Assembly: GCA_022841475.1 (NCBI GenBank)
Contig: JALHRJ010000003.1
Location: forward strand, 1 to 64,000
Source: Cyclobacteriaceae bacterium
Lineage (GTDB): Bacteria > Bacteroidota > Bacteroidia > Cytophagales > Cyclobacteriaceae
Length of the DNA stretch: 64,000 bases
Reading direction: 5' to 3'
In this document: in pieces, positions 1-64,000 of the stretch
Layout of the letters: each line of letters opens with the position of its first letter
How positions within the stretch are numbered: position 1 is the stretch's first letter
Notes under the pieces: generated by a model
Database searches by the model: none
What the model was told of the DNA's origin: nothing
The model's input: the letters and a program-made list of their open reading frames with translations, nothing else
Position numbers and translations under genes: made by a program

Positions 1-302
1 GACCAGCATCCCGGACGGTCTTTGTGACCCATGACAGCGCTCGGTCTTACTCCGCTCTTCTCTTTTCTTGTTACAAAATAATCTTTGGCATCCAATCATG
101 CACGCAAACGTAGCATGACTGGTTCATGAGAGATCGGATGCTGGATAATAAATCTAGGCTCTAAAATCCCGGGTCTCTAATGGAAACGATCAATAGCTTT
201 AGGATAAGTCAACTCACCCGGGATGAACTGGTTACTTTAATGGTTGACCTGGAACTGAGCCTTTGCCTAAACCATAATTGTCCCTAGCTTTGCGCCTTGA
301 TC
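1..302. other. Upstream region of mtaB with no clear gene
   Basis: No gene is supported. The pair ccagcatcc (near 3) and ggatgctgg (near 135) and the pair cccgggtct / acccggga (near 169 and 217) could fold into hairpins. No convincing promoter box was found. Confidence 0.5.
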
Positions 303-1631
303 ATGAAAAAAGTCGCATTTTATACGCTGGGCTGCAAACTCAACTACTCTGAGACGTCAACGATTTCGAGAAAATTTGAAGAGAAGGGCTATCAAAAGGT
401 TGAGTTTATTGATCAGCCCGATATTTTCATTATCAATACGTGCTCCGTTACTGAAAATGCAGATAAGAAATGTCGCAAGATTGTTCGCGAAGCTCGTAGC
501 ATTTCTCCTAACGCCTATGTTGCCATTATAGGATGCTATGCGCAGCTAAAACCCAAAGAGATTTCAGAAATACCCGGTGTAGATGCCGTGCTTGGTGCAG
601 CGGAAAAGTTTAGGCTGGTGGAACTACTGGACGGTTTTGTTCGTCCGGAGACACCTACTGTCTATGCTTCTGAAATTGAATCGGTAAATACCTTTAATAC
701 TTCTTACTCACTACACGATCGCACCCGTACATTCTTAAAAGTGCAGGATGGCTGCGATTACTCTTGTTCGTTTTGTACCATTCCACTGGCGCGAGGCTCC
801 AGTCGCAGCGATAGTATTTTCAATCTGGTTAAGTATTCCCATGAAATTGCTACTTCCGGGGTAAAGGAAATTGTATTAACTGGTGTGAACACTGGAGATT
901 TTGGATTACAGCAAGGCGAAAGGAAAGAGCGTTTTATTGATCTGATCAAAGCGCTGGATGTGGTGACAGGCATTGAACGCTTTCGAATTTCTTCGATTGA
1001 GCCTAATCTTCTTACCGATGAGATTATTGAATTCGTAAGTCAGTCAAAACGGTTTGTGCCTCACTTTCACATTCCCTTACAATCAGGATCCAATGCCATT
1101 CTAAAACTCATGCGTAGACGTTATCAACGCGAGTTGTATGTAAGTCGGGTGGAGAAGATTAAATCAGTGATGCCTTCATGCTGTATCGGTGTGGACGTGA
1201 TTGTCGGTTTTCCGGGTGAGACGCACGAACATTTTTTAGAAACGTATCAATTCTTAAATGAACTGGATATTTCCTATCTCCATGTTTTTACCTATTCGGA
1301 ACGGGAAAATACATTAGCGACTACGCTCCCTGATGTTGTGCCTATGAAAGAACGGAATGAACGTTCGCGCATGCTGCATATCCTATCAGATAAAAAACGC
1401 AGGGCATTTTACGAGAAGAACCTGGGTAAACGGTTTACAGTACTATTTGAAAATGATCTGGAAGATGGATTGATGCATGGCTTCACAGAGAATTATATAC
1501 GGGTGGCTGCCAGGTATGATCCGCTTCTGATTAACGAAACAAAATCAGTTGTTCTTACTTCGATCAATAGCAAAGGCCATGTTGAAGTGGAGGAAATAAT
1601 TGACAATGAACAATTGACAATTGCCAATTAA
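303..1631 (+). CDS. mtaB: tRNA (N6-threonylcarbamoyladenosine(37)-C2)-methylthiotransferase MtaB
   Basis: This is a radical-SAM methylthiotransferase of the MiaB/MtaB family, which adds a methylthio group to t6A37 in tRNAs reading ANN codons. The N-terminal UPF0004 domain carries the three cysteines that bind the auxiliary cluster (in TLGCKLN, NTCSVTE and IGCYAQ). The radical-SAM CxxxCxxC motif is in GCDYSCSFCTIP near residue 150, followed by a short TRAM-like C-terminus. TLGCKLN is typical of MtaB rather than MiaB or RimO. The first in-frame start is a TTG at 297; ATG at 303 gives the usual MKKVAFYTLGC beginning and is preferred. No Shine-Dalgarno is visible. The last residues (DNEQLTIAN) are encoded by a repeat-like string that is also common in non-coding parts of this window, so the C-terminus may be recently extended. 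Confidence 0.92.
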   Translation: MKKVAFYTLGCKLNYSETSTISRKFEEKGYQKVEFIDQPDIFIINTCSVTENADKKCRKIVREARSISPNAYVAIIGCYAQLKPKEISEIPGVDAVLGAAEKFRLVELLDGFVRPETPTVYASEIESVNTFNTSYSLHDRTRTFLKVQDGCDYSCSFCTIPLARGSSRSDSIFNLVKYSHEIATSGVKEIVLTGVNTGDFGLQQGERKERFIDLIKALDVVTGIERFRISSIEPNLLTDEIIEFVSQSKRFVPHFHIPLQSGSNAILKLMRRRYQRELYVSRVEKIKSVMPSCCIGVDVIVGFPGETHEHFLETYQFLNELDISYLHVFTYSERENTLATTLPDVVPMKERNERSRMLHILSDKKRRAFYEKNLGKRFTVLFENDLEDGLMHGFTENYIRVAARYDPLLINETKSVVLTSINSKGHVEVEEIIDNEQLTIAN

Positions 1632-1766
1632 TAGAAGCCATCTCAAAAATACCATTAAGGGTGCGTTTCATGCCGGATTTATTCCGGCATCTCAATTTTA
1701 TCGAACAGATTACTAGATCGCGGATCCCATGTCCGCGATGACAAAGTATTTTTGTGATGGCTTCTA
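1632..1766. repeat. Palindromic repeat element, copy 1
   Basis: The ends are imperfect inverted repeats of about 21 bases (tagaagccatctcaaaaata at 1632 and its complement ending at 1766). Inside lie two smaller hairpins: gccggatttattccggc, and a gatcgcgga...tccgcgat pair. The element fills the whole gap between the converging mtaB and lolD genes, so it could act as a two-way terminator. Its architecture matches the elements at 16740-16868 and 18158-18286, which makes it one member of a dispersed family. Confidence 0.75.
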
Positions 1767-1767
1767 G

Positions 1768-2421
1768 TTACTTGACCATTCTTCCATCCTGAATGACAAG
1801 TCTGCGATCCGTCATGGCAGCGAACTCCTGGTTGTGGGTAACGATTACAAAAGTTTGCCCGAAGTCATCTCTTAGTTTGAAAAAGAGTTGATGTAATTCC
1901 TTTGCATTATTGGAGTCCAGATTGCCACTTGGCTCATCTGCAAATATCAGAACCGGTTCATTAATCAAGGCCCTGGCAACGGCTACACGCTGCTGCTCAC
2001 CTCCTGAAAGTTCTGAAGGCTTATGATCCGCGCGCGCTTTTAAACCGAGTGTTTCCAGTAAACTCAGCGCGCGGGTCTTTACTTTTTTCTCATCGGTTCG
2101 GGCAATATACCCCGGAATCATGACATTTTCGAGTGCCGAAAACTCGGGCAACAGGTTATGAAACTGGAAGACAAAGCCGAGGTTTTTATTGCGAAAATCA
2201 GCAAGGGCTCGGGAGCTTTGCGTAAAGATGTCCTTCCCGTTTAACTCAACCTTGCCGGCATCTGGTTTGTCTAACGTTCCCAGGATATGCAGGAGCGTAC
2301 TTTTGCCGGCACCCGATGCGCCTACAATCGAAATCACTTCGCTCTTCTTAATCTGGATGTCCACTCCCTTCAGCACGTTGAGTGCGCCATACGATTTCGT
2401 TAACCCTTCCGCTCTTAGCAT
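1768..2421 (-). CDS. lolD: ABC transporter ATP-binding protein, LolD family
   Basis: This is an ATPase subunit of the LolCDE/MacB type. LolCDE powers release of lipoproteins from the inner membrane for transfer to the outer membrane. Walker A is GASGAGKST (residues 34-42). The [15 protein letters not shown] signature, Walker B ending in [10 protein letters not shown] and the switch histidine in VTHNQEF are all present. The stretch around [16 protein letters not shown] is characteristic of LolD. At 217 residues it has the usual length. No LolC/E permease gene is adjacent, which is common in Bacteroidota. It is divergent from sucC with a 65-base shared upstream region and converges on mtaB. Confidence 0.88.
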
Positions 2422-2438
2422 GTGTCTCGATTTAATTC

Positions 2439-2469
2439 TTGAATTAAAGGTTTAAAAAAAGTAGCTTGC
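2439..2469 (+). promoter_or_regulatory. Possible sigma-A type promoter of sucC
   Basis: TTG at 2439-2441 is followed 20 bases later by tagcttgc (2462-2469). This resembles the Bacteroidota pattern TTG-N17..23-TAnnTTTG but is not a perfect match. It sits 17 bases before the sucC ATG at 2487. Confidence 0.35.
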
Positions 2470-2486
2470 CTCCAAAACTAATTTAT

Positions 2487-3698
2487 ATGAACATCCACGA
2501 ATACCAGGCTAAAGATATTCTAAAGAAATTTGGAGTTGCTGTTCAACGAGGCATTGTTGCGGATACTCCCGACAAAGCCGTAGCGGCCGCCAAGCAGCTT
2601 CACGCTGAGACTGGCTCCAAATGGTTCGTGATTAAATCGCAGATCCATGCCGGTGGTCGTGGTAAAGGGACGGTGAAAGAAACAGGCTCGAAGGGCGTAG
2701 TGCTTGCTAAAAGTGCGGACGAAGTATATGAAAAATCAAAGGCCATATTAGGTGGAACTCTCGTTACCATTCAAACCGGGGCAGCGGGAAAGAAGGTTAA
2801 CAAAGTGCTTATCGCAGAGGATGTTTATTATCCCGGAGAAAATGAACCAAAAGAATACTACATGAGTATCCTACTCGACCGGGCCACCAGCAAGCCCGTG
2901 ATCATGGCCTCAACGGAAGGCGGGATGAACATTGAAGAAGTCGCTGCCACGCATCCTGAAAAGATTGTAAAAGAGTGGGTTGATCCCACAATTGGCTTAC
3001 AACCCTTTCAAGCTCGTAAAGTAGCTTTTGCTTTAGGGCTGGAAGGCAATGCCTTTAAGGAGATGATTAAGTTCATTAATTCATTATATGCCGCTTACAT
3101 TGGCCTTGATGCTTCGATGTTTGAAATCAATCCGGTGTTAAAAACTTCCGACAATAAAATTCTTGCGGTAGACGGAAAAGTCAATCTTGATGACAACGCG
3201 CTTTACCGGCACAAAGACCTGGAAGAATTAAGAGATATTTCGGAAGAAGATCCACTCGAGGTTGAGGCGGGCAAATCAGGGTTAAACTATGTGAAACTGG
3301 ATGGCAACGTAGGTTGTATGGTGAATGGTGCCGGCCTTGCGATGGCTACCATGGACATAATTAAAATCTCCGGAGGTGAGCCCGCTAATTTTCTGGATGT
3401 GGGTGGTGGCGCCAATGCCGAAACCGTGGAAGCTGGTTTTCGGATCATTCTAAAAGACCCGAACGTAAAGGCGATTCTTATCAATATATTCGGTGGTATC
3501 GTTCGTTGCGACCGGGTTGCCAGCGGTGTGGTGGAAGCTTATAAGAAAGTGGGCAATATTCCAGTACCAATTATTGTGCGCTTACAGGGCACCAATGCTG
3601 AAGAAGGGGCTAAAATCATTCAGGAATCAGGCTTAAAGGTGTTTTCTGCGATTCTTTTAAAGGATGCAGCTCAAAAAATAACGGAAGTGCTGGCTTAA
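2487..3698 (+). CDS. sucC: Succinyl-CoA synthetase (ADP-forming) beta subunit
   Basis: This subunit of the TCA-cycle enzyme interconverts succinyl-CoA and succinate with phosphorylation of ADP or GDP. The N-terminal ATP-grasp domain begins [16 protein letters not shown] and has the lysine/glycine loop HAGGRGKG near residue 52. The C-terminal half contains [16 protein letters not shown] and the conserved [13 protein letters not shown] segment of the CoA-ligase domain. An in-frame TTG exists at 2466, but the ATG at 2487 begins at the family's standard N-terminus, giving 403 residues. The alpha subunit sucD is not in the window. Confidence 0.96.
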
Positions 3699-3752
3699 GC
3701 TGGTTTTCATATTGGAAGAAAATGCATAAATTAGCTGCTTAAAGGGTATCCT

Positions 3753-4631
3753 ATGAGGAAATTGTTGGTAGTGTTCGCTTTGGTCCTACTCGCAGAGGTT
3801 TCTTTTGCGCAGAGTTTTTATGCGATTCGTAAAGACAGGGCAGTTATTCTTGTGGTGGGAACCGGAACATCAACTTATTTTGGAGAGTTAGCAAATCCTG
3901 GAGATTACATTGATGCGAAGCCAAACATTAATGCCGGCTTACAATTATATTTTACACCTCGCATAAGTGCCAGAGCCGAGTTAACTTGGTTTACCCTTGA
4001 AGGAACAGATTCAAAAGCTGATGACGCGAGCCGGGTTTCCAGAAATTTATCCTTCAAATCAAACAATCTGGAGCTTGGGTTTACCGGGGCCTTTAATTTG
4101 TTTCCTAATGGAAACCGATATTATCGGAGACCGTATTTCAATGCTTACGGTTTTGGTGGATTCGGATTACTCTATTACAATCCTACTACTGAGTATCAGG
4201 GTACAAAATATGCCCTTCAACCACTTAATACGGAAGGTGCGGACTACAGCAGAATCGGATTGGTTATTCCCTTTGGCTTAGGTGTAAGATTAAAAGCTGG
4301 ACCTAATTTTAACGTGGCCATAGAAGGTGGATATCGAAAAACCTTTACTGATTATCTTGATGATGTAAGCACTGTTCATTTAGGTCCCAGTGCATTTTCT
4401 GATCCTGTTGCTGCAGCCTTGTCTGATAGAAGGCCTGAACTTGGCAAGCTTGCTAAACCTACGGGAACACAACGCGGAAACCCTGATAATGACGATGGTT
4501 ATTTTCTACTTAATTTAAAAATTGAATATTATTTGCCTTGGGATTTGGGCGGTCAAAATAGTGGCCGAACCTACAGCAAGAAACGCAGTGCCAATTATCG
4601 ATACAATAGAAAGGGAGGAATACGGAGGTAA
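3753..4631 (+). CDS. Outer-membrane beta-barrel protein, DUF6089-like
   Basis: A clear signal peptide ends around VSFAQ (residue 20). The mature part is a run of alternating amphipathic strands typical of an 8-10 strand barrel, for example INAGLQLYFTPRISARAEL, LELGFTGAFNLFP and YFNAYGFGGFGLLYY. The GTSTYFGEL opening and this strand pattern resemble the DUF6089 family of Bacteroidota outer-membrane proteins, whose function is unknown. The tail is strongly basic and tyrosine-rich (YSKKRSANYRYNRKGGIRR). The gene follows sucC by 54 bases on the same strand, and no functional link is evident. Confidence 0.75.
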   Translation: MRKLLVVFALVLLAEVSFAQSFYAIRKDRAVILVVGTGTSTYFGELANPGDYIDAKPNINAGLQLYFTPRISARAELTWFTLEGTDSKADDASRVSRNLSFKSNNLELGFTGAFNLFPNGNRYYRRPYFNAYGFGGFGLLYYNPTTEYQGTKYALQPLNTEGADYSRIGLVIPFGLGVRLKAGPNFNVAIEGGYRKTFTDYLDDVSTVHLGPSAFSDPVAAALSDRRPELGKLAKPTGTQRGNPDNDDGYFLLNLKIEYYLPWDLGGQNSGRTYSKKRSANYRYNRKGGIRR

Positions 4632-4709
4632 TTCTAAAAATACGCAACTGGAGTAGGCAATTGTCAATGAAGAATGGGTATTAGACTCTGGAAGTGCTTG
4701 ACAGTTGGA

Positions 4710-4849
4710 TTAATTCTTATCCAGAATTTCGTAGCCGGAATAATTACTTCCGAACTCCAGTATGAGTTCTTTCATTAGTGCCACCATTTTGAGCTCATTC
4801 TTGTCGTTAACCAAGTCAAAAAAGTACTATGTATCGGTTATTTTCTTGG
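4710..4849 (-). pseudogene. 3'-end fragment of a capD/wbpM-like gene
   Basis: Translation of the minus strand gives about 45 residues (including RYIVLFFDLVNDKNELKM and, after a gap, YSGYEILDKN) ending in a stop. This matches the C-terminus of the intact CapD-like protein at 20093-21994 almost residue for residue, with the same stop position. The upstream part of the gene is missing: the match ends just before the stop codon of the next gene at 4856. It is therefore a detached tail, either from a duplication or from a second capD gene that was later replaced. Confidence 0.8.
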
Positions 4850-4855
4850 TAGAGT

Positions 4856-5320
4856 CTACTTCAATGGTAAATACTCAAATGGAATGGCTGCGGCCTGGGC
4901 AAGGTTGCGAGCAGGTAGAATAGTTTTTTTTAAGTGGGTGGCAAGGTAGTCCGCTACGGATTGATCTTTTTCCGCATTATTGAACGTTATCACGATTTTG
5001 GACCTGCCTAATACATTTAACAACCCTTCAACGTATTCCTTTCCTTCCGCTTCGGTCTGAAGTAATATCCTGTTTGCCTCGGCCATGTGGCGGGTGGTGT
5101 CCATGCGTGAGTCAATCATAGTGCCGAGATAACTACCAACCAGTGGATATAAATTTTTACCGGCATGGATCTGAAACGAACGTGTTTCGCGAATGGTAAT
5201 ATTATTAACATGATACACCGGATCACTCAAAGTGGCTTTGGGTAAAATGATTTGCTGCACACTATCTCCGTGGCTGATTACTTCAATGTCTTTCAGGTTG
5301 AGGTAGGCGGTAATGGTCAT
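4856..5320 (-). CDS. DUF4230-like protein, short
   Basis: This 154-residue protein resembles the middle and end of DUF4230 proteins. A beta-rich part (MTITAYLNLKDIEVISHGDS, then QQIILPKATLSDP) is followed by a helical part (EANRILLQTEAEGKEYVEGLL) and a hydrophobic strand (SKIVITFN). Family members usually begin with a membrane anchor, which is absent here. A TGA stop lies two codons upstream in frame, so the protein cannot extend. It may be truncated. The ATG overlaps the stop of the upstream gene (ATGA, 5317-5320), indicating coupled translation. Assignment to the family is tentative. Confidence 0.5.
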   Translation of the reverse strand: MTITAYLNLKDIEVISHGDSVQQIILPKATLSDPVYHVNNITIRETRSFQIHAGKNLYPLVGSYLGTMIDSRMDTTRHMAEANRILLQTEAEGKEYVEGLLNVLGRSKIVITFNNAEKDQSVADYLATHLKKTILPARNLAQAAAIPFEYLPLK

Positions 5321-5613
5321 TCCTCAACCTTTGTAAGTTGTTCCCTAGATATAGGAATTTTCTTGTTTTCCTTGGTAGTGGATTCCCAATTAAACAGGGT
5401 CAGGGACTCCTCAGGGAATAGATTTGTTCGGTGACCGCTACCAGTTTCATACCATTTACATTCTATCAATGGCCTTTCCATTTTAAACGATGTGTGAATT
5501 TTAATAACGATCATCAGAGACTCACTATTTCTGAGATGTACACAGTCATGAAGTTTGAACTTACTTTTTGGCCTACGTAACATGCGCTTAATATTTCCCA
5601 ACCAGTTTATCAT
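5317..5613 (-). CDS. Small YodC/DUF2158-like protein
   Basis: The central part (KFKLHDCVHLRNSESLMIV, then PLIECKWYETGSGH, then LFPEESLTLFNW) follows the pattern of the DUF2158/YodC family of small beta-barrel proteins: a VxL start, a conserved C-x-W, and a final FxEEsL. The function of the family is unknown. The N-terminal 18 residues are basic and the C-terminal 15 are charged. It is co-translated with the next gene through an ATGA overlap. A gap of 73 bases separates it from the HD-domain gene upstream, so it may be a read-through continuation of the large signalling operon. Confidence 0.5.
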   Translation of the reverse strand: MINWLGNIKRMLRRPKSKFKLHDCVHLRNSESLMIVIKIHTSFKMERPLIECKWYETGSGHRTNLFPEESLTLFNWESTTKENKKIPISREQLTKVEE

Positions 5614-5686
5614 AGTGTATTGACTTTGACCGTTTGTGATTTTTTTACAGAACCTTTTCCGCCCTACCCTACAAAGGAATTTAACA

Positions 5687-6325
5687 CTATTGTGAACGTA
5701 TCAATTTTTTATTCTTACCTAATGCAGGTTTGAGTTTATGAATCTTACGCTTTAATAATAAAATATTTTTTTCTTTACCACTGGCTAATAATGCTCTTGC
5801 ACTAGAAGTATGGTATTGATGTTTGGTTAAAAAAGTAAGAGAACTTCGCATCCAGGAAAGAGGGGATTTTACCCGATGATGAATAAGTCCAAATTCTCTA
5901 CGCAGGAGCTCATTTCGGTTAAAAAAGTCTTTCGTTCCAAAATGAAAAAAGTCAGCATCACACAAAATCTGCTCAAGTAAGTTTTTAGGGCTTTGCGGTA
6001 AGTGGGTGGCAAGAATACATTTCTTAACACGATTAATTAACTGTGCAGATACACCCAATGAACGAAGATATTTTTGAGCCTTCTGCGCACCGCTGAGTTC
6101 ATGGGTTCCGGGGTCTTCAAAATAACCACTGTCATGAAACCATGCAGCAACCAGTAATACAATGCGATCTTCATCACTGAGATGGTAACTACGACTTAGC
6201 ATTTTTACAGCTTTGACAACATCCTGTGTATGATGTTCGTCATGATAAACAAAGTGTGAATGCTTATGTAATTTGAAAATTGAATAAACATAGGCTCTTA
6301 CTTTTTTAAGAATGTCAGCGTCCAT
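5687..6325 (-). CDS. HD-domain metal-dependent phosphohydrolase
   Basis: The protein has a complete HD signature: H in YHDEHHTQDVV (near residue 30), the paired HD in AAWFHDSGYFEDP (near 67), H in KKCILATHLPQ and D in LCDADFFHFG. Such domains bind divalent metal and hydrolyse phosphoesters, including nucleotides. The substrate cannot be read from the sequence. It is the last gene of a seven-gene minus-strand run that also encodes an adenylate cyclase and a cyclic-nucleotide sensor, so a role in removing a nucleotide signal is an attractive guess but unproven. The C-terminus is rich in lysine. Confidence 0.7.
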   Translation of the reverse strand: MDADILKKVRAYVYSIFKLHKHSHFVYHDEHHTQDVVKAVKMLSRSYHLSDEDRIVLLVAAWFHDSGYFEDPGTHELSGAQKAQKYLRSLGVSAQLINRVKKCILATHLPQSPKNLLEQILCDADFFHFGTKDFFNRNELLRREFGLIHHRVKSPLSWMRSSLTFLTKHQYHTSSARALLASGKEKNILLLKRKIHKLKPALGKNKKLIRSQ

Positions 6326-6346
6326 AATCTTGAAATAGTGTTTCCT

Positions 6347-7978
6347 CTATAAATTCCTGATTATCATGCCCCGATCAAGTTGCTTTTCCAATTTCTCTTT
6401 TAGGAGTGATTTGAAGAGTTCAATTTGATCTTTGTTACTTGAATAATAAATATTCCTGGTGCCCTGATCTGTTTCTTCCCAAAACTCTTCCGTGTGCTCC
6501 ATTATGAAATTGCACTCAAGATCAATCAGTCCCCTGATATCAGGTACATGTAACGTAGATAATTCAAGGAGGATTGATTCAATAAGATGATCAGAGTATT
6601 CATCCTCCGACTTGTCCAGGTAGAAAAGGCATAGGCCCATTTGAATAGATCTCATCCCATGATGTTCAATACCCCGGGCGGCTACCTGTTGGTATCCAAT
6701 ATAGAGACCCGTGAACATTTTCAAGATGGACTCCTGTAATGCTTGCGAAGATTGTTGCTCATATAGTGCAATAAGAAATTTTTTCAATTGCCAGGATATG
6801 ATTTCGATAAGAAAGACAAACAAGGGTGAGGAATGCCGTAGCTTAATAAGCTCTTTCGCATAAAAGTAGAAATATTGACAGCATTGTAGTACTCTTTGTT
6901 CTTCCCTTTTATCAATAAACAAGTGAACGAGCATACTGTAATGATAGAGGGAGTTATACACATTTCTTACCTCTTTAGTCTTTAATCCATCGTTAATTCC
7001 GTACCGTATCATGGTGTTGAAATGAAAAATGGTGCTGGTCAAAACAGGTTGATCGTTCAACTTACAAGCCACCTTTCCTATCTCAAATAATTCGCTCCCA
7101 CAAAGAGAAGCTAATTCATAATGGCTATCCTTTATGAGGAGTAAATAGGTCGTATCCAACACCCGTAGTACCTTATGTTCATAAAACGTTTGCTCTCTTT
7201 CTATTTGCTCATATTTTTCACTTAAGGTGATGAACGATATATCCTTTTTATGAAAATCAGTAAGTTTAAAGTAAGAACCCGGTAAAGACTTCTTAATTGA
7301 AAGATGAAGCCTTACAGATGCACCAAGCCTTTGTATAATATAACCCTTAGGTTCTTTAAACTGGATATATTGTAAAAGGTCATGCAATTGATTTGTAGTT
7401 TCAAAAAGAATGATATGGTTCTTAAGGATTTGTGTTTGGCGGAGACGCTTCGAAGATAACAGCGCCTTAATATTTTCGTTGAAAATCCGTTCAATTACAG
7501 TTTCATTTTTTGTGCTTTTCAGGATGTAAAACGTATACGGAATTGCCAGAAAAATAAAGAAAGGAAGTAACATGTAGCAGTTAATTACAATCAGATTGGC
7601 AATAAAAAAACTTGATTCCGAGGACACCAATTGTAAAAAAACATTCTCTAAGGTAGAGAGCAGAATAAGCCAAATATATAATCTTGCCAGCGGGTCTGCG
7701 ACAAACATATCAATAAGCTTAGGCGTATTTTCTGATGCAATGGAAACGACAATAATCAATGTGCCAAAGACTAGTGCCAGCAACGACAGCCAGGCTTCTG
7801 GAGCATAGTCTATTAAATTAATAAGGTCAGTAGAAAGTATTCCAATACTACTCAAGAGATTAACAGGGAGCCCAGCAGCGATCCACACCAGAATACCTTT
7901 GGTGATAACAGCCATCAATAAAATGAAACCACTGTTTCTAACTTCCACCTTTTCTTTAATAAGATTATAGGTAATCAT
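6347..7978 (-). CDS. Membrane protein of unknown function, four predicted TM helices
   Basis: I do not recognise this protein with confidence. The first 155 residues contain about four membrane segments (roughly 15-45, 52-82, 98-120 and 123-152). The segment LALVFGTLIIVVSIASENTP recalls DUF2254-type membrane proteins. The remaining 390 residues are soluble, mostly helical, and rich in Leu, Ile, His and Gln with no obvious catalytic motif. The gene starts 7 bases downstream of the cNMP-CPBP protease gene and ends 21 bases before the HD gene, so it belongs to the same transcript. Being next to an intramembrane protease it could be a substrate or partner, but nothing in the sequence proves this. 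Confidence 0.6.
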   Translation of the reverse strand: MITYNLIKEKVEVRNSGFILLMAVITKGILVWIAAGLPVNLLSSIGILSTDLINLIDYAPEAWLSLLALVFGTLIIVVSIASENTPKLIDMFVADPLARLYIWLILLSTLENVFLQLVSSESSFFIANLIVINCYMLLPFFIFLAIPYTFYILKSTKNETVIERIFNENIKALLSSKRLRQTQILKNHIILFETTNQLHDLLQYIQFKEPKGYIIQRLGASVRLHLSIKKSLPGSYFKLTDFHKKDISFITLSEKYEQIEREQTFYEHKVLRVLDTTYLLLIKDSHYELASLCGSELFEIGKVACKLNDQPVLTSTIFHFNTMIRYGINDGLKTKEVRNVYNSLYHYSMLVHLFIDKREEQRVLQCCQYFYFYAKELIKLRHSSPLFVFLIEIISWQLKKFLIALYEQQSSQALQESILKMFTGLYIGYQQVAARGIEHHGMRSIQMGLCLFYLDKSEDEYSDHLIESILLELSTLHVPDIRGLIDLECNFIMEHTEEFWEETDQGTRNIYYSSNKDQIELFKSLLKEKLEKQLDRGMIIRNL

Positions 7979-7985
7979 GCTTTTG

Positions 7986-9191
7986 TCAAAATAAACTTTC
8001 CAGATTCAAAAAAAACAATGCGGTCCATCCAATGAGCAAATGAGAAACACTAACTCCGATTAGATTTTCGTGACGAGAATAAAGCCAACCCCAAAACAGA
8101 CCGGGCACAAAGACAATCACGCCCAACAATCCACCCAGTAAATGAACATGCGTTGCTGAGAAAAGTGCATTGGAAATAATGATGGCTCTTATGGTAACAT
8201 TCTTTCCACTAAAAAAATGTTGTAAACTTCCCTGGAGAACACCTCGCGCAATGAATTCCTGAATCGGTGAATGCAAACCATAAATAATGAAATTGAAGGC
8301 TAGAAACCGTTGCTGAGTCGGATTAAAATCAAACACAGGCAAGTGTTGGTATTTTGGTACATACTCAACCAGTATCCACTTAGTAAGTACCATTACACCC
8401 ACGATTGCCATAGACCATACCATGGTTTCCTTCATAGATGGTTTCCAGTTTTTTGTTGTTAATCCAAAAAAACTTAATGGAAGCTTACTTTGCCGGATCA
8501 TCAAGACCAATACAACACAAAAAACTACAATGATCATTGCACTGATAATCGATGCCCGCTGGGCATCCATCGATAAATTAATTATCGTATGAATGGCCAG
8601 GTTATAGACGCAAAGAAGTCCAATGACATACGAAAAAAAAAGGTTGGCTCTGGCATTCAATAATGAATTCTTTATATCAATTTTGAGTGCAGTTACTTCG
8701 TTCGCACTCGTCATTTTCAAGCGCTCAGCAACGTACCCGAGCATATTCTTCATAAGAGTGCCCCACGCCCGAGGAAAAGCTTCTTCTAGTTTTGAGAGAT
8801 TTTCATGGTCAAGGCTTAGCAACAGAGACTTTGACTTACTCCGGATGGTAGCGGAGCGGGGCCCTCTCTTCAGAAAACTTAATTCGCCAATGGCATCGCC
8901 CTTCTTCAAATGAGCAATTGTGAAATCATGCTTCATCCCCCAGACCAGTGCATCCGTATCTGTTTGTTCGGCTTTCTTAGTTACTTCCAGGTCTCCGCTA
9001 AGTACCAGATAAAGATTCAGCGAGGTATCTATTCCTTCTTGAAGGAGTATTTCTTCCCCTCTCAATATCACCTCTGTAAAGAATGGAATAATAGCTCTTA
9101 AATCGGCATCACCAATGCCATTGAAAATGGGGTGGTGCCTGATCAGTTCCCAGGGTGAAAGGATAATCAATTTCGTAGAGCTATTGTTCAT
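7986..9191 (-). CDS. Cyclic-nucleotide-binding domain fused to CPBP intramembrane protease
   Basis: Residues about 15-155 form a cNMP-binding domain. The phosphate-binding cassette GDAIGELSFLKRGPRSATI keeps the Glu and Arg used to hold cyclic nucleotide. After a linker come six to eight TM helices ending in a CPBP (Abi) module: motif 1 QEFIARGVLQ near residue 302, motif 2 FSATHVH near 338, and a third histidine in VSVSHLLIGW near 387. Motif 1 has Gln-Glu where most CPBP proteases have Glu-Glu, so activity is likely but not certain. The architecture suggests a protease gated by cAMP or cGMP, and an adenylate cyclase is encoded three genes upstream in the same operon. Confidence 0.82.
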   Translation of the reverse strand: MNNSSTKLIILSPWELIRHHPIFNGIGDADLRAIIPFFTEVILRGEEILLQEGIDTSLNLYLVLSGDLEVTKKAEQTDTDALVWGMKHDFTIAHLKKGDAIGELSFLKRGPRSATIRSKSKSLLLSLDHENLSKLEEAFPRAWGTLMKNMLGYVAERLKMTSANEVTALKIDIKNSLLNARANLFFSYVIGLLCVYNLAIHTIINLSMDAQRASIISAMIIVVFCVVLVLMIRQSKLPLSFFGLTTKNWKPSMKETMVWSMAIVGVMVLTKWILVEYVPKYQHLPVFDFNPTQQRFLAFNFIIYGLHSPIQEFIARGVLQGSLQHFFSGKNVTIRAIIISNALFSATHVHLLGGLLGVIVFVPGLFWGWLYSRHENLIGVSVSHLLIGWTALFFLNLESLF

Positions 9192-9225
9192 CTAACTCAA
9201 GTGTTTAAGCCGAGGTGCCAAACGT

Positions 9226-10605
9226 CTAATCCAAATTGATAAGTTTAAATTCTACGGAACCCGCTATATCATCCGGTTTCAATTTTTCGCTTTTTGAAGT
9301 CATCACGATATCCTGACCCAAACCCCGGTAACTTAATCTCCTTTTTTCAATACCGTTTTTTACTAGGTAATCGACCACGTTACTGCCTCTTATATTCGAC
9401 AATGACAAGCTTTCGTTTCTGGTGGCATGTTCATTCGAATGCGTACTCACCAGCACAATCATGTTTTTATACTTCTTTAGATAACCTATAATGTATTGAA
9501 GATCTGCAATAGCCTTCGTATTTATCTCGGGGAGATTATTGCTAAACACACCATAAACAACCTGGGTCTGCCCGATTTCCGCAGGATTCTCCGTGTCCTT
9601 TAAATCATCTATTGAAACTTGCACATTTTTAAACAGGCGTGTCATCTCAACACGATATATATCAGAATTTTCAGGTGTCAGCCCTCTTGAATAATACGCA
9701 TACCTACTATCAGGATTAAAGTTGAACGACAAATCATCATACGGTGAGTTTATACCCGGTCCTAAATTTACCGGCTTAGACCAATTGGTCCACGTATTGT
9801 CTAACCGTTTCGACATGAAAATATCCAAACCACCATAGCCGTTGTGACCATCGGATGAGAAGTACAGCGTTCGTCCATCATACGACAACCAGGGAGAAGT
9901 TTCATTTCCAAATGTATTGATCAACGGCCCCATGTTAACGCTCTCTACTCCTGAATAGGGGTATTTTGCATCCGGATCTCTCAGGGATACATACAAATCA
10001 AGTTTGCCTTTCGAGTCTGCTTTCTCCTGAGCAATAATAAGTGCATTCCGATCATGTGTTAAATCGTAACTAGCCCGTTCGGAAAGGTTATAGTCTAAGG
10101 CGACATTGACAGGTTGGGGAAATGACCATAGGTCACCCACACGAATTGAAATCGACACACCAGACTTCATTTTTCCGTTCTTCCCATAAATGTTACCGAG
10201 CAGCAGCGTATCACTTTTGCTACCTATGCCACTGATAAAATTCGGACCTTTGTTATTCAGAGGAGCCCCTGCGTTAACGGCCTGTGTCCACGTTTGGGTA
10301 ACTTCATCAAATTCACTATACCATATATCCTCATCGCGTGCACCGCCCGTATTTTCAGGATGACCCTGCCTACTGAAATACAATCGCTTGTTGTCTTTCG
10401 TGGGCATAGGACCCAACTCTCTATACGGTGTGTTGACCAGAAAATTGAGTGGCTCACCCTCTATGGAAGTATCAATATTTTCTGCCACATTAACTTGATT
10501 ACCTACCACAGGCCCTGTCTGTTGAGCGCTCACCACTATAATACTCGTAACGACCAGCATTACTACGATGAGAATGTTTCGAATTGAACATACTGATTTA
10601 TTCAT
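9226..10605 (-). CDS. Exported PD40-repeat protein with OmpA-like C-terminal domain
   Basis: An N-terminal signal segment (IRNILIVVMLVVTSIIVVSAQ) is followed by WD40-like PD40 blades with the usual motifs DNKRLYFSRQGH, DIWYSEFD, GRTLYFSSDGHNGYGGLDIF and SRYAYYSRG. Residues about 350-459 resemble an OmpA peptidoglycan-binding domain (LSLSNIRGSNVVDYLVKNGI, then RLSYRGLGQ). The usual GHTD is replaced by STHSN, so the diaminopimelate-binding Asp is missing while the Arg is kept. It probably resides in the periplasm or outer membrane. In Bacteroidota such proteins accompany envelope sensing and secretion systems. It is the fourth gene of the signalling operon and could link that operon to the cell wall. 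Confidence 0.78.
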   Translation of the reverse strand: MNKSVCSIRNILIVVMLVVTSIIVVSAQQTGPVVGNQVNVAENIDTSIEGEPLNFLVNTPYRELGPMPTKDNKRLYFSRQGHPENTGGARDEDIWYSEFDEVTQTWTQAVNAGAPLNNKGPNFISGIGSKSDTLLLGNIYGKNGKMKSGVSISIRVGDLWSFPQPVNVALDYNLSERASYDLTHDRNALIIAQEKADSKGKLDLYVSLRDPDAKYPYSGVESVNMGPLINTFGNETSPWLSYDGRTLYFSSDGHNGYGGLDIFMSKRLDNTWTNWSKPVNLGPGINSPYDDLSFNFNPDSRYAYYSRGLTPENSDIYRVEMTRLFKNVQVSIDDLKDTENPAEIGQTQVVYGVFSNNLPEINTKAIADLQYIIGYLKKYKNMIVLVSTHSNEHATRNESLSLSNIRGSNVVDYLVKNGIEKRRLSYRGLGQDIVMTSKSEKLKPDDIAGSVEFKLINLD

Positions 10606-10617
10606 ACTATTATTGGT

Positions 10618-11007
10618 TTACGTGTTAATCCATATTTTGGCATCCTCCGGATTATTAAAATACTCAATCATCATCACCTCATCGGGTACTGGTAAAAACG
10701 CAAGTTTTTGAGAAACCTGCGTGTTTGTGATGATGGCATATTTTAATACCCCGCTATTCATAATCTGAGGAATGTAAATTTGACTGATCCAATTCTGGAG
10801 TTCTCTGGTTTCATTGAAAACATAATTTCGTGTATCAACCACAATTTTTTTAATCTTTAACTTTAATACAAAAATCAGAATCTGACTAATTTCAAATTTA
10901 ACTTGAGTCTCTACCATTTTTTTGGACTCTTGAAGCCAGACAGCCCATAGGGAATGACTTTCTTTTACATACAGTAATTCTGAATAGGGGCTTGCGTATA
11001 GTTGCAT
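10618..11007 (-). CDS. Small STAS/SpoIIAA-like protein
   Basis: The preferred start (ATG at 11007) gives about 129 residues beginning MQLYASPYSELLYVKESHSL. A longer reading frame would overlap the cyclase gene by 62 bases and is less likely. The pattern (strand, conserved AVW, helix, hydrophobic strand KIKKIVVDTRNYVFNETRE, amphipathic helix, strand) fits a STAS-like fold seen in short Bacteroidota proteins next to regulators. No phosphorylatable Ser is obvious. It sits between the response-regulator cyclase and the OmpA-like gene with gaps of 22 and 12 bases. A regulatory role is inferred from context only. Confidence 0.5.
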   Translation of the reverse strand: MQLYASPYSELLYVKESHSLWAVWLQESKKMVETQVKFEISQILIFVLKLKIKKIVVDTRNYVFNETRELQNWISQIYIPQIMNSGVLKYAIITNTQVSQKLAFLPVPDEVMMIEYFNNPEDAKIWINT

Positions 11008-11029
11008 AGTCAATCTGATTATTTTTATT

Positions 11030-12205
11030 TCACGAATTAAACATAAGTTTTGCTTGAGCTGCAGCCCCACTTCCGACTTCATGTTCGACAAAGTACATGT
11101 CTATCTTACCCATATTTTTAACTTCAATTTTGCCTCGTGCGCTGCATTTAAATTTGTCTTTCACAAGCTGATAGGTGATACCGGAAATATTGACTTTCCC
11201 CGGCTCCCCTGCCGCCTCGAGGCGGGCTGCGATGTTGACTGTTGAACCCCAAATGTCATAAGTGAATTTACTCTTGCCGATTACACCTGCAATCACAGGA
11301 CCCGTGTGAATCCCGATCCGTAATTCCCAGGGCGGCTTACCCGCTTTTTTATTTTCCTCTTTTGCATGATTAATAAACTGCAACATCTCCAGCCCTGCAT
11401 TTACGGCATCGACTGGGTTGGATCCATTCGGAGTAGGCACTCCACCCGCTGCCATATACCCGTCTCCCATTGTTTTAATTTTTTCCATGTTATTACGCTC
11501 AATGATCGCGTCAAGCTCAACAAAGAGGTAACTGAGTTCTCCAACAAGTTCTGCTGGACTTAGGCCATTACTTAAAACTGTAAATCCCGCAAGGTCGGCA
11601 AACAGCACTGATACTATTGGAATGTGCAAGGGCGTTACGGATCCCTTTAACTTTAATTCCTGCGCAACCACCGGAGGAAGTACGTTCAGTAAAAGAGCTT
11701 CCGATTTATTCCTTTCTGATTCTAATTCTTTTTTTTGTCTTCTTATTTCTTCGCTTGAGTTCTTTAACATGCCCGAGCTTATTTCCATTTGTTGCACCAC
11801 CGTCTCCAATTGTTCGCGGGCATCAGCCAATTCCAATTGGGTTTTAATGCGCATCATTAACTCATCAGCATCAAAAGGCTTATTTAGAAAATCACTTGCT
11901 CCAAGCTGAAACCCTTCCACTGTTATTTTTTTATCCATGTTAGAGGTCAAAAAAATGACTGGAATCTTCTTGGTACGCGAGTCTTTCTTAAGCTGCTTAC
12001 ATACTTCAAAGCCGTTCATCTCCGGCATTTCAATATCCAATAAGATCAGGTCAGGGTGGCTGTTCTGTTTCGCAATTTCCAGGGCCTTCGCTCCAGAAGT
12101 AGCCACCTTCTTTTTGAAGTCTACCAACAAGCCACTCAAAATCGCAATATTCTCAGGTGCGTCATCGACAATAAGAATTGTTTTATCACTCATGTTTGTT
12201 TCCAT
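11030..12205 (-). CDS. Response regulator fused to class III adenylate cyclase
   Basis: Residues 8-125 are a receiver domain with D14/D15, the phosphoacceptor D57 in LILLDIEMPEMNGF and Lys in FLNKPF. A coiled segment (about 130-180) leads into a class III cyclase domain. Its first metal Asp is in VLFADLAGF, followed by the Lys region EKIKTMGDGYM and the segment TYDIWGSTVNIAARLEAAG. Lys and Asp at the base-selecting positions point to adenylate rather than guanylate cyclase. It should therefore make cAMP when phosphorylated by the kinase encoded 19 bases upstream. The downstream operon holds a cyclic-nucleotide-binding protease, a plausible receiver of that signal. Confidence 0.88.
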   Translation of the reverse strand: METNMSDKTILIVDDAPENIAILSGLLVDFKKKVATSGAKALEIAKQNSHPDLILLDIEMPEMNGFEVCKQLKKDSRTKKIPVIFLTSNMDKKITVEGFQLGASDFLNKPFDADELMMRIKTQLELADAREQLETVVQQMEISSGMLKNSSEEIRRQKKELESERNKSEALLLNVLPPVVAQELKLKGSVTPLHIPIVSVLFADLAGFTVLSNGLSPAELVGELSYLFVELDAIIERNNMEKIKTMGDGYMAAGGVPTPNGSNPVDAVNAGLEMLQFINHAKEENKKAGKPPWELRIGIHTGPVIAGVIGKSKFTYDIWGSTVNIAARLEAAGEPGKVNISGITYQLVKDKFKCSARGKIEVKNMGKIDMYFVEHEVGSGAAAQAKLMFNS

Positions 12206-12224
12206 TTCCTCCCCCCGGTTTAGT

Positions 12225-15200
12225 TTATACTTGTAATTGTGATTTTAGTTTCTCCAAAAGAGTTAAAGCTTCTTCAAACTCATAGTTGTCCAATACCACT
12301 TTTAACTTTTCGATTTCCAACTCTAGTCCCGAAATCATTCCGATTTCGTCCAGCAATTGGATGGCATCGGGGTTATGATCAAGCAGAGATTTTTCTAAAT
12401 CAATTAGCTGCAACTTGATCCTATCCAGATTTAATTCCATTGTTTTTGGTACCGCTTTGGATAACTGCCTACCAATGGATTGTGTTATGGCATTTAATTC
12501 GTTCTTCATAGAATCAACACCGGATAAGACATAGGTTGTATCGAGTATGTTTTGTTCTATACTGATACACATTTCGTGTAGTTGCAACATGCCAAGGCTG
12601 CCGGAAAGACCTTTCATAGTATGGATCATCCTGCGCGCAGTAATCAGATCACTTTCGTTATAGGCTGTCAGAAAATCCTCCGCAAAACTTTCGTTGTTAT
12701 CCCAGAACTTGAGAAGCATATCATAAAAAAGTTTTCCATTCCCCCCCAGATGCGAAAGCCCATCGTCTAGATTCACTCCATAGATTTCGGGAATCTCCAC
12801 TTTCTCTTTTTCAAGGACCGCGGTGCTGGCAATGCTATCGCTACCTAACCATCTTACGATCGTTTCCAGCATTTTGTTTGGATTGATGGGCTTGGCGATA
12901 AAGTCATTCATCCCAATTTCAATGCACTCTTCTTCAATTTTATTAAACGCATCGGCTGTCATGGCAATAATAGGCAGCTTCTCATAGGCCCCAAGTTTGC
13001 GTATTTCCATCGTGGCCATACGACCACCCATTACCGGCATTTGCAGATCCATTAACACCAGGTTGAAGCGCGATGGTATACCCGAGTTCCTTACAAGTTC
13101 CAACGCTTCTTGTCCGTTCCCCGCAATCTCCACGGTGAATCCAAATCCCTCGAGTAATTCACGTGCTACTTGTTGATTAATTTCATTGTCCTCCACCAAT
13201 AATAAATGACCGCGAAATTTTTCTTCAGTTTCTTTAATAACCCTCTGGCCCTGTTCCGCCTCAATACTTTCTTCATTTTCAAGTGCTTCGATAATAAGGT
13301 TGTACAGTCTTGAATATCGAATAGGTTTGATTAAAATCCCGGAGAGGTCCAGCTCCTCTGCTTGTTCATACAAAACCTCATTTGCATAGCCAGCACTCAT
13401 CATGATAATCTTGATGTCATCAAATTGTTGGTCCTGTCTTATTAATTTTGCGGTTTCGATTCCATCCATCTCGTCCATTTTCCAATCCAGCAGAATGAGT
13501 TTGATTGGATTATGATGATAATTGTTCTTTAAATAATGGATAGCCTGGATACCCGAGCCGATTGCTGTTACCTTGAATGAAAGGGATTCCAAGGCCTCCT
13601 TCATGATCTTAAGTGCGGGTATACTGTCCTCCACTAACAGCACGTTTAATTTTCGAAGATCGATGGAAGGGACAGGAATTTTTCTTTGATGTTTTTGTTT
13701 CTTCAACCATAAATTAAAATAAAACCGGCTACCCTTTCCGGGCTTACTGTCAATCGACACGGTACCTTCCATCAATTCAACCAATCGTTTGATGATGGAG
13801 AGCCCAAGTCCCGTACCACCATATTTACGGGAAATGGTATCATCCGCCTGCGTAAAGGGTACAAACAACTTACTGACCTGTACCTCGTCCATCCCAATAC
13901 CGGTATCCGCCACTTCAAAATTTAAATGAATTTTGTCGATGGTTTCCTCTCTCACCGTCACCGTTACGACCACATCACCTTCATGAGTGAACTTGACCGC
14001 ATTGCTGCAGAGGTTTATTAAAATTTGTTCAAGACGTACCGGATCACCGATAAGATAGGTAGGTACGCGGCTGTCAATGCCAAAGGCAATTTCAAGTCCT
14101 TTGGCGTTGGCTTTATAGGTAATGACATTGCCAAGCCGTTGAAAGATTTCCTCCAGGTCGAAACTAACTTCTTCAAGAATTAATTTTCCTGCTTCAACTT
14201 TGGAAAAATCCAGGATATCGTTAATGATACCCAACAATGACTCACTGGATGACTGAATTTTATTGAGGTAATCTGCTTGTTTGGGTGTAAGCTCTGTCTT
14301 AAGCGCTAGGTGACTAAGACCTATCACCGCATTGAGCGGGGTACGAATTTCATGCGACATGTTCGCCAAAAACTGGCTCTTTGTTCGGTTGGCCAACTCA
14401 GCAGCAAGTTTGGCTTCTTCCAAAGTTTTATTAGTCGCGCTGAGCTTGGCCTCTGCCTCTTTTTGCTCTGTAATGTCGCGTGCAATTTTCGCTACGCCTG
14501 TTATGTTTCCATTTTTGTCTTTAATGGGGGAAACCGATAACGAAACAGGAATAGGACTTCCATCCTTTCGTACTCTGACGGTCTCATAATTTCGAATCAA
14601 TTTTCCACTCTTAACCTGATCGATGATGTATGATTCTTCATGAATACGATGTTTTGGAATCAGTAAAGAAATGTGTTTACCCGCTACTTCTTCAAATGAG
14701 TATCCAAATGTTCTTTCAGCTCCTTTATTCCAGGTGTTAATTATTCCATCCAATGACTTACTTAAGATGGCATCGTCAGAAGATGCTACCACGGCTGCCA
14801 ACTCATTGACCTTTCTTTCATCCATTAAGCGCTTCGTGATGTCAATTGAAATCACGGAAACACCAATGATGGCTTTGTCGTCAGCAAAAATCGGGTTGAA
14901 CCGGGTTTCATAAAACGCCTTCTCCGCGTCACCATACTCTTCAATGCTGATATGACTCTCGCCCGCCAAAGCGCGGTTCAGATTTAGTTTTAGCTTTTCT
15001 CTATCAGCATCATTGGTCATGTAATCCAGGATACTACTTCCAATCTCCACTTCCTGATTGTAGAGATAACGCATGGATTGCTTATGAATCGCATTAATAT
15101 TCAAATATTTATACTTTGAATCGATTGAAAAGAAATTGACGCCATCGAGACTCTCAATGCTGGATTGGAGGAGAAGTTGAGCGTTTCTTGCGAGTGTGGT

Positions 15201-16250
15201 CAATCGGACAAGCTCGGCTTCGTTTCTTTTTTGTGCTGTAATGTCAGTGGTTAATATCGTGACACCAAAGATCTCCTGTTGATCATTCCGCATGGGGTTA
15301 TAACGGGTCTCAAAACATACCCGCTCCACTAATCCATATTCCTCAATGGTTAAATGGTTTTGTCCGGCAATCGCTTTGTCAAAATTGACTTTCGCTTTGA
15401 GTTTATCTTCTGTAAGAGTAATGCAATCTAAGATGCTCTTGCCAATTTCAACATGTGTTCCATAAGCCTGAAAGGTAGCATTACTAAAAGACACATTGAA
15501 ATTCAAAATTCGATAGTTAACATCAATAGAAAAAATCATTATCTCCTTGAGACTTTCGAAACTCGCTTGGAGAAGGATTTTCGCTCTATGCGCAACATCC
15601 GCTTCTTCCTTCATCTTGGCTTGCGATATTTTGGCAGCCTTCAGACTTATATAATTCATTATAAAAAGTCCCATGAGTAACAAAGTAAAAAAGAGTACAG
15701 TCGCGAAATAAGTCTGATTAAAGGTGATAGTAGCTGTAGCATTCCGCTCTTGTCTTTCCTGCAGCAGCGTTTGCTCGTACTGCTGCATTTCGTTGACGAG
15801 GACCCGGATTTGATCCATCACTCTTTTTCGGTTCCAGGCCTGCCGCAAATTTTCCTCTATAGTTAACTTATCGTCATCGCTTTTAATGGCCTCATCTGTA
15901 AGACGAATCTTTTCGTCAATCAGTGGTTTGAGTTTAGTTACTGATTGCTGCTGCGGTGGACTATCCGCAATAAGTTTTTGGAGAATCTGAAAATGATAGT
16001 CTATCGAATCGCGATAGGCATAATACGGGGTGAGGAATTCTTTCTTATTAGTATTATCATAGCCACGCTGACTGGTTTCAATGTTCAACAAGGCATTGAA
16101 CAATTTTTCTGAAGTAAGTAGAACTTGACCTGAATGTAAAACCTGGCGATTGGAAGTAAGCTGATTTTGATTATTTGTATAGGTAAGCCAGCCCAACCAG
16201 GTTGATATGGATAAGATAAGAATGAAATGAAAGGTTGCTCTTGACAACAT
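12225..16250 (-). CDS. Hybrid sensor histidine kinase: CHASE3, PAS x3, HisKA, HATPase, REC x2, HPt
   Basis: This 1341-residue membrane sensor starts with TM helix 1 (residues 8-24), a CHASE3-like helical periplasmic domain (motif NIETSQRGYDNTNK) and TM helix 2 (about 182-203). Three PAS-type domains follow (about 225-345, 350-475 and 480-605). Next come a HisKA domain with MSHEIRTPLNAV, an HATPase with DTGIGMDEVQVSKLF and GGTGLGLSII, two receiver domains (LILLDWKMDEMDG and LVLMDLQMPVMGG) and a C-terminal HPt domain with MIHTMKGLSGSLGM. The full internal relay suggests multistep phosphotransfer, probably ending on the response-regulator cyclase encoded next. PAS domains 1 and 2 resemble each other (ETRYNPMR and ETRFNPIF), implying internal duplication. 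Confidence 0.93.
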   Translation of the reverse strand: MLSRATFHFILILSISTWLGWLTYTNNQNQLTSNRQVLHSGQVLLTSEKLFNALLNIETSQRGYDNTNKKEFLTPYYAYRDSIDYHFQILQKLIADSPPQQQSVTKLKPLIDEKIRLTDEAIKSDDDKLTIEENLRQAWNRKRVMDQIRVLVNEMQQYEQTLLQERQERNATATITFNQTYFATVLFFTLLLMGLFIMNYISLKAAKISQAKMKEEADVAHRAKILLQASFESLKEIMIFSIDVNYRILNFNVSFSNATFQAYGTHVEIGKSILDCITLTEDKLKAKVNFDKAIAGQNHLTIEEYGLVERVCFETRYNPMRNDQQEIFGVTILTTDITAQKRNEAELVRLTTLARNAQLLLQSSIESLDGVNFFSIDSKYKYLNINAIHKQSMRYLYNQEVEIGSSILDYMTNDADREKLKLNLNRALAGESHISIEEYGDAEKAFYETRFNPIFADDKAIIGVSVISIDITKRLMDERKVNELAAVVASSDDAILSKSLDGIINTWNKGAERTFGYSFEEVAGKHISLLIPKHRIHEESYIIDQVKSGKLIRNYETVRVRKDGSPIPVSLSVSPIKDKNGNITGVAKIARDITEQKEAEAKLSATNKTLEEAKLAAELANRTKSQFLANMSHEIRTPLNAVIGLSHLALKTELTPKQADYLNKIQSSSESLLGIINDILDFSKVEAGKLILEEVSFDLEEIFQRLGNVITYKANAKGLEIAFGIDSRVPTYLIGDPVRLEQILINLCSNAVKFTHEGDVVVTVTVREETIDKIHLNFEVADTGIGMDEVQVSKLFVPFTQADDTISRKYGGTGLGLSIIKRLVELMEGTVSIDSKPGKGSRFYFNLWLKKQKHQRKIPVPSIDLRKLNVLLVEDSIPALKIMKEALESLSFKVTAIGSGIQAIHYLKNNYHHNPIKLILLDWKMDEMDGIETAKLIRQDQQFDDIKIIMMSAGYANEVLYEQAEELDLSGILIKPIRYSRLYNLIIEALENEESIEAEQGQRVIKETEEKFRGHLLLVEDNEINQQVARELLEGFGFTVEIAGNGQEALELVRNSGIPSRFNLVLMDLQMPVMGGRMATMEIRKLGAYEKLPIIAMTADAFNKIEEECIEIGMNDFIAKPINPNKMLETIVRWLGSDSIASTAVLEKEKVEIPEIYGVNLDDGLSHLGGNGKLFYDMLLKFWDNNESFAEDFLTAYNESDLITARRMIHTMKGLSGSLGMLQLHEMCISIEQNILDTTYVLSGVDSMKNELNAITQSIGRQLSKAVPKTMELNLDRIKLQLIDLEKSLLDHNPDAIQLLDEIGMISGLELEIEKLKVVLDNYEFEEALTLLEKLKSQLQV

Positions 16251-16739
16251 AGCTCATTTTCATAGTTGAATTGATATCGAAAAAAATTTTATACTCATTT
16301 TAAAAATAATATTTTATGATATATATCATGTTTTGTAAATAGTAATTTTAATTACATTGTAATGTTTATAAAAAGAAAGATAAATTTGTATGACAATTCC
16401 TTATATAAGCTAAGGGAATCCTTAGATGAATTTTCCTTTTTGCTTAGTCATGTTTAATTACTCCACCATCATTTACTAAGTGCATTGATGTTGTTTGAAG
16501 TAAGAATAAAAACAGCCTATCGATAACCCGATTGGGTGCAATACTTAAAAATATATGGCCTTATCAAGAAAGCATAGCAAAGATGAAGGGTAAGGTGTGG
16601 TTAGGAAAGGTCTGAATGTCGCCAGTTTTGGTTCAAATTACCCTTCAACTATTAAGCTATGTTAAAGCATCAAATGATTCTCAAATGAACACACTAAAAG
16701 GGTGGCCATTGTGCTAATTGCTAAGCAAATGTGAAGGAT
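16251..16739. other. AT-rich non-coding region upstream of the kinase operon
   Basis: No gene is visible. The part next to the kinase start is very AT-rich, with runs of A and T and palindromic stretches such as atgatatatatcat near 16316. It should hold the promoter of the seven-gene operon, but I could not find a good TAnnTTTG box. From about 16575 on the sequence is homologous to 17967-18157, the equivalent part of the tandem duplication. Confidence 0.6.
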
Positions 16740-16868
16740 GAAGCTGTCTCAAAAGTCTAATAATATTGAATTGTCATTCCGGCCCTGAGCCGGAATCCCG
16801 TCATACGTGTATAAAACGGGATCGCGGGTCATTGCCCGCGATGACTGGAGGACTTTTGAGACAGCCTC
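16740..16868. repeat. Palindromic repeat element, copy 2
   Basis: The terminal inverted repeats are gaagctgtctcaaaagtc and gacttttgagacagcctc. Inside are a hairpin from attccggccctgagccggaat and another around gatcgcgggtcattgcccgc, with cccgtcatacgtgtataaaa between them. The layout matches the element at 1632-1766, and 18158-18286 is an identical copy. A 65-codon open frame across it is a by-product of the palindrome. Confidence 0.8.
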
Positions 16869-17004
16869 TAACAATTTTAGTCTGTGTGCATTCGGGTAAC
16901 GTAAATGAGCGCTCGATTTTTTTCATCCAAGGTCAACCCATAATAATCATAACAGAAGGCTGATGTTTAGGCAGCATTGAAAAGCGTTTCTTGTAAGGCC
17001 CTCG

Positions 17005-17907
17005 TTAGAAGTCAACCCTGTTCTTGAATTTCTTCGGAGAAATTCCAGTAATGCGCTTGAAATATTTTCCAAAAACCGACTGGTCGCTAAAGTTCAATAA
17101 ACTGGCAACTTGAGATATGGTATGTTCCGGCTTTTCAAGTAATAACTTGCTTTCAAGGATTATATAGTGATCGATAATCTGTCTAGCGGTTTTGCCATTT
17201 ATCTCTTTTACGATTTTCGTTAGATATTTTGGGCTCACATTCAGCGCACCGGCATAAAATTGAACTGAATGTTGCTCTCGAAAATTATTTGATACCAGGT
17301 GAGAAAAGCGAATGACAAGTTCTTCTTTATGCGTAACCTGCCGAATGAGTGGGGGGGAGTACTTACGTCTCTGTGCAGCAATTTCATACAGCAAAGTCAG
17401 GAAAACATGATTGACCTGCTCAACACCAAACAGTCTGTCCGCCTGTTTGCAGCGTTCGAAGAGGTTACGTATATTTCTTTCAATAACACTTGCATCAGCA
17501 GGGTCAAGATTCCAGACGGGTTTGAAGTGGGAGCTAAAATAACTAAGAAGCTCATTTGCTCGCATTGTCAAGCCGGTCTGGTTCAGAAATTTCACGGTAA
17601 AATGGATCATCATTACCTGCGCATCTTGCGAAGCACCAAGCATCTGCCTTATCACATTAGGTGCCATTATCAAAAGCATTCCTTTCTTAATTGTATAAGG
17701 AATGAGGTCAAGTGAGATATTCGCAGCTCCACGCCTACAGAGGATGATGGAATAGTGGTCCGTTCGAAAATGCTTACCATAGTCAAAATCGACAGCATTG
17801 AATAACTCAGTAACAGCCAGTTCACCACAAGTTACTGCAACCCGCGACTTCCTGTACGAAAGCACTTCAGCAGAAGTGAGAACCGGTACCGAGGATACTT
17901 TGACCAT
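17005..17907 (-). CDS. AraC-family transcriptional regulator, copy 1
   Basis: The last 100 residues are an AraC-type double helix-turn-helix (QFYAGALNVSPKYLTKIVKE, then HTISQVASLLNFSDQSVFGK and YFKRITGISPKKFKN). The N-terminal 190 residues look like a cupin-type sensing domain (YSIILCRRGAANISLDLIPY, then LLIMAPNVIRQMLG). The paralogue encoded at 18423-19322 is identical over the last 60 or so residues but diverges in the N-terminal domain, mainly around residues 28-65. The two may therefore bind the same sites yet respond to different signals. The target is unknown; the neighbouring kinase operon or polysaccharide locus is a candidate. Confidence 0.88.
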   Translation of the reverse strand: MVKVSSVPVLTSAEVLSYRKSRVAVTCGELAVTELFNAVDFDYGKHFRTDHYSIILCRRGAANISLDLIPYTIKKGMLLIMAPNVIRQMLGASQDAQVMMIHFTVKFLNQTGLTMRANELLSYFSSHFKPVWNLDPADASVIERNIRNLFERCKQADRLFGVEQVNHVFLTLLYEIAAQRRKYSPPLIRQVTHKEELVIRFSHLVSNNFREQHSVQFYAGALNVSPKYLTKIVKEINGKTARQIIDHYIILESKLLLEKPEHTISQVASLLNFSDQSVFGKYFKRITGISPKKFKNRVDF

Positions 17908-18157
17908 ATTTTAGGTAGTTGCTGGAATGGAGAAGTGAAAAAAGAATGCTTGTACTATGTACTTAGCAAAAATGAAGAATAAGGTGTGGTTAGGAATGGT
18001 CTGAATATCGCCAGTTTTGGTTCAAATTACCCTTCAATTTTTAATGCTCCCTTTTATTCAATCCTGAAAGAGTAGGAATGCTATGTCAAAGCATCAAATG
18101 ATTTTCAAATAAAAAAGGGGTGGCCATTGTGCTAATTGCTAAGCAAATGTGAAGGAT

Positions 18158-18286
18158 GAAGCTGTCTCAAAAGTCTAATAATATTGAATTGTCATTCCGG
18201 CCCTGAGCCGGAATCCCGTCATACGTGTATAAAACGGGATCGCGGGTCATTGCCCGCGATGACTGGAGGACTTTTGAGACAGCCTC
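18158..18286. repeat. Palindromic repeat element, copy 3
   Basis: This is an identical copy of the element at 16740-16868, carried along by the tandem duplication. It has the same terminal inverted repeats and internal hairpins. Confidence 0.8.
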
Positions 18287-18422
18287 TAACAATTTTAGTC
18301 TGTGTGCATTCGGGTAACGTAAATGAGCGCTCGATTTTTTTCATCCAAGGTCAACCCATAATAATCATAACAGAAGGCTGATGTTTAGGCAGCATTGAAA
18401 AGCGTTTCTTGTAAGGCCCTCG

Positions 18423-19322
18423 TTAGAAGTCAACCCTGTTCTTGAATTTCTTCGGAGAAATTCCAGTAATGCGCTTGAAATATTTTCCAAAAACCGACTG
18501 GTCGCTAAAGTTCAATAAACTGGCAACTTGAGATATGGTATGTTCCGGCTTTTCAAGTAATAACTTGCTTTCAAGGATTATATAGTGATCGATAATCTGT
18601 CCAGCGGTTTTGCCATTTATCTCTTTTACGATTTTCGTTAGATATTTTGGGGTCACACTCAGCGCATCGGCATAAAATTGAACTGTATGTTGTTCTCTAA
18701 AATTATTCGAGACCAAGTGAGAAAAGCGAATGACAAGTTCTTCTTTACGCGTAACCTGCCGAATAAGTGGTGGTGAGTACTTCTGTCTCTGCGCAGCAAT
18801 TTCATACAGCAAAGTCAGGAAAACAAGAGTGACCTGCTCAACACCAAACAGTCTGTCCTTCTGTTTGCAGCGTTCGAAGAGGTCACGCATAATTCTTTCA
18901 ATAACACTTGCATCAGCAGGGTCAAGATCCCAGACGGGTTTGGATTGGGAGCTAAAATAACTAAGAATCTCATTTGCTCGCGTTGGCAAGCCGAGCTGGT
19001 TCAGAAAATGTACAGTAAAATGGATGATCATAACCTGCGCATCTTGCGAAGTACCAAGCATCAGTCTTATCACATTAGGTGCCATTATTACAAGCACTCC
19101 TTTCTTAAGTGTATAAGCGATGAGGTCAAGTGAGATATCCGCAGATCCTCGCGTACAGAACATGACGGCATAGTGGTCCGCTCTAAAATGCTTACCAGAA
19201 TAGTCAAAATCAGCAAACTGGTATGCTTCAGTAACGGACAGTTCACCACAAGTTACTGTAACCCGCGACTTCCTGTACGAAAGCACTTCAGCAGAAGTGA
19301 GAACCGGTACCGAGAATGGCAT
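18423..19322 (-). CDS. AraC-family transcriptional regulator, copy 2
   Basis: This is the tandem paralogue of the regulator at 17005-17907, one residue shorter. The DNA-binding C-terminus is the same except for a few changes (QFYADALSVTPKYL; GQII instead of RQII). The N-terminal sensing part differs more, for example EAYQFADFDYSGKHFRADHY. The start ATG lies a few bases from the end of the degraded kinase copy upstream. As the upstream kinase remnant is probably dead, this gene may use a promoter inside that remnant. Confidence 0.87.
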   Translation of the reverse strand: MPFSVPVLTSAEVLSYRKSRVTVTCGELSVTEAYQFADFDYSGKHFRADHYAVMFCTRGSADISLDLIAYTLKKGVLVIMAPNVIRLMLGTSQDAQVMIIHFTVHFLNQLGLPTRANEILSYFSSQSKPVWDLDPADASVIERIMRDLFERCKQKDRLFGVEQVTLVFLTLLYEIAAQRQKYSPPLIRQVTRKEELVIRFSHLVSNNFREQHTVQFYADALSVTPKYLTKIVKEINGKTAGQIIDHYIILESKLLLEKPEHTISQVASLLNFSDQSVFGKYFKRITGISPKKFKNRVDF

Positions 19323-19325
19323 ATT

Positions 19326-19829
19326 TTAGGTAATTGCTGGATTGGAGAAGACTTTGAGCATCTCGGGCAAGCGCAGTAATCGGACAAGCCCGGCTTCGTT
19401 TCTTTTTCGTGATGTAATTTCAGTGGCTAAAATCGCTATACGAAAGATCTCCTTTTGATCACTACGCATCGGATTATAGCGTGTCTCGTCAAGCAGTGGT
19501 TTGAGTTTAGTTAATGATTGCTGCTGCCGTGGACTATCCGCAATAAGTTTTTGGAGAATCTGAAAATGATAGTCTACCGAATCGCGATATGCATAATAGG
19601 GAGTGAGGAGTTCTTCCTTATTAGTATTATCATAGCCACGCTGACTTGTTTCAATGTTCAACAAGGCATTGAACAATTTTTCTGAGGCAAGTAGAACTTG
19701 ACCAGAATGTGAAACCAGTTGACTGGAAGTAAGCTGACTTTGATTGTTTGTATAGGTTAGCCAACCCAGCCAAGTTGAGATGGCTAAGATGAGAATGAAA
19801 TTAATGAATGATCCAGTCCAATGATTCAT
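19326..19829 (-). pseudogene. Degraded copy of the hybrid kinase 5' end
   Basis: The 167-residue frame begins with a TM helix and CHASE3-like segment closely matching residues 9-130 of the kinase encoded at 12225-16250 (SEKLFNALLNIETSQRGYDN, and YHFQILQKLIADSP). After KPLLDE it jumps directly to the equivalent of kinase residues near 310 (TRYNPMRSDQKEIF), so about 180 codons are deleted. It then runs off frame after LVRL. All catalytic domains are missing. It is a relic of a duplicated kinase gene. A truncated membrane CHASE3 protein could still be made, but no function is expected. Confidence 0.82.
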
Positions 19830-19831
19830 TA

Positions 19832-19864
19832 AATGAATGAATGAATGAATGAATGAATGAATGA
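19832..19864. repeat. Tetranucleotide tandem repeat (AATG, about 8 units)
   Basis: An uninterrupted run of aatg units lies immediately upstream of the start codon of the degraded kinase copy. Such runs change length by slippage. Here it lies outside the reading frame, so any effect would be on promoter spacing. Confidence 0.85.
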
Positions 19865-20092
19865 AAAATTAATGTACGAAAACCATATTAAATTAAAGTT
19901 AAACGACCATGATTAATATCATATTAAATAAATTCTAATATTTTCCGAATTAAAATACCTTAATCTATATATTTTATAAATTTTTTCTAAGGATCCTAAG
20001 ACGATTTCCTTTTGATTAGAAAAAATGGTGCGTTTTATTTGATAGCATGCCTGGACCGTAAAGAAAATCAGGCGTTGGGTTTGGAGAAAAAA

Positions 20093-21994
20093 TTAGTTCT
20101 TGTCGAGGATTTCGTAGCGGGAATAATTACTTCTGAACTCCGGGATGAGTTCTTTCATTAGTGCCACCATTTTAAGTTCATTCTTATCGTGAACCAGATC
20201 AAAAAACAATTCAATATATCTATTGATCTCTTCATACGAATAAGGCTCAACTTTTCCGATCAGAATTTTTTCGTGATGTGTAGGGATGGTGTCCTCTGAT
20301 TTATTCAATAACTCTTCATACAATTTTTCACCTTCCCGTAATCCGGAAAAGACTATTTCAATATCCTTTCCTGGTTGCATACCCGAGAGTAAAATCATCT
20401 TTCGGGCCAGGTCTATAATTTTGACAGGTTTGCCCATATCAAAAATAAAGATCTCGCCCCCTTTACCCATCGTGCCAGCTTCCAACACCAATTGACATGC
20501 TTCCGGAATAGTCATAAAAAACCGGGTGACTTCCGGATGGGTAACCGTTACCGGTCCTCCCACTTCGATTTGTTTTTTGAACAAAGGAATCACTGACCCA
20601 TTCGAACCCAAGACATTGCCAAAACGCGTGGTGACGAAAGCGGTAGAAAAATTTCCTTCTTCATGCAGTTTTTCATTCAACGCCTGCACATACACTTCGG
20701 CAATACGCTTTGAACAACCCATTACATTGGTTGGATTTACTGCCTTGTCGGTAGAGATCATTACAAATTTCCTAACCCGGTATTGCACCGCGAGGTCAGC
20801 TAAATTCTTCGTTCCCAAAATATTACAATGAATTGCTTCACTGGGATTCCCTTCCATCAGCGGCACATGCTTGTACGCAGCAGCGTGGTAAATGATCTCC
20901 GGTTTATTGTCTTCTAAAATACCCGCGATCCGGTGTTTGTTTGTGATGTCTGCCAGATACGGAATTACGCGCACATTGAACCGGCCTTTAACTTCGCGTT
21001 CAATTTCATACAAAGGAGATTCGGCCTGGTCGATCAAAATAATTCGTTCAGGACCGTAAGAAGCCACCTGTCGTACCAATTCACTACCAATGGAACCTGC
21101 TGCTCCGGTAATACAAATTCTTTTCCCTTTGATATCCTGGTTGATCGATGCGTTATTCAATTGAATCGTTTCTCTTCCCAATAACTCTTCAATATTAATC
21201 TCACGAATCTGATTCAGGCTTAACTCGCCACCCACCCACTTTTCCACCGGAGGAATGGTTCTTACCTTCACCTTATTACGCAAACACGCATCCACTAATT
21301 CGTTCTTTCGCTCCAGCGAGATATCTCTTACTGTGATAACCAGTTCATCAATATTTAATTCATCAAAGTAATGATCAAGATTATCCTTACGGGCATCGTA
21401 GATATGTCTTCCATCAACCACTTTGCCTATCTTATTTGGGTTGTCCTCTAAAAAACCCACTATCTGCATCCGTGGGGTTGAGTCAATCACGTGACGCGTG
21501 ATTATCCCAGTTTGACCTGCACCAAAAATTAACACGCGGGATTTCTTAATGATCGCGTTGCGGTAGTAGGTGAAGATGTACTTCACTAACAATCTGTAGT
21601 TAAATAAAAAGAGAAAGGAAGAAAGTAGACTAATGAAAATTACCGAGAAAGGAATGATAAAAGTACCATTTGTAATAAATGTAATCACGTTAATGGATGC
21701 CACCAGCGCTACGTTGAGCAACAACATAAAAAATATGCGCACCCCATCCTGCAATCCTGTGTAACGAATGATACCCCGATAGCTTCCGGTTATCAGGATG
21801 GATAGAACCCCAGCCATCGTATAAATCAGAAGCCCCTGTTGAAAATTATTTACTTTGAGATCCGATACAGAAAAATTAAAGCGAAGAAGGTATCCGGTTA
21901 AGGTTGAGAATACAATAAAGAAACAATCAATCAGTATGATTACCCACCGCGGAAGTATCTTGAGCCTTCGAAGGAGTGCCGGAAAGCTTTTCAC
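20093..21994 (-). CDS. Membrane-bound nucleoside-diphosphate-sugar 4,6-dehydratase, CapD/WbpM/FlaA1-like
   Basis: Four N-terminal TM helices (residues about 15-135) precede a first Rossmann-like domain (VLIFGAGQTGIITRHVI) and a catalytic SDR domain with the NAD motif ITGAAGSIGSELVRQ. The SDR domain also has DKAVNPTNVMGCSKR, which carries the active-site Met-Lys pair typical of UDP-GlcNAc 4,6-dehydratases of the WbpM type. At 633 residues it has the family length. The product would be a 4-keto-6-deoxy sugar for surface polysaccharide, a substrate for the aminotransferases in this locus. It follows the small sortase-substrate-like gene by 6 bases and is last in that transcript. A copy of its last 45 codons lies at 4710-4849. 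Confidence 0.92.
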   Translation of the reverse strand: MKSFPALLRRLKILPRWVIILIDCFFIVFSTLTGYLLRFNFSVSDLKVNNFQQGLLIYTMAGVLSILITGSYRGIIRYTGLQDGVRIFFMLLLNVALVASINVITFITNGTFIIPFSVIFISLLSSFLFLFNYRLLVKYIFTYYRNAIIKKSRVLIFGAGQTGIITRHVIDSTPRMQIVGFLEDNPNKIGKVVDGRHIYDARKDNLDHYFDELNIDELVITVRDISLERKNELVDACLRNKVKVRTIPPVEKWVGGELSLNQIREINIEELLGRETIQLNNASINQDIKGKRICITGAAGSIGSELVRQVASYGPERIILIDQAESPLYEIEREVKGRFNVRVIPYLADITNKHRIAGILEDNKPEIIYHAAAYKHVPLMEGNPSEAIHCNILGTKNLADLAVQYRVRKFVMISTDKAVNPTNVMGCSKRIAEVYVQALNEKLHEEGNFSTAFVTTRFGNVLGSNGSVIPLFKKQIEVGGPVTVTHPEVTRFFMTIPEACQLVLEAGTMGKGGEIFIFDMGKPVKIIDLARKMILLSGMQPGKDIEIVFSGLREGEKLYEELLNKSEDTIPTHHEKILIGKVEPYSYEEINRYIELFFDLVHDKNELKMVALMKELIPEFRSNYSRYEILDKN

Positions 21995-22000
21995 CTGAAT

Positions 22001-22198
22001 TTATTTGGTTTCTTTTTTAGAACCAGATAGAATTTTTTTTAACCCCATGAATCCACCCAAAGCCAAAAGAATTTCGATTCCTGATATCGGAACATCCGGA
22101 TCGCCCCCTGGATCGCCCGGCTGTGCGTTTACAAGCAGGGAGGTTAGTAGAGTTACCCCAAGAAAAATAACTATCCTATAGACTGATTTCGATCTCAT
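22001..22198 (-). CDS. Tiny exported protein with PID-CTERM-like exosortase sorting signal
   Basis: Only 65 residues long. It has a signal peptide (residues 1-25, ending LLVNAQ) and a glycine/proline/aspartate linker (PGDPGGDPD), then VPISG, a hydrophobic helix (IEILLALGGFMGL, about 40-53) and a basic tail (KKILSGSKKETK). This is the three-part layout of exosortase sorting signals, and VPISG resembles the VPIDG core of Bacteroidota PID-CTERM proteins. Almost nothing would remain between the two processing sites. The ATG overlaps the stop of the 1685-residue secreted protein (ATGA, 22195-22198) and the dehydratase follows after 6 bases. The matching exosortase XrtF is encoded at 28902-29450. 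Confidence 0.72.
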   Translation of the reverse strand: MRSKSVYRIVIFLGVTLLTSLLVNAQPGDPGGDPDVPISGIEILLALGGFMGLKKILSGSKKETK

Positions 22199-25100
22199 TT
22201 CTTAATAACCTTAAAAGTGGAAACAGCATTATTGGAGCCAATTAATTTTATCAAGTATAAACCTGCGGGATAATTGGTCATATTAATTTTAGCCGAAGAT
22301 TCACTTACCTCCAATGTCTGTAATTGCAGGCCGGTATTAGAAACGATCGTAATTACCTTCACCTTATTGAGGCCCTGAATGATTAACTCATCAACTACCG
22401 GGTTAGGATATACTGTTATTCCTAAGCTTTCATCCTCCAGACCTGTAACCACAAATTCATAACTATCGATGGTTTTACACGCCCCCACTGTTACCTCTGC
22501 TTTATAAACACCTGACTCTGTTGCTGTGATCGACTGACCCGTTGCTCCGGGAATCACTACATCATTGAAATACCAAACATTTCCTGACGGGTAGCTTGAT
22601 GTGAGTACTCCATAGGCAGTTTCTGTAATTAAAATTTCATCATACTTAACAACCTCGGCTTTCACCTCCGTGCGTTCACCCTCGCAGCCTAGCGCATTCA
22701 CTGCACTAACATAATATGTTTTGGTTTTGTCCAGTACCGGAGTGGCGTAGGTATTGCCTGACACACCAGAAATAGGTTCTATAGACGAGATTGATTCATA
22801 CCAATTATACGAACCATTTTCAGGGGCACCCACAGCTGAAAGGGTTACGGACCCCTCCTGACAAGCGGAGCCGCCTGTTGTTGCTTGAATCTGATAAATA
22901 TCATCCTTAGTTACCACCAGCGATTCCATCATCGGCACTGCATCGCAGGTCGAACGCTTCGCATAAACCAGCATGTCATTTTCTCCCAACGCCAATTTTG
23001 TTTCATCGATTCCGATTGCCAATGAATTACCTGTTCCAACCACGTTGTCTGAAATTGTGGTTCCATTTAATGAGGCATAATATGTTACACCCGCCTCGGA
23101 AGAAGGCAGGGTAATGGAATAACTTGCCGTTCCACAAAGCTCAGCAGGTCCCTGAGGAACGATGGTATTATCAACGTTTGCCAATGAAAACGCCAGCTTA
23201 AATCTAGCTCCTTGAGAATCCAGCTCGCTGGTTACTTCAAATGGATAATCTGATTGCGTTCTAACATTTATTATTTCTCCTAAAAATTCATCTATTAACT
23301 GAATCACCATTGTTTCATCAAACGAATCAAACTCTGAGAATTGAAGATTATACGTGCCCACAGGTGCTTCCGAAACATCCAGCGAAACTACTGCCGAACA
23401 CGAGAATGGAGACAAGGCATTAATCGCATATTTTGTGTCTCCTGTGATAGACGATAGGTTAAAGACAGCATTCTTTAGTTTATAAGCATCCCAATTGCTA
23501 TCAAAGTTATTTGTCGCTTCTTCCTTAAACCTGATTACAGTTTCATCTGTAATTCCATCTTTCTTCAGGGCGATCCTTAAAATGTCATTCGGAGCACCCT
23601 CTCTAAAGAAAGACGTCTGGGTTCCTGCTGCCTTTACACTTTCGGTTGCCTGGAAATCAATAGGACCACCATCACTTTTTACAAAGAAAGCCTGGCCGGT
23701 AGCAATAAATTGAGTGCCGCCATTTGCACCTACACCGCCCACATAAGATGCATAAATCGGAGATACTTCACCGTTATCGCGCATGTAGATAGCATTGGTG
23801 ATACCTGTTTTAGTCCAACCCGCTGCATCCCAGTTTATGGTAGATGGGTATGGATTGCCCACCAGGTTCCAGCCATCGTTAGCCAGCGTGCCTGAGGAAG
23901 TAAATGAAACAAAGCTATTGAAGTTGATCGTGCCACTATTAATCGGAGCTCTTACGTCCCAACGTGCTGACCCCGCAGAAGAGATTGGTGCTACATTGGC
24001 GCGAACAAATAGAGCGTATCCTCGGCCATTTGTCAATGTTTCGGAATTAGCAGCATTTGGGAAATCTACATAGCCATCATTGAAGTCTGTGAATGTGTCC
24101 CCATTGGTATCCGTTATTACCGATTCATCATAGAGAAACATGGATTGGGTTGAGCCACACCCTGAACACGCACTAGACCCTGTAAATGACCCGGTGATCG
24201 GGATTTCACTTTGAATCTGAGAAACAGCCGGAGTTTGAACCGGAGAAGAAATATATCTATATATGCGGCCACTATTTGCGCCTTCAATAGACATGTGGCG
24301 TTGTACCGTTACATTACCGGTAACCGAAGCACCTGTAGGAAGCGCAGCAATAGCAGCATCAATGGTTGGGTCATCAGCCGAGGAAACAAGCGTAAACACA
24401 GCCGTGTTACCACTACCATCTGCGTCAAATTGTGAGTTGGCGGCCAACGTAAGTACACCTCTTAAATTTTGGTTGCTCTGTACCTGTACTTCCGGTGGTC
24501 CCCCAGTTGAATTGGTAACTGTAATATTGTTAAAATCAGTTACGGCACTTCCTTGAATATTCTGAATACTAGTACCTGCAAATACAACCGTACCTGAACC
24601 ACGGTTGAAAGTACCGTTATTTGTAAAATTTCCGGCTAAGCTAAGATTTGTAGGCGCATTAAGTATTCCTGTAATAGTAATACCGCTAAAAGTGGTCGCT
24701 GTCGTTCCGGAAATGGAACTATTGCCATTAAAAGTAACCGTGTTTGTTGCTACCCCGCGATTGAAAGTGCCATTGTTAGTCCAAGTGCCAGCTACATTAA
24801 AATTGCCAACAGGAGCCGTTAATACGCCAGTTATTATTACATTATTGAAGGAACTTGTGCTCGAGCCGGAAATGGTTGTAGATCCTCCAAAAGTGGTCGT
24901 TGCAGATCCTGCATTCAAAGTTCCATTGTTAACAAGATTTCCATTGATTTGGAAATTGGAGGAAGGTGTTAAAGAACCAGTAACTGTAATTGAGCCAAAG
25001 GTTGGAACTGCACTTCCTGAAATTGAGGTTGTTCCTGAAAAGGTAATTGCGCTTGAGGTTAATGTTGAGGAAGCGCTACTTACAAAATTCCCTTTTAAAT

Positions 25101-27252
25101 CAATGGAGTTTGACCCTGCATTGAACGACCCGCTTGAAAGCGTAAGAATGCCATTTATGGTTATGTTACTACCCAAGGAAAGAGTACCCGATCCTGATTT
25201 TGATAAGTTAGCTAATGCTGTGGTGTTAGTTGGCAATTCAGGCCCTGTAGTTATGGTACCTGTTGTGTAAACTACGTTATAAGGGTCTAAGGTATTTGCC
25301 AGGTTTGAACTGATAGTTCCCCCTGACCTAGTAACGGTGCCACCCGAAGCTATCGAAATACCAGTTCCATTGGTGAAGGTTCCGGAGTTTAGATTAAGGT
25401 TGGTGATTGTAGTAGTTGATGATGTTATAAAACTGGTACTTGCTCTAGCAAGTGTTAGCGTACCCAATGCGCCACCTGCCAAACCTACATCAGTAGGTAA
25501 TGTGCCTGCACCATCAATAATAATTGTTGAGGAGGCTGTAGCAGAAAGATCACCCGGTGTTGCAGGACCATAGGCCCCACTGATTGTTAACGTATTCGCG
25601 GCTATTGCCAATACTCCAGCCGTATGGGTAAATGTTCCCACGATGGTAAGGTTACCACCTAACGTTACCAGCCCAGAACCACCCGTACGATTTAAGGTAA
25701 AGTTGTTGAGTTGCGTTGTGCCGTTGAAGGTAAGCGTACCGAAGTCACCTGTGCCTCCTATAACGAGATTGGAGGAAGGCCCACCCACTAATCCACCAGA
25801 ACCGGACACCGTACCATTAATGGTAAGTGTTTGTGCGCCTATTGACAAACTTCCAGAGGCGAGGGTAAGTGTGCGTAGCGCAACAATATCCAAGCTAGTG
25901 CTTAACGTTACGCCACTGGTATTGTTGATCGTTAAATTGACATCGCTCCCGGAAGGAAAACCATTTCCAATAAATTGCGCACCCGAACCATTATAGATGA
26001 TAGTAGAATTACTTGCGAAGCTGCGGGTGCCGCTTATTCTGAGATTTCCGTCTGCGGTTCCAGTTTGAAGAGCGCCTCCCGCAGCTGTGGAGCCTACTTG
26101 CATAGTTCCATTTAAGGTAAAGGTACCACCACCGCCAATAAAATTTGAACCTGAAAGCGTTAGTGTAGAAAGCGATGCCACAGAATAATTTACATTACCT
26201 GCTGGCACTATCGTGGAAGTAAATACCTTGGTGGAAGCACCTATAAAGTTGACATTTCCGATACCGCCATTCACAAACAAATCACCACCCGAATGGGTAT
26301 AATTTCCCTGAATATTTAGGTTTGCAGTTCCGGAAGTTGCTGACAAATCGATCTGGCCGGAGCCAGAAAGTATAAATTCACCGGTTATATTTACTGTCAG
26401 ATCCTGATCATCGGCCATTTGAACATATCCACCCGAGACTTCAAAATTCCCAGAGATATTCCAGGTACTCGGGCCAGCATCACCTGAGGCAAACCCAATA
26501 ACACCCCCCGTGACTTCAAGACTGCCTCCAATATTGAGCGTAGTACCTGCCCCGCCCGATGAATAAAAGATCGCGTCAATTCCGGTATCAACTACTCTGA
26601 AATCTCCATTTAAGGTTGAGGGTAACCCTCCCAATGAAATTGTTTGGTCCTGACCAGGAGCATTCCAAACAAAATTACCGAACGTTTGACTTAAGCCTAG
26701 TGGAGGGGTTGAATTTCCAGTAGTATAACCAACTATGTTTACCGTTGAATTTGCATTCCATCCCGCTGCGGGAATAGTGCCACCATCCACAAACTGATGA
26801 AAATAATTTGATCCAGCATTGAATGTTAGTTTGGCAGAAGTTAACCCCGTAAATGTACCATTGTTATTGAGGGCACCATTCACCACAACATTTCTATTGG
26901 GAATTCCCCCAAATGCTATGGTGCCATTATTCGTTAAGTCACCGCCCGCATCCACTGTTATTTCATTGCCAGCCCCATTCGCCAATGTGAGTATAATGGA
27001 GGGATCTACTATGAGTGTGCCGCCACTTTGAATTGTTACCTGATCGATGGTAAGATTAGCTGTAATATTGATGATGTGACCATTAGCAATAAGAACTGAG
27101 GATGAATTGGCTACTGTTGGAACTGTATTCGGAGACCATGATAACGGATCATTCCATGCCCCGCTGCCAGCTCCTGAAGATGTAATTGTTTGAGCCCATG
27201 CACCACTTACCAGAAGAAAAGAAATAGCAACCGACAGTAATGTTCTCATCAT
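22195..27252 (-). CDS. Large secreted surface protein with type IX secretion sorting domain
   Basis: The 1685-residue product starts with a signal peptide (LLSVAISFLLVSGAWAQ). Residues about 25-1000 are low-complexity beta repeats rich in Gly, Ser, Thr and Asn, of the form FNGTTSISGSAVPTF, NLVNNGTLNAGSA or FSGTTSISGS. This suggests a long beta-solenoid or adhesin stalk. A conserved region follows around residues 1040-1330 (GRGYALFVRANV, WNLVGNPYPSTINWDAA). Then come Ig-like segments and a C-terminal T9SS type A domain beginning ITVYPNPVVDELIIQG and ending AGLYLIKLIGSNN. It is probably exported through the outer membrane and attached at the surface. The repeats look internally duplicated. It is translationally coupled to the small exosortase-substrate-like gene. 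Confidence 0.9.
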   Translation of the reverse strand: MMRTLLSVAISFLLVSGAWAQTITSSGAGSGAWNDPLSWSPNTVPTVANSSSVLIANGHIINITANLTIDQVTIQSGGTLIVDPSIILTLANGAGNEITVDAGGDLTNNGTIAFGGIPNRNVVVNGALNNNGTFTGLTSAKLTFNAGSNYFHQFVDGGTIPAAGWNANSTVNIVGYTTGNSTPPLGLSQTFGNFVWNAPGQDQTISLGGLPSTLNGDFRVVDTGIDAIFYSSGGAGTTLNIGGSLEVTGGVIGFASGDAGPSTWNISGNFEVSGGYVQMADDQDLTVNITGEFILSGSGQIDLSATSGTANLNIQGNYTHSGGDLFVNGGIGNVNFIGASTKVFTSTIVPAGNVNYSVASLSTLTLSGSNFIGGGGTFTLNGTMQVGSTAAGGALQTGTADGNLRISGTRSFASNSTIIYNGSGAQFIGNGFPSGSDVNLTINNTSGVTLSTSLDIVALRTLTLASGSLSIGAQTLTINGTVSGSGGLVGGPSSNLVIGGTGDFGTLTFNGTTQLNNFTLNRTGGSGLVTLGGNLTIVGTFTHTAGVLAIAANTLTISGAYGPATPGDLSATASSTIIIDGAGTLPTDVGLAGGALGTLTLARASTSFITSSTTTITNLNLNSGTFTNGTGISIASGGTVTRSGGTISSNLANTLDPYNVVYTTGTITTGPELPTNTTALANLSKSGSGTLSLGSNITINGILTLSSGSFNAGSNSIDLKGNFVSSASSTLTSSAITFSGTTSISGSAVPTFGSITVTGSLTPSSNFQINGNLVNNGTLNAGSATTTFGGSTTISGSSTSSFNNVIITGVLTAPVGNFNVAGTWTNNGTFNRGVATNTVTFNGNSSISGTTATTFSGITITGILNAPTNLSLAGNFTNNGTFNRGSGTVVFAGTSIQNIQGSAVTDFNNITVTNSTGGPPEVQVQSNQNLRGVLTLAANSQFDADGSGNTAVFTLVSSADDPTIDAAIAALPTGASVTGNVTVQRHMSIEGANSGRIYRYISSPVQTPAVSQIQSEIPITGSFTGSSACSGCGSTQSMFLYDESVITDTNGDTFTDFNDGYVDFPNAANSETLTNGRGYALFVRANVAPISSAGSARWDVRAPINSGTINFNSFVSFTSSGTLANDGWNLVGNPYPSTINWDAAGWTKTGITNAIYMRDNGEVSPIYASYVGGVGANGGTQFIATGQAFFVKSDGGPIDFQATESVKAAGTQTSFFREGAPNDILRIALKKDGITDETVIRFKEEATNNFDSNWDAYKLKNAVFNLSSITGDTKYAINALSPFSCSAVVSLDVSEAPVGTYNLQFSEFDSFDETMVIQLIDEFLGEIINVRTQSDYPFEVTSELDSQGARFKLAFSLANVDNTIVPQGPAELCGTASYSITLPSSEAGVTYYASLNGTTISDNVVGTGNSLAIGIDETKLALGENDMLVYAKRSTCDAVPMMESLVVTKDDIYQIQATTGGSACQEGSVTLSAVGAPENGSYNWYESISSIEPISGVSGNTYATPVLDKTKTYYVSAVNALGCEGERTEVKAEVVKYDEILITETAYGVLTSSYPSGNVWYFNDVVIPGATGQSITATESGVYKAEVTVGACKTIDSYEFVVTGLEDESLGITVYPNPVVDELIIQGLNKVKVITIVSNTGLQLQTLEVSESSAKINMTNYPAGLYLIKLIGSNNAVSTFKVIKK

Positions 27253-27275
27253 AGGTTTTAACTTATACTAATTGG

Positions 27276-27283
27276 CAAAGCTA
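27276..27283 (-). promoter_or_regulatory. Likely -7 promoter box of the surface-protein operon
   Basis: On the minus strand the sequence is TAGCTTTG, a perfect match to TAnnTTTG, the Bacteroidota -7 element. It lies 23 bases before the start codon at 27252. A clear -33 TTG/TTTG box at the usual distance is not evident. Confidence 0.5.
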
Positions 27284-27392
27284 TCCAAAAATGATCAATT
27301 TAAATAGAAAACTCAAGTTAAATACCAGCTAACTGAAGGCATGTAACCGGAGTTCATCATTCTTTTCATCTTAGCTCACACGTATTGTTAAT

Positions 27393-28484
27393 CTATGCGT
27401 CAATCGTGACGATTGAATTGACTGCCTTTTCGTTAAAAAAAGCACTTGGCAAGCATATTATCTCATCAAATAATTGCTCCGCTATTCCGATTGAAAACAC
27501 TGGAAATCTCGATAAATGGGCCATTTTGTGTAGTGGATTCCAACCAGGCCGGGTTTCAATGCCTTGATTTACAAGCACTTTTAACCAGTCCCTTCGCCCT
27601 TTTTTATCCTTATAGCGAAATGAAGACAGCCAGCGACTGGCCACATCACCCGAAAGAGGCTGGGTCCAAGTAATTGCGGGGTGGTCTTTGAAAGCCTTGC
27701 AATATGCTGTGAAGATTTCCTGACGGCTAGCGACCAGCCGGTCTGCTTTTGGAAGTTGCAACAAGCCATAAGCTGCTGTTAGTGGACTCATGCGATAGTT
27801 GAATCCCACCTCGTTAAAGAGATAGTAAGGTTTAGGCAACCGGGCCTGTGAAGCCAGCAGCCGGGCCCGCTTTTCCCATTTTGTATTTGACGTAGTAAGT
27901 AAGCCACCACCAAACGCGGTAACGGTTTTGTTACTATTGAAGGAAAAAATACCCATATCTCCGACAGTACCGCACGGTCTTCCTTGTATCGAAGCCCCCC
28001 AGGCTTCTGCTGCATCTTCGATCACCGGCACCTTGTATTTTTTTGCCAGCGTCATGATGTTCGCCATATCTGCCGGCACCCCATAATTGTGAACCACGAT
28101 GATGGCTTTGATACGCTGTGACCGGGCGTTAAATTTTCTCAAAGCTTGTTCGAGTAATTCAGGACAAAGATTCCAGGTGGTTTCCTCACTGTCAATCCAC
28201 ACCGGCTTTGCTCCAAGATACAGGACTGGATTAACGGAAGCTACATAGGAGAAAGTAGGAACAACCACCATATCACCGGGGCCAATGCCGAGTGCAGCCA
28301 AGGCAAGGTGCAGTGCAGCTGTACCGGATGATACTGCTACCACTGGTCTATTAAGAAGTTGTGACGAAGCCAGCTTTTCAAAATCAACTACGAGGTCTTC
28401 GTGGTTGCGGTGCTGGTATTTCAGCAACACCGCGTGCAGGCCGTGTGCATCAATTTGATTATAGGATAATGGATGTTTATACAC
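27393..28484 (-). CDS. DegT/DnrJ/EryC1-family PLP aminotransferase
   Basis: Sugar aminotransferase of the DegT fold. Markers are the SSGTAALHLALAALG phosphate-binding segment, the conserved EDAAEAWGA with the Asp that contacts the PLP ring, and the Schiff-base Lys at about residue 186 in SFNSNKTVTAFGGG. The protein also contains NEVGFNYRMSPLTAAYG, typical of the family. It would move an amino group to a 4-keto (or 3-keto) nucleotide sugar. It overlaps the XrtF-partner gene by 8 bases, ending the overlapping set acetyltransferase / XrtF / partner / aminotransferase. Aminotransferase plus NeuD/PglD-like acetyltransferase suggests synthesis of an N-acetylated amino sugar. Confidence 0.92.
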   Translation of the reverse strand: MYKHPLSYNQIDAHGLHAVLLKYQHRNHEDLVVDFEKLASSQLLNRPVVAVSSGTAALHLALAALGIGPGDMVVVPTFSYVASVNPVLYLGAKPVWIDSEETTWNLCPELLEQALRKFNARSQRIKAIIVVHNYGVPADMANIMTLAKKYKVPVIEDAAEAWGASIQGRPCGTVGDMGIFSFNSNKTVTAFGGGLLTTSNTKWEKRARLLASQARLPKPYYLFNEVGFNYRMSPLTAAYGLLQLPKADRLVASRQEIFTAYCKAFKDHPAITWTQPLSGDVASRWLSSFRYKDKKGRRDWLKVLVNQGIETRPGWNPLHKMAHLSRFPVFSIGIAEQLFDEIICLPSAFFNEKAVNSIVTIDA

Positions 28485-28905
28485 GCTTGCCGGTAGTTAC
28501 TTTCTGATAATAAAATCCAATGATCAAGATAATCATCAGTAGTGGATTTACAATCATGCGATGAATTTGCGATAAAAGTGGAGAAGAAATTTCTGATGCT
28601 CCCTCGAGGTTTAACTTGACAACAAAATAGATGGGAAGAATAAAAAACAACTCTACCAGGAATACAACAAATGCTGCAGCGAGGTATTTCATTTCCCCAA
28701 ACAAACTCCAAATCAACAGCATGCATGCGCCATCGTTGATGATTAGCCGGATTGTGCGGTTGATGATAAAAACCGTGTAAGAATGACTGATTGACAGATT
28801 CTCAGAGAGTAGGGCATTCAATATCCCCACGTAACTTATCTGCTGAAATACATAAACCAACAGCAAGATCAACATGGCAATTATTATACCCGAATACCGC
28901 TTCAT
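28477..28905 (-). CDS. Exosortase F system-associated membrane protein
   Basis: This 142-residue protein has four predicted TM helices: near 7-27, 45-68, 70-95 and 115-132. Its position directly after xrtF with an ATGA overlap (28902-28905), its length and its pattern (YSGIIIAMLILLLVYVFQ at the start, then FFILPIYFVVKLNLEG) fit the partner protein that accompanies XrtF in Flavobacteriia and Cytophagia. Its job is unknown; a role in assisting the exosortase or in moving its substrate has been presumed from co-occurrence. Confidence 0.8.
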   Translation of the reverse strand: MKRYSGIIIAMLILLLVYVFQQISYVGILNALLSENLSISHSYTVFIINRTIRLIINDGACMLLIWSLFGEMKYLAAAFVVFLVELFFILPIYFVVKLNLEGASEISSPLLSQIHRMIVNPLLMIILIIGFYYQKVTTGKRV

Positions 28906-29450
28906 GACTGCCGCGATTTAATTATTCCTTTCAGTGAAACCCCACTTACCTTTTCAATCCAACACCACCAGAGGATAAACACAATCAGATAAATGGCAGC
29001 CGTGAATAAATACTTATGGATGTAATAAAAATATTGCCGCCAGTACTCGGCTACATAATAAAGCAAGACAACACGTGCCAGATTAGCGATATAAATTAAC
29101 ACGAGGCCCAACGGAAGAAACCAGGCTAACTTTTTCCAACTCCCTTTAAAGGCAAACAAAAAAGCAATAAATACAATCATCACGTTGATGCTGTTGCAGC
29201 CTTCGAAAACACCTAATGCACTTCGCCCATCTTTGATGATTGAAACTGTAGGAGTGCCTGCTTTGGGTAATGTTTGCGTTTGTTCTCCGAATAGATTAAG
29301 GATGTATGACGTTTGCTTCGTTATCAATACCGTTGCCGAATCAGCTTCCTTACCATAAGTGGAAATCCAAACTCCGTAAATAACATTCAGCCCAATGTAA
29401 AGTCCGAGGAAGACACCGAGAAACCGAAAAGCAGGTATAAATTCTTTCAT
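28902..29450 (-). CDS. xrtF: Exosortase family protein XrtF
   Basis: This is a polytopic membrane protein of 182 residues. The three exosortase catalytic residues are visible: Cys85 in VFEGCNSINV, Arg126 in IANLARVVLL and His145 in YYIHKYL, each at the end of a membrane segment. Exosortases cut C-terminal sorting signals and are thought to transfer the protein to an envelope glycan or lipid carrier. The length and layout fit the Bacteroidota type XrtF. It overlaps the acetyltransferase upstream and its partner downstream by 4 bases each. A candidate substrate, the 65-residue protein at 22001-22198, lies in the adjacent operon. Confidence 0.88.
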   Translation of the reverse strand: MKEFIPAFRFLGVFLGLYIGLNVIYGVWISTYGKEADSATVLITKQTSYILNLFGEQTQTLPKAGTPTVSIIKDGRSALGVFEGCNSINVMIVFIAFLFAFKGSWKKLAWFLPLGLVLIYIANLARVVLLYYVAEYWRQYFYYIHKYLFTAAIYLIVFILWWCWIEKVSGVSLKGIIKSRQS

Positions 29451-30091
29451 CCCAAATTCTTTATACGGGCAGGCACACCCATGACCGTAGTTTGTGAAGA
29501 CACATTCTTTGTTACGATAGCTCCAGCTCCGATTCGTGCCCCTTCCCCAATGTGAATGTGTTGCAATACAGAGGCCCCGGTGCCAATCAGCACAGACTTT
29601 TCTATTTGTACAAAGCCGGAGATATGTACACCGGGCATTATGGATGAATAACTTCCAATCTTTACATCATGGCCGATGGTGGAGTTTAAGTTAATCAACA
29701 CATGTTCTCCAACCTGAATATGGATCGTTAAATGGCACCCGGCCGTAATCATCGTGCCGGCTCCTAACTGTATTTCCATTCCTAGGGTTGCAGCCGGATG
29801 AATCAATACCGGATAGCTGATATGATGGTTTTTGATTTTGCTGACTACACCAGATTTAATTGAAGGATCCCCGATGGCAATCACGACATTTAGAGGATAA
29901 TTTATCTTATTTAATTCTGAAACTTTACCCAACACCAGATGACTTGCTATTTTTTGTCCGACAGTTTGCGCATCATCATAAAAGCCGACCACGTTCCAGG
30001 TTAATTCCTTTTGGTTGATCTGATGAATGAGCACGGCAATCTCCTTACCCAGCCCACCAGCGCCTACAATAGCAATGTCTTTTGCACTCAT
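29447..30091 (-). CDS. NeuD/PglD-family sugar O/N-acyltransferase
   Basis: The first 75 residues are a Rossmann-like nucleotide-binding domain (KDIAIVGAGGLGKEIAVLIH). The rest is a left-handed beta-helix of hexapeptide repeats (ITAGCHLTIHIQVGEHVLIN, IGSYSSIMPGVHISG, IGEGARIGAGAIVTKNV) ending in GVPARIK. His in STIGHDVKIG is the usual catalytic base. PglD-type enzymes acetylate the 4-amino group of UDP-4-amino-sugars using acetyl-CoA. With a DegT aminotransferase in the same transcript, and CapD, this could complete a bacillosamine-like diacetamido sugar. That pathway is inferred. Confidence 0.88.
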   Translation of the reverse strand: MSAKDIAIVGAGGLGKEIAVLIHQINQKELTWNVVGFYDDAQTVGQKIASHLVLGKVSELNKINYPLNVVIAIGDPSIKSGVVSKIKNHHISYPVLIHPAATLGMEIQLGAGTMITAGCHLTIHIQVGEHVLINLNSTIGHDVKIGSYSSIMPGVHISGFVQIEKSVLIGTGASVLQHIHIGEGARIGAGAIVTKNVSSQTTVMGVPARIKNLG

Positions 30092-30189
30092 ATAGAAAAG
30101 TGGAAAGTTAGAGGTTTAAAGTTGAAAGTTAAAAGCTGGTTACTGGTCGCTAGTTACTGGTTACTAGTCACTGGTTGCAGGATGCTGGC
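30092..30189. repeat. Low-complexity dispersed strings
   Basis: The gap is made of repeated short strings: aaagttgaaagttaaaag, then ctggttactggtcgctagtt, continuing with actagtcactggttg. The same strings recur at 33228-33250 (inside a gene), 36240-36340 and 36700-37260. No gene is visible. Confidence 0.7.
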
Positions 30190-30831
30190 TTAACCGGTAA
30201 ATTTTTCTTCGTTCAAGGAAGTATCTTGTTTGAAGGATAGCGCCAATAGAAATGTTTTGAATAAGATCGTTAGATCAAGCCAAAAGGAGCAGCGGTTGAT
30301 GTACTCGACATCGAATTTGAATTTCTCAGGCCATGAAAGGTTATTCTTGCCGCTTACCTGCGCCAAACCAGTAATGCCGGGATGCACCTGATGCCGTTTA
30401 TTTTGTTCGGCAGAAAACAAGTTGGCATATTCTACTGGCAAAGGTCTCGGACCTACCAAGGACATTTCTCCCCGCAAGACATTCCAGAGTTGGGGAAGTT
30501 CATCGAGGTTGGAGGCACGGAGGATATTTCCCCAAAAAAATTTTCGTTGTTGCAATGTTTTGCTTGTGTCGTTAGACAGTGTTCGGAATTTCCAAAGCAT
30601 AAAGTGCCGACCATTTTTACCAATACGTTGGTGTTTGAAAAAGATGGGGAAATGGCCCGTTATAATATAGCCCAATACAATCAGTATCATCATTAACCCA
30701 ACGGGGATCAGGATGACCAATGTTAAAAGGTAGTCGAGTGCGGGCTTGATGTAGGTTTGATAGGACAATCTGAGTAGCTGATTTAAGTGCAAACTTAAAG
30801 AATTATAGAGGACCTCACCCCTGCCCCTCAC
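30190..30831 (-). CDS. Polyprenyl-phosphate sugar-1-phosphate transferase (PglC/WcaJ type), first of two
   Basis: This is an initiating glycosyltransferase that moves a sugar-1-phosphate onto undecaprenyl phosphate. One membrane segment (about 31-54) is followed by the catalytic domain with QRIGKNGRHFMLWKFRTL, the Asp-Glu pair in LDELPQLWNVLRG, MSLVGPRPLP and GITGLAQVSGKNNLSW. The first 10 residues are encoded by a C-rich dispersed repeat and the start is a GTG inside that repeat. The true start could be another non-ATG codon closer to LNQLLRLSYQT. The upstream gene, 78 bases away, encodes a second enzyme of the same class. Confidence 0.87.
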   Translation of the reverse strand: MRGRGEVLYNSLSLHLNQLLRLSYQTYIKPALDYLLTLVILIPVGLMMILIVLGYIITGHFPIFFKHQRIGKNGRHFMLWKFRTLSNDTSKTLQQRKFFWGNILRASNLDELPQLWNVLRGEMSLVGPRPLPVEYANLFSAEQNKRHQVHPGITGLAQVSGKNNLSWPEKFKFDVEYINRCSFWLDLTILFKTFLLALSFKQDTSLNEEKFTG

Positions 30832-30890
30832 CCCCTACCCCCTCTCCCCAGGGAGAGGGGAAGATTGATTTTAATGCATGAGGTTAATTT
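30812..30890. repeat. C-rich/G-rich hairpin repeat, copy 1
   Basis: A string ctcacccctgcccctcaccc followed by ctctccccagggagagggg, then aagattgattttaatgcatg. The ctctccccagggagag part folds into a tight hairpin. Related copies lie at 31771, 34113, 34157, 34341 and 36643. This copy supplies the GTG start codon of the downstream sugar transferase frame. Confidence 0.8.
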
Positions 30891-30909
30891 AGAATTATTT
30901 GATGTTGAT

Positions 30910-31509
30910 TTATTTTCTATTTGCAACAATCAGCCAAATTGTTTGTGTAATGATTTTCAGGTCGATCCAGAAGGACCGGGTTTCTATATATTTCAGATTG
31001 AGATTTAATTTTACAGGCATTATTTCACGAATATAGAAATTAATCGGGTCGGGCTTGCCCTCCAGTAATTCATTTTCATTTCTGAATTCTATGGAAGCAT
31101 AATCGGTGATACCGGGCTTAACTTCTATAACCCTTCGCTGCTCTGCAGAATAGAGATCGACAAATTTTTTTAGTTCGGGTCGGGGACCGACCAGGCTCAT
31201 GGTGCCCAGGGATACATTGATCAATTGCGGTAATTCATCCAACTTGAACTTACGCAGGTAATATCCCACACGCGTGATTCGCGGATCGCGGTTACCGACA
31301 GTAATTGCGGTCGATTTATCGGCTCCGGTTCGCATAGTTCGGAACTTGAAAAGCTTAAACGGTTTTCCACCCAGACCTACCCGTTCCTGTAAATAGAATA
31401 CTGGGCCAATGGAATCGAGTTTGATGATGATGGCAATCAAAATAAAAAAAGGGAAGAGGAAGAAGAGGCCGAGGGCAGAGATGAAGAGGTCAAAAAGTCG
31501 TTTGGACAT
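30910..31509 (-). CDS. Polyprenyl-phosphate sugar-1-phosphate transferase (PglC type), second
   Basis: The 199-residue product has an N-terminal membrane hairpin (LFDLFISALGLFFLFPFFIL), then ERVGLGGKPFKLFKFRTMRT. The catalytic Asp-Glu is in KLDELPQLINV, followed by MSLVGPRPEL and GITDYASIEFRNE. The sequence after the catalytic pair differs from that of the neighbouring enzyme, which suggests a different donor sugar. It is ATG-started and complete. Two initiating enzymes in one locus may mean two polysaccharides, or one being residual. Confidence 0.92.
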   Translation of the reverse strand: MSKRLFDLFISALGLFFLFPFFILIAIIIKLDSIGPVFYLQERVGLGGKPFKLFKFRTMRTGADKSTAITVGNRDPRITRVGYYLRKFKLDELPQLINVSLGTMSLVGPRPELKKFVDLYSAEQRRVIEVKPGITDYASIEFRNENELLEGKPDPINFYIREIMPVKLNLNLKYIETRSFWIDLKIITQTIWLIVANRK

Positions 31510-31770
31510 TTTTCACAAAAATGTGTGCCTCAAATGTAATCAGAATGCGAGTAACTCCCACAGCTTAGGATCTCTACCCTACACAACTTGGATGGACAAG
31601 TCAGAAGAGGAAGATTTTCAGAAGTCTCAATAAAGTGGGAAAAGTCAAATTAAAACAAATTTTTTTACTCTAACTTTTCTTTTGCCTGCACAAAAGAAAA
31701 GTAGCAAAACCCGCCTGACCGGTCGGGCAGGGAAAATAGAATGTAATCATAACTATTTGAGGGAGTGATA

Positions 31771-31806
31771 CCCTCACCTCTTATCCTCTCCCCAGGGAGA
31801 GGAAGA
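31771..31806. repeat. C-rich/G-rich hairpin repeat, copy 2
   Basis: Contains ccctcacctcttatcctctc followed by cccagggagagga. It is a shortened member of the family also present at 30812 and 36643. Confidence 0.7.
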
Positions 31807-31840
31807 TAATAAATGATTTTTGAAATAGTTTTGAGCTATC

Positions 31841-31949
31841 TATCAATCCAATGATAAGCTGATACCACTGCGTTTACAATGTATCCAATTTTGGCAGAGT
31901 CCAGTTCGGGATAGATGGGAAGGGAAATTTTCGCGGGCATAGGAATCGA
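31841..31949 (-). pseudogene. Fragment A of an aminotransferase 3' end
   Basis: The minus strand reads ISLPIYPELDSAKIGYIVNA then VVSAYHWID, in frame. It matches the end of the DegT enzyme at 32493-33704 (ISLPIYPELDSTKIDFIVKA, VVSAYHLIH). Upstream sequence diverges after about 35 codons and runs into a repeat. Confidence 0.82.
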
Positions 31950-32170
31950 AGACACCTCACCCCTGCCTTCACTGTAGTTCCGGCAGACATGCGGCCTTCT
32001 TCATTGGAAGAGATGCGACTCAGCTTTAATACTATGAGAAAAATTGAGAAAGGTATTATCAAACGTATTAGTAATAAAGGTTCCACCACGGGGGGATCCT
32101 TCGCTCTTCGCGCAATCCTACCAAGCTCAGGATTGAGTTATCTTTTCTTATTTCCTGTTTGAAAATATTG

Positions 32171-32320
32171 ATGATAATTGTAAGTGTCCATTACTGCTAT
32201 CACAATGTAATTGATTTGGCAGAGTCCAGTTCGGGATAAATGGGAAGGGAGATTTCGTGGGAATAGGAATTTAGGCTATGGGTAGTCAGTCATCATATAG
32301 CCGCGGTCGCGAAAGATTAG
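32171..32320 (-). pseudogene. Fragment B of an aminotransferase 3' end
   Basis: This second and more decayed copy still matches about 130 bases of the 3' end of the DegT gene at 32493-33704, including the stretch coding FRDRGYLMSDYP. It has lost frame through small deletions and carries a stop. Confidence 0.78.
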
Positions 32321-32492
32321 GAAGCGAATTTGCAAATCTTACTACTTATTGCTCCACGGCCCTACCTTCATATTCATTTCGGTAGGCAGGCGCATGGCCG
32401 CGTGATGGATTTCGGACTGCCGTCCTTCCGCACCCTCATCCATCCGCACCACCTGCGAAAGTACGAAGGTCCTTCATCCATCACTGGAAGTT

Positions 32493-33704
32493 TTAATGAA
32501 TGAGGTGATAAGCGCTGACTACAGCCTTGACAATAAAATCAATTTTGGTAGAGTCCAGTTCGGGATAAATGGGAAGGGAGATTTCTCGGGCATAGGAATC
32601 ATAGGCTATGGGGTAGTCGGACATGAGGTAGCCCCGGTCGCGAAAGATAGTGAGTAGAGGTAACGGTTGAAAATGAACGTTGACCGAGACACCGGTAGCT
32701 GTGATGTGGTCGATCATTTGATCCCGTTGGGATTCAGTGATGCCATTGATGCGCAGCGCAAACAAATGGTAAGATGATTTCTTGTCGTCTGTGTCTTGGG
32801 GCGGGAGATGAGCCCACTCATATTTGGAAAACAAAGCAACGTATTCATTAAATACCCGTCTGCGTTCCGGTAGAATGACTGTTTGATACTTTCTCAACTG
32901 TGCCAGCCCAATCGCAGCACATACATCGGGCATGTTCATCTTAAAGCCTGGATAGACAATATCATACTTCCATCCTGCCCCCTGGGTTTTGGCCAGTGCA
33001 TCTTTTGTCTGGCCGTTGAGCGACCAAAGTTTCAATGTTTTATATATCGTTGCATTATCAAACCCATGGGGAAGATTCATGCACATCGCTCCGCCTTCAG
33101 CTGTGGTTACATTTTTTACTGCATGGAAAGAAAAGACAGTGAAGTCGGCCCCGTGGCCCATTTGATTTCCATCATAAATCGCACCAATGGAATGGGCGGC
33201 ATCAGCAAGAATCATAATGCGGCCTAGTTGTTGCTGGTTGCTAGTTGCTGGTTTGAATCGGCTCTTTACCTCAGGCTCATTGATGATTTCATTAATTTGA
33301 TTGTAATCACACGGCCAGCCGGCAATATCGACTGGCATGATGACCTTTGTGTTGGCTGTAATCTTCTTCCGAAGCTGAGCCGCGTCCATGTTGAAGTCGG
33401 GGCCGCAATCTAACAGCACGGGTTTTGCACCGAGGTGCATTACTACCAGTGCCGTGGCTGCATAGGTATAGGCCGGGATAATCACTTCATCGCCACGGGT
33501 TACTCCATACCAATGCAAGAGCAACATCAATCCGGAGGTAGCCGAATTGCAGCAGGCCACGTGTGGCACGCCCGTTTGTTCAGCCACCAGTTTTTCTAAG
33601 GCCAACACTTTGGGGCCCGATGTAATCCAGCCGCTATCCAGCGTATCCAGCACTTCGCGTTTTACGTCATCATCTATGTAGGGTGGAGAGAAGGGGATTT
33701 TCAT
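32493..33704 (-). CDS. DegT/DnrJ/EryC1-family PLP aminotransferase, second
   Basis: Complete sugar aminotransferase of 403 residues. It opens with IPFSPPYIDDDVKREVLDTL and DSGWITSGPKV, has CCNSATSGLMLLLH, the Asp in MILADAAHSIGA and the PLP Lys at about residue 197 in FSFHAVKNVTTAEGGA. Residues about 163-169 (ATSNQQQ) are an in-frame insertion encoded by one of the dispersed strings of this window (ttgctggttgctagttgctg), in a loop before the PLP aspartate. Three partial copies of this gene, two tails and one head, lie nearby. The upstream intergenic region is over 900 bases long, so it has its own promoter. Confidence 0.92.
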   Translation of the reverse strand: MKIPFSPPYIDDDVKREVLDTLDSGWITSGPKVLALEKLVAEQTGVPHVACCNSATSGLMLLLHWYGVTRGDEVIIPAYTYAATALVVMHLGAKPVLLDCGPDFNMDAAQLRKKITANTKVIMPVDIAGWPCDYNQINEIINEPEVKSRFKPATSNQQQLGRIMILADAAHSIGAIYDGNQMGHGADFTVFSFHAVKNVTTAEGGAMCMNLPHGFDNATIYKTLKLWSLNGQTKDALAKTQGAGWKYDIVYPGFKMNMPDVCAAIGLAQLRKYQTVILPERRRVFNEYVALFSKYEWAHLPPQDTDDKKSSYHLFALRINGITESQRDQMIDHITATGVSVNVHFQPLPLLTIFRDRGYLMSDYPIAYDSYAREISLPIYPELDSTKIDFIVKAVVSAYHLIH

Positions 33705-34112
33705 CTTATCAATTCAACTTGCTTTTTTTAAATAACGGACGTTAAAGTAATATTAATTCAACAACGCGGTTGTTGGAGTTCAGCATCCTCTTCTGCAACA
33801 TCAAAGCACCTAAGGCTCATTAACACCATAAAAACCGAAACATCCTTGTGTTTTTCTCTATAAAAATTTAAAGTTCAATAATAGAATAATGTTTTTGTAA
33901 TAAGTAAACATCGACAAAATCCTTTTTGGAACCTCTGGGTTGATCCCGCCAATTTCAGCTCTCTACCTCTTCACTAAGTAGGCAGTAGGCAAATGCAACA
34001 GTTAATTGACAATGGGCAATTGACACTGATCCATTGAGAGCTTAAGTAGTAGGCAATAAGCAGGAATGGCAGGTAAAAAAGGTTCGTTAGACAGGTTCAA
34101 CCGTAAGGCAAT

Positions 34113-34220
34113 CCCTCACCCCTCACCCTCTCTCCCCAGGGAGAGGGGGAGTTAAACCTCACCCCCTGCCTTCACTAAGTTGCGGCAGGCAGGCATCCCT
34201 CTCCATAAAGAGAGGGGAAG
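34113..34220. repeat. C-rich/G-rich hairpin repeat, copies 3 and 4
   Basis: Two members in tandem: ccctcacccctcaccctctc followed by tccccagggagaggggga, then cctcaccccctgccttcact, continuing with aagttgcggcaggcaggc and a tctccataaagagagggg hairpin. The trailing gtttattttaatgaatg string also follows the copy at 30812. Confidence 0.75.
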
Positions 34221-34340
34221 GTTTATTTTAATGAATGTAGGTGTCATAAAAATTATTTGGTGGAGATCTCCTTTTTGTTTTACAGCATCAAGCAAATGGA
34301 TAGGCAATGATTAATCCATCACCCCAGGGAGAAGGGTAAA

Positions 34341-34375
34341 CCTCACCCCATCCCCTCTCCGAAGGAGAGGGGAAG
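34341..34375. repeat. C-rich/G-rich hairpin repeat, copy 5
   Basis: cctcaccccatcccctctcc followed by gaaggagaggggaag, which forms a ccctctccgaaggagaggg hairpin. Confidence 0.75.
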
Positions 34376-34653
34376 TTTCGTGGTTGAGTCAGGAGTAACT
34401 ATACTCTATGGGTGCTTTATGTGTGCTTGATCCCTGCTTTATCCTTACTTCATCTCCATTGGAAAAACCGGAATAAAGCGGAACCACCCTACACTTCATT
34501 TTTCATTTCGGCAAGCACGGAACAATGTGCCGCTTTCATTTCAAAGCGGAATGATGAATATCAGGCTGTACACTCTGTGTCGTTGTCCCCCTGCTGCAGC
34601 AAGGCTAACTCACCTGGCCTGTAACAGGGGGAACATTTAAACAATTTAAAATT

Positions 34654-35403
34654 ATGGCTAGACAAGATGGGGTCATTAAGTTGACCGGACAGATGGGGGA
34701 TATTTCCTTCTATAAGTCCAAGGACGGGCACCTCGTGCGGCAGAAAGGCGGCATCGATGGGGCCAGGATCAAGAACGATCCGGCTTTTGCGCGAACGCGT
34801 GAAAACGGAATTGAATTTGGGCGAGCGGGTTCGGCCAGCAAGTTGCTGCGCTCTGCTTTCCGCATGTTGATTGCGAATGTGTCGGACAATCGTATGGCAA
34901 ACCGATTGACGCAGTTGATGGTGAAGGTGATTCAAGCCGATGCCACCAATTCGCGAGGCGCACGGAATGTGATTGATGGAGAAGCTACGTTGCTCACTGG
35001 TTTTGAATTCAATCAAAACGGCCAATTGAATAAAACCTTTTTTGCACCGTACTCTTTTCAAATCGATCGCACGAGCGGGGCACTTAGCATTACCATACCA
35101 CCGTTTGTGCCGATGAACCTGATCACAGCGCCACCCGGAGCCACGCACTTCAAATTGGTGAGCGGGGCTGCCGTTGTGGACTTTGAGAAAGGATCGTTTG
35201 TTAACAGTCATGCTGACAGCGGTGAACAGGTTCTTTCTATCGTTGCCGTTCCTGAAATCGTGTTAACGCAGACGGTTACTCCGGAAAGCACGCACCCACT
35301 TTTTCTTGCCTTCGGGATTGAGTTTTACCAGGAGGTAAACGGGAACCGATATGCTTTGCGCAATGGGGCGTTTAATGCGCTGGCGATTGTGGGAGTAGAT
35401 TAA
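34654..35403 (+). CDS. Conserved hypothetical protein, MARQDG family
   Basis: This 249-residue protein is of a type often seen in Bacteroidota with no assigned function. It opens with ARQDGVIKLTGQMGDISFYK, then GHLVRQKGGIDGARIKNDP and ARTRENGIEFGRAGSASKL; the first 90 residues are basic and look nucleic-acid- or assembly-related. The second half is beta-rich (LLTGFEFNQNGQLNKTFFAP, then SIVAVPEIVLTQTVTP). There is no signal peptide or membrane helix. It is followed on the same strand by two tiny membrane proteins, and the three form a plus-strand island between long minus-strand blocks. Phage-derived origin is a guess. A 216-codon frame lies on the opposite strand but shows no protein-like pattern. 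Confidence 0.75.
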   Translation: MARQDGVIKLTGQMGDISFYKSKDGHLVRQKGGIDGARIKNDPAFARTRENGIEFGRAGSASKLLRSAFRMLIANVSDNRMANRLTQLMVKVIQADATNSRGARNVIDGEATLLTGFEFNQNGQLNKTFFAPYSFQIDRTSGALSITIPPFVPMNLITAPPGATHFKLVSGAAVVDFEKGSFVNSHADSGEQVLSIVAVPEIVLTQTVTPESTHPLFLAFGIEFYQEVNGNRYALRNGAFNALAIVGVD

Positions 35404-35515
35404 AATTGGGACTGGGGTATTGGGCATTGGGAATTGGGAATGTTGCAAGTCCGGATGACTAAGGCCCGGGACTAAGACTCAAGTTTGAAATGTAAACACT
35501 AAAAAAGTAAAGCGT

Positions 35516-35758
35516 ATGAATTTAGTTGAGCGGGTTAAGGCACCGACCCCGAAGTTTTTCAGAGTGCTGCGAACCATTGGCTTGTCGTTGGTGGCAGCGA
35601 GTGGAGTCTTGTTAACGGCACCGGTTGCGTTGCCAGCCGCGGTGATCACGTTGGCTGGTTACCTCACGGTTGCGGGTACTGTGATGTCAGCGGTTAGTCA
35701 GACGGCCGTGCAAGATCCGGATGATGAAATTCCGGAAAACGATGGCAGCGCAGGCTAA
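35516..35758 (+). CDS. Small membrane protein, possibly holin-like, first of two
   Basis: 80 residues with a basic N-terminus (VERVKAPTPKFFRVLR), two hydrophobic helices (about 21-40 and 41-62, rich in Ala, Val, Leu and Thr) and an acidic tail (DPDDEIPENDG). This charge layout resembles small phage holins, but sequence alone cannot show this. It follows the 249-residue gene by 112 bases, and the next gene overlaps it by 17 bases. Confidence 0.6.
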   Translation: MNLVERVKAPTPKFFRVLRTIGLSLVAASGVLLTAPVALPAAVITLAGYLTVAGTVMSAVSQTAVQDPDDEIPENDGSAG

Positions 35759-35927
35759 TCACGGAGGTACCGTAGCCGGTACAGCCAGTGGCACGTTGCT
35801 TACGCTATTCGCGAACATCCACTCGGAAGACCTGATGAAGACAGCATTGCTTTCGCTACTAGGCGCAGTAGTAAGCTTTGTTGTCTCGGTAGGGTTGCGT
35901 TGGGTGGTGAAAAAGTTTAGCAAGTGA
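35742..35927 (+). CDS. Small membrane protein, possibly holin-like, second of two
   Basis: With ATG at 35742 the product has 61 residues: AAQANHGGTVAGTASGTLLT, continuing as a first hydrophobic stretch, then HSEDLMKTALLSLLGAVVSF and VVSVGLRWVVKKFSK, a helix with a basic end. Two short membrane segments and a positive C-terminus again recall holins. An upstream in-frame ATG at 35721 would add seven residues. The overlap with the previous gene suggests coupled expression. Confidence 0.55.
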   Translation: MAAQANHGGTVAGTASGTLLTLFANIHSEDLMKTALLSLLGAVVSFVVSVGLRWVVKKFSK

Positions 35928-35934
35928 AAGCACG

Positions 35935-36337
35935 TGTGATGTAAAAAAATGGGCCTCCTTCCCGTACAGCCAATCTACACAGAGGATATCTGAAGCACTA
36001 TGATGAGGGCGGGGTATGGTGGGGGGCCGTTTTTAATTGACAGTGGACAATTGACAATGAAGAATTGGGAATTGGGAATTGGGAATTGGTCAAGGATTTG
36101 AAAATTTGAGAATGAAAGGATTTGAAGATTGAAAGGCAAGTTCTTTGCTTGTCACAGCGAAGGCGCTAAGGCGCAAAGGTTGGGTAGGTGTTGGGTATCA
36201 TAGTTGGCAATAGGCAGTAGGCAAGTGACAATGATTCATGGAAATAGAGATGTGAGAATTGAGAGTTGAAAGCGGAAAGTAAAAAGTTGAAAGTTGAAAG
36301 TTGAAAGCGGAAAGCTTAAAAGCTTAAAGTAAAAAGT
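35935..36337. other. Non-coding low-complexity region
   Basis: No gene is visible. The stretch is built from recurring strings such as ttgacagtggacaattgaca, gaattgggaattgggaattg and aaagttgaaagttgaaagcg. These strings also occur at 30100, 34005 and 36700-37260. Confidence 0.7.
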
Positions 36338-36529
36338 TCAACGGCCGAGGCGTTGGTTTACGATGTCTTCTTTGAGGCCGGTGTAGGAACAGAATTCTTC
36401 GATGGTGACGAACTGGTGATCCTGTTTATTGAAATGGGTTTTTATTTTTCTTATCAATGTACGTCCATAGCGATCACTTCTTCCTGTGATCCGCTGAATG
36501 TCTTTGGGGTATATTGTCATACGATCCAT
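36338..36529 (-). CDS. Small conserved protein, possibly DNA-binding
   Basis: With the ATG at 36529 this is a 63-residue protein: MDRMTIYPKDIQRITGRSDR, then YGRTLIRKIKTHFNKQDHQF and VTIEEFCSYTGLKEDIVNQR. The N-terminal helix pair around DIQRITGRS and the basic middle look like a small helix-turn-helix. The second half, EEFCSYTGLKED, resembles an excisionase-type helix. I have a sense of similar small proteins in Bacteroidota but cannot name a family. A longer reading frame reaches 36649, but its first 40 residues look unrelated. Confidence 0.55.
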   Translation of the reverse strand: MDRMTIYPKDIQRITGRSDRYGRTLIRKIKTHFNKQDHQFVTIEEFCSYTGLKEDIVNQRLGR

Positions 36530-36642
36530 AGCCCACCCTCTTTTCCAGCAGAACGAAATCTGTTCTTTGCCCTTGTGGGAAGAAACGGAAGAAGTTGGAT
36601 AATCTTGTATTAAGCGGAAAAAATTACTTTGGTAAACTAGTA

Positions 36643-36679
36643 CCCTCACCCCCTGCCCCTCTCCCCAGGGAGAGGGGAG
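36643..36679. repeat. C-rich/G-rich hairpin repeat, copy 6
   Basis: ccctcaccccctgcccctct followed by ccccagggagaggggag. This is the copy with the longest uninterrupted match to the one at 30812. Confidence 0.8.
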
Positions 36680-37304
36680 TTTGACAATTCAAAATAGACA
36701 ATGTATGTCAGAAGTAAGATATGAGAGTGGAAAGTTAAGGCAGTAGGCAATGGTACAATAGGCAAAAGGCAATTGACAATAATTAATGGAAAATCGAGAT
36801 GTGAGAATTAAGATGTGAGATGGGAGAGTTTAAAGTTGAAAGTCCTCCTGCGCAAAAGCTTCGGAGGATAAACTTAAAAGCGCAAGTTTAGGGCAGTATG
36901 CAATGGTACAATAGCCAAAAGGCAATTGACAATTGACAATGATTAATGGAAAATATAAGATGGGAGCATTGAGATCGGAGAATTGAGATGGGAGATGTGA
37001 GAGCGGAAAGTTTAAAGTTTAAAGTCTGCCTACGTTAAAACTCCAGATAAATCGAAAGCTTAAAGTTGAAAGCGGAAAGTCCTCCTGCGCAAAAGCTTCG
37101 GAGGATAAACTTAAAAGCTTACAGCGGAAAGTTAAGGCAGTGGTCAGTGTAATTGACAATTGACAAATTGCAATGATATCAGAACTAAGATCAGAGAGCC
37201 GAAAGTGGAAAGTTTAAGCAGTAGGCAGTGGTAGACTAGTAGGCCATTGACAATGATGAAATTCAGTCGTTAATCAAACCATACTAAAATACCCCGGTGA
37301 GAAT
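36680..37304. other. Non-coding low-complexity region with a duplicated short palindrome
   Basis: No gene is visible. The string agtcctcctgcgcaaaagct, continuing tcggaggataaacttaaaag, appears twice (about 36841 and 37078). Its ends tcctcc and ggagga can pair. The rest is made of repeated ggcaattgacaat and gcggaaagt type strings. Confidence 0.7.
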
Positions 37305-37335
37305 GAATTTATGAAGGGTGGAGAGAAGGGATTTT
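37305..37335 (-). pseudogene. Remnant of an aminotransferase 5' end next to wecB
   Basis: The string agggtggagagaagggattt (ending tca) is the same, apart from one missing G, as the first codons of the DegT gene at 32493-33704 (codons for KIPFSPP on the minus strand). It begins at the wecB stop codon. After about nine codons the match stops. It looks like the head of a lost aminotransferase gene that once followed wecB. Confidence 0.6.
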
Positions 37336-38420
37336 CAACGATTATAGTGTGCTTCAATTGCCTCCGTTATTTTAATGGATGCCAACCCACCACCGTATAA
37401 TTCAACTCCTGACTTCCAAGACTTATTGATTAACGTGGCAAATAAATCCAGTATTAATTTTCGGTTATAACCGGCAATATAATTATACCCGTTTTCTATT
37501 AATTCAATCCATTCGGTTTCATTCCGAAGGGTGATGCAATACTTATCAAAGAAATAGGCTTCCTTTTGCAAACCACCGCTGTCGGTCATCACCAGCTTAC
37601 AGGATTTTAATAATGCAATCATGCTGAGATAACCAATTGGATCTATGATCTTTATTTTTCCTAGATCGGCATCTCGAAGCTTTGCTTTTGTTCGGGGATG
37701 AAGCGGAATCACTACATCAATATGCTGATCCGCTATTTCCTTTAAGGCCCCTAAAACGCTGAATAATATTTCCGGGTTATCCGTAGTCTCAGCACGATGA
37801 AGGGTACACAAGATGAATTTGCCGGGTAACAGGTTTAGTTTTCGAAGTTCATTATTTACATCAACACGTTCTGCATAATATCGTGCCGCATCCTGCATTA
37901 CATCTCCTGTTTTTACGATGGTTGAAGGAAAGTTTTCAAAGCCTTCAGTTGCTAAATTCCGAATTGCGGCATCTGTCGGGCAACATAACACATCGCTGAT
38001 TCTATCGGTAAGTATTCTGTTAATTTCCTCCGGCATGGCTATGTTAAAACTGCGAAGTCCGGCTTCCACATGAACAACCTTAACCTGCAACTTCTTCGCG
38101 GCCAAGGCCCCAGCGATAGTAGAATTTGTGTCACCATACACCAATACATAATCTGGTTTTTCTTTTATGATAATCTCTTCCACACCCGCCAGCATTTGAC
38201 CTGTCATGGCACCATGGCCTAATCCATTTACATTCAGGTTATAGGCTGGTTTCGGGATATTCAATTCATCAAAAAAAATCTCCGACATATTAGCATCGAA
38301 GTGCTGGCCGGTATGAACAATTACCTCCTCGAAATTAGGGTTGGACTGGAAGATGCGTGACAGCGCTGCTGCTTTTATAAACTGAGGGCGAGCACCCAAT
38401 ACCGTTAAAACTTTAATCAT
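37335..38420 (-). CDS. wecB: UDP-N-acetylglucosamine 2-epimerase (non-hydrolysing)
   Basis: This enzyme converts UDP-GlcNAc to UDP-ManNAc for surface polysaccharides. It starts MIKVLTVLGARPQFIKAAAL and has HTGQHFDANMSEIFFDEL, GDTNSTIAGALAAKK, VEAGLRSFNIAMPEEINR and the UDP-binding DSGGLQKEAYFFD. The final region is TEWIELIENGYNYIAG. The length of 361 is normal for WecB. It is the last gene of the large minus-strand polysaccharide operon and ends next to a lost aminotransferase head. Confidence 0.95.
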   Translation of the reverse strand: MIKVLTVLGARPQFIKAAALSRIFQSNPNFEEVIVHTGQHFDANMSEIFFDELNIPKPAYNLNVNGLGHGAMTGQMLAGVEEIIIKEKPDYVLVYGDTNSTIAGALAAKKLQVKVVHVEAGLRSFNIAMPEEINRILTDRISDVLCCPTDAAIRNLATEGFENFPSTIVKTGDVMQDAARYYAERVDVNNELRKLNLLPGKFILCTLHRAETTDNPEILFSVLGALKEIADQHIDVVIPLHPRTKAKLRDADLGKIKIIDPIGYLSMIALLKSCKLVMTDSGGLQKEAYFFDKYCITLRNETEWIELIENGYNYIAGYNRKLILDLFATLINKSWKSGVELYGGGLASIKITEAIEAHYNR

Positions 38421-38471
38421 ACCAAACTCTCATGAACTTCTTTAAACAAAATGCAATAAACAGAAAACTTA

Positions 38472-39110
38472 CTAAATCTCTTTAGTCATTGTTACTGATT
38501 TGCCATCATCACTTAAAATGATCCATCCGTTGCGCTGATACGATTTGATGGCTTGCGCATTTTCAGATTTTACCGTCAGCATTAATTTGTTAAAGCCCAT
38601 CTCCTTCGATACAACCTCAAACTCCCACAACAATTTTGATCCGTAACCTTTTCCTTGGTAGGCCGGGTCAACGCCAATAACAATAAGCCCGGTATGGGGC
38701 TCAATTGAAATTGCCACTTGTGTAGTTGATGATGAAGGCTTATGATTGCCGGTAACTCTCTTCCTGATATTCTTCAGTATCAATTTATATTTAGCTATAA
38801 ATTCCGGATGTATGAAGAGCCATGGGCGCAGTAAAATCGATTTAACAGCCGCATGGAAACTGTGCTGAATCATACTGCTGGCGGATCCAAACTGAGTTTT
38901 ACCATCGTGTTTTAACCCGCCACAATACCCTACACATTTATTATCCTCAAGAATGTAAAACAGAAAAGCACGGCTATCAATTAAATACCACTCCAACATT
39001 TTCATTAGGTAGGCACTTCCCATTGCGGATGAAAGCGAATTTGGAAAAGCCTTTTGATGGCACTTCGCAATGAACTTCAAATCTTCAATTTTTGCTTGTC
39101 TGATCTTCAT
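38472..39110 (-). CDS. GNAT-family N-acetyltransferase
   Basis: The ATG at 39110 gives 212 residues beginning MKIRQAKIEDLKFIAKCHQK. A longer frame to 39173 would run into the glycosyltransferase gene. The acetyl-CoA motif A is VIGVDPAYQGKGYGSKLLWE, followed by KLMLTVKSENAQAIKSYQRN. It could acetylate an amino sugar for this polysaccharide. Its position between wecB and a glycosyltransferase supports that, but the substrate is unknown. The middle part (residues 80-130) is helical and basic. Confidence 0.82.
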   Translation of the reverse strand: MKIRQAKIEDLKFIAKCHQKAFPNSLSSAMGSAYLMKMLEWYLIDSRAFLFYILEDNKCVGYCGGLKHDGKTQFGSASSMIQHSFHAAVKSILLRPWLFIHPEFIAKYKLILKNIRKRVTGNHKPSSSTTQVAISIEPHTGLIVIGVDPAYQGKGYGSKLLWEFEVVSKEMGFNKLMLTVKSENAQAIKSYQRNGWIILSDDGKSVTMTKEI

Positions 39111-39117
39111 TCTATTC

Positions 39118-40338
39118 TCAAACATTGATTTCCAAATCAGCCAGTAGCCGATGGTGAATATTTTGCCGGTCAAAGTTAGTCTTTACATATTGCTTACCAT
39201 TCTTTCCCAAGGCTAACCGAAGTGATTTATCCTGCAACAACGTAAGAACGCCTTGCGCTAACGCATCCGAATTTTCAGGTTCGAAAAATAACCCGCCCTT
39301 GCCTTCCTCAATAAAAAGTTCCCTTGCTTCGCCATCTACACCCAGAAGAATTGGTTTCCCCATAGACAAAGGTTCAAAAAGTTTTGAAGGTATTGCACCT
39401 TTAAACAAATCAAGCTTCAAGAGCGGAACGATGTAAGCGTCACACGCCTTGATCAACGATGGGATTTTGGCTTTTTCCAGATTAGGGAGAAAATGAACAT
39501 TGTCTAATCCCTTCTCATTGGCCATACCAAGAAGTTTATTCTTCTCCGGTCCATCACCCACAATAACAAAACTGATAGGAGATGTTTTTACCGTTTCGGC
39601 AGCCAAAATAATTACCTCAAGACCTTGCGCATGACCAATGATTCCGGCATATAAAACAAATAGATTATCTTTCAGGATTTGAAGGTTTGTTCGCCAATCA
39701 ATCAACTCATGTTCGGCTTCAAAAAATTCAATGTCCACCCCGTTGGGAAACCAAACTGTTTTCTTGGTTGGAAAACGCTGCTGGATATTTCGGACAATAC
39801 CCTTCGTTTGGCCTGAGATCAAAAATGAATTCTTATAAATCCACGCTTCCAAACGATAGGCCAGCCCTATTATAAATCGATTATTAATAATATTTAACTT
39901 CTCGGCCGACTCCGGCCACAAATCTGAAACATTAAAGACCAGTTTACTTCCTTTCAATTTAGCAATGATTACTGCCGTAATTCCTAAAAATAATGGTGGC
40001 GATTCGCATATAATAAACTCGGCTTTCGGAAGCCGCAGCAATTTAAAGAACGAAGAGATGACAAATGAAAAGTAATTCAGCAAACGCGACAAAACTCCGC
40101 GTGATGCGCTCACAAAAATCCAGGTGCGATAAACGGGAATGGAGTCAATTGTTTCGAGTTTAGAAAAACGACCTTTGTAGTCTTGGAAGATTTCATTTTT
40201 AGGGTAATTCGGCAGAGCCGTAACTATCGTTACATGGTGGCCGGTTTTCCTAAAATATTTAGCCAGGCTATGCAGCCGGTTTTGTGGAGCGCCTGTTTCA
40301 GGCGGATAGTATTGAGTAAGAATTATGATCCTATTCAT
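39118..40338 (-). CDS. WbuB-like glycosyltransferase family 4
   Basis: GT-B enzyme: MNRIIILTQYYPPETGAPQN and LHSLAKYFRKTGHHVTIVT open the N-terminal domain. The C-terminal domain has LYAGIIGHAQGLEVII, VGDGPEKNKL and DAYIVPLLKLD, then IPSKLFEPLSMGKPILLGV. This order fits WbuB-type enzymes that add fucosamine-like residues. The preferred start is ATG at 40338. A GTG at 40359 would overlap the upstream stop and add seven basic residues. Confidence 0.88.
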   Translation of the reverse strand: MNRIIILTQYYPPETGAPQNRLHSLAKYFRKTGHHVTIVTALPNYPKNEIFQDYKGRFSKLETIDSIPVYRTWIFVSASRGVLSRLLNYFSFVISSFFKLLRLPKAEFIICESPPLFLGITAVIIAKLKGSKLVFNVSDLWPESAEKLNIINNRFIIGLAYRLEAWIYKNSFLISGQTKGIVRNIQQRFPTKKTVWFPNGVDIEFFEAEHELIDWRTNLQILKDNLFVLYAGIIGHAQGLEVIILAAETVKTSPISFVIVGDGPEKNKLLGMANEKGLDNVHFLPNLEKAKIPSLIKACDAYIVPLLKLDLFKGAIPSKLFEPLSMGKPILLGVDGEARELFIEEGKGGLFFEPENSDALAQGVLTLLQDKSLRLALGKNGKQYVKTNFDRQNIHHRLLADLEINV

Positions 40339-40355
40339 GTGTTTTCTTTTACGTC

Positions 40356-41747
40356 TCACTTAACATGTGAGACGACTGCTTTAAATTTCCCATTTGCATT
40401 CCTGGGAATATTTTCAACAACGTTAAACACAACTTTGATTTCACCAATTCGATCGCGGATTGATTTCAAAATAGATTGCTCCACTTCTGAATTATAAGAG
40501 TCTGTTACTACCATATGCAACACGAGCTCATGAAAACTCAATTGTTCTACCTGAACTTCTTTGATTTCTTCGATATCAGCAAAAAACCGATTAAAACTAC
40601 TAAATTGGCGGCCATCGATTAGCGTAACAACATCATCTATCCGACCAACAATCTCAGTAATCACTGGCATCTGTGGCCCGGCCATGGAAACCGCATTTCC
40701 CATCCTTGCTAAGTCACCAATTTTATATCGAATGAGGGGCTGATCATAGTTAAGAAATCCTGTACAATACACACTTCCAATTTCGCCTTCTTTAACAGGA
40801 TTGAAATCATCATCCAAGACCTCAATCAATCCAATATCCGGACTGGAATATAAGAGGCCGTTTGAATTTTCCGAAATCATACCACAGGCCTCTATCCCGC
40901 TCCACGAATCATAAACGTTGCATTGATAAACTCTCGAGAGCGTACTTCTCATCGATCCTGTTAACTTTTCACTCGAAGTAATGACAGCTTTTAGCGGTTG
41001 AACATCAAATCCTAATTCCTCAAAATAAGAAGCTAATAAAAAATTACTGGCGGCATAACCTGTCATAAAATTTGGCTTATACTTTTTAATAGCCTCCAGA
41101 TAGTTCCAGGCATTTTGTTTTCGGATGTGATAGATTGAAAAATAAATTTGTTTCTCAAAATAATTGTAACGGTAAAATGGAGGCTTCGCTTTACTTCCTC
41201 CTGGAACAACTAGTCTACCGCCAATCATGCCCCTGCTATCGTTATGCGTTATGCCAGCCCAATTATAAATTCTTGCCTCAAATGCAGCCCGCCACTTTTG
41301 ATGCATCGACTCTGAAAATAATATTTTTACAGGCGTGCCCGTGCTTCCGCTGCTTGTAAAATATTTTCCATGTTCTTCGCGTTTTACGGAAAGCAAATCG
41401 GTGGTTCCTAATTTACGTAACGCATCCTTTTCTAAAATTGGAACCTTACCTAGGTCTTCTAACTCAAACGATTCTATTGTACTCTTTGTGAGGTGCACGT
41501 CTCTAAAAGCGGCATTGTAGTAAGGCACTGTCTCGAATGCATGTAATAGAAGATTTCTCAATTGAATAGTTTGATAGTCTCTCCATTGATTAAAATCCCA
41601 TTCTTCCCTAAGTTTAAAACCCTTTAATTCTTCTTCAAAAATTCCCCCGAATCTTCTTTTCTTCCAACCGTAGCCATATGCAGAAATAGCTAGATTCTGA
41701 ATTGGGACAGGAAGGTTTTTATATATATTATTTAAAATTCCAGCCAT
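40356..41747 (-). CDS. Phenylacetate-CoA ligase-like (CapK/PaaK family) protein
   Basis: An ANL-superfamily AMP-binding enzyme. The P-loop-like motif is TSSGSTGTPVKILFS, followed by the adenine motif GMISENSNGLLYSSPDIGLI, the Asp-Arg region YDQPLIRYKIGDLARMG and the C-terminal GRIDDVVTL. In polysaccharide loci such proteins (CapK) are thought to activate a small acid for attachment to a sugar. The reaction here is not established. It ends 17 bases before the WbuB-like gene, and its start shares one base with the asnB stop. Confidence 0.85.
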   Translation of the reverse strand: MAGILNNIYKNLPVPIQNLAISAYGYGWKKRRFGGIFEEELKGFKLREEWDFNQWRDYQTIQLRNLLLHAFETVPYYNAAFRDVHLTKSTIESFELEDLGKVPILEKDALRKLGTTDLLSVKREEHGKYFTSSGSTGTPVKILFSESMHQKWRAAFEARIYNWAGITHNDSRGMIGGRLVVPGGSKAKPPFYRYNYFEKQIYFSIYHIRKQNAWNYLEAIKKYKPNFMTGYAASNFLLASYFEELGFDVQPLKAVITSSEKLTGSMRSTLSRVYQCNVYDSWSGIEACGMISENSNGLLYSSPDIGLIEVLDDDFNPVKEGEIGSVYCTGFLNYDQPLIRYKIGDLARMGNAVSMAGPQMPVITEIVGRIDDVVTLIDGRQFSSFNRFFADIEEIKEVQVEQLSFHELVLHMVVTDSYNSEVEQSILKSIRDRIGEIKVVFNVVENIPRNANGKFKAVVSHVK

Positions 41748-43600
41748 TAAATGTGTTTAAGATAATTCTCTTTCCAACTATTCGTCATAATAAGTTGTCG
41801 GATCATGGCAGAAGAAAAGCTATCCTTACTTTTATAATCCTTTACCAACTGCTTAATTTTTAATTCGGGGAAAAATTCCTCAAGTGAACCACCTTCTATT
41901 TGATTTAAACTTTGGCGGAATATATCTTCTTTCTCCATATACTGTTCCCATGGAACACTAAACCCCAATTTTTTAAAGGACAACACCTCTTTAGGAAGTT
42001 GCGTAGCCATACTATTGAATAACAGGTGCTTTCCCTTCTTACCTTTTAAAAGAATATCAGTTGGCAGAGCCGGTATCATTTCCATCAAACGGTAATCCAT
42101 AAACGGAACGCGGCACTCCATGCTTGCGCCCATGGTCATTCGATCATTCCTATCCAACACCGAAGCCATATGAATGAAAAGGTCGGCATACATTGCCTGC
42201 CGAGCTGGCTCATGGGGATATAAATCCTGAGCCTCCTCTACAACAGAATTTCGGTACGCGAATGAGTTTATATCAATATGTACTCCATACTTTTTAAGAT
42301 CAAAGGGATAAACGTTGGATGCATTCAAGAGAAGCAAACTTTTCAATCGATCATCTTTAAGATAGCGATCAAGTTTCTCAAAACGATTTACTATCCCAGA
42401 AGAGTTATAGCGCAATAATTTTGATGACCAGCCGGCAAGTTTCAATAGTCGGTAGTGATTCAATGGCTTATAGCGTACATAACCACCCATAAATTCATCA
42501 GCACCTTCTCCCGACAACAATACAGACACCAATTTCTTTGCTACTTTTGAAAGTGCCAACATTTGTGCGTCATTTTGATGTACCAGCGGTTCATCGTACA
42601 ACCAGGCAGACTCCTGAAGCGCAGTCATTAAAGTATCTTGTTTAAGCTCAACGGTATGTAAATTCAAACCAAAGCGATTGGCTACTAACGTAGCCAACGG
42701 CCCCTCGTTATACTGCGGATCATCAAATACGAACGTGAAAGCTGATAGATTACTTTCACCATTTTTATACAGTGCCGCTGCAACACTGCTTGAATCCAAT
42801 CCCCCACTTAACATTACACCTATCGGAACATCGCTAATAGTTCGATACTTAACAGAAGAATAAAATATTTCTTCAAACCACTCATAAGGATTAGTCGGCA
42901 ACCTCTCCCGATTGGCTTTTATTTTTTCGGGCAGATTCCACCAACGCACGATTCGTATATCGCCATTCTTTATTGTCATGCAATGACCAGGTAAGAGTCT
43001 TTTTACATGTCGAAATACCGTTGATTCGCCAGCCACATACTTGAATAGCAACAGTTCAGACATGGCCTCTGTATTAATTGCCGGTTCAACACCCGCTTTA
43101 AATAAGGCTTTAGGCTCGGAGGCAAAATAAAAAGTGTTATGAAAAAGAGAATAGTAAAGCGGCTTAACCCCTACCCGATCGCGTGCAATAAAAAGAGAAC
43201 GCTCGACCGAGTCCCACACGGCAAAGGCAAACATGCCATTAAGTTTATCCAGGCAATCCTTACCATGCTTTATATAAAGATACAACAGAACTTCGGTATC
43301 ACTTTCTGATACAAATTGTACTCCTTCGATCTCAAAATCTCTTCTCAATTCCTTAAAATTGAAAATCTCACCATTGAAGATAATGGCATACCTTTTATCA
43401 GGGCTAAAAAATGGCTGATTGCCACGTTCGGAAAGATCAATAATAGAAAGTCTCCTATGGGCCAATCCTACCTCCTTATCAATATGAATACCTGCTCCAT
43501 CTGGTCCTCTATGAATAAGACTATCTCGCATGGAAATCAAAAGATCCTGATCAACGCGTTTGTCTTTATCAAAATGTAAAATCCCGGCAATACCACACAT
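41747..43600 (-). CDS. asnB: Asparagine synthase (glutamine-hydrolysing)
   Basis: The N-terminal glutaminase begins MCGIAGILHF with the catalytic Cys2, and the motif AIIFNGEIFNFKEL supports it. The synthase half has the ATP pyrophosphatase loop SGGLDSSSVAAALY, plus LLSGEGADEFMGGYVRYK. The length of 617 residues matches bacterial AsnB enzymes. In polysaccharide clusters such enzymes amidate carboxyl groups of sugar acids or do general asparagine synthesis. Its place between glycosyltransferases and the CapK-like ligase favours the former, but this is inference. Confidence 0.94.
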   Translation of the reverse strand: MCGIAGILHFDKDKRVDQDLLISMRDSLIHRGPDGAGIHIDKEVGLAHRRLSIIDLSERGNQPFFSPDKRYAIIFNGEIFNFKELRRDFEIEGVQFVSESDTEVLLYLYIKHGKDCLDKLNGMFAFAVWDSVERSLFIARDRVGVKPLYYSLFHNTFYFASEPKALFKAGVEPAINTEAMSELLLFKYVAGESTVFRHVKRLLPGHCMTIKNGDIRIVRWWNLPEKIKANRERLPTNPYEWFEEIFYSSVKYRTISDVPIGVMLSGGLDSSSVAAALYKNGESNLSAFTFVFDDPQYNEGPLATLVANRFGLNLHTVELKQDTLMTALQESAWLYDEPLVHQNDAQMLALSKVAKKLVSVLLSGEGADEFMGGYVRYKPLNHYRLLKLAGWSSKLLRYNSSGIVNRFEKLDRYLKDDRLKSLLLLNASNVYPFDLKKYGVHIDINSFAYRNSVVEEAQDLYPHEPARQAMYADLFIHMASVLDRNDRMTMGASMECRVPFMDYRLMEMIPALPTDILLKGKKGKHLLFNSMATQLPKEVLSFKKLGFSVPWEQYMEKEDIFRQSLNQIEGGSLEEFFPELKIKQLVKDYKSKDSFSSAMIRQLIMTNSWKENYLKHI

Positions 43601-43602
43601 AA

Positions 43603-44643
43603 TTAATTTCTTACTAATTGCTTATACCGCGACACAAATCTAAAAGAGTTTAAACGGGTATCAGCTCGTGATTCAACCAAAGATCGATTTTCTATAGTTG
43701 CCTTCTTTATTTCTTCTTTCTTCCCGACCAATTTCAAAATTTCATCAACGATCTCCATCGTGTTAATCGAAACAAGGATTCCATTTTTGCCTGATTCAAT
43801 AAACTCACGGTTGGCTGGTAAATCTGTGACAATTGGATAACAACCACAAGCCATAGCTTCCAAAAGTGAGGAGGAAATACCTTCTGTGTCGGGTAGTGAA
43901 ATATAAATGTCAGATTCAGATAGATATTTACTTAGTGTCAGTGCATCCAATCTCCCTGCAAAGAACACTTGATTACTAATCTCAAGTTTCGAACAAAGGT
44001 TTGAAAGTGATCGCTGTAAAGGCCCCTCGCCCGCAATAATGAGCTTCCAAACTATTTGAGGTTGTTTTCTTACAACCTGGGCAAAGGCCTTTAATATAAT
44101 GTCATGATGGTATTCCGGATAAAGCGAGCGACTGGTAATGAGCGTAACTTGAGCTTCTTTCGTGCAAGGAGCTTGATACAAAAACTTTGTTAAATCTATT
44201 CCCCGGGACATTACCAGAATTTTATGTTGGTTCGCGCCTAAGGCCACCAAAGCCGGAACCATATTTTTACCCCATGCATGTATCAGCCTGGCTTTATTAA
44301 TTGCATAGCGAGCCATGCGGCCACTGATTTGGTTGGACCAATGGCCCGGTGGCCACACATCTGATTCTCCCTGAGCTGCAAGCACCAGCGGTTGAAAATT
44401 TGCTAACGCCCCAATGAATCCATAACTCGTAGTGCGATACCCAATAACAATATCAGGCTTAGATCGTTTGATCGCGTTCCGTACTGCAATAACAGCAACT
44501 GGTATATATAAAAGCCTTAGCCAAGAAGGGTATTTTGGGAATGACCATACCTCCACCTTTGCAGGACCAAACCGCATTAAGCTATCCACCCAATTTTGGG
44601 TATTCGCAGTACCTGCTTCAGCCAGCATGAGAATCTTCATCAT
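43603..44643 (-). CDS. Glycosyltransferase family 4
   Basis: GT-B fold: the N-terminal domain starts MMKILMLAEAGTANTQNWVD and the C-terminal domain has TLITSRSLYPEYHHDIILKA, IIAGEGPLQRSL, FAGRLDALTLSKYL and the acidic EGISSSLLEAMACGCYPIV. It lies 2 bases after asnB upstream order is reversed: this gene precedes asnB in transcription. The sugar transferred cannot be told. No signal peptide is present. Confidence 0.88.
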   Translation of the reverse strand: MMKILMLAEAGTANTQNWVDSLMRFGPAKVEVWSFPKYPSWLRLLYIPVAVIAVRNAIKRSKPDIVIGYRTTSYGFIGALANFQPLVLAAQGESDVWPPGHWSNQISGRMARYAINKARLIHAWGKNMVPALVALGANQHKILVMSRGIDLTKFLYQAPCTKEAQVTLITSRSLYPEYHHDIILKAFAQVVRKQPQIVWKLIIAGEGPLQRSLSNLCSKLEISNQVFFAGRLDALTLSKYLSESDIYISLPDTEGISSSLLEAMACGCYPIVTDLPANREFIESGKNGILVSINTMEIVDEILKLVGKKEEIKKATIENRSLVESRADTRLNSFRFVSRYKQLVRN

Positions 44644-44646
44644 CCT

Positions 44647-45780
44647 TTATTCTGCTAAAACTTCATGTTTGATTCGCTCTCGAAAACGTTCATAAGTAAA
44701 ACGGCTTGCTAACAAAAGGGCCTGATTGGCGACCTCTGCTAAATTTTTATGACCAATTATTTTATTCACAAAAGTAGATTCGATAGAAGCAACCGATGAA
44801 TCTTTTAATAAAAATCCATTGATTCCATCCTTGATATATTGATCAATCGAAGAAACTGATGTTACCACCGGTATGCATCGATGCGCAGCTGCCTCAGAAA
44901 CCACTTTCGGAAATCCCTCTGTTTCACTGGGCAAGACCATGATATGACTCGTTGAATAAATAGATTCGAATATTTTTTCACGTGAAAGATAACCGCATAC
45001 GTGAAGGGGGACAACGGAATTTGTTGCTATGCATTCAATCTCTTTTTTCTCAAAACCATCACCGACAATCCAAATTGAATCAATTGAGGAAACAACCTTC
45101 GGCAAAAGCAAAGCTTTTATTAGTCTAAGAGCACCTTTAAAGGGATCGAGATTGCCCACAAAACAGATCTTCAACTTACCTCGATAGTTTCTGATATTAG
45201 GTTCAACCTGCAGAGATTCAAGATAGGTGCTTTTTAGGCACGGGTTCTCCATAAATAAAAAGCCCTGATGGAGCCCAGGCCATCTTCCATTGATTGTAAT
45301 TCGGATATTTGGTTTATCCAGTTTCCGTAATAACCAATTCTGTAATCTAAAAGCCAAGGGTGGATGCGGATCACCCCAATTACCAGCATACTTATGCCAA
45401 TAAATTCTTTTTGAATCAAAAAAAGAATATAAGATAACCATTAGTGCTGGTACGGAGGGGGCTCGTGTATGGATTACATCAAATGAAGGTATCTCCCTAT
45501 AAAATAAAAATGCCTGCCAAGGGATTGTAAATAATACCTGCAATTTTTTGCTAAAGGACTGACCCCCACGCATATTGCCAAGTGGGTATAGTTGCAGATT
45601 GGGTATTGAAGGAATCAACGCATTTTTATGACCACTTCCTTGCCTTTGGTAAGATATCCATTTAATCCTCGAAAATAAATCTGAAACCTCTTCCACCTCA
45701 CGCAACGTTGGTTCAAAGACAAGAAATCCGTTGTTCGTCTTATACATCGGTGTGTCTGAAACGATTAATATCGACTTCAT
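44647..45780 (-). CDS. Glycosyltransferase family 4
   Basis: GT-B enzyme with MKSILIVSDTPMYKTNNGFL at the start and, in the second half, KLKICFVGNLDPFKGALRL, WIVGDGFEKKEI, VCGYLSREKIF and SETEGFPKVVSEAAAHRCIP. The ATG at 45780 overlaps the stop of the methyltransferase gene (ATGA), so it is preferred to an in-frame ATG at 45804. Base composition is lower in GC here than further left, as is common for laterally moved O-antigen genes. Confidence 0.88.
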   Translation of the reverse strand: MKSILIVSDTPMYKTNNGFLVFEPTLREVEEVSDLFSRIKWISYQRQGSGHKNALIPSIPNLQLYPLGNMRGGQSFSKKLQVLFTIPWQAFLFYREIPSFDVIHTRAPSVPALMVILYSFFDSKRIYWHKYAGNWGDPHPPLAFRLQNWLLRKLDKPNIRITINGRWPGLHQGFLFMENPCLKSTYLESLQVEPNIRNYRGKLKICFVGNLDPFKGALRLIKALLLPKVVSSIDSIWIVGDGFEKKEIECIATNSVVPLHVCGYLSREKIFESIYSTSHIMVLPSETEGFPKVVSEAAAHRCIPVVTSVSSIDQYIKDGINGFLLKDSSVASIESTFVNKIIGHKNLAEVANQALLLASRFTYERFRERIKHEVLAE

Positions 45781-46463
45781 TCTGGGTTTTTCTTTAGCAT
45801 CCAAACATGCTCCGTTCCAATTAATCGTAAAAATTTAAATTTCAAAGTAGCCCGCTGCAGATTATAAAGTAAAGAATCAGGAAGTTTACCCATTCCAGGC
45901 AACATAAAATTATACTGAACCCGTTGGACTATATTAAAATTCAATTGATAAATTATCTGTTCTAATTCCTTATAGCGAATTTTATTTACTGAATAGTCGT
46001 AACCAGCAAGAGACACCGAGAGCTTTGTTAACCAATGTCTGTAATCTGAAAATTGAACAATTAGCGATCCATTGGGATTAAGTTGCTTGGCAAGGTGGGC
46101 AATACATAGCGAAACAGAGGGAACGTGAGCCAAGACTCCAATGCAGAAGATGTAATCAAATTTATTGTCAGAATTAAAATCGGCAATGGGGCAATTAACA
46201 AATTTGGAATGAGACATCAGCTCAGTCGGTATTTGGACTGCAACCCGTTGAAGCATATTCTCAGACAAATCGCAAAAAGTTATTTGATTATCTTTCAGAA
46301 ATTGTAAACTCACACCACCATCTCCACAGCCTGCATCAAGTATCTGCAAATTATTTAGGTTACCAACAAAGTCACGAACTATTTCTGCTCGTAGACGAAC
46401 ACCAAAAGAACGATGTAAATAATTCTCCGTTTCGTTAAAAAATGAATGAACCTTGGAATTCAT
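45777..46463 (-). CDS. Class I SAM-dependent methyltransferase
   Basis: A Rossmann-type methyltransferase with motif I LQILDAGCGDGGVSLQFL, then ITFCDLSENMLQRV, the DFNSDNKFDYIFCIGVLAH region and NPNGSLIVQFSD. 228 residues, with overlaps at both ends (ATGA). It may methylate a sugar of the chain or cap its end, but the substrate is unknown. Confidence 0.85.
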   Translation of the reverse strand: MNSKVHSFFNETENYLHRSFGVRLRAEIVRDFVGNLNNLQILDAGCGDGGVSLQFLKDNQITFCDLSENMLQRVAVQIPTELMSHSKFVNCPIADFNSDNKFDYIFCIGVLAHVPSVSLCIAHLAKQLNPNGSLIVQFSDYRHWLTKLSVSLAGYDYSVNKIRYKELEQIIYQLNFNIVQRVQYNFMLPGMGKLPDSLLYNLQRATLKFKFLRLIGTEHVWMLKKNPE

Positions 46464-47575
46464 GAATTTAATACTTGAATGTACTTCTCACCAATAACCT
46501 GCCAATCATGTTTTTTGGCCCAATGAATTGAACCCTCAACATATTTCTTGTAACTGTTTGTAATTTCAACTACAGCCTGAACTATTTCCCGAGTATTTTT
46601 TGCTCCTACAAGGACACCTGAAACGCCATTATCAATCGCTTGTTCAACCCCGGTATTCCTTGCCCCGATGGCCGGTATACCCAATTGATTTGCCTCTAAC
46701 ACTGCAATCCCAAAACCCTCAACATCGCCATTAGGTTGATTCTCACTAAGCATTATAAAAATATCGGATTCTGATACTATTCGCACCTTTTCCACATCAT
46801 CAATTACACCATGATAATGCAAATATTCAAAAACCTTCAATTCTTTTGCTAACCGGTCCAATTCCAGCTTTTCTGATGGCATCCCAATGATATGATAATC
46901 TACTCTTTTAAAAACTAATAGCAAATGAGGAATAGCTTGTACAACATTGTGCTGTCCTTTTCTTCTTGTAATTGAGCCCACTGTCACCAAAATTAAGTGA
47001 TCTTGTGATCTCGGGCGTGCGCGATGCGCTACAATCGTTTTATTTTTATAAGGTATGCCATTCGGAAACACAATTATAGATTTGTCTAATGACGATGACA
47101 GCAATATCTTTTTTGAAAATTCAGATACCGCCACAATTACATTGACAGATTTTAAAGCCATATGAAGGATTCTCCTTTCAATGCCTCTGGCCATGAGTAC
47201 CTCATGACCATGTATGACAGATAGCGTTTTGGCTTTACTTAAAACACGAACAAATAATGATAAAATTAATTGACTCGAGCCTGATAAAATAACCCAATCG
47301 ACCCGTTTTCTTATGTCATAGAGAAAACTAATACTTCTAAAAAGCTTATACAAAAAATTCCGGTTGGCCTGATATCGTTTGATTTCAAAAGAAGATTCCA
47401 AATCAAACTGATTGGAGCTATGCGCCTCACGCGCTGCAGTATAGACACTGATTGAAAATCCTCGGTCGGTTAAAAAAGAAGCTAATTGAAAGGCATGAGC
47501 GCCAATACCACCAGGACCCGGAGGAAATTCAGACGAACAAATAGCAATTACTTTATTTGAATTGCCAGATCTCAT
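46460..47575 (-). CDS. Glycosyltransferase family 4
   Basis: GT-B enzyme: IAICSSEFPPGPGGIGAHAF gives the glycine-rich loop at the N-terminus. The second half shows ILVTVGSITRRKGQHNVVQ, IIGMPSEKLELD, YHGVIDDVEKVRIVSESD and the EGFGIAVLEANQLGIPAIG signature. The start overlaps the next upstream gene (ATGA at 47572-47575). Confidence 0.89.
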   Translation of the reverse strand: MRSGNSNKVIAICSSEFPPGPGGIGAHAFQLASFLTDRGFSISVYTAAREAHSSNQFDLESSFEIKRYQANRNFLYKLFRSISFLYDIRKRVDWVILSGSSQLILSLFVRVLSKAKTLSVIHGHEVLMARGIERRILHMALKSVNVIVAVSEFSKKILLSSSLDKSIIVFPNGIPYKNKTIVAHRARPRSQDHLILVTVGSITRRKGQHNVVQAIPHLLLVFKRVDYHIIGMPSEKLELDRLAKELKVFEYLHYHGVIDDVEKVRIVSESDIFIMLSENQPNGDVEGFGIAVLEANQLGIPAIGARNTGVEQAIDNGVSGVLVGAKNTREIVQAVVEITNSYKKYVEGSIHWAKKHDWQVIGEKYIQVLNS

Positions 47576-49074
47576 AAGTTAGCTGTCAACTTTTTAGCAG
47601 CGATCAGTGAGCGAAAGATTTTTAATGGGGCAAGTAGAAGAATAAAAAGAAATTTAAAAACGCTTTGCCCTTTTCTTGACTGAATATAAAATAGTACAAT
47701 TTGAACTGGCCAGATTTTTTTTGAATAATATTTTTTGATCATGTACATCTGCGTTGGAGGAGGATATGCCTGGAAAAGTTTAGACGAATTACGCCACCAT
47801 GCTCCATGAACACGCATTCCACCCTTGGCAGCTTTATGATGTGTCTGGATAGCCTTATAGTTAAACACAATTGACTTCCCTGCCAGAAAAAGTCGTTTAC
47901 CAAAATCATCATCTGCACCTGATCCACGATTAAAAGCCGGATGCAACCCTCCAACAGATAATGCTGTTTGTTTTAACATAAAGCAATTCCCCGTTGCCAA
48001 AACATCAGCTATATGATACTTCTTAAGCCTATCCGAAATATAGCTCACATCCTTCCAGGGTGCTAACGAAACACCGGTACTCACATCTGCTTGTGAATAC
48101 TCCATTAATTCAATGTGCTCTTTCATCATTTCAGGCCATGCTTCGGTGTCGTCTTCAAAAAAAAGAAGCCATTCGTTCCTGGCTGCTTCGATGGCCAGAT
48201 TTCTGGATGTGCATTGACCCGGAATATCTAAATAAAATACCTTCAACAAACCTTGTGCTATGTAAGGTTCATAGATGGCATGTTGCCGTTCCGCTTTGGG
48301 TGATTGATCAACTACTATAATCTCATCAGGTGGAAACGGATATTTTAACAACGATTGAATGCTCTTATCAATATAATCATAACGATCAATCGTAGGAATT
48401 ATGGCTGTATACGTACCTACTGATCTGACTTTTTCAGCAGCCTTAATCTTAAATTGATATGAATTTTTTTCATCAAGTTTTGGGGGAGCACTATTTACAC
48501 GAATCTTCAGCAAGCTTAGGCCGAAAAGCAAATAGTAAATACGGAGGAACAAATAGTGTTTTTCTCCTAGATGATGCCGTGCAAAATACAAATTATCACT
48601 TTTTGAAATTGACCTTTTTGCTGACAGATTTTGTTCTACCAAATTAGAACTATATTTCACGCTGGCACCTGCCATTAATGCCCGGTAACAAAATTCCATG
48701 ATGGAGGCGTTCACAGACAAACCTGAAACAAACCCATTCATTTTTTCAACCAGTTTAGTATCAAAACAAATCAAGTCTGAAGTAGCCCTCCAGGTGTAAG
48801 AATCTCTGCCCCTATCTGGTATCAGGAAATTCCAATTAAAGGTTAATATTTGAAGATCTGTAAAGGCAATAGCCCCTTCAAACTTCAGGCCACCATGAAT
48901 AATATCAGACTCACTTAATTCCTTGCGCAAGGTATTCGGGTCGATCTTATTAAAAATTTCGGTGGTGGTTATACAAAGAAGACGATCCGGGTGAGAACGT
49001 ATTATTTCATTCAGATCAGCCGATGCGTATATCAAATCTGAATCAATAAAAACTATGGAATCGCCCCTGGTCAT
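47572..49074 (-). CDS. Tandem glycosyltransferase family 2 protein with incomplete first domain
   Basis: The protein has two GT-A-like halves. The first (residues 1-175) begins in the middle of a GT2 fold at the DXD strand (DSIVFIDSDLIYAS) and contains ATSDLICFDTKLVEKMNGF, so the nucleotide-binding beginning is missing. The second (about 220-430) is complete: TAIIPTIDRYDYIDKSIQS, DEIIVVDQSPK, LLFFEDDTEAWPEMM and NRGSGADDDFGKRLFLAGK. A hydrophobic amphipathic C-terminus follows. The second domain is likely active; the first may be a relic or a binding module. Confidence 0.83.
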   Translation of the reverse strand: MTRGDSIVFIDSDLIYASADLNEIIRSHPDRLLCITTTEIFNKIDPNTLRKELSESDIIHGGLKFEGAIAFTDLQILTFNWNFLIPDRGRDSYTWRATSDLICFDTKLVEKMNGFVSGLSVNASIMEFCYRALMAGASVKYSSNLVEQNLSAKRSISKSDNLYFARHHLGEKHYLFLRIYYLLFGLSLLKIRVNSAPPKLDEKNSYQFKIKAAEKVRSVGTYTAIIPTIDRYDYIDKSIQSLLKYPFPPDEIIVVDQSPKAERQHAIYEPYIAQGLLKVFYLDIPGQCTSRNLAIEAARNEWLLFFEDDTEAWPEMMKEHIELMEYSQADVSTGVSLAPWKDVSYISDRLKKYHIADVLATGNCFMLKQTALSVGGLHPAFNRGSGADDDFGKRLFLAGKSIVFNYKAIQTHHKAAKGGMRVHGAWWRNSSKLFQAYPPPTQMYMIKKYYSKKIWPVQIVLFYIQSRKGQSVFKFLFILLLAPLKIFRSLIAAKKLTANL

Positions 49075-50483
49075 TAAAGAATGTTCTTAGTATTTTCTTC
49101 TACTAGCGAGTTTTTCGAACTCAATTTCATGTATTGGTTTTCATACCTCTTTAACCAATATAAGGGAGATACCGCAAGACTAAACAGAAATGATAATTGC
49201 CCTGCAAGGGTAAACATAGCAGCCTGGCCCCAGAATGTTTCGCCCACAAACATGGTTAGCAAAATCCCACACAAGGCCACCCACGTGTATTGTGCATTCA
49301 GGGAGATGTCGCGGTCTTTAACTGTAAATGTTTTATGTAGGTTCTTCCAGAGGATAACCAGAAAGGAAATAAAAACAAAAAAACCCAACAAGCCCAACTC
49401 CATTAAGGCCTGCAAATAATTATTGTGAGCACCATTGGCCCCAATAAATTTAAAAATATTTTGGTAGCCTGTACCCGTGATTAATATATACGGGCTTTTG
49501 GTAATGGCTTGAAAAATATCCATGTAAATAACTGTCCGCTCCCGATAAAGACCCTCGTACCCTAATTTCTCATAACGGGCTGTTACGCGCTCATCAAACT
49601 TTTTTTCCACCCGGGACGAAACGGAATCTCCAGAGTAACTAAGAAAGACTATCGAGCCCAAAACCATCAAGGCAATCGGAACGATGGCCTGCCCCCTACC
49701 AATCAATAAAATTGCTGGAAGAACGCCCACAAAACCTAACAGGTAGGTACGAGTGCCTGCAAATAAAGGAACCGTAAACATGACAAGACAGGCAACAGCA
49801 ATCATTACCTTAAGCCAAAGGGATCGAACACGAAGCAAATATCCGATTCCAATGCATACGCCCACAAGCATAATCACGCCCATGTGCTTGTGATGGGGCG
49901 ATAAAGTAGCTACTGGCGCATCATTTTCACTATACATGACACGCCAGTATTCCGGCCAGAAATTAGGAAGAAACCCAAGCCCTTGAAGAAATGCAATCCC
50001 TCCTACACCAGCCATGAGCCAAAAAAGTAGGTTATAAAGTACCAAGTAGTCAGATTTCCTGCGCACTACTGCAAAAGTCAAAAAAGGAACCAACAGGTAA
50101 GCTATGAACCGATAGGCCCTGATTAGCCTCGGTAAAATAAAAGATGTGCCACTGTACAAAAGAGAAATCAAAATACTAATCAATATCAGGATGGAGAGTA
50201 TTTTGAGCCATCTAAGAAACCAAGGCCTTGAAGCAAGCAAATGATTAATCTCGCGGGTGACATTTTGATTGCTTAAGTAGTATAGAAACACAAAAAATAT
50301 TGCAAAGTCAAAGACGCGAAAATCAGAATCAAACCCCCCCAACGAAAAGCGACCAAGGGGTAAACAATAGAAGAAAGAAATCATTAAGATTGCCAACGGT
50401 AGTACTGAGATTACACGATTGCTCTTCAGGTATTTATACCCTACATATTGAGCTAGACTTACTTGTTTACTACCGAGTGCCAT
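49074..50483 (-). CDS. O-antigen ligase/polymerase family membrane protein
   Basis: 469 residues with 10-12 predicted TM helices, among them VISVLPLAILMISFFYCLPL and ILSILILISILISLL. A large extracytoplasmic loop near the C-terminal third has the family motif ending GAHNNYLQALMELGLLGFFV, with the His/Asn seen in WaaL/Wzy proteins. Another loop has Arg/Lys-rich stretches (SRVEKKFDERVTARYEKLGY). As the locus exports by an ABC transporter, ligation of the finished chain to lipid A core is likelier than polymerisation, but sequence cannot decide. Confidence 0.85.
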   Translation of the reverse strand: MALGSKQVSLAQYVGYKYLKSNRVISVLPLAILMISFFYCLPLGRFSLGGFDSDFRVFDFAIFFVFLYYLSNQNVTREINHLLASRPWFLRWLKILSILILISILISLLYSGTSFILPRLIRAYRFIAYLLVPFLTFAVVRRKSDYLVLYNLLFWLMAGVGGIAFLQGLGFLPNFWPEYWRVMYSENDAPVATLSPHHKHMGVIMLVGVCIGIGYLLRVRSLWLKVMIAVACLVMFTVPLFAGTRTYLLGFVGVLPAILLIGRGQAIVPIALMVLGSIVFLSYSGDSVSSRVEKKFDERVTARYEKLGYEGLYRERTVIYMDIFQAITKSPYILITGTGYQNIFKFIGANGAHNNYLQALMELGLLGFFVFISFLVILWKNLHKTFTVKDRDISLNAQYTWVALCGILLTMFVGETFWGQAAMFTLAGQLSFLFSLAVSPLYWLKRYENQYMKLSSKNSLVEENTKNIL

Positions 50484-51588
50484 AAAACCTTACAAGAAGA
50501 TTAAGCGTGTGCTGCATGGAAAAAGATGACCTTATTTTTTCCTTTGCCAAGGTACCTATTGATTCACGCTTTGGCGAATTTTTTGCCAATTCCAAAAAAA
50601 GGCCGGCAGTTTGCACTGGATCGTGTGAATAATTAACCATGCCGCCACCCTGTTCAAATAATTCAACCACATTGCCTACGGGGTTAGCTATTACAGGCAA
50701 CCCATAGGCCATTGCTTCCAACACGACATTAGGCATTCCCTCATAGTCACTCAGCAGGGCGGTGCAATCAAAAGCCTGGTAATAATCATTTACATTGTTC
50801 AATATGCCCAGAAAGATAATCTGATCTGCCATTTTCGAAGACCGCGCGTACTTTTCCATTTTAACGTATAAGGGTCCATCACCAATAAAACAAACTTTTA
50901 ACTGCTTACCAAGATGATGATGTAACTCTTCCATTACCTGCATAAAGTATTTCTGTCCTTTGTGTTCAGCAAATCGACTAATATACCCAATCACAAAATC
51001 TTCCGCTTTCCAAACGTGTTTTTCCCGGGTGCGGCTACGAACCAATGGATCAATCAGTGGAATTTCAATGCCATTGGGAATCACCGGAATTTTTCTTTCA
51101 GGATACCTCATCATGTGGGCAAGATACCTGACCACCTCTACGGAATTACCGCTGTAGTGGACACCTATTATTCTCAAGAAATGAAATTGCAATCTCCTTC
51201 TTAGCAAATCCCATCCGGTTAAGGGATAACAGTTCCGCTCCGTAACCATAAACCGGGCTTTCGAAAAAAAAAGTGTAGCCAACCACTGTTGAAAAATGGA
51301 AAAATTTACCTGGGAATGAACAACTATTGGGTTTTGCTTACGGATTAATTTACCCAACTGCAATAATGCCCCAAGGTTTCTTTGCCAACCTGTTGGTGCC
51401 GCCAATACCAGGATATCTTCCTGGGTCACCTCCTGTAAAAAAATCCCGCTACGTTTACTGAGACAAATAATAACAGGCTCAAATCTATGCTCCTTCTTGC
51501 CCGTAATGGAAACCTTACTTACAAATCTCTCCAGGCCGCCCGCCTCCAATGAACCTGTCAAATAAACAATGCGAGAATCAAAGGCCAT
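50470..51588 (-). CDS. Glycosyltransferase family 4
   Basis: The ATG at 51588 gives MAFDSRIVYLTGSLEAGGLE, with the typical EAGGLERFV donor-side loop, whereas a longer frame to 51660 would cross into the FkbM gene. The C-terminal domain contains FVIGYISRFAEHKGQKYF, CFIGDGPLYVKM and YEGMPNVVLEAMAYGLPVI. It overlaps the O-antigen ligase gene by 14 bases and the methyltransferase by 11. Confidence 0.88.
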   Translation of the reverse strand: MAFDSRIVYLTGSLEAGGLERFVSKVSITGKKEHRFEPVIICLSKRSGIFLQEVTQEDILVLAAPTGWQRNLGALLQLGKLIRKQNPIVVHSQVNFSIFQQWLATLFFSKARFMVTERNCYPLTGWDLLRRRLQFHFLRIIGVHYSGNSVEVVRYLAHMMRYPERKIPVIPNGIEIPLIDPLVRSRTREKHVWKAEDFVIGYISRFAEHKGQKYFMQVMEELHHHLGKQLKVCFIGDGPLYVKMEKYARSSKMADQIIFLGILNNVNDYYQAFDCTALLSDYEGMPNVVLEAMAYGLPVIANPVGNVVELFEQGGGMVNYSHDPVQTAGLFLELAKNSPKRESIGTLAKEKIRSSFSMQHTLNLLVRFYGTR

Positions 51589-52390
51589 GAAGATCCAAAG
51601 AATCAAAATTTGTGGGAGAATATTTTTCTTGAGGTTGCAGCAAAACATGACAGCGACCACGTTCTTTCAAAACATCTGTAGTTTCGATTGGAAGACCGGT
51701 CCTTAAATAAATCATTTGGTATTTTAAAGGTTTTATAACCTTCAATATATCATTAGCATTCTCAAATAATTTCTTTGGGCCAAAATCATGCAGTTCAATA
51801 AATACATCAGGTCGATAATTCTGAAGAATTTCTGACATACCAGCTACAGCAATATTTTCAGCGCCCTCAATATCCATTTTTATGAAGTCAGGATAAGCTC
51901 CGGAAGCCTTGGCATAATCGTCCAGTGAAATGGTAGATTTATGTATTTCAACAACATGACCCAACCTACCTTTAACTATTGATGCTCCACCAGAACTCCC
52001 TTCCCAATAAAAGGGGATAGTGTATCCGGCTCGATCCGCAACAAGAGTATTAATCACACGAATAGATTTACCAAAGCCATTTAAAAGTACATTATGATTG
52101 ATAATGTTAACTGCTGCCTCAGAAGCTTCAAATGCGTGGATGGAGATACCTGGTGCGCCAGAGGCCAACAATAAAGAAATCATTCCGTGGTTTGCACCCA
52201 CATCATAAACACATTGTTTGTCTTTAGCCAAGGCTAACAAAATTTTGTAGTCCCTGTCTGCTTCTACTGATCTAAGGTTATAATCCACCAATAATTTATG
52301 GTCCAAAATTTCTAAGGTAAATTTATTCTGGATCCCCCCCAGCGTAACGAGATACTTCTTGATGTTTGCCAGTTGTTTCTTGATTTTCAT
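51578..52390 (-). CDS. FkbM-family methyltransferase
   Basis: SAM-dependent methyltransferase of the FkbM type, usually an O-methyltransferase for sugars. The motif CVYDVGANHGMISLLLA binds SAM; ISIHAFEASEAAVNIINHN and PDFIKMDIEGAENIAVAGM follow, the latter being the FkbM hallmark. It starts inside the ATGA overlap with the next methyltransferase gene. Confidence 0.9.
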   Translation of the reverse strand: MKIKKQLANIKKYLVTLGGIQNKFTLEILDHKLLVDYNLRSVEADRDYKILLALAKDKQCVYDVGANHGMISLLLASGAPGISIHAFEASEAAVNIINHNVLLNGFGKSIRVINTLVADRAGYTIPFYWEGSSGGASIVKGRLGHVVEIHKSTISLDDYAKASGAYPDFIKMDIEGAENIAVAGMSEILQNYRPDVFIELHDFGPKKLFENANDILKVIKPLKYQMIYLRTGLPIETTDVLKERGRCHVLLQPQEKYSPTNFDSLDLHGL

Positions 52391-53253
52391 TTCTTTGCAT
52401 TAACTATTACCCTTTCACCCCCTAAATATAGTGTTCCGGCTATCATCGTCAGGTATCCCGCCAGCGCACGCAATCCCGTAGGCTTTATTGTATACTTTGT
52501 TGTAACAACAATCTCTTTAAATCCTGCTTTTCTCATCAAATCACGCATCGCTTTTCTTGAGAAAAAAGACAAGTGATGAATGGACCGAATATCTCGCTTG
52601 CGCTGATGAATGCGATTAAAAATTTTATCCCGCCAAAACCTGATATTATCGAACTGGTTAGGTACTTCAATCAGAATTACGCCACCTGGTTTCAACACCC
52701 TGAAAGCCTCTTTGGCCGATACCATGGGATCTGCCACATGCTCGAAAACATGATGGGAATGAACTATGTCAAAGTAATTATCTGCAAAGGGAAGCAGCTC
52801 AGCCGTACCCTGAATTAACGTAATACCCCGTTCCTGCGCAGCAGAAATTCCAGACATACCTGGCTCTACCCCTTCCGCTTTCATACCCAACTCCAATGCT
52901 GCTTGCACCATATAACCTGAAGAGGCGCCAATATCCAAGAATCTTAAGTGAGTAGATTCACCTCCCAAATGGGAAGCCAAATATCTGGCGCGCTTGCGAA
53001 AAAAATCAAGCCGGCCTTTTGTTACCGCCCCATAATTAGCCTCTTCGTAGCTATATGGCTTTAAGGCTTCAGGTACCGAACCACTAAACAAGGCACTTCT
53101 TTCAGAAGCATCCGGCCGAGGACTCATGAAAATAAAGTCACACTTCTTACATCGTTTAATTTCGAAAGGAGTTAATAAATTAAGATGTTGGGTTGCTTCC
53201 CGAAAGGATACTAAATTAGCACACTTACATAATGAACAAGCTATTTCTTCCAT
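52387..53253 (-). CDS. Zinc-ribbon class I methyltransferase
   Basis: The first 40 residues have a four-cysteine ribbon (CSLCKCANLV and CKKCDFIFMSPRP). The SAM domain has LRFLDIGASSGYMVQAALEL, EGVEPGMSGISAAQER, FDIVHSHHVFEHVADP and LKPGGVILIEVPNQFDN. Such zinc-ribbon methyltransferases are common in O-antigen clusters, where they modify nucleotide sugars or the terminal sugar. The C-terminus is hydrophobic (LAGYLTMIAGTLYLGG), suggesting membrane association. Confidence 0.86.
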   Translation of the reverse strand: MEEIACSLCKCANLVSFREATQHLNLLTPFEIKRCKKCDFIFMSPRPDASERSALFSGSVPEALKPYSYEEANYGAVTKGRLDFFRKRARYLASHLGGESTHLRFLDIGASSGYMVQAALELGMKAEGVEPGMSGISAAQERGITLIQGTAELLPFADNYFDIVHSHHVFEHVADPMVSAKEAFRVLKPGGVILIEVPNQFDNIRFWRDKIFNRIHQRKRDIRSIHHLSFFSRKAMRDLMRKAGFKEIVVTTKYTIKPTGLRALAGYLTMIAGTLYLGGERVIVNAKK

Positions 53254-53296
53254 TCACTTTTCTATATCTGACTACAAAAATAAATAAACTCAACCC

Positions 53297-54364
53297 TTAC
53301 CACGTTTTTGCATCTTCAATCTTTTCCCGCACACGCGATTTTTCGCTGATGCCATAAAGAGTGAGCAATTCATCAACAATTACTTCAACGTTATGGTAAC
53401 GTGAAGCATATTCCATTGATTGTTTTCCAATTCTCATTCTCATATCGGGATTCATAATCAATTCCTCCAATACCAAGTCAAGATTTTCGGGTGATCCGTG
53501 GAGAATAGGTAAATCGGGACGATGCCTTCTTAGCTCTTCTGAAATGTTGCATACCACGGGTTTACCCAGCGCCATTAATTCAACCGACACTTTTCCGTGC
53601 CACCCATACAACACCTGGTCAATGCCGATATCGCTTAGTTCGTACAGTTCTTTTATTTTATGGTGTGGTAAGTTCTCCGCCATGATCAACTCCACCGGCA
53701 ATCCTCTTGCTTTCAACCGGGCTACGGCCTCCTCAATAAAATCTGTTCCCTTCTTCCGCCTGCTGGATGGGGCATGAACAATACGGATGATCCCATCTTG
53801 CTCCGACAGAGGTCTGCGGGTAGATGACCAGTATTGCATGTCAATGACTTGTGGGGACAGGATGGCAGCCGGAACAACTTCAAAAAGATCGGGTTCAGAG
53901 ACGAGTACCACATCCGCGTACTTTAACCATTTCCGCAGTTTTTTCTGCTGGTCAGGTCTGCTCAGGGGTGGTTTCGCCAAGGTCACGCCTCGGTTCCTTT
54001 CACGCAGGTAATCAAAATGGCTGATGTCAACCACATCCAGGCCCCGAAAATGCACGACAATTTTTTTTCCCAACAATTTCAGAAGCGGCAGATCCAGTAA
54101 ATGAAAACGCCACCAACTCCACAAACTTACGCCCCAAAAAAAATGAAAAACATCGTAATGTTTTAGCGCCCATAGGAAAAATAAAAACCGGTCGAGATTT
54201 GCCTTCCATCCTTTACCGGCCAGCATGATGTCATTTTGGTACCCTCTGAAGTCATCGTTAAAGGCGGCTGCTGAAGCCTGCAACCAACGCCTCCGAAAGG
54301 CTTCCGCCAATAATTGCATTTGCCCTCCTATTTCATGGCCCGCTATAAGAATGCGATGGTTCAT
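53297..54364 (-). CDS. Glycosyltransferase (GT-B), family 4-like
   Basis: Opening HRILIAGHEIGGQMQLLAEA is GT-B-like, and ALKHYDVFHFFWGVSLWSW resembles N-terminal domains of capsule enzymes. The C-terminal domain has IVHAPSSRRKKGTDFIEEA, LYELSDIGIDQVLYGWHG and VSVELMALGKPVVCN. Acidic residues expected for the EX7E motif are replaced by VSVEL...GKP, so it is a divergent member. The gap of 43 bases to the next upstream gene is the largest in this block. Confidence 0.75.
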   Translation of the reverse strand: MNHRILIAGHEIGGQMQLLAEAFRRRWLQASAAAFNDDFRGYQNDIMLAGKGWKANLDRFLFFLWALKHYDVFHFFWGVSLWSWWRFHLLDLPLLKLLGKKIVVHFRGLDVVDISHFDYLRERNRGVTLAKPPLSRPDQQKKLRKWLKYADVVLVSEPDLFEVVPAAILSPQVIDMQYWSSTRRPLSEQDGIIRIVHAPSSRRKKGTDFIEEAVARLKARGLPVELIMAENLPHHKIKELYELSDIGIDQVLYGWHGKVSVELMALGKPVVCNISEELRRHRPDLPILHGSPENLDLVLEELIMNPDMRMRIGKQSMEYASRYHNVEVIVDELLTLYGISEKSRVREKIEDAKTW

Positions 54365-54367
54365 AAA

Positions 54368-55561
54368 TTATATGCTTGCAATGGACTTATATCGTTCAAT
54401 CATTTCGCCTATCCATTTCCCTTCGTCAAATTCCCTGATCATTTTCTGACGCGCATAATTACCCATTTTCATTCGAATATTCGGGTCTTTCAAAGTTAAT
54501 ATCTTATCAACCATTCCATGTAAGGATCCAAACGGAACAATGAAGCCGCTCACTTCATTTTCAATAATTTCACCTGCCCCTTCGCACTCAAACGCCACAA
54601 TGGGCAAACCACCTGCAGCCGCTTCTACCAGGCTATTTGGCAGTCCTTCTGCCGCACTTGTGGATACATAAATATCAGCGGATTGAAGACTGGAAATTAC
54701 GGCATCTTCAGGCTTTTGTCCTTCAAAAATAATATGCTGCTCTATGCCAAGCCGATACGCCCAATATCGCAAGGCAGTCTCGTCAGCACCCGTGCCAATA
54801 ATCGTTAGTTTAACTGAGTGACCTTGATCAACCAAGGCTTTAATAACTTGCAGTTGAAAAATATATCCCTTTCGCCATATTAAGGCACCTACCGATATTA
54901 AGTGAATCATATTCGAATGCTCCTTCCTATTGGGTGCGGGAGTAAAACGCAAAACGTCAATTCCATTGTAGTTAACAAATAACTTTTCTGGTTTAGCTCC
55001 CAGGCTTATACACCGCTTACGCATATCTTCCGATACACAATGAATATAATCGGCCTTCTCAAAGTTTTGCATTATTAGTTCCGCGGATTCCTTTTTTGAT
55101 GAATGAACTGTTAATTGACTGCCCCGGACACTAACGATTATGGGTACTTGTGAATAATACCTTCTGAATAAATTAAAGCGATAGGCAGGCATTAACCACT
55201 GTGAATGGATAACCGCGATAGCCGTTTGTCCTACTAGTTGAGACTCTTCAATAATTGTACGCCAACCTATAGTGCCAAAATCCGCTTTGCCTGATATTAA
55301 AAGACCGGAAAGGAAGCGCCATTGGGATAAGAATTTAAGAATCACTTTAAGCCTTTCAAATATATTTCCCTTTAGTCTATGGTAGTGAACGTGCCGACCC
55401 GAAGAAAATTGATTTTGTAAACTTACCCCGCGTTCAACTATAACTGTGCCAACTCCGTTAGTGTTTAAACCAATTAACCTTCTTCGAATGAAGGTTGGAA
55501 CAGGCTTTCCAACGCCAATGAATAAAATTTCATTTTTGCTATCCCCCATTGATAATTTCAA
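54368..55561 (-). CDS. Glycosyltransferase family 4
   Basis: GT-B enzyme: ILFIGVGKPVPTFIRRRLIG in the N-terminal domain. The second domain has IHLISVGALIWRKGYIFQL, LTIIGTGADETALRYWAY, EGQKPEDAVISSLQSADIYV and SAAEGLPNSLVEAAAGGLPI. The start may be at the second Met (MGDSKNEI). The gene lies 3 bases before the next gene downstream. Confidence 0.88.
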   Translation of the reverse strand: MKLSMGDSKNEILFIGVGKPVPTFIRRRLIGLNTNGVGTVIVERGVSLQNQFSSGRHVHYHRLKGNIFERLKVILKFLSQWRFLSGLLISGKADFGTIGWRTIIEESQLVGQTAIAVIHSQWLMPAYRFNLFRRYYSQVPIIVSVRGSQLTVHSSKKESAELIMQNFEKADYIHCVSEDMRKRCISLGAKPEKLFVNYNGIDVLRFTPAPNRKEHSNMIHLISVGALIWRKGYIFQLQVIKALVDQGHSVKLTIIGTGADETALRYWAYRLGIEQHIIFEGQKPEDAVISSLQSADIYVSTSAAEGLPNSLVEAAAGGLPIVAFECEGAGEIIENEVSGFIVPFGSLHGMVDKILTLKDPNIRMKMGNYARQKMIREFDEGKWIGEMIERYKSIASI

Positions 55562-55569
55562 TTATTCCT

Positions 55570-56790
55570 TTAGAGATAGTTTAAACTATTAAGCTTAGCC
55601 ACATAACTTTGCTGAGATTCAACCTTACCAAGGTATTCTAAATTACTATTCACAAGTTTTAACAGGCTTTCTGAATTCCTTACAAGTTCATCAATTCTAT
55701 TGATTAGGGCTTCATCTATCGATTTAAATAACAATGCATTAAAACCATCAGCCTCCATAAGTCTATACTCTTCTTGCTCTAGCAAGATTGGATATGCCCC
55801 GCAAGCAGTTGATTGCATAATACTACTGGATTGCATATCTCTGTTTGTCATTGCTGACACTGTAAAATCACTAAGCTGAGCGTATTTACCAAATTCCTCT
55901 AATGTAATTATCCGATCAATAAAGTGAAACTGGTGACGAATAGATTGGGGGAGCTCATTCCGGAAATCATTCAATAACTGATTACTGTCATAACCATTTA
56001 GTATTACAAAAAAACTATTGGGTATTTGAATTGCTAACTTTTTAAACAACTGTTTGATTATTGATGGGCCCCAGCCTTCAGCAAACCTTCGGCATGAGAA
56101 AAAAACAATAGCTTCAGAAGGTATGCCAAACCCAGTACGGATTCTTTCCTTATCCAATTTTGAAATAGTGTAAAAAAAAGTGCTGTCAACCTGAGGGTGA
56201 AGAAAAACTAATTTTGCAATAGGAATTTTATATTCTTCTTTCATGAAGCGGATTACACTGCGTCCAGCAGGTGCAACATACCTGGAGTTAGTCAGGCACT
56301 TCTTCATAAGGTAAAACCTTATGGGGCTAGAAACACCGTATACATTAACATCGCTACCCCACGGCTGGGCAACTATATTTTTCTTTGTTGATAAGATTGA
56401 ACAAAAGCCGTAGAAGTACACATTCAAGCAAATTACATAGTCAACATTTAAACGATTCAATATTCTCGAAAAGAATATCATGTTCGCAACAGGTCGGCTT
56501 AAATTTGGAAGCTGATAAAACAGCTTTAACTCCTTAAATTTAAACAGAAACAAGAAATGAATAGACGAGAAAAAAAGATCAGATAAATTTATTACCCTTG
56601 AAGCAAAATCAATTAACAGTCTACCAATTTTTCCAATAAAATCTCTAGACGAAACTACTTTTAGTCTCGCGTGGGTATAATTTGTGCTAACATCAATAAG
56701 ATAAACCTCTGTTTCTTCAGCTAAAAAGTGTTGTACCATTTGATGGAATATTCCATTTCTTGAATTTCCAAGTATAACCACCTTCTTCAT
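55570..56790 (-). CDS. Glycosyltransferase-like protein (GT-B)
   Basis: 406 residues. VVILGNSRNGIFHQMVQHFL starts a Rossmann-like domain, and AIVFFSCRRFAEGWGPSIIK together with FVILNGYDSNQLLNDF belongs to a GT4-like second domain. ESQSYVAKLN ends it. The nucleotide-sugar binding stretch is weaker than in the neighbours (TACGAYPILLEQEEY), so function is less certain. The start shares a base with the stop of the methyltransferase gene (TAATG). Confidence 0.7.
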   Translation of the reverse strand: MKKVVILGNSRNGIFHQMVQHFLAEETEVYLIDVSTNYTHARLKVVSSRDFIGKIGRLLIDFASRVINLSDLFFSSIHFLFLFKFKELKLFYQLPNLSRPVANMIFFSRILNRLNVDYVICLNVYFYGFCSILSTKKNIVAQPWGSDVNVYGVSSPIRFYLMKKCLTNSRYVAPAGRSVIRFMKEEYKIPIAKLVFLHPQVDSTFFYTISKLDKERIRTGFGIPSEAIVFFSCRRFAEGWGPSIIKQLFKKLAIQIPNSFFVILNGYDSNQLLNDFRNELPQSIRHQFHFIDRIITLEEFGKYAQLSDFTVSAMTNRDMQSSSIMQSTACGAYPILLEQEEYRLMEADGFNALLFKSIDEALINRIDELVRNSESLLKLVNSNLEYLGKVESQQSYVAKLNSLNYL

Positions 56791-57536
56791 TACTTACGAC
56801 CTTTCTCACACATTAGGAAAATACTTGAAGAAAGATCAGGATAGATGTGTCCTAATTCATAACACCCATTAAGATACTCTTTTGATATAATATCGGTTTG
56901 CAATAACCTATCCCACTGGAAGTTAGCGAGGGCTTTAAAGAATATACCAGATCGGTGCAATACATTTAGGCCAGCTGCCTTAGCATCCCTTTCAAGTGTA
57001 TCCAGGGTATAAGTGATCCTGTGTCCATGCTCCTTCTCGGCTGGTGTAATAGCGTTGTTATGACTTATAAGTCCCATCTTGACAGCAATCTGGCGAGATG
57101 GAGCATTCGCGTTGGGACATACCAAAAAGAACCGGCCCTGATCAGAAAGCCACTCTTCATTAATCCGCTTCATCACAGCAATAGGATCATCCAAATGTTC
57201 CAATACATGTGTTAAGACAATGTTATCGTACTTCCTTGGCAATGCAGCGTCCTCAAAAAGTGAGTGAATAAATTTCACTTTACTTCCAAAAAGGGACTTC
57301 GCCTGATCTATAGCTTCCGCGGAAGCTTCTACACAAGTAATATCTTCAAAATAAGGCAAAAGCCTTTTGGTGAAGTCACCCTTAAAACTTCCCAATTCCA
57401 GCATGCTCCCGGTCTTAAAAAAAGGCTCAAAGGATTTAACCATAAACGGATGCATCACATCAAAATCGAAATTGTATGCATACTTGTGGTCGGGGGTATC
57501 CCTCATCTCTTTATTGTAATCACGCTGAGTACTCAT
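56790..57536 (-). CDS. Class I SAM-dependent methyltransferase
   Basis: SAM motif SMLELGSFKGDFTKRLLPYF, then ITCVEASAEAIDQAKSLF, the NIVLTHVLEHLDDPIAVMKR segment and LSDQGRFFLVCPNANAPSRQ. The last region, TEKEHGHRITYTLDTLERD-like, fits sugar or lipid methyltransferases of O-antigen loci. It is complete at 248 residues. Confidence 0.85.
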   Translation of the reverse strand: MSTQRDYNKEMRDTPDHKYAYNFDFDVMHPFMVKSFEPFFKTGSMLELGSFKGDFTKRLLPYFEDITCVEASAEAIDQAKSLFGSKVKFIHSLFEDAALPRKYDNIVLTHVLEHLDDPIAVMKRINEEWLSDQGRFFLVCPNANAPSRQIAVKMGLISHNNAITPAEKEHGHRITYTLDTLERDAKAAGLNVLHRSGIFFKALANFQWDRLLQTDIISKEYLNGCYELGHIYPDLSSSIFLMCEKGRK

Positions 57537-57589
57537 AAAATATTTTTAATCTTTAATTAACAAAATTGCCAACACAGTTGACGCAGAAA

Positions 57590-58039
57590 TTAAACTAAAC
57601 TCAAATGCATGGTGATGTGTCCATCCATCTCGCTCATATCACTAAATCCAACTTTTCGATATAGTCGAATCGCTGGTTGATTGCCATCGGACACTTCCAG
57701 TACTAGCTTTTTATATTGTTGTGCTTGCACATAATCAATACATTGTTGAATCAACTCCTTGGCAATGCCTCTCCCAACAAAGGTAGGAAGTACACTCACA
57801 TTAGTAACAAAGGCCGTATGCTTATCTGGGGCATTCACGTAGGCTGCCACAAGACCGACAAGTTGATGATCCTGCCATGCCTCAAATTTGACGGCTTTAC
57901 TCACCAACTTTCGGCTGTAGCCATGGAGATCAACTCTGCTTGAAAGTTCTGGAAAAAAGTATTTATCACATAAAAGCAAGTGCTCATAAAGTTCCGCTTC
58001 GTTAGCTGTATTTTTCTTATAGACCAATGTAAAGTCCAT
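57590..58039 (-). CDS. GNAT-family N-acetyltransferase
   Basis: 149 residues with the acetyl-CoA motif VLPTFVGRGIAKELIQQCID and the V/T motif KLVLEVSDGNQPAIRLYRKV. It overlaps the propeller gene upstream by one base (TAATG). It could N-acetylate an amino sugar; the aminotransferase in this transcript is a possible partner. Confidence 0.85.
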   Translation of the reverse strand: MDFTLVYKKNTANEAELYEHLLLCDKYFFPELSSRVDLHGYSRKLVSKAVKFEAWQDHQLVGLVAAYVNAPDKHTAFVTNVSVLPTFVGRGIAKELIQQCIDYVQAQQYKKLVLEVSDGNQPAIRLYRKVGFSDMSEMDGHITMHLSLV

Positions 58040-58998
58040 TATCTTTCCAGTATTGCAAGACCAAAACCATACTTACCAAACTCATTTCCATTGTAAAGCA
58101 AGTATACTTTATTTTCGCATTGAAAAACGTGAGGATAACAAAGCATCTCCGAATCCCAATCACCTGGTGTCACATCAATCCCCACTAAGTCATCGTTTCT
58201 CTTCCAGTTTAGGAGGTCATCGGAAAAAGCATATCCAATGCGATAACCCCGCTCCATATTTTTCCGAAAGCCAGTAGCATGCCGGTAACAAAAATACATA
58301 TGGTATCTACCATCAAAATAGGTTACAGTTGGAAGTGCCTGACACTCGTCTTCATTTAACTTATCCGTCACAATCTGCTTGCCGACTCTCTCCCAGGTTA
58401 TCCCATCCTGCGATCTGGCATATGCAATTTTATAGACTCTATCCGGAGAACTCTCATTGGGAAACTTGGACCATTTAGTCCCATAGATGTACCACATATG
58501 AAATACATCATTGTACACCCTTACAAATGAGTCTCCTACCAAAAAGGGTTCGTGAAGCGCTGAACTAAAAATTGGGCCATCACCAACCTTTTGAAAACTG
58601 AGCCCTCCATCTTTGCTGATAGCCAAACCTGTCGATGTCTCAACAGAAACGGATACACGCCTGCTCCATCCACAGGTGTATGCATAAATCTCATTCTTGT
58701 ACTCTACCGGGCTTATTGGAAAAATACCATGTTCATCAAAAGTACCTAACGCCCCCAATTCAATTACGGGCTGATCAGCAACGTTAATGATTGATGTGAA
58801 GTCAGTTTTGAAATCAACAAATGAAATATGACTGAGAAATTTGCCATTCCTATCTTTTTTTCGAATAGAAAAGTAAACTCGCACACCATCTTTAATTGCT
58901 AGTACCTGGGGTGACTGGGCAAATCCAACAAAATCTTTAAAGGCCGAATGTGTTGTCGGGTCAAAAATTTTTCCAAGCTTCTTCCATTTCATAGTCAT
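58039..58998 (-). CDS. Five-bladed beta-propeller protein, GH32/43-like, first of two
   Basis: The 319-residue sequence repeats the pattern of furanosidase-type propellers: QSPQVLAIKDGVRVYFSIR, FDEHGIFPISPVEYKNEIYA, DGGLSFQKVGDGPIFSS, FHMWYIYGTKWSKF, DGITWERVGKQI and DECQALPTVTYFDGRYHMYF. Three acidic residues could form the GH32/43 active site, but clear catalytic assignment is not possible. There is no signal peptide, so it acts in the cytoplasm. It overlaps its paralogue by 4 bases. A role in processing or binding a sugar intermediate is inferred from the locus. Confidence 0.65.
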   Translation of the reverse strand: MTMKWKKLGKIFDPTTHSAFKDFVGFAQSPQVLAIKDGVRVYFSIRKKDRNGKFLSHISFVDFKTDFTSIINVADQPVIELGALGTFDEHGIFPISPVEYKNEIYAYTCGWSRRVSVSVETSTGLAISKDGGLSFQKVGDGPIFSSALHEPFLVGDSFVRVYNDVFHMWYIYGTKWSKFPNESSPDRVYKIAYARSQDGITWERVGKQIVTDKLNEDECQALPTVTYFDGRYHMYFCYRHATGFRKNMERGYRIGYAFSDDLLNWKRNDDLVGIDVTPGDWDSEMLCYPHVFQCENKVYLLYNGNEFGKYGFGLAILER

Positions 58999-59963
58999 CC
59001 GGTTTTAAACTCCCCTTCCAGTTTAGCCAATCCAAATCCATGCCTTCCAACTTGATTGCCAAGATATAGCATGTAAATGGAACCATCCAATTCAAACACA
59101 TGAGGATAACTTACCATTTCTGAATCCCAACCTTCATCCGAAATATCAATACCTGCTTTACTATCATCCCGCGTCCAACTCAAGCCATCTTTCGAAGATG
59201 CATAGCCAATTCTATATCCCCCTTCCTTACCACGGTAATTAAGACTGTAGCGATAACAAAAGAACATGTGATACATTCCGTTAAAATAGAATACATCAGG
59301 ACTCGCCTGGCACTCATCTTCTTCCAGCCTGACTGAAATAATATCATGGTCGAACTTTGTCCAATTCAAACCATCGTCTGATGTGGCCCTTCGAATCCTG
59401 TATACTGGCTCAGGCTTACCGTTATTGGGCAACCATTTCTTTCCGGCTATATAGAAAAGAACCCATTGATTATTAAAACGTCTAATCTTGGGCCCACTAA
59501 GAATGAAAGGCTCATTTGCTGAATACGACAACACAGGACCATCACCTTTTTTCTGAAAAGTCACACCGTTGTCAAGACTGACAGCACAGCCAATAGCGAC
59601 ATTAAAAGGAACTGACTCACACCGAGTCCAGCCACCGTAGTAGGCTACGACTTTATCCTGATCACGAATAACTGAAACTGGATAAGTACCGAACTCATCA
59701 AAAGTACCTAATGAACCCAGACTTAAAATTGGCTTCGATGCCAGATTTACAATTTGATTCAGATTCTTTCGGTTCAAATCCACAAAAGCAGAGTAGCTCA
59801 CATATTGGCCATTGGAATCTGCCGGGGGTCTACATGAAAAGTATACCCTGACAAAGTCAGGAAAAATCAGCACAGAAGGAGCTTGCGCAAATTCAGCTAA
59901 CCAATCTACTCCTGTTATTTCCAGGGGATTAAAAATTCTACCTATTTTTTGCCACTTGAACAT
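58995..59963 (-). CDS. Five-bladed beta-propeller protein, GH32/43-like, second of two
   Basis: 322 residues, clearly paralogous to the product of the adjacent gene: APSVLIFPDFVRVYFSCRP, FDEFGTYPVSVIRDQDKVVA, DNGVTFQKKGDGPVLSY, SDDGLNWTKFDHDI, DECQASPDVFYFNGMYHMFF and DDSKAGIDISDEGWDSEMV. Shared blades and shared short motifs (DECQA, YHMxFCYR, GWDSEM) suggest the same ligand type. No signal peptide. The two proteins may act as a heteromer. WbqC is encoded 15 bases upstream. Confidence 0.65.
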   Translation of the reverse strand: MFKWQKIGRIFNPLEITGVDWLAEFAQAPSVLIFPDFVRVYFSCRPPADSNGQYVSYSAFVDLNRKNLNQIVNLASKPILSLGSLGTFDEFGTYPVSVIRDQDKVVAYYGGWTRCESVPFNVAIGCAVSLDNGVTFQKKGDGPVLSYSANEPFILSGPKIRRFNNQWVLFYIAGKKWLPNNGKPEPVYRIRRATSDDGLNWTKFDHDIISVRLEEDECQASPDVFYFNGMYHMFFCYRYSLNYRGKEGGYRIGYASSKDGLSWTRDDSKAGIDISDEGWDSEMVSYPHVFELDGSIYMLYLGNQVGRHGFGLAKLEGEFKTG

Positions 59964-59978
59964 TTGAGATAAAATTTT

Positions 59979-60680
59979 CTAAACTAATGTATACTGTAAC
60001 AAATGTTCTTGAATCTTTTGTTGTGTGTTAAACATCATAACATCTAGTATGGATAAAAACGGAACAAATAAATTTCCATTCTGTTCGTAAGTAATACTCT
60101 CAGCTTTCAAAAAAAATAAATCAATCCCCGAATCCTTGAACCGTTGTTTGCTATAAAGCTCAACGCCCCCTATTGGATTGATGTACTCATCAGCTTTTCT
60201 CGACTGAATCATGGCGAGAACCTTATCCTCTGACTTGAGCTTGTGATCAATAGCGAGCGTTGATGAAATCACAAGTGGCGTTGTAATACCTAAATACGCC
60301 TTGGTGCATTGCAAAGTATTAAAAAGAAATCTAAAGAGGTTGGTCTCTTCAAATAGTAACGATTCCTCAACGATTGGGAAAACAACTTTAAATTGAGGAG
60401 CAGTCCGATAAGACTCTTTTATCCGATTCAGCATCTTTTTCCTCTCTATTGACCAAGAATCAGTCAATGATCGCTCAACAATATGTAAATAGTCAGAATC
60501 ATTCTTCAAGGGTAGGGTAATGTAGGCATCAGCATCATTTACCAGAATTCTATTTCTATTTATCCAGCCCTTCCTCGAAAATTCAATATTATCATAGACG
60601 ATGAACTCATCAACCGCATTCATAAGCTGAAAATACCCGATGTAAGGAAAGAAATACGGCTGCATGATCGCCAACTTCAT
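59979..60680 (-). CDS. wbqC: WbqC-family protein
   Basis: Highly characteristic start: MKLAIMQPYFFPYIGYFQLM, then AVDEFIVYDNIEFSRKGWIN and RILVNDADAYITLPLK. WbqC proteins occur in O-antigen clusters and are proposed to help form or transfer an amino-sugar or a non-sugar group. The reaction is not settled. 233 residues is the normal length. It ends 15 bases before the propeller gene and follows the aminotransferase gene by 2 bases. Confidence 0.9.
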   Translation of the reverse strand: MKLAIMQPYFFPYIGYFQLMNAVDEFIVYDNIEFSRKGWINRNRILVNDADAYITLPLKNDSDYLHIVERSLTDSWSIERKKMLNRIKESYRTAPQFKVVFPIVEESLLFEETNLFRFLFNTLQCTKAYLGITTPLVISSTLAIDHKLKSEDKVLAMIQSRKADEYINPIGGVELYSKQRFKDSGIDLFFLKAESITYEQNGNLFVPFLSILDVMMFNTQQKIQEHLLQYTLV

Positions 60681-60682
60681 GA

Positions 60683-61762
60683 TCAGGAGGTTATAGCGCG
60701 TAAAATGACTCGTGATATTAAATCAATTTCCTCCAATGAAAGAGAGTAGTAGAGAGGAAGGCAAATAATTCGCTTACTTACAGATTCACTCACTGGCAAT
60801 GCCGCTGATTTATATAGGGCAACTGTATTCAGACTTGGATTAAAATATCTTCTCGGAGAAATGTTACTACTTTCGAGCCCTTTTATAACTTTTAAGGTCA
60901 TTGTTTCATTCTCCAAAATCAACGGATAATAGGCATAGTTGAATTCCGTCTTTTCACTAATTTTTAATCGTTGGGTATGAACAGAGTTCAGCCATTTATC
61001 ATATCGGGCACTTTGTTCCTTTCTGGAGGCCAATAAAGAAGAAATGTATTTGAAATTTGCCAATCCCATGGCAGCGTGAAATTCCGAATTCTTTCCATTA
61101 ATACCCACTTCAGCAAAATCTACGGGGCCGTTGTGTCCGAAGTTTCGCATAAACTCCATTCTTGTTGAAAGCTCTGAGTCTTTAGTAAACACAGCACCAC
61201 CTTCAACAGTGTGGAATAGCTTAGTTGAATGAAAGCTGGTAGTACTTATTGTTCCATAATTAAAAACTGATTTCCCATTGTACTTTGTACCAAAGCAATG
61301 TGCTGCATCATAGATGACCGGAATCTTATGTCTATTGGCAATCGTTTCGATAGCCTCAATATCACACGGATTACCATACACGTGCGTTGCCATAATAGCA
61401 CATGTTTCTCCAGTGATAGCAGCTTCAATTTTTAACGGATCAATATTTAGACTCAGTGAGTCAATATCTACGAACTGAGGTTTACATCCTTCCCAAACTA
61501 TACTACTGGTTGTCGCTATATAAGTAAAGGGAGTGGTAATTAAAGTACCCCGCAATCCAAGAGCCTTGATAGCAATTTGAAGTGCGATAGTTCCGTTGTT
61601 CAAAAAAAGTAAATGAGGGACGCCCAAATAGTCTTTCAGCTTTAGCTCAAGCTCATTTACCAAAGGGCCATTGTTGGTTAACCAATTTCGATTCCAAATG
61701 CCATCTATATATTTCAGGTATTCTTCTTTGGGAGGCAAGAATGGCTTGGTTACGTAGATCAT
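60683..61762 (-). CDS. DegT/DnrJ/EryC1-family PLP aminotransferase, third
   Basis: The start MIYVTKPFLPPKEEYLKYID is chosen because its ATG (61762) overlaps the wzt stop (ATGA), like most junctions in this operon; a frame to 61777 adds five residues. Motifs: FLNNGTIALQIAIKALG, THVYGNPCDIEAIETIA, VIYDAAHCFG and the PLP Lys in SFHSTKLFHTVEGGA (about residue 181). Probably makes a 4-amino sugar for this chain. It is distinct from the other two aminotransferases in the window, suggesting at least two different amino sugars. Confidence 0.92.
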   Translation of the reverse strand: MIYVTKPFLPPKEEYLKYIDGIWNRNWLTNNGPLVNELELKLKDYLGVPHLLFLNNGTIALQIAIKALGLRGTLITTPFTYIATTSSIVWEGCKPQFVDIDSLSLNIDPLKIEAAITGETCAIMATHVYGNPCDIEAIETIANRHKIPVIYDAAHCFGTKYNGKSVFNYGTISTTSFHSTKLFHTVEGGAVFTKDSELSTRMEFMRNFGHNGPVDFAEVGINGKNSEFHAAMGLANFKYISSLLASRKEQSARYDKWLNSVHTQRLKISEKTEFNYAYYPLILENETMTLKVIKGLESSNISPRRYFNPSLNTVALYKSAALPVSESVSKRIICLPLYYSLSLEEIDLISRVILRAITS

Positions 61763-63015
61763 GTGTGACTTGTCCACTTAAGTTTTGGTTTAACAACACC
61801 TTGCCTTTTACCCATCCACCCAAAATTTCCAGTACCGGAAGGAATTACATCGAAAGAAAGTGCATCGTTTATATTCAAAAGCATAAATCCCTTATCACGC
61901 ACAAAAAGTAAACGGGCTAATTTATAGTTTCCTTCGTATAACAAATTGCCGGGTATAATACACTGAAACGTAAGTTGCTTTTGTATTGGGCGCACATTTA
62001 ACTCATAGCCCGATGTACCCACAAATACCAAAGTATTCATCTCATCCACCAAGTGATAGGTAACATCCAATAGCGGAGTATCTGTCCCTTTATATTCAAA
62101 AGAAAATTTCAAATTAATATCATCTGTTGTCTCTATTGTTTTTTGATTCAAAATACGGGCTGATATAAACCGAATGTGGTCGTTCTCAAATTCTTGCTGA
62201 CCGTTAGCCAATAACTCTTTTTTTTGATTGGAATACTCGCCCAGGTAAGCATGAACCGCCTCTTCAATGGGGCCATTATATTTTACAATTCCATTTTTCA
62301 GTACAACGCCTTTATGACAAAGATTTTGAACAGCCGTCATGTTATGGCTTACAAACAAAACAGTTCTGCCATTTTTAGAAACATCCTCCATCTTACCCAA
62401 ACACTTCTTCTGAAATTCGGCATCCCCTACTGAAAGCACTTCGTCTATGATAAGAATCTCCGGCTCTAAATGGGCTGCAACGGCAAAACCTAAACGAACG
62501 CGCATACCAGACGAATAAAATTTCACCGGTGTATCTAAGTATTTTTCAACACCGCTAAAATCCACAATCTCATCAAGCTTTCGATTGATCTCTTTTTTGG
62601 TCATCCCGAGGATAGTACCATTCATGTAGATATTTTCGCGTCCTGTAAGTTCCGGGTGAAATCCTGTACCCACTTCCAGCAGTGCGGCCACTCTTCCGTG
62701 TATCCTTACTTCACCCAAACTAGGCTCCGTAATTTGTGATAAAATTTTGAGTAATGTGCTTTTCCCAGCTCCGTTATGGCCAATAATGCCAAGCACTTCA
62801 CCTTCCTGTACCTCAAACGATACATCGCGCAAGGCCCAAAAGATGGAATCATCGTCTTCATCAAGCTTTGATAAATTCTGGATCTGTTTCAGGTTAGTCC
62901 ACGGGCTTTTTAATCCATTCAGAATTGCCCCGGCAATGGTATCAGCTTTCTTTTCTGCTTTGCCGATGCGGTATTTTTTACCTAGCTGCTCAACACGTAT
63001 TACAGGTTCTGCCAT
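61759..63015 (-). CDS. wzt: ABC transporter ATP-binding protein for O-antigen/polysaccharide export (Wzt)
   Basis: The N-terminal ATPase (residues about 1-250) has Walker [16 protein letters not shown], signature FYSSGMRVRLGFAVAAH, Walker B ILIIDEVLSVGD and SHNMTAVQNLC. Residues 270-418 form a beta-rich C-terminal domain with ETTDDINLKFSFEYKGTD and SGYELNVRPIQKQLTFQCII, like Wzt proteins that recognise the end of the sugar chain. This separates it from simpler ATPases and predicts a chain-terminus-specific exporter. It is encoded 3 bases after the Wzm permease gene. Confidence 0.94.
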   Translation of the reverse strand: MAEPVIRVEQLGKKYRIGKAEKKADTIAGAILNGLKSPWTNLKQIQNLSKLDEDDDSIFWALRDVSFEVQEGEVLGIIGHNGAGKSTLLKILSQITEPSLGEVRIHGRVAALLEVGTGFHPELTGRENIYMNGTILGMTKKEINRKLDEIVDFSGVEKYLDTPVKFYSSGMRVRLGFAVAAHLEPEILIIDEVLSVGDAEFQKKCLGKMEDVSKNGRTVLFVSHNMTAVQNLCHKGVVLKNGIVKYNGPIEEAVHAYLGEYSNQKKELLANGQQEFENDHIRFISARILNQKTIETTDDINLKFSFEYKGTDTPLLDVTYHLVDEMNTLVFVGTSGYELNVRPIQKQLTFQCIIPGNLLYEGNYKLARLLFVRDKGFMLLNINDALSFDVIPSGTGNFGWMGKRQGVVKPKLKWTSHT

Positions 63016-63018
63016 AGG

Positions 63019-63843
63019 TTACGCCACGTCTGCAAAAACGCGTTCCATTCTTCGAAAGTAAAACAAACTAAAAACAAACAGTAACAAAGAAACTCCTGTG
63101 CCCGTGAGCATCCATACATACGGAAACGGGATGGTATGCAGAAATACTGACCGAAAGCCCTCAATAACACCCACCATAGGATTGAGGGAATACGCAAACT
63201 GGTACGGTAACGGAACGTTTGTGGTGGGGTATACTACCGGTGCTGCATACATTAATAATTGAACCGCAAACGACATGGCATGTTTTACATCGCGGTATTG
63301 CACGGCCATGGCGGATAAAATCATACCAATGCCCAGGGAAGTCATTAGCAGGACCCCAATTAACCACGGCAATAATACAATCTCCCAGGAAGGCAATATT
63401 TGATACCAAATAAGGAAACCTACCAGCAGCAAAAAACCAATGAGGAAATCAACCCCTTTGGAAAGTATAGAAGAAAGAGGCAACACCAACCGCGGAAAAT
63501 ATACTTTATTAATCATAGCTGAATTAGCAATCAGGCTGTTGGCTGAATCCGTAAGCGTATTGGCAAAAAATGTCCAGGGCACTAATCCAACAAGACTAAA
63601 AAGAAAATAAGGAACCCCGTTGGAGTCAATCCTGGCCAGGTTTCCAAAAATGATCGTGAACACAAGTGTGGAAAAGAGTGGTTGGATCACGGCCCAACTT
63701 ACACCCAACACCGATTGGGCATACTTGGCTTTGATGCCCCGCACCGTTAAAAACCACAACAGGTCTTTATAGTGAATGAGTTCTTTAATATTGACCCCCC
63801 GCCACCCTCTTGTTGCCCTAATGATCGTTACATGCGCTTGCAT
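63019..63843 (-). CDS. wzm: ABC transporter permease for polysaccharide export (Wzm)
   Basis: 274 residues with about six TM helices (for example AVIQPLFSTLVFTIIFGNLA, FSLVGLVPWTFFANTL, IVLLPWLIGVLLMTSLGIGM and LTGTGVSLLLFVFSLFYF). The ABC2-type motif and Wzm-like NPMVGVIEGFRSVFLH are visible, and the N-terminus carries INIKELIHYKDLLWFLTVRG. It forms the channel for moving lipid-linked polysaccharide across the inner membrane with Wzt. Its start is 3 bases after the stop of the gene that runs off the window. Confidence 0.93.
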   Translation of the reverse strand: MQAHVTIIRATRGWRGVNIKELIHYKDLLWFLTVRGIKAKYAQSVLGVSWAVIQPLFSTLVFTIIFGNLARIDSNGVPYFLFSLVGLVPWTFFANTLTDSANSLIANSAMINKVYFPRLVLPLSSILSKGVDFLIGFLLLVGFLIWYQILPSWEIVLLPWLIGVLLMTSLGIGMILSAMAVQYRDVKHAMSFAVQLLMYAAPVVYPTTNVPLPYQFAYSLNPMVGVIEGFRSVFLHTIPFPYVWMLTGTGVSLLLFVFSLFYFRRMERVFADVA

Positions 63844-63846
63844 TGA

Positions 63847-64000
63847 CTACTCATCATAATATCCCTGCCCATTCTTCTTTTTACTTCCATACCCATAGCC
63901 ATACGAGTAGCCATAATGGTAGGCATAGCCCTGTCCATACCCATATCCTAATCCGGACTTATAAATGTCATTGAGTAGAATACTCATATTCTTTAACTTA
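63847..64000 (-). CDS. C-terminal tail of a probable polysaccharide tyrosine autokinase (partial)
   Basis: The gene runs off the end of the window, and about 51 codons remain. The minus strand reads NMSILLNDIYKSGLGYGYGQ, then GYAYHYGYSYGYGYGSKK, KNGQGYYDE and a stop. A Tyr/Gly cluster at the C-terminus is the autophosphorylated tail of BY-kinases (Wzc/CpsD type), and MSILLNDI fits the end of the kinase domain. Such kinases control polysaccharide chain length. The short overlap with the window allows only moderate confidence. Confidence 0.65.
   Translation of the reverse strand, partial: KLKNMSILLNDIYKSGLGYGYGQGYAYHYGYSYGYGYGSKKKNGQGYYDE

Follow-up and report, generated by a model that had tools for sequence, protein, structure and literature searches.

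Seven consecutive minus-strand genes in a Cyclobacteriaceae genome appear to encode a modular, kinase-driven cAMP cassette whose output would be a cAMP-gated, probably non-proteolytic CPBP membrane effector, with the neighbouring membrane protein (MEM) or the kinase as its partner; our confidence in this reading as a whole is about even. The genes lie in a window of 64,000 nucleotides, which is the whole stretch of DNA that was analysed. Judged from sequence, each part of the operon is of a known kind, and what seems to be undescribed in the literature searched is the fusion of a cNMP-binding domain to a CPBP bundle with a rewired centre, together with its cassette setting. Our literature search found no description of the seven-gene set, of the rewired cNMP-CPBP fusion or of its kinase-cyclase-HD cassette.

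Architecture of the locus

The seven open reading frames between 5687 and 16250 are separated by gaps of 19, 22, 12, 34, 7 and 21 bases (Table 1), figures that assume the ATG at 11007 as the start of the 'STAS-like' gene. ORF coordinates confirm that the seven genes, their order and their spacing of 7-34 bases, first described in a sequence-only reading of this DNA, are real. No terminator-like sites were found in the six gaps, and the genes are presumed to form one transcript. Five of the seven labels given in that reading are backed by Pfam matches above curated cut-offs (kinase, receiver-cyclase, PD40-OmpA, cNMP plus Rce1-like, and HD). The 'STAS-like' label did not hold, the sole Pfam match of this 129-aa protein being DUF4286 (E 0.0076, below the cut-off), and the membrane protein has several membrane segments by hydropathy and no accepted Pfam family.

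Table 1 Features of the operon and its immediate flanks
Feature	Coordinates	Strand	Basis
Hybrid sensor histidine kinase, 1341 aa	12225..16250	-	Pfam
Receiver-class III adenylyl cyclase, 391 aa	11030..12205	-	Pfam, residues
Small protein, 129 aa, paralogue-rich family	10618..11007	-	'STAS-like' label unconfirmed
PD40 beta-propeller + OmpA domain protein, 459 aa	9226..10605	-	Pfam
cNMP-binding + CPBP (Rce1-like) fusion, 401 aa	7986..9191	-	Pfam, alignment, predicted fold
MEM, DUF2254-like membrane protein, large C-terminal part, 543 aa	6347..7978	-	Weak family matches
HD-domain phosphohydrolase, 212 aa	5687..6325	-	Pfam
Small protein dn2, possible eighth gene	5317..5613	-	Local alignment, suggestive only
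Small protein dn1, 4-base overlap with dn2	4856..5320	-	No accepted Pfam family
Intergenic region, 754 bases, expected promoter site	16251..17004	.	Position upstream of kinase gene

By Pfam, the kinase contains CHASE3, PAS, HisKA and HATPase domains, two receivers (REC) and an Hpt domain, which make up a full phosphorelay. The PD40-OmpA protein, which has a hydrophobic N-terminus by hydropathy and is probably exported, matches the NCBIfam family CHU_0125/PorE in part and far below the cut-off. Members of the family of the 129-aa protein occur in 18 of the 96 genomes searched (window genome included), with up to 12 matches per genome. The small genes dn2 and dn1 begin 73 bases past the HD gene on the same strand and may belong to the seven-gene unit.

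Conservation of the gene set

A full-length relative of the cNMP-CPBP fusion was found in one of the 115 other genomes searched, that of a member of the same genus (G039), at about 55-56% identity. The core order of the window recurs in the G039 locus, which reads kinase, Hpt protein, receiver-cyclase, PD40-OmpA, cNMP-CPBP and MEM, and the shared proteins are 43-64% identical to those of the window (receiver-cyclase 63%, PD40-OmpA 54%, MEM 43%). Neither a STAS-like gene nor an HD gene was found at this locus; an HD relative is located elsewhere in the G039 genome. The sensor of the G039 kinase is different: the match begins at residue 197, and the ORF itself has no CHASE3 part at its start. 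The seven-gene set is not conserved as such: a single one of the 115 relatives retains five of the seven genes in order. The dn2 protein resembles the N-terminal part of the Hpt protein of the G039 locus (local alignment score 55, where 500 shuffles reached at most 47), a similarity that is suggestive only.

The cNMP-CPBP fusion protein

The fusion protein matches the Pfam families cNMP_binding (4e-11) and Rce1-like (2e-11) above their cut-offs. Its cNMP domain has the CNB fold and keeps the Glu and Arg of the phosphate-binding cassette, and it is predicted to bind the nucleotide. T161-S162 in helix C of this domain presumably resembles the corresponding part of E. coli CRP. In the predicted model, one long helix (about residues 140-206) joins the cNMP domain to the membrane bundle, which has the CPBP fold and is about as good a fit to Rce1 as to SpdC, a non-proteolytic scaffold; Foldseek gave the bundle E-values above 0.05.

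The centre of the bundle is altered throughout the family sampled. All 32 cNMP-CPBP proteins in the alignment have Gln instead of the first Glu of EExxxR (QE312xxxR) and HxxxG instead of HxxxN, and in all 32 the FxxxH motif (F344, H348), the second Glu (E312), R316 and the last His (H384) are invariant. Of 36 relatives whose match is confined to the CPBP part, 35 keep EExxxR. The one exception, the CPBP-only frame L040 (246 aa), has QE and an altered Arg spacing; the other 35 are termed CPBP-only since their match spans only the CPBP part, and their stop-to-stop frames are at most 312 aa in 34 cases and 495 aa in L076. Before these counts, L018 was dropped as a near-duplicate of L017 (L018 likewise has QE and HxxxG); L041 was omitted from A6/A7, and L111 and L121 from A5. 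Among the five CPBP matches of the window genome, three have EE, the window protein has QE and L187 (C24) has Val-Glu, so the cNMP-CPBP fusion is not the only CPBP protein of that genome to have lost the first Glu.

We consider it unlikely that cAMP opens a working CPBP protease which cuts a membrane or secreted substrate, perhaps MEM. The fold, the Rce1-like match and the invariant F344, H348, E312, R316 and H384 are what such a protease would have, and the HxxxG change weighs little against it, since the HxxxN position of EE-type relatives is also variable (Asp in 31, Thr in three and Asn in none of 34 readable); HxxxN is thus not strict and the Gly is hardly informative. Against it stand the contrast between Gln in 32 of 32 fusions and EExxxR in 35 of 36 CPBP-only relatives, and the occurrence of MEM in genomes with no full-length cNMP-CPBP match (below). 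According to PMC11980579, the first Glu of EExxxR bridges the catalytic water with a His. The cutting step is doubtful because every family member sampled has another residue in place of the first of the described catalytic Glu residues; the proposal that the reader is a working protease thus finds no support, and the protein is probably non-proteolytic. Some residual chemistry may remain, given that FxxxH, the second Glu, Arg316 and the last His do not vary. With the Rce1/CPBP glutamic intramembrane proteases and the myxosortase MrtX the window protein shares the fold, FxxxH, the second Glu, the Arg and the last His; it differs from them in two replaced motif residues, the first Glu of EExxxR and the Asn of HxxxN, and in its N-terminal cNMP domain.

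According to sequence records, mostly of metagenome bins, cNMP-CPBP proteins are present in four phyla besides the window's own. Within the order the cNMP-CPBP model was matched in 151 of 341 genomes, and among the matches listed none beyond that of the window is full-length, all covering the cNMP or the CPBP part only. No class III cyclase was detected in the flanks of 30 cNMP-CPBP loci outside the order Cytophagales, and no recurrent partner was found there, where many GC-rich loci are poorly ORF-called and some partners were possibly missed. Ten chosen neighbours encode CpdA, an MBL protein, a His-tRNA-synthetase-like protein, a radical SAM protein, a UvrA-like protein, UPF0047, DUF6962, a weak PHP match and two proteins of no family.

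The receiver-cyclase and its relatives

The cyclase matches Guanylate_cyc at 168.1 bits (cut-off 21.9, E 2e-49) and Response_reg at 97.7 bits (cut-off 30.2). Its receiver has the acidic pair, the phospho-acceptor, the Thr and the Lys (D14, D15, D57, T87, K109), and its cyclase domain, aligned to adenylyl cyclase 9, has the metal residues D204 and D248, the adenine-type pair K244/D317, N324 and R328. By sequence, its closest PDB entries are adenylyl cyclases 9, 8 and 5, and the predicted product is cAMP. In domain order and active-site residues the protein is the same as known receiver-class III adenylyl cyclases, from which it differs in clustering with a cNMP-CPBP and a DUF2254-like protein.

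Compact receiver-cyclases were found in G039 and in at least five of 285 family genomes (window genome included), a lower bound since at most six candidates were scored per genome. All six share D14, D15, D57, T87, K109, D204, K244, D248, D317 and N324, and five of them R328. MEM is in the same cluster as four of the six; it is the gene directly after the cyclase in G265, the second one after it in G193, the third in G039 and the fourth in the window. The G136 locus (L238) includes a TPR-kinase, a receiver-cyclase and two cNMP-NTE-patatin genes, and the G304 locus kinase genes, a receiver-cyclase, a hemerythrin-type gene and a cNMP-CRP regulator. The G265 locus (L103) has the order kinase, receiver, H-NOX, kinase, receiver-cyclase, MEM and MBL-fold hydrolase. 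The position of H-NOX inside this kinase/receiver-cyclase/MEM cluster suggests a gas-sensing input there. In L238, the two cNMP-NTE_Ploop-patatin genes beside the TPR-kinase/receiver-cyclase pair are oppositely oriented.

The membrane protein MEM

Of 20 members of the MEM family, 14 match DUF2254 weakly (best 8e-6), and the window MEM scores 10.2 bits against it, far below the curated cut-off of 28.8. A search of the PDB by sequence returned no relative of MEM, DUF2254 itself was present in none of 10 genomes, and MEM was found in none of 75 candidate stretches of viral contigs. The passages of one paper on a protein of the DUF2254 name deal with its fold, not with a function.

Besides G039, relatives of MEM occur in three family genomes (294 others searched) and 17 order genomes (340 others searched), a count that leaves out the weak matches in G236, G241 and G511. 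When these 20 genomes, some of them incomplete, were searched whole, none had a match to the cNMP-CPBP model beyond the cNMP part, so MEM is not tied to the CPBP protein. The idea that the neighbouring membrane protein is the substrate that is cut receives no support from these genomes, two of which (G265 and G193) have MEM in a receiver-cyclase cluster. Three of the 20 other loci (G265, G193 and G472) have a class III cyclase no more than two genes from MEM, and the 251 ORFs scanned contained no further one. The MEM search was seeded by the window and G039, and just these three loci therefore count as independent support for a link to the cyclase.

It is improbable, in our judgement, that unrelated units merely lie side by side here, with the kinase and cyclase feeding a general cAMP pool to which cNMP-CPBP, MEM and HD have no link. 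The seven class III cyclase matches of the window genome would be consistent with such a pool, as would cNMP-CPBP genes elsewhere that have no detected class III cyclase neighbour and the 17 of 20 other MEM loci in which no cyclase was detected. However, G039 keeps the gene order at 43-64% identity in a locus that differs in its other genes, the gaps in the window are short and free of terminator-like sites, and MEM or a cNMP protein is found no more than four genes away in six of six compact receiver-cyclase loci.

The HD protein and its pairing with cyclases

The HD protein matches Pfam HD (E 1e-6) and is related to the HD portion of HD-PycTM proteins. The metal ligands H28, H32, H64, D65, D123 and D125 are present in 21 of 21 HD proteins, and relatives occur in 219 of 331 order genomes, window genome included. 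Many of the listed matches lie in frames of about 390-470 aa, and the two such longer frames that were scanned (L165 and L270) are both HD-PycTM.

In 20 HD loci, chosen mostly for stand-alone length, a one-sequence search found a class III cyclase twice, both times as the direct neighbour of HD (G077: sensor-cyclase, HD, cNMP-SpoIIE; G583: kinase, receiver, receiver-cyclase, HD). A third locus (L163) has a diverged Guanylate_cyc match three genes from the HD gene; this match was missed by the one-sequence search, which is conservative, and the controls may hide similar ones. Among 24 cyclase-centred loci, HD is no more than three genes away in nine, or in seven of 22 when two loci chosen with the pairing in view are excluded. 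Four of the nine pairs (L243, L261, L262 and L267) are not independent, since in size and orientation they resemble one orthologous convergent HD-cyclase pair. The 427 ORFs of 40 other loci, used as controls, included no HD gene. Because of this repeated pairing with class III cyclases, a gene association, the HD enzyme may clear cAMP.

In four genomes, at L261, L262 (C4 of the window genome), L243 and L267, a large HD gene and a class III cyclase gene point towards each other; the HD gene encodes a TPR-HD protein where scanned (L243 and L262), and the cyclase is a TPR-cyclase where scanned (L243). A glutaminase-STAS-cNMP fusion (2879-4675 of L267) adjoins the HD/cyclase pair.

Cyclase, HD and HEAT-cNMP genes stand in a row in L268. 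In L275 and L279 (G182 and G254) the row is cyclase, a stand-alone PycTM and HD, and in L270 (G189) an HD-PycTM fusion lies beside a class III cyclase. The gene sets of the latter three loci are Pycsar-like.

The likeness to Pycsar (PycC with PycTM or PycTIR) and HD-PycTM lies in cyclase, membrane effector and related HD occurring together in relatives. That the window operon is itself a Pycsar-like antiphage system, in which infection would trigger a cyclase signal and MEM, in the PycTM position, would halt growth, is very improbable: L275, L279, L270 and PADLOC matches of the CPBP fusion to PycTIR (1e-9) and of the cyclase to PycC (2e-15) point that way, but the PADLOC matches are due to shared domains, no other convincing defence match was found in eight of nine locus proteins (kinase left out), the nine proteins scanned from the locus gave no PycTM or TIR Pfam match, a phosphorelay kinase precedes the cyclase, and its K244/D317 pair is adenine-type, other residues, which differ between clades, being described for PycC in PMC11224242.

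Proposed mechanism and related systems

We infer the functional steps of the preferred reading, a kinase-driven cAMP cassette, as follows, with gene order, residues and predicted fold as observed. The membrane sensor kinase would hand phosphate on, via its own receivers and Hpt domain, to the cyclase's receiver, as their intact domains and adjacency suggest, and phosphorylation would alter, up or down, the output of a cyclase predicted from its residues to make cAMP. On the predicted model, cAMP bound to the cNMP domain would shift the long helix (about residues 140-206). The CPBP bundle would serve as a scaffold, not a cutter, and like SpdC and Abx1 would change a partner, most likely MEM, or the kinase. 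The HD enzyme would hydrolyse cAMP or otherwise reset the signal, consistent with its repeated pairing with class III cyclases, and the PD40-OmpA protein could couple the response to the cell envelope. Other cNMP outputs of related receiver-cyclases and cyclase-HD pairs point to a modular design.

The sequence-only reading had a kinase signal raise cAMP, a local reader respond to it by opening a protease that cuts the neighbouring membrane protein, and the HD protein perhaps clear the signal. The passage from kinase to receiver-cyclase, the cAMP product, the cNMP reader and a possible clearing by HD are supported as predictions; the cutting step, given Gln in 32 of 32, and MEM as its substrate are not. 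That a kinase makes cAMP, that a local reader senses it and that the HD enzyme may clear it we regard as a good prediction.

The non-proteolytic role proposed for the CPBP bundle is like that of SpdC (LyrA), a CPBP scaffold in the SagB-SpdC complex; with Abx1 the proposed likeness is that of a CPBP protein acting on a signalling partner. Abx1 keeps the catalytic motifs, unlike the window fusion, and to our knowledge both SpdC and Abx1 differ from it in having no cNMP domain. The partner of SpdC is a cell-wall hydrolase (PMC10581084), and Abx1, an Abi/CPBP protein that controls the CovS kinase, acts without need of its protease residues (PMC3578759).

A wider reading, which we put forward tentatively and with somewhat less than even confidence, is that cNMP-CPBP proteins are unrecognised cross-phylum cAMP receptors with a rewired, probably non-cutting bundle, and that in the order they are plugged into a general module of class III cyclase, effector and HD, in which cNMP-CPBP with MEM, PycTM, cNMP-patatin, cNMP-SpoIIE and HEAT-cNMP proteins would be interchangeable effectors, with MEM as a PycTM-like effector and HD as a dedicated cAMP phosphodiesterase. 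As far as we know, bacterial cAMP receptors are mostly transcription factors. If the reading is true, cAMP would also control a protease-derived membrane scaffold, in four phyla plus the window's own, these bacteria would have in the HD family a candidate enzyme for removing cAMP, and a DUF2254-like protein would gain a functional setting. Other versions of the cassette are present in related bacteria.

Regulatory signals and flanking features

A promoter scan of the window gave 37 sigma-70-like sites against 34.4 expected. The strict Bacteroidota-type promoter had no match in the intergenic region upstream of the kinase gene, its consensus being matched once in the scan, at 262-292. A search for repeats found nothing that could be tied to the operon. 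Terminator-like sites number 18 in the window, against 10.7 expected, and one of them, with eight pairs, lies upstream of the kinase gene at 16842-16821. This hairpin is surrounded by an 18-base inverted repeat (16740-16757 / 16851-16868, 94% complementary, 93 bases apart), which is possibly the remnant of a mobile element. Further upstream of the operon, two closely similar AraC-type regulator genes are arranged in tandem (17005-17907 and 18423-19322). From 37335 to 63843 of the window, ORFs on the minus strand follow one another in a long series, overlapping or separated by short gaps.
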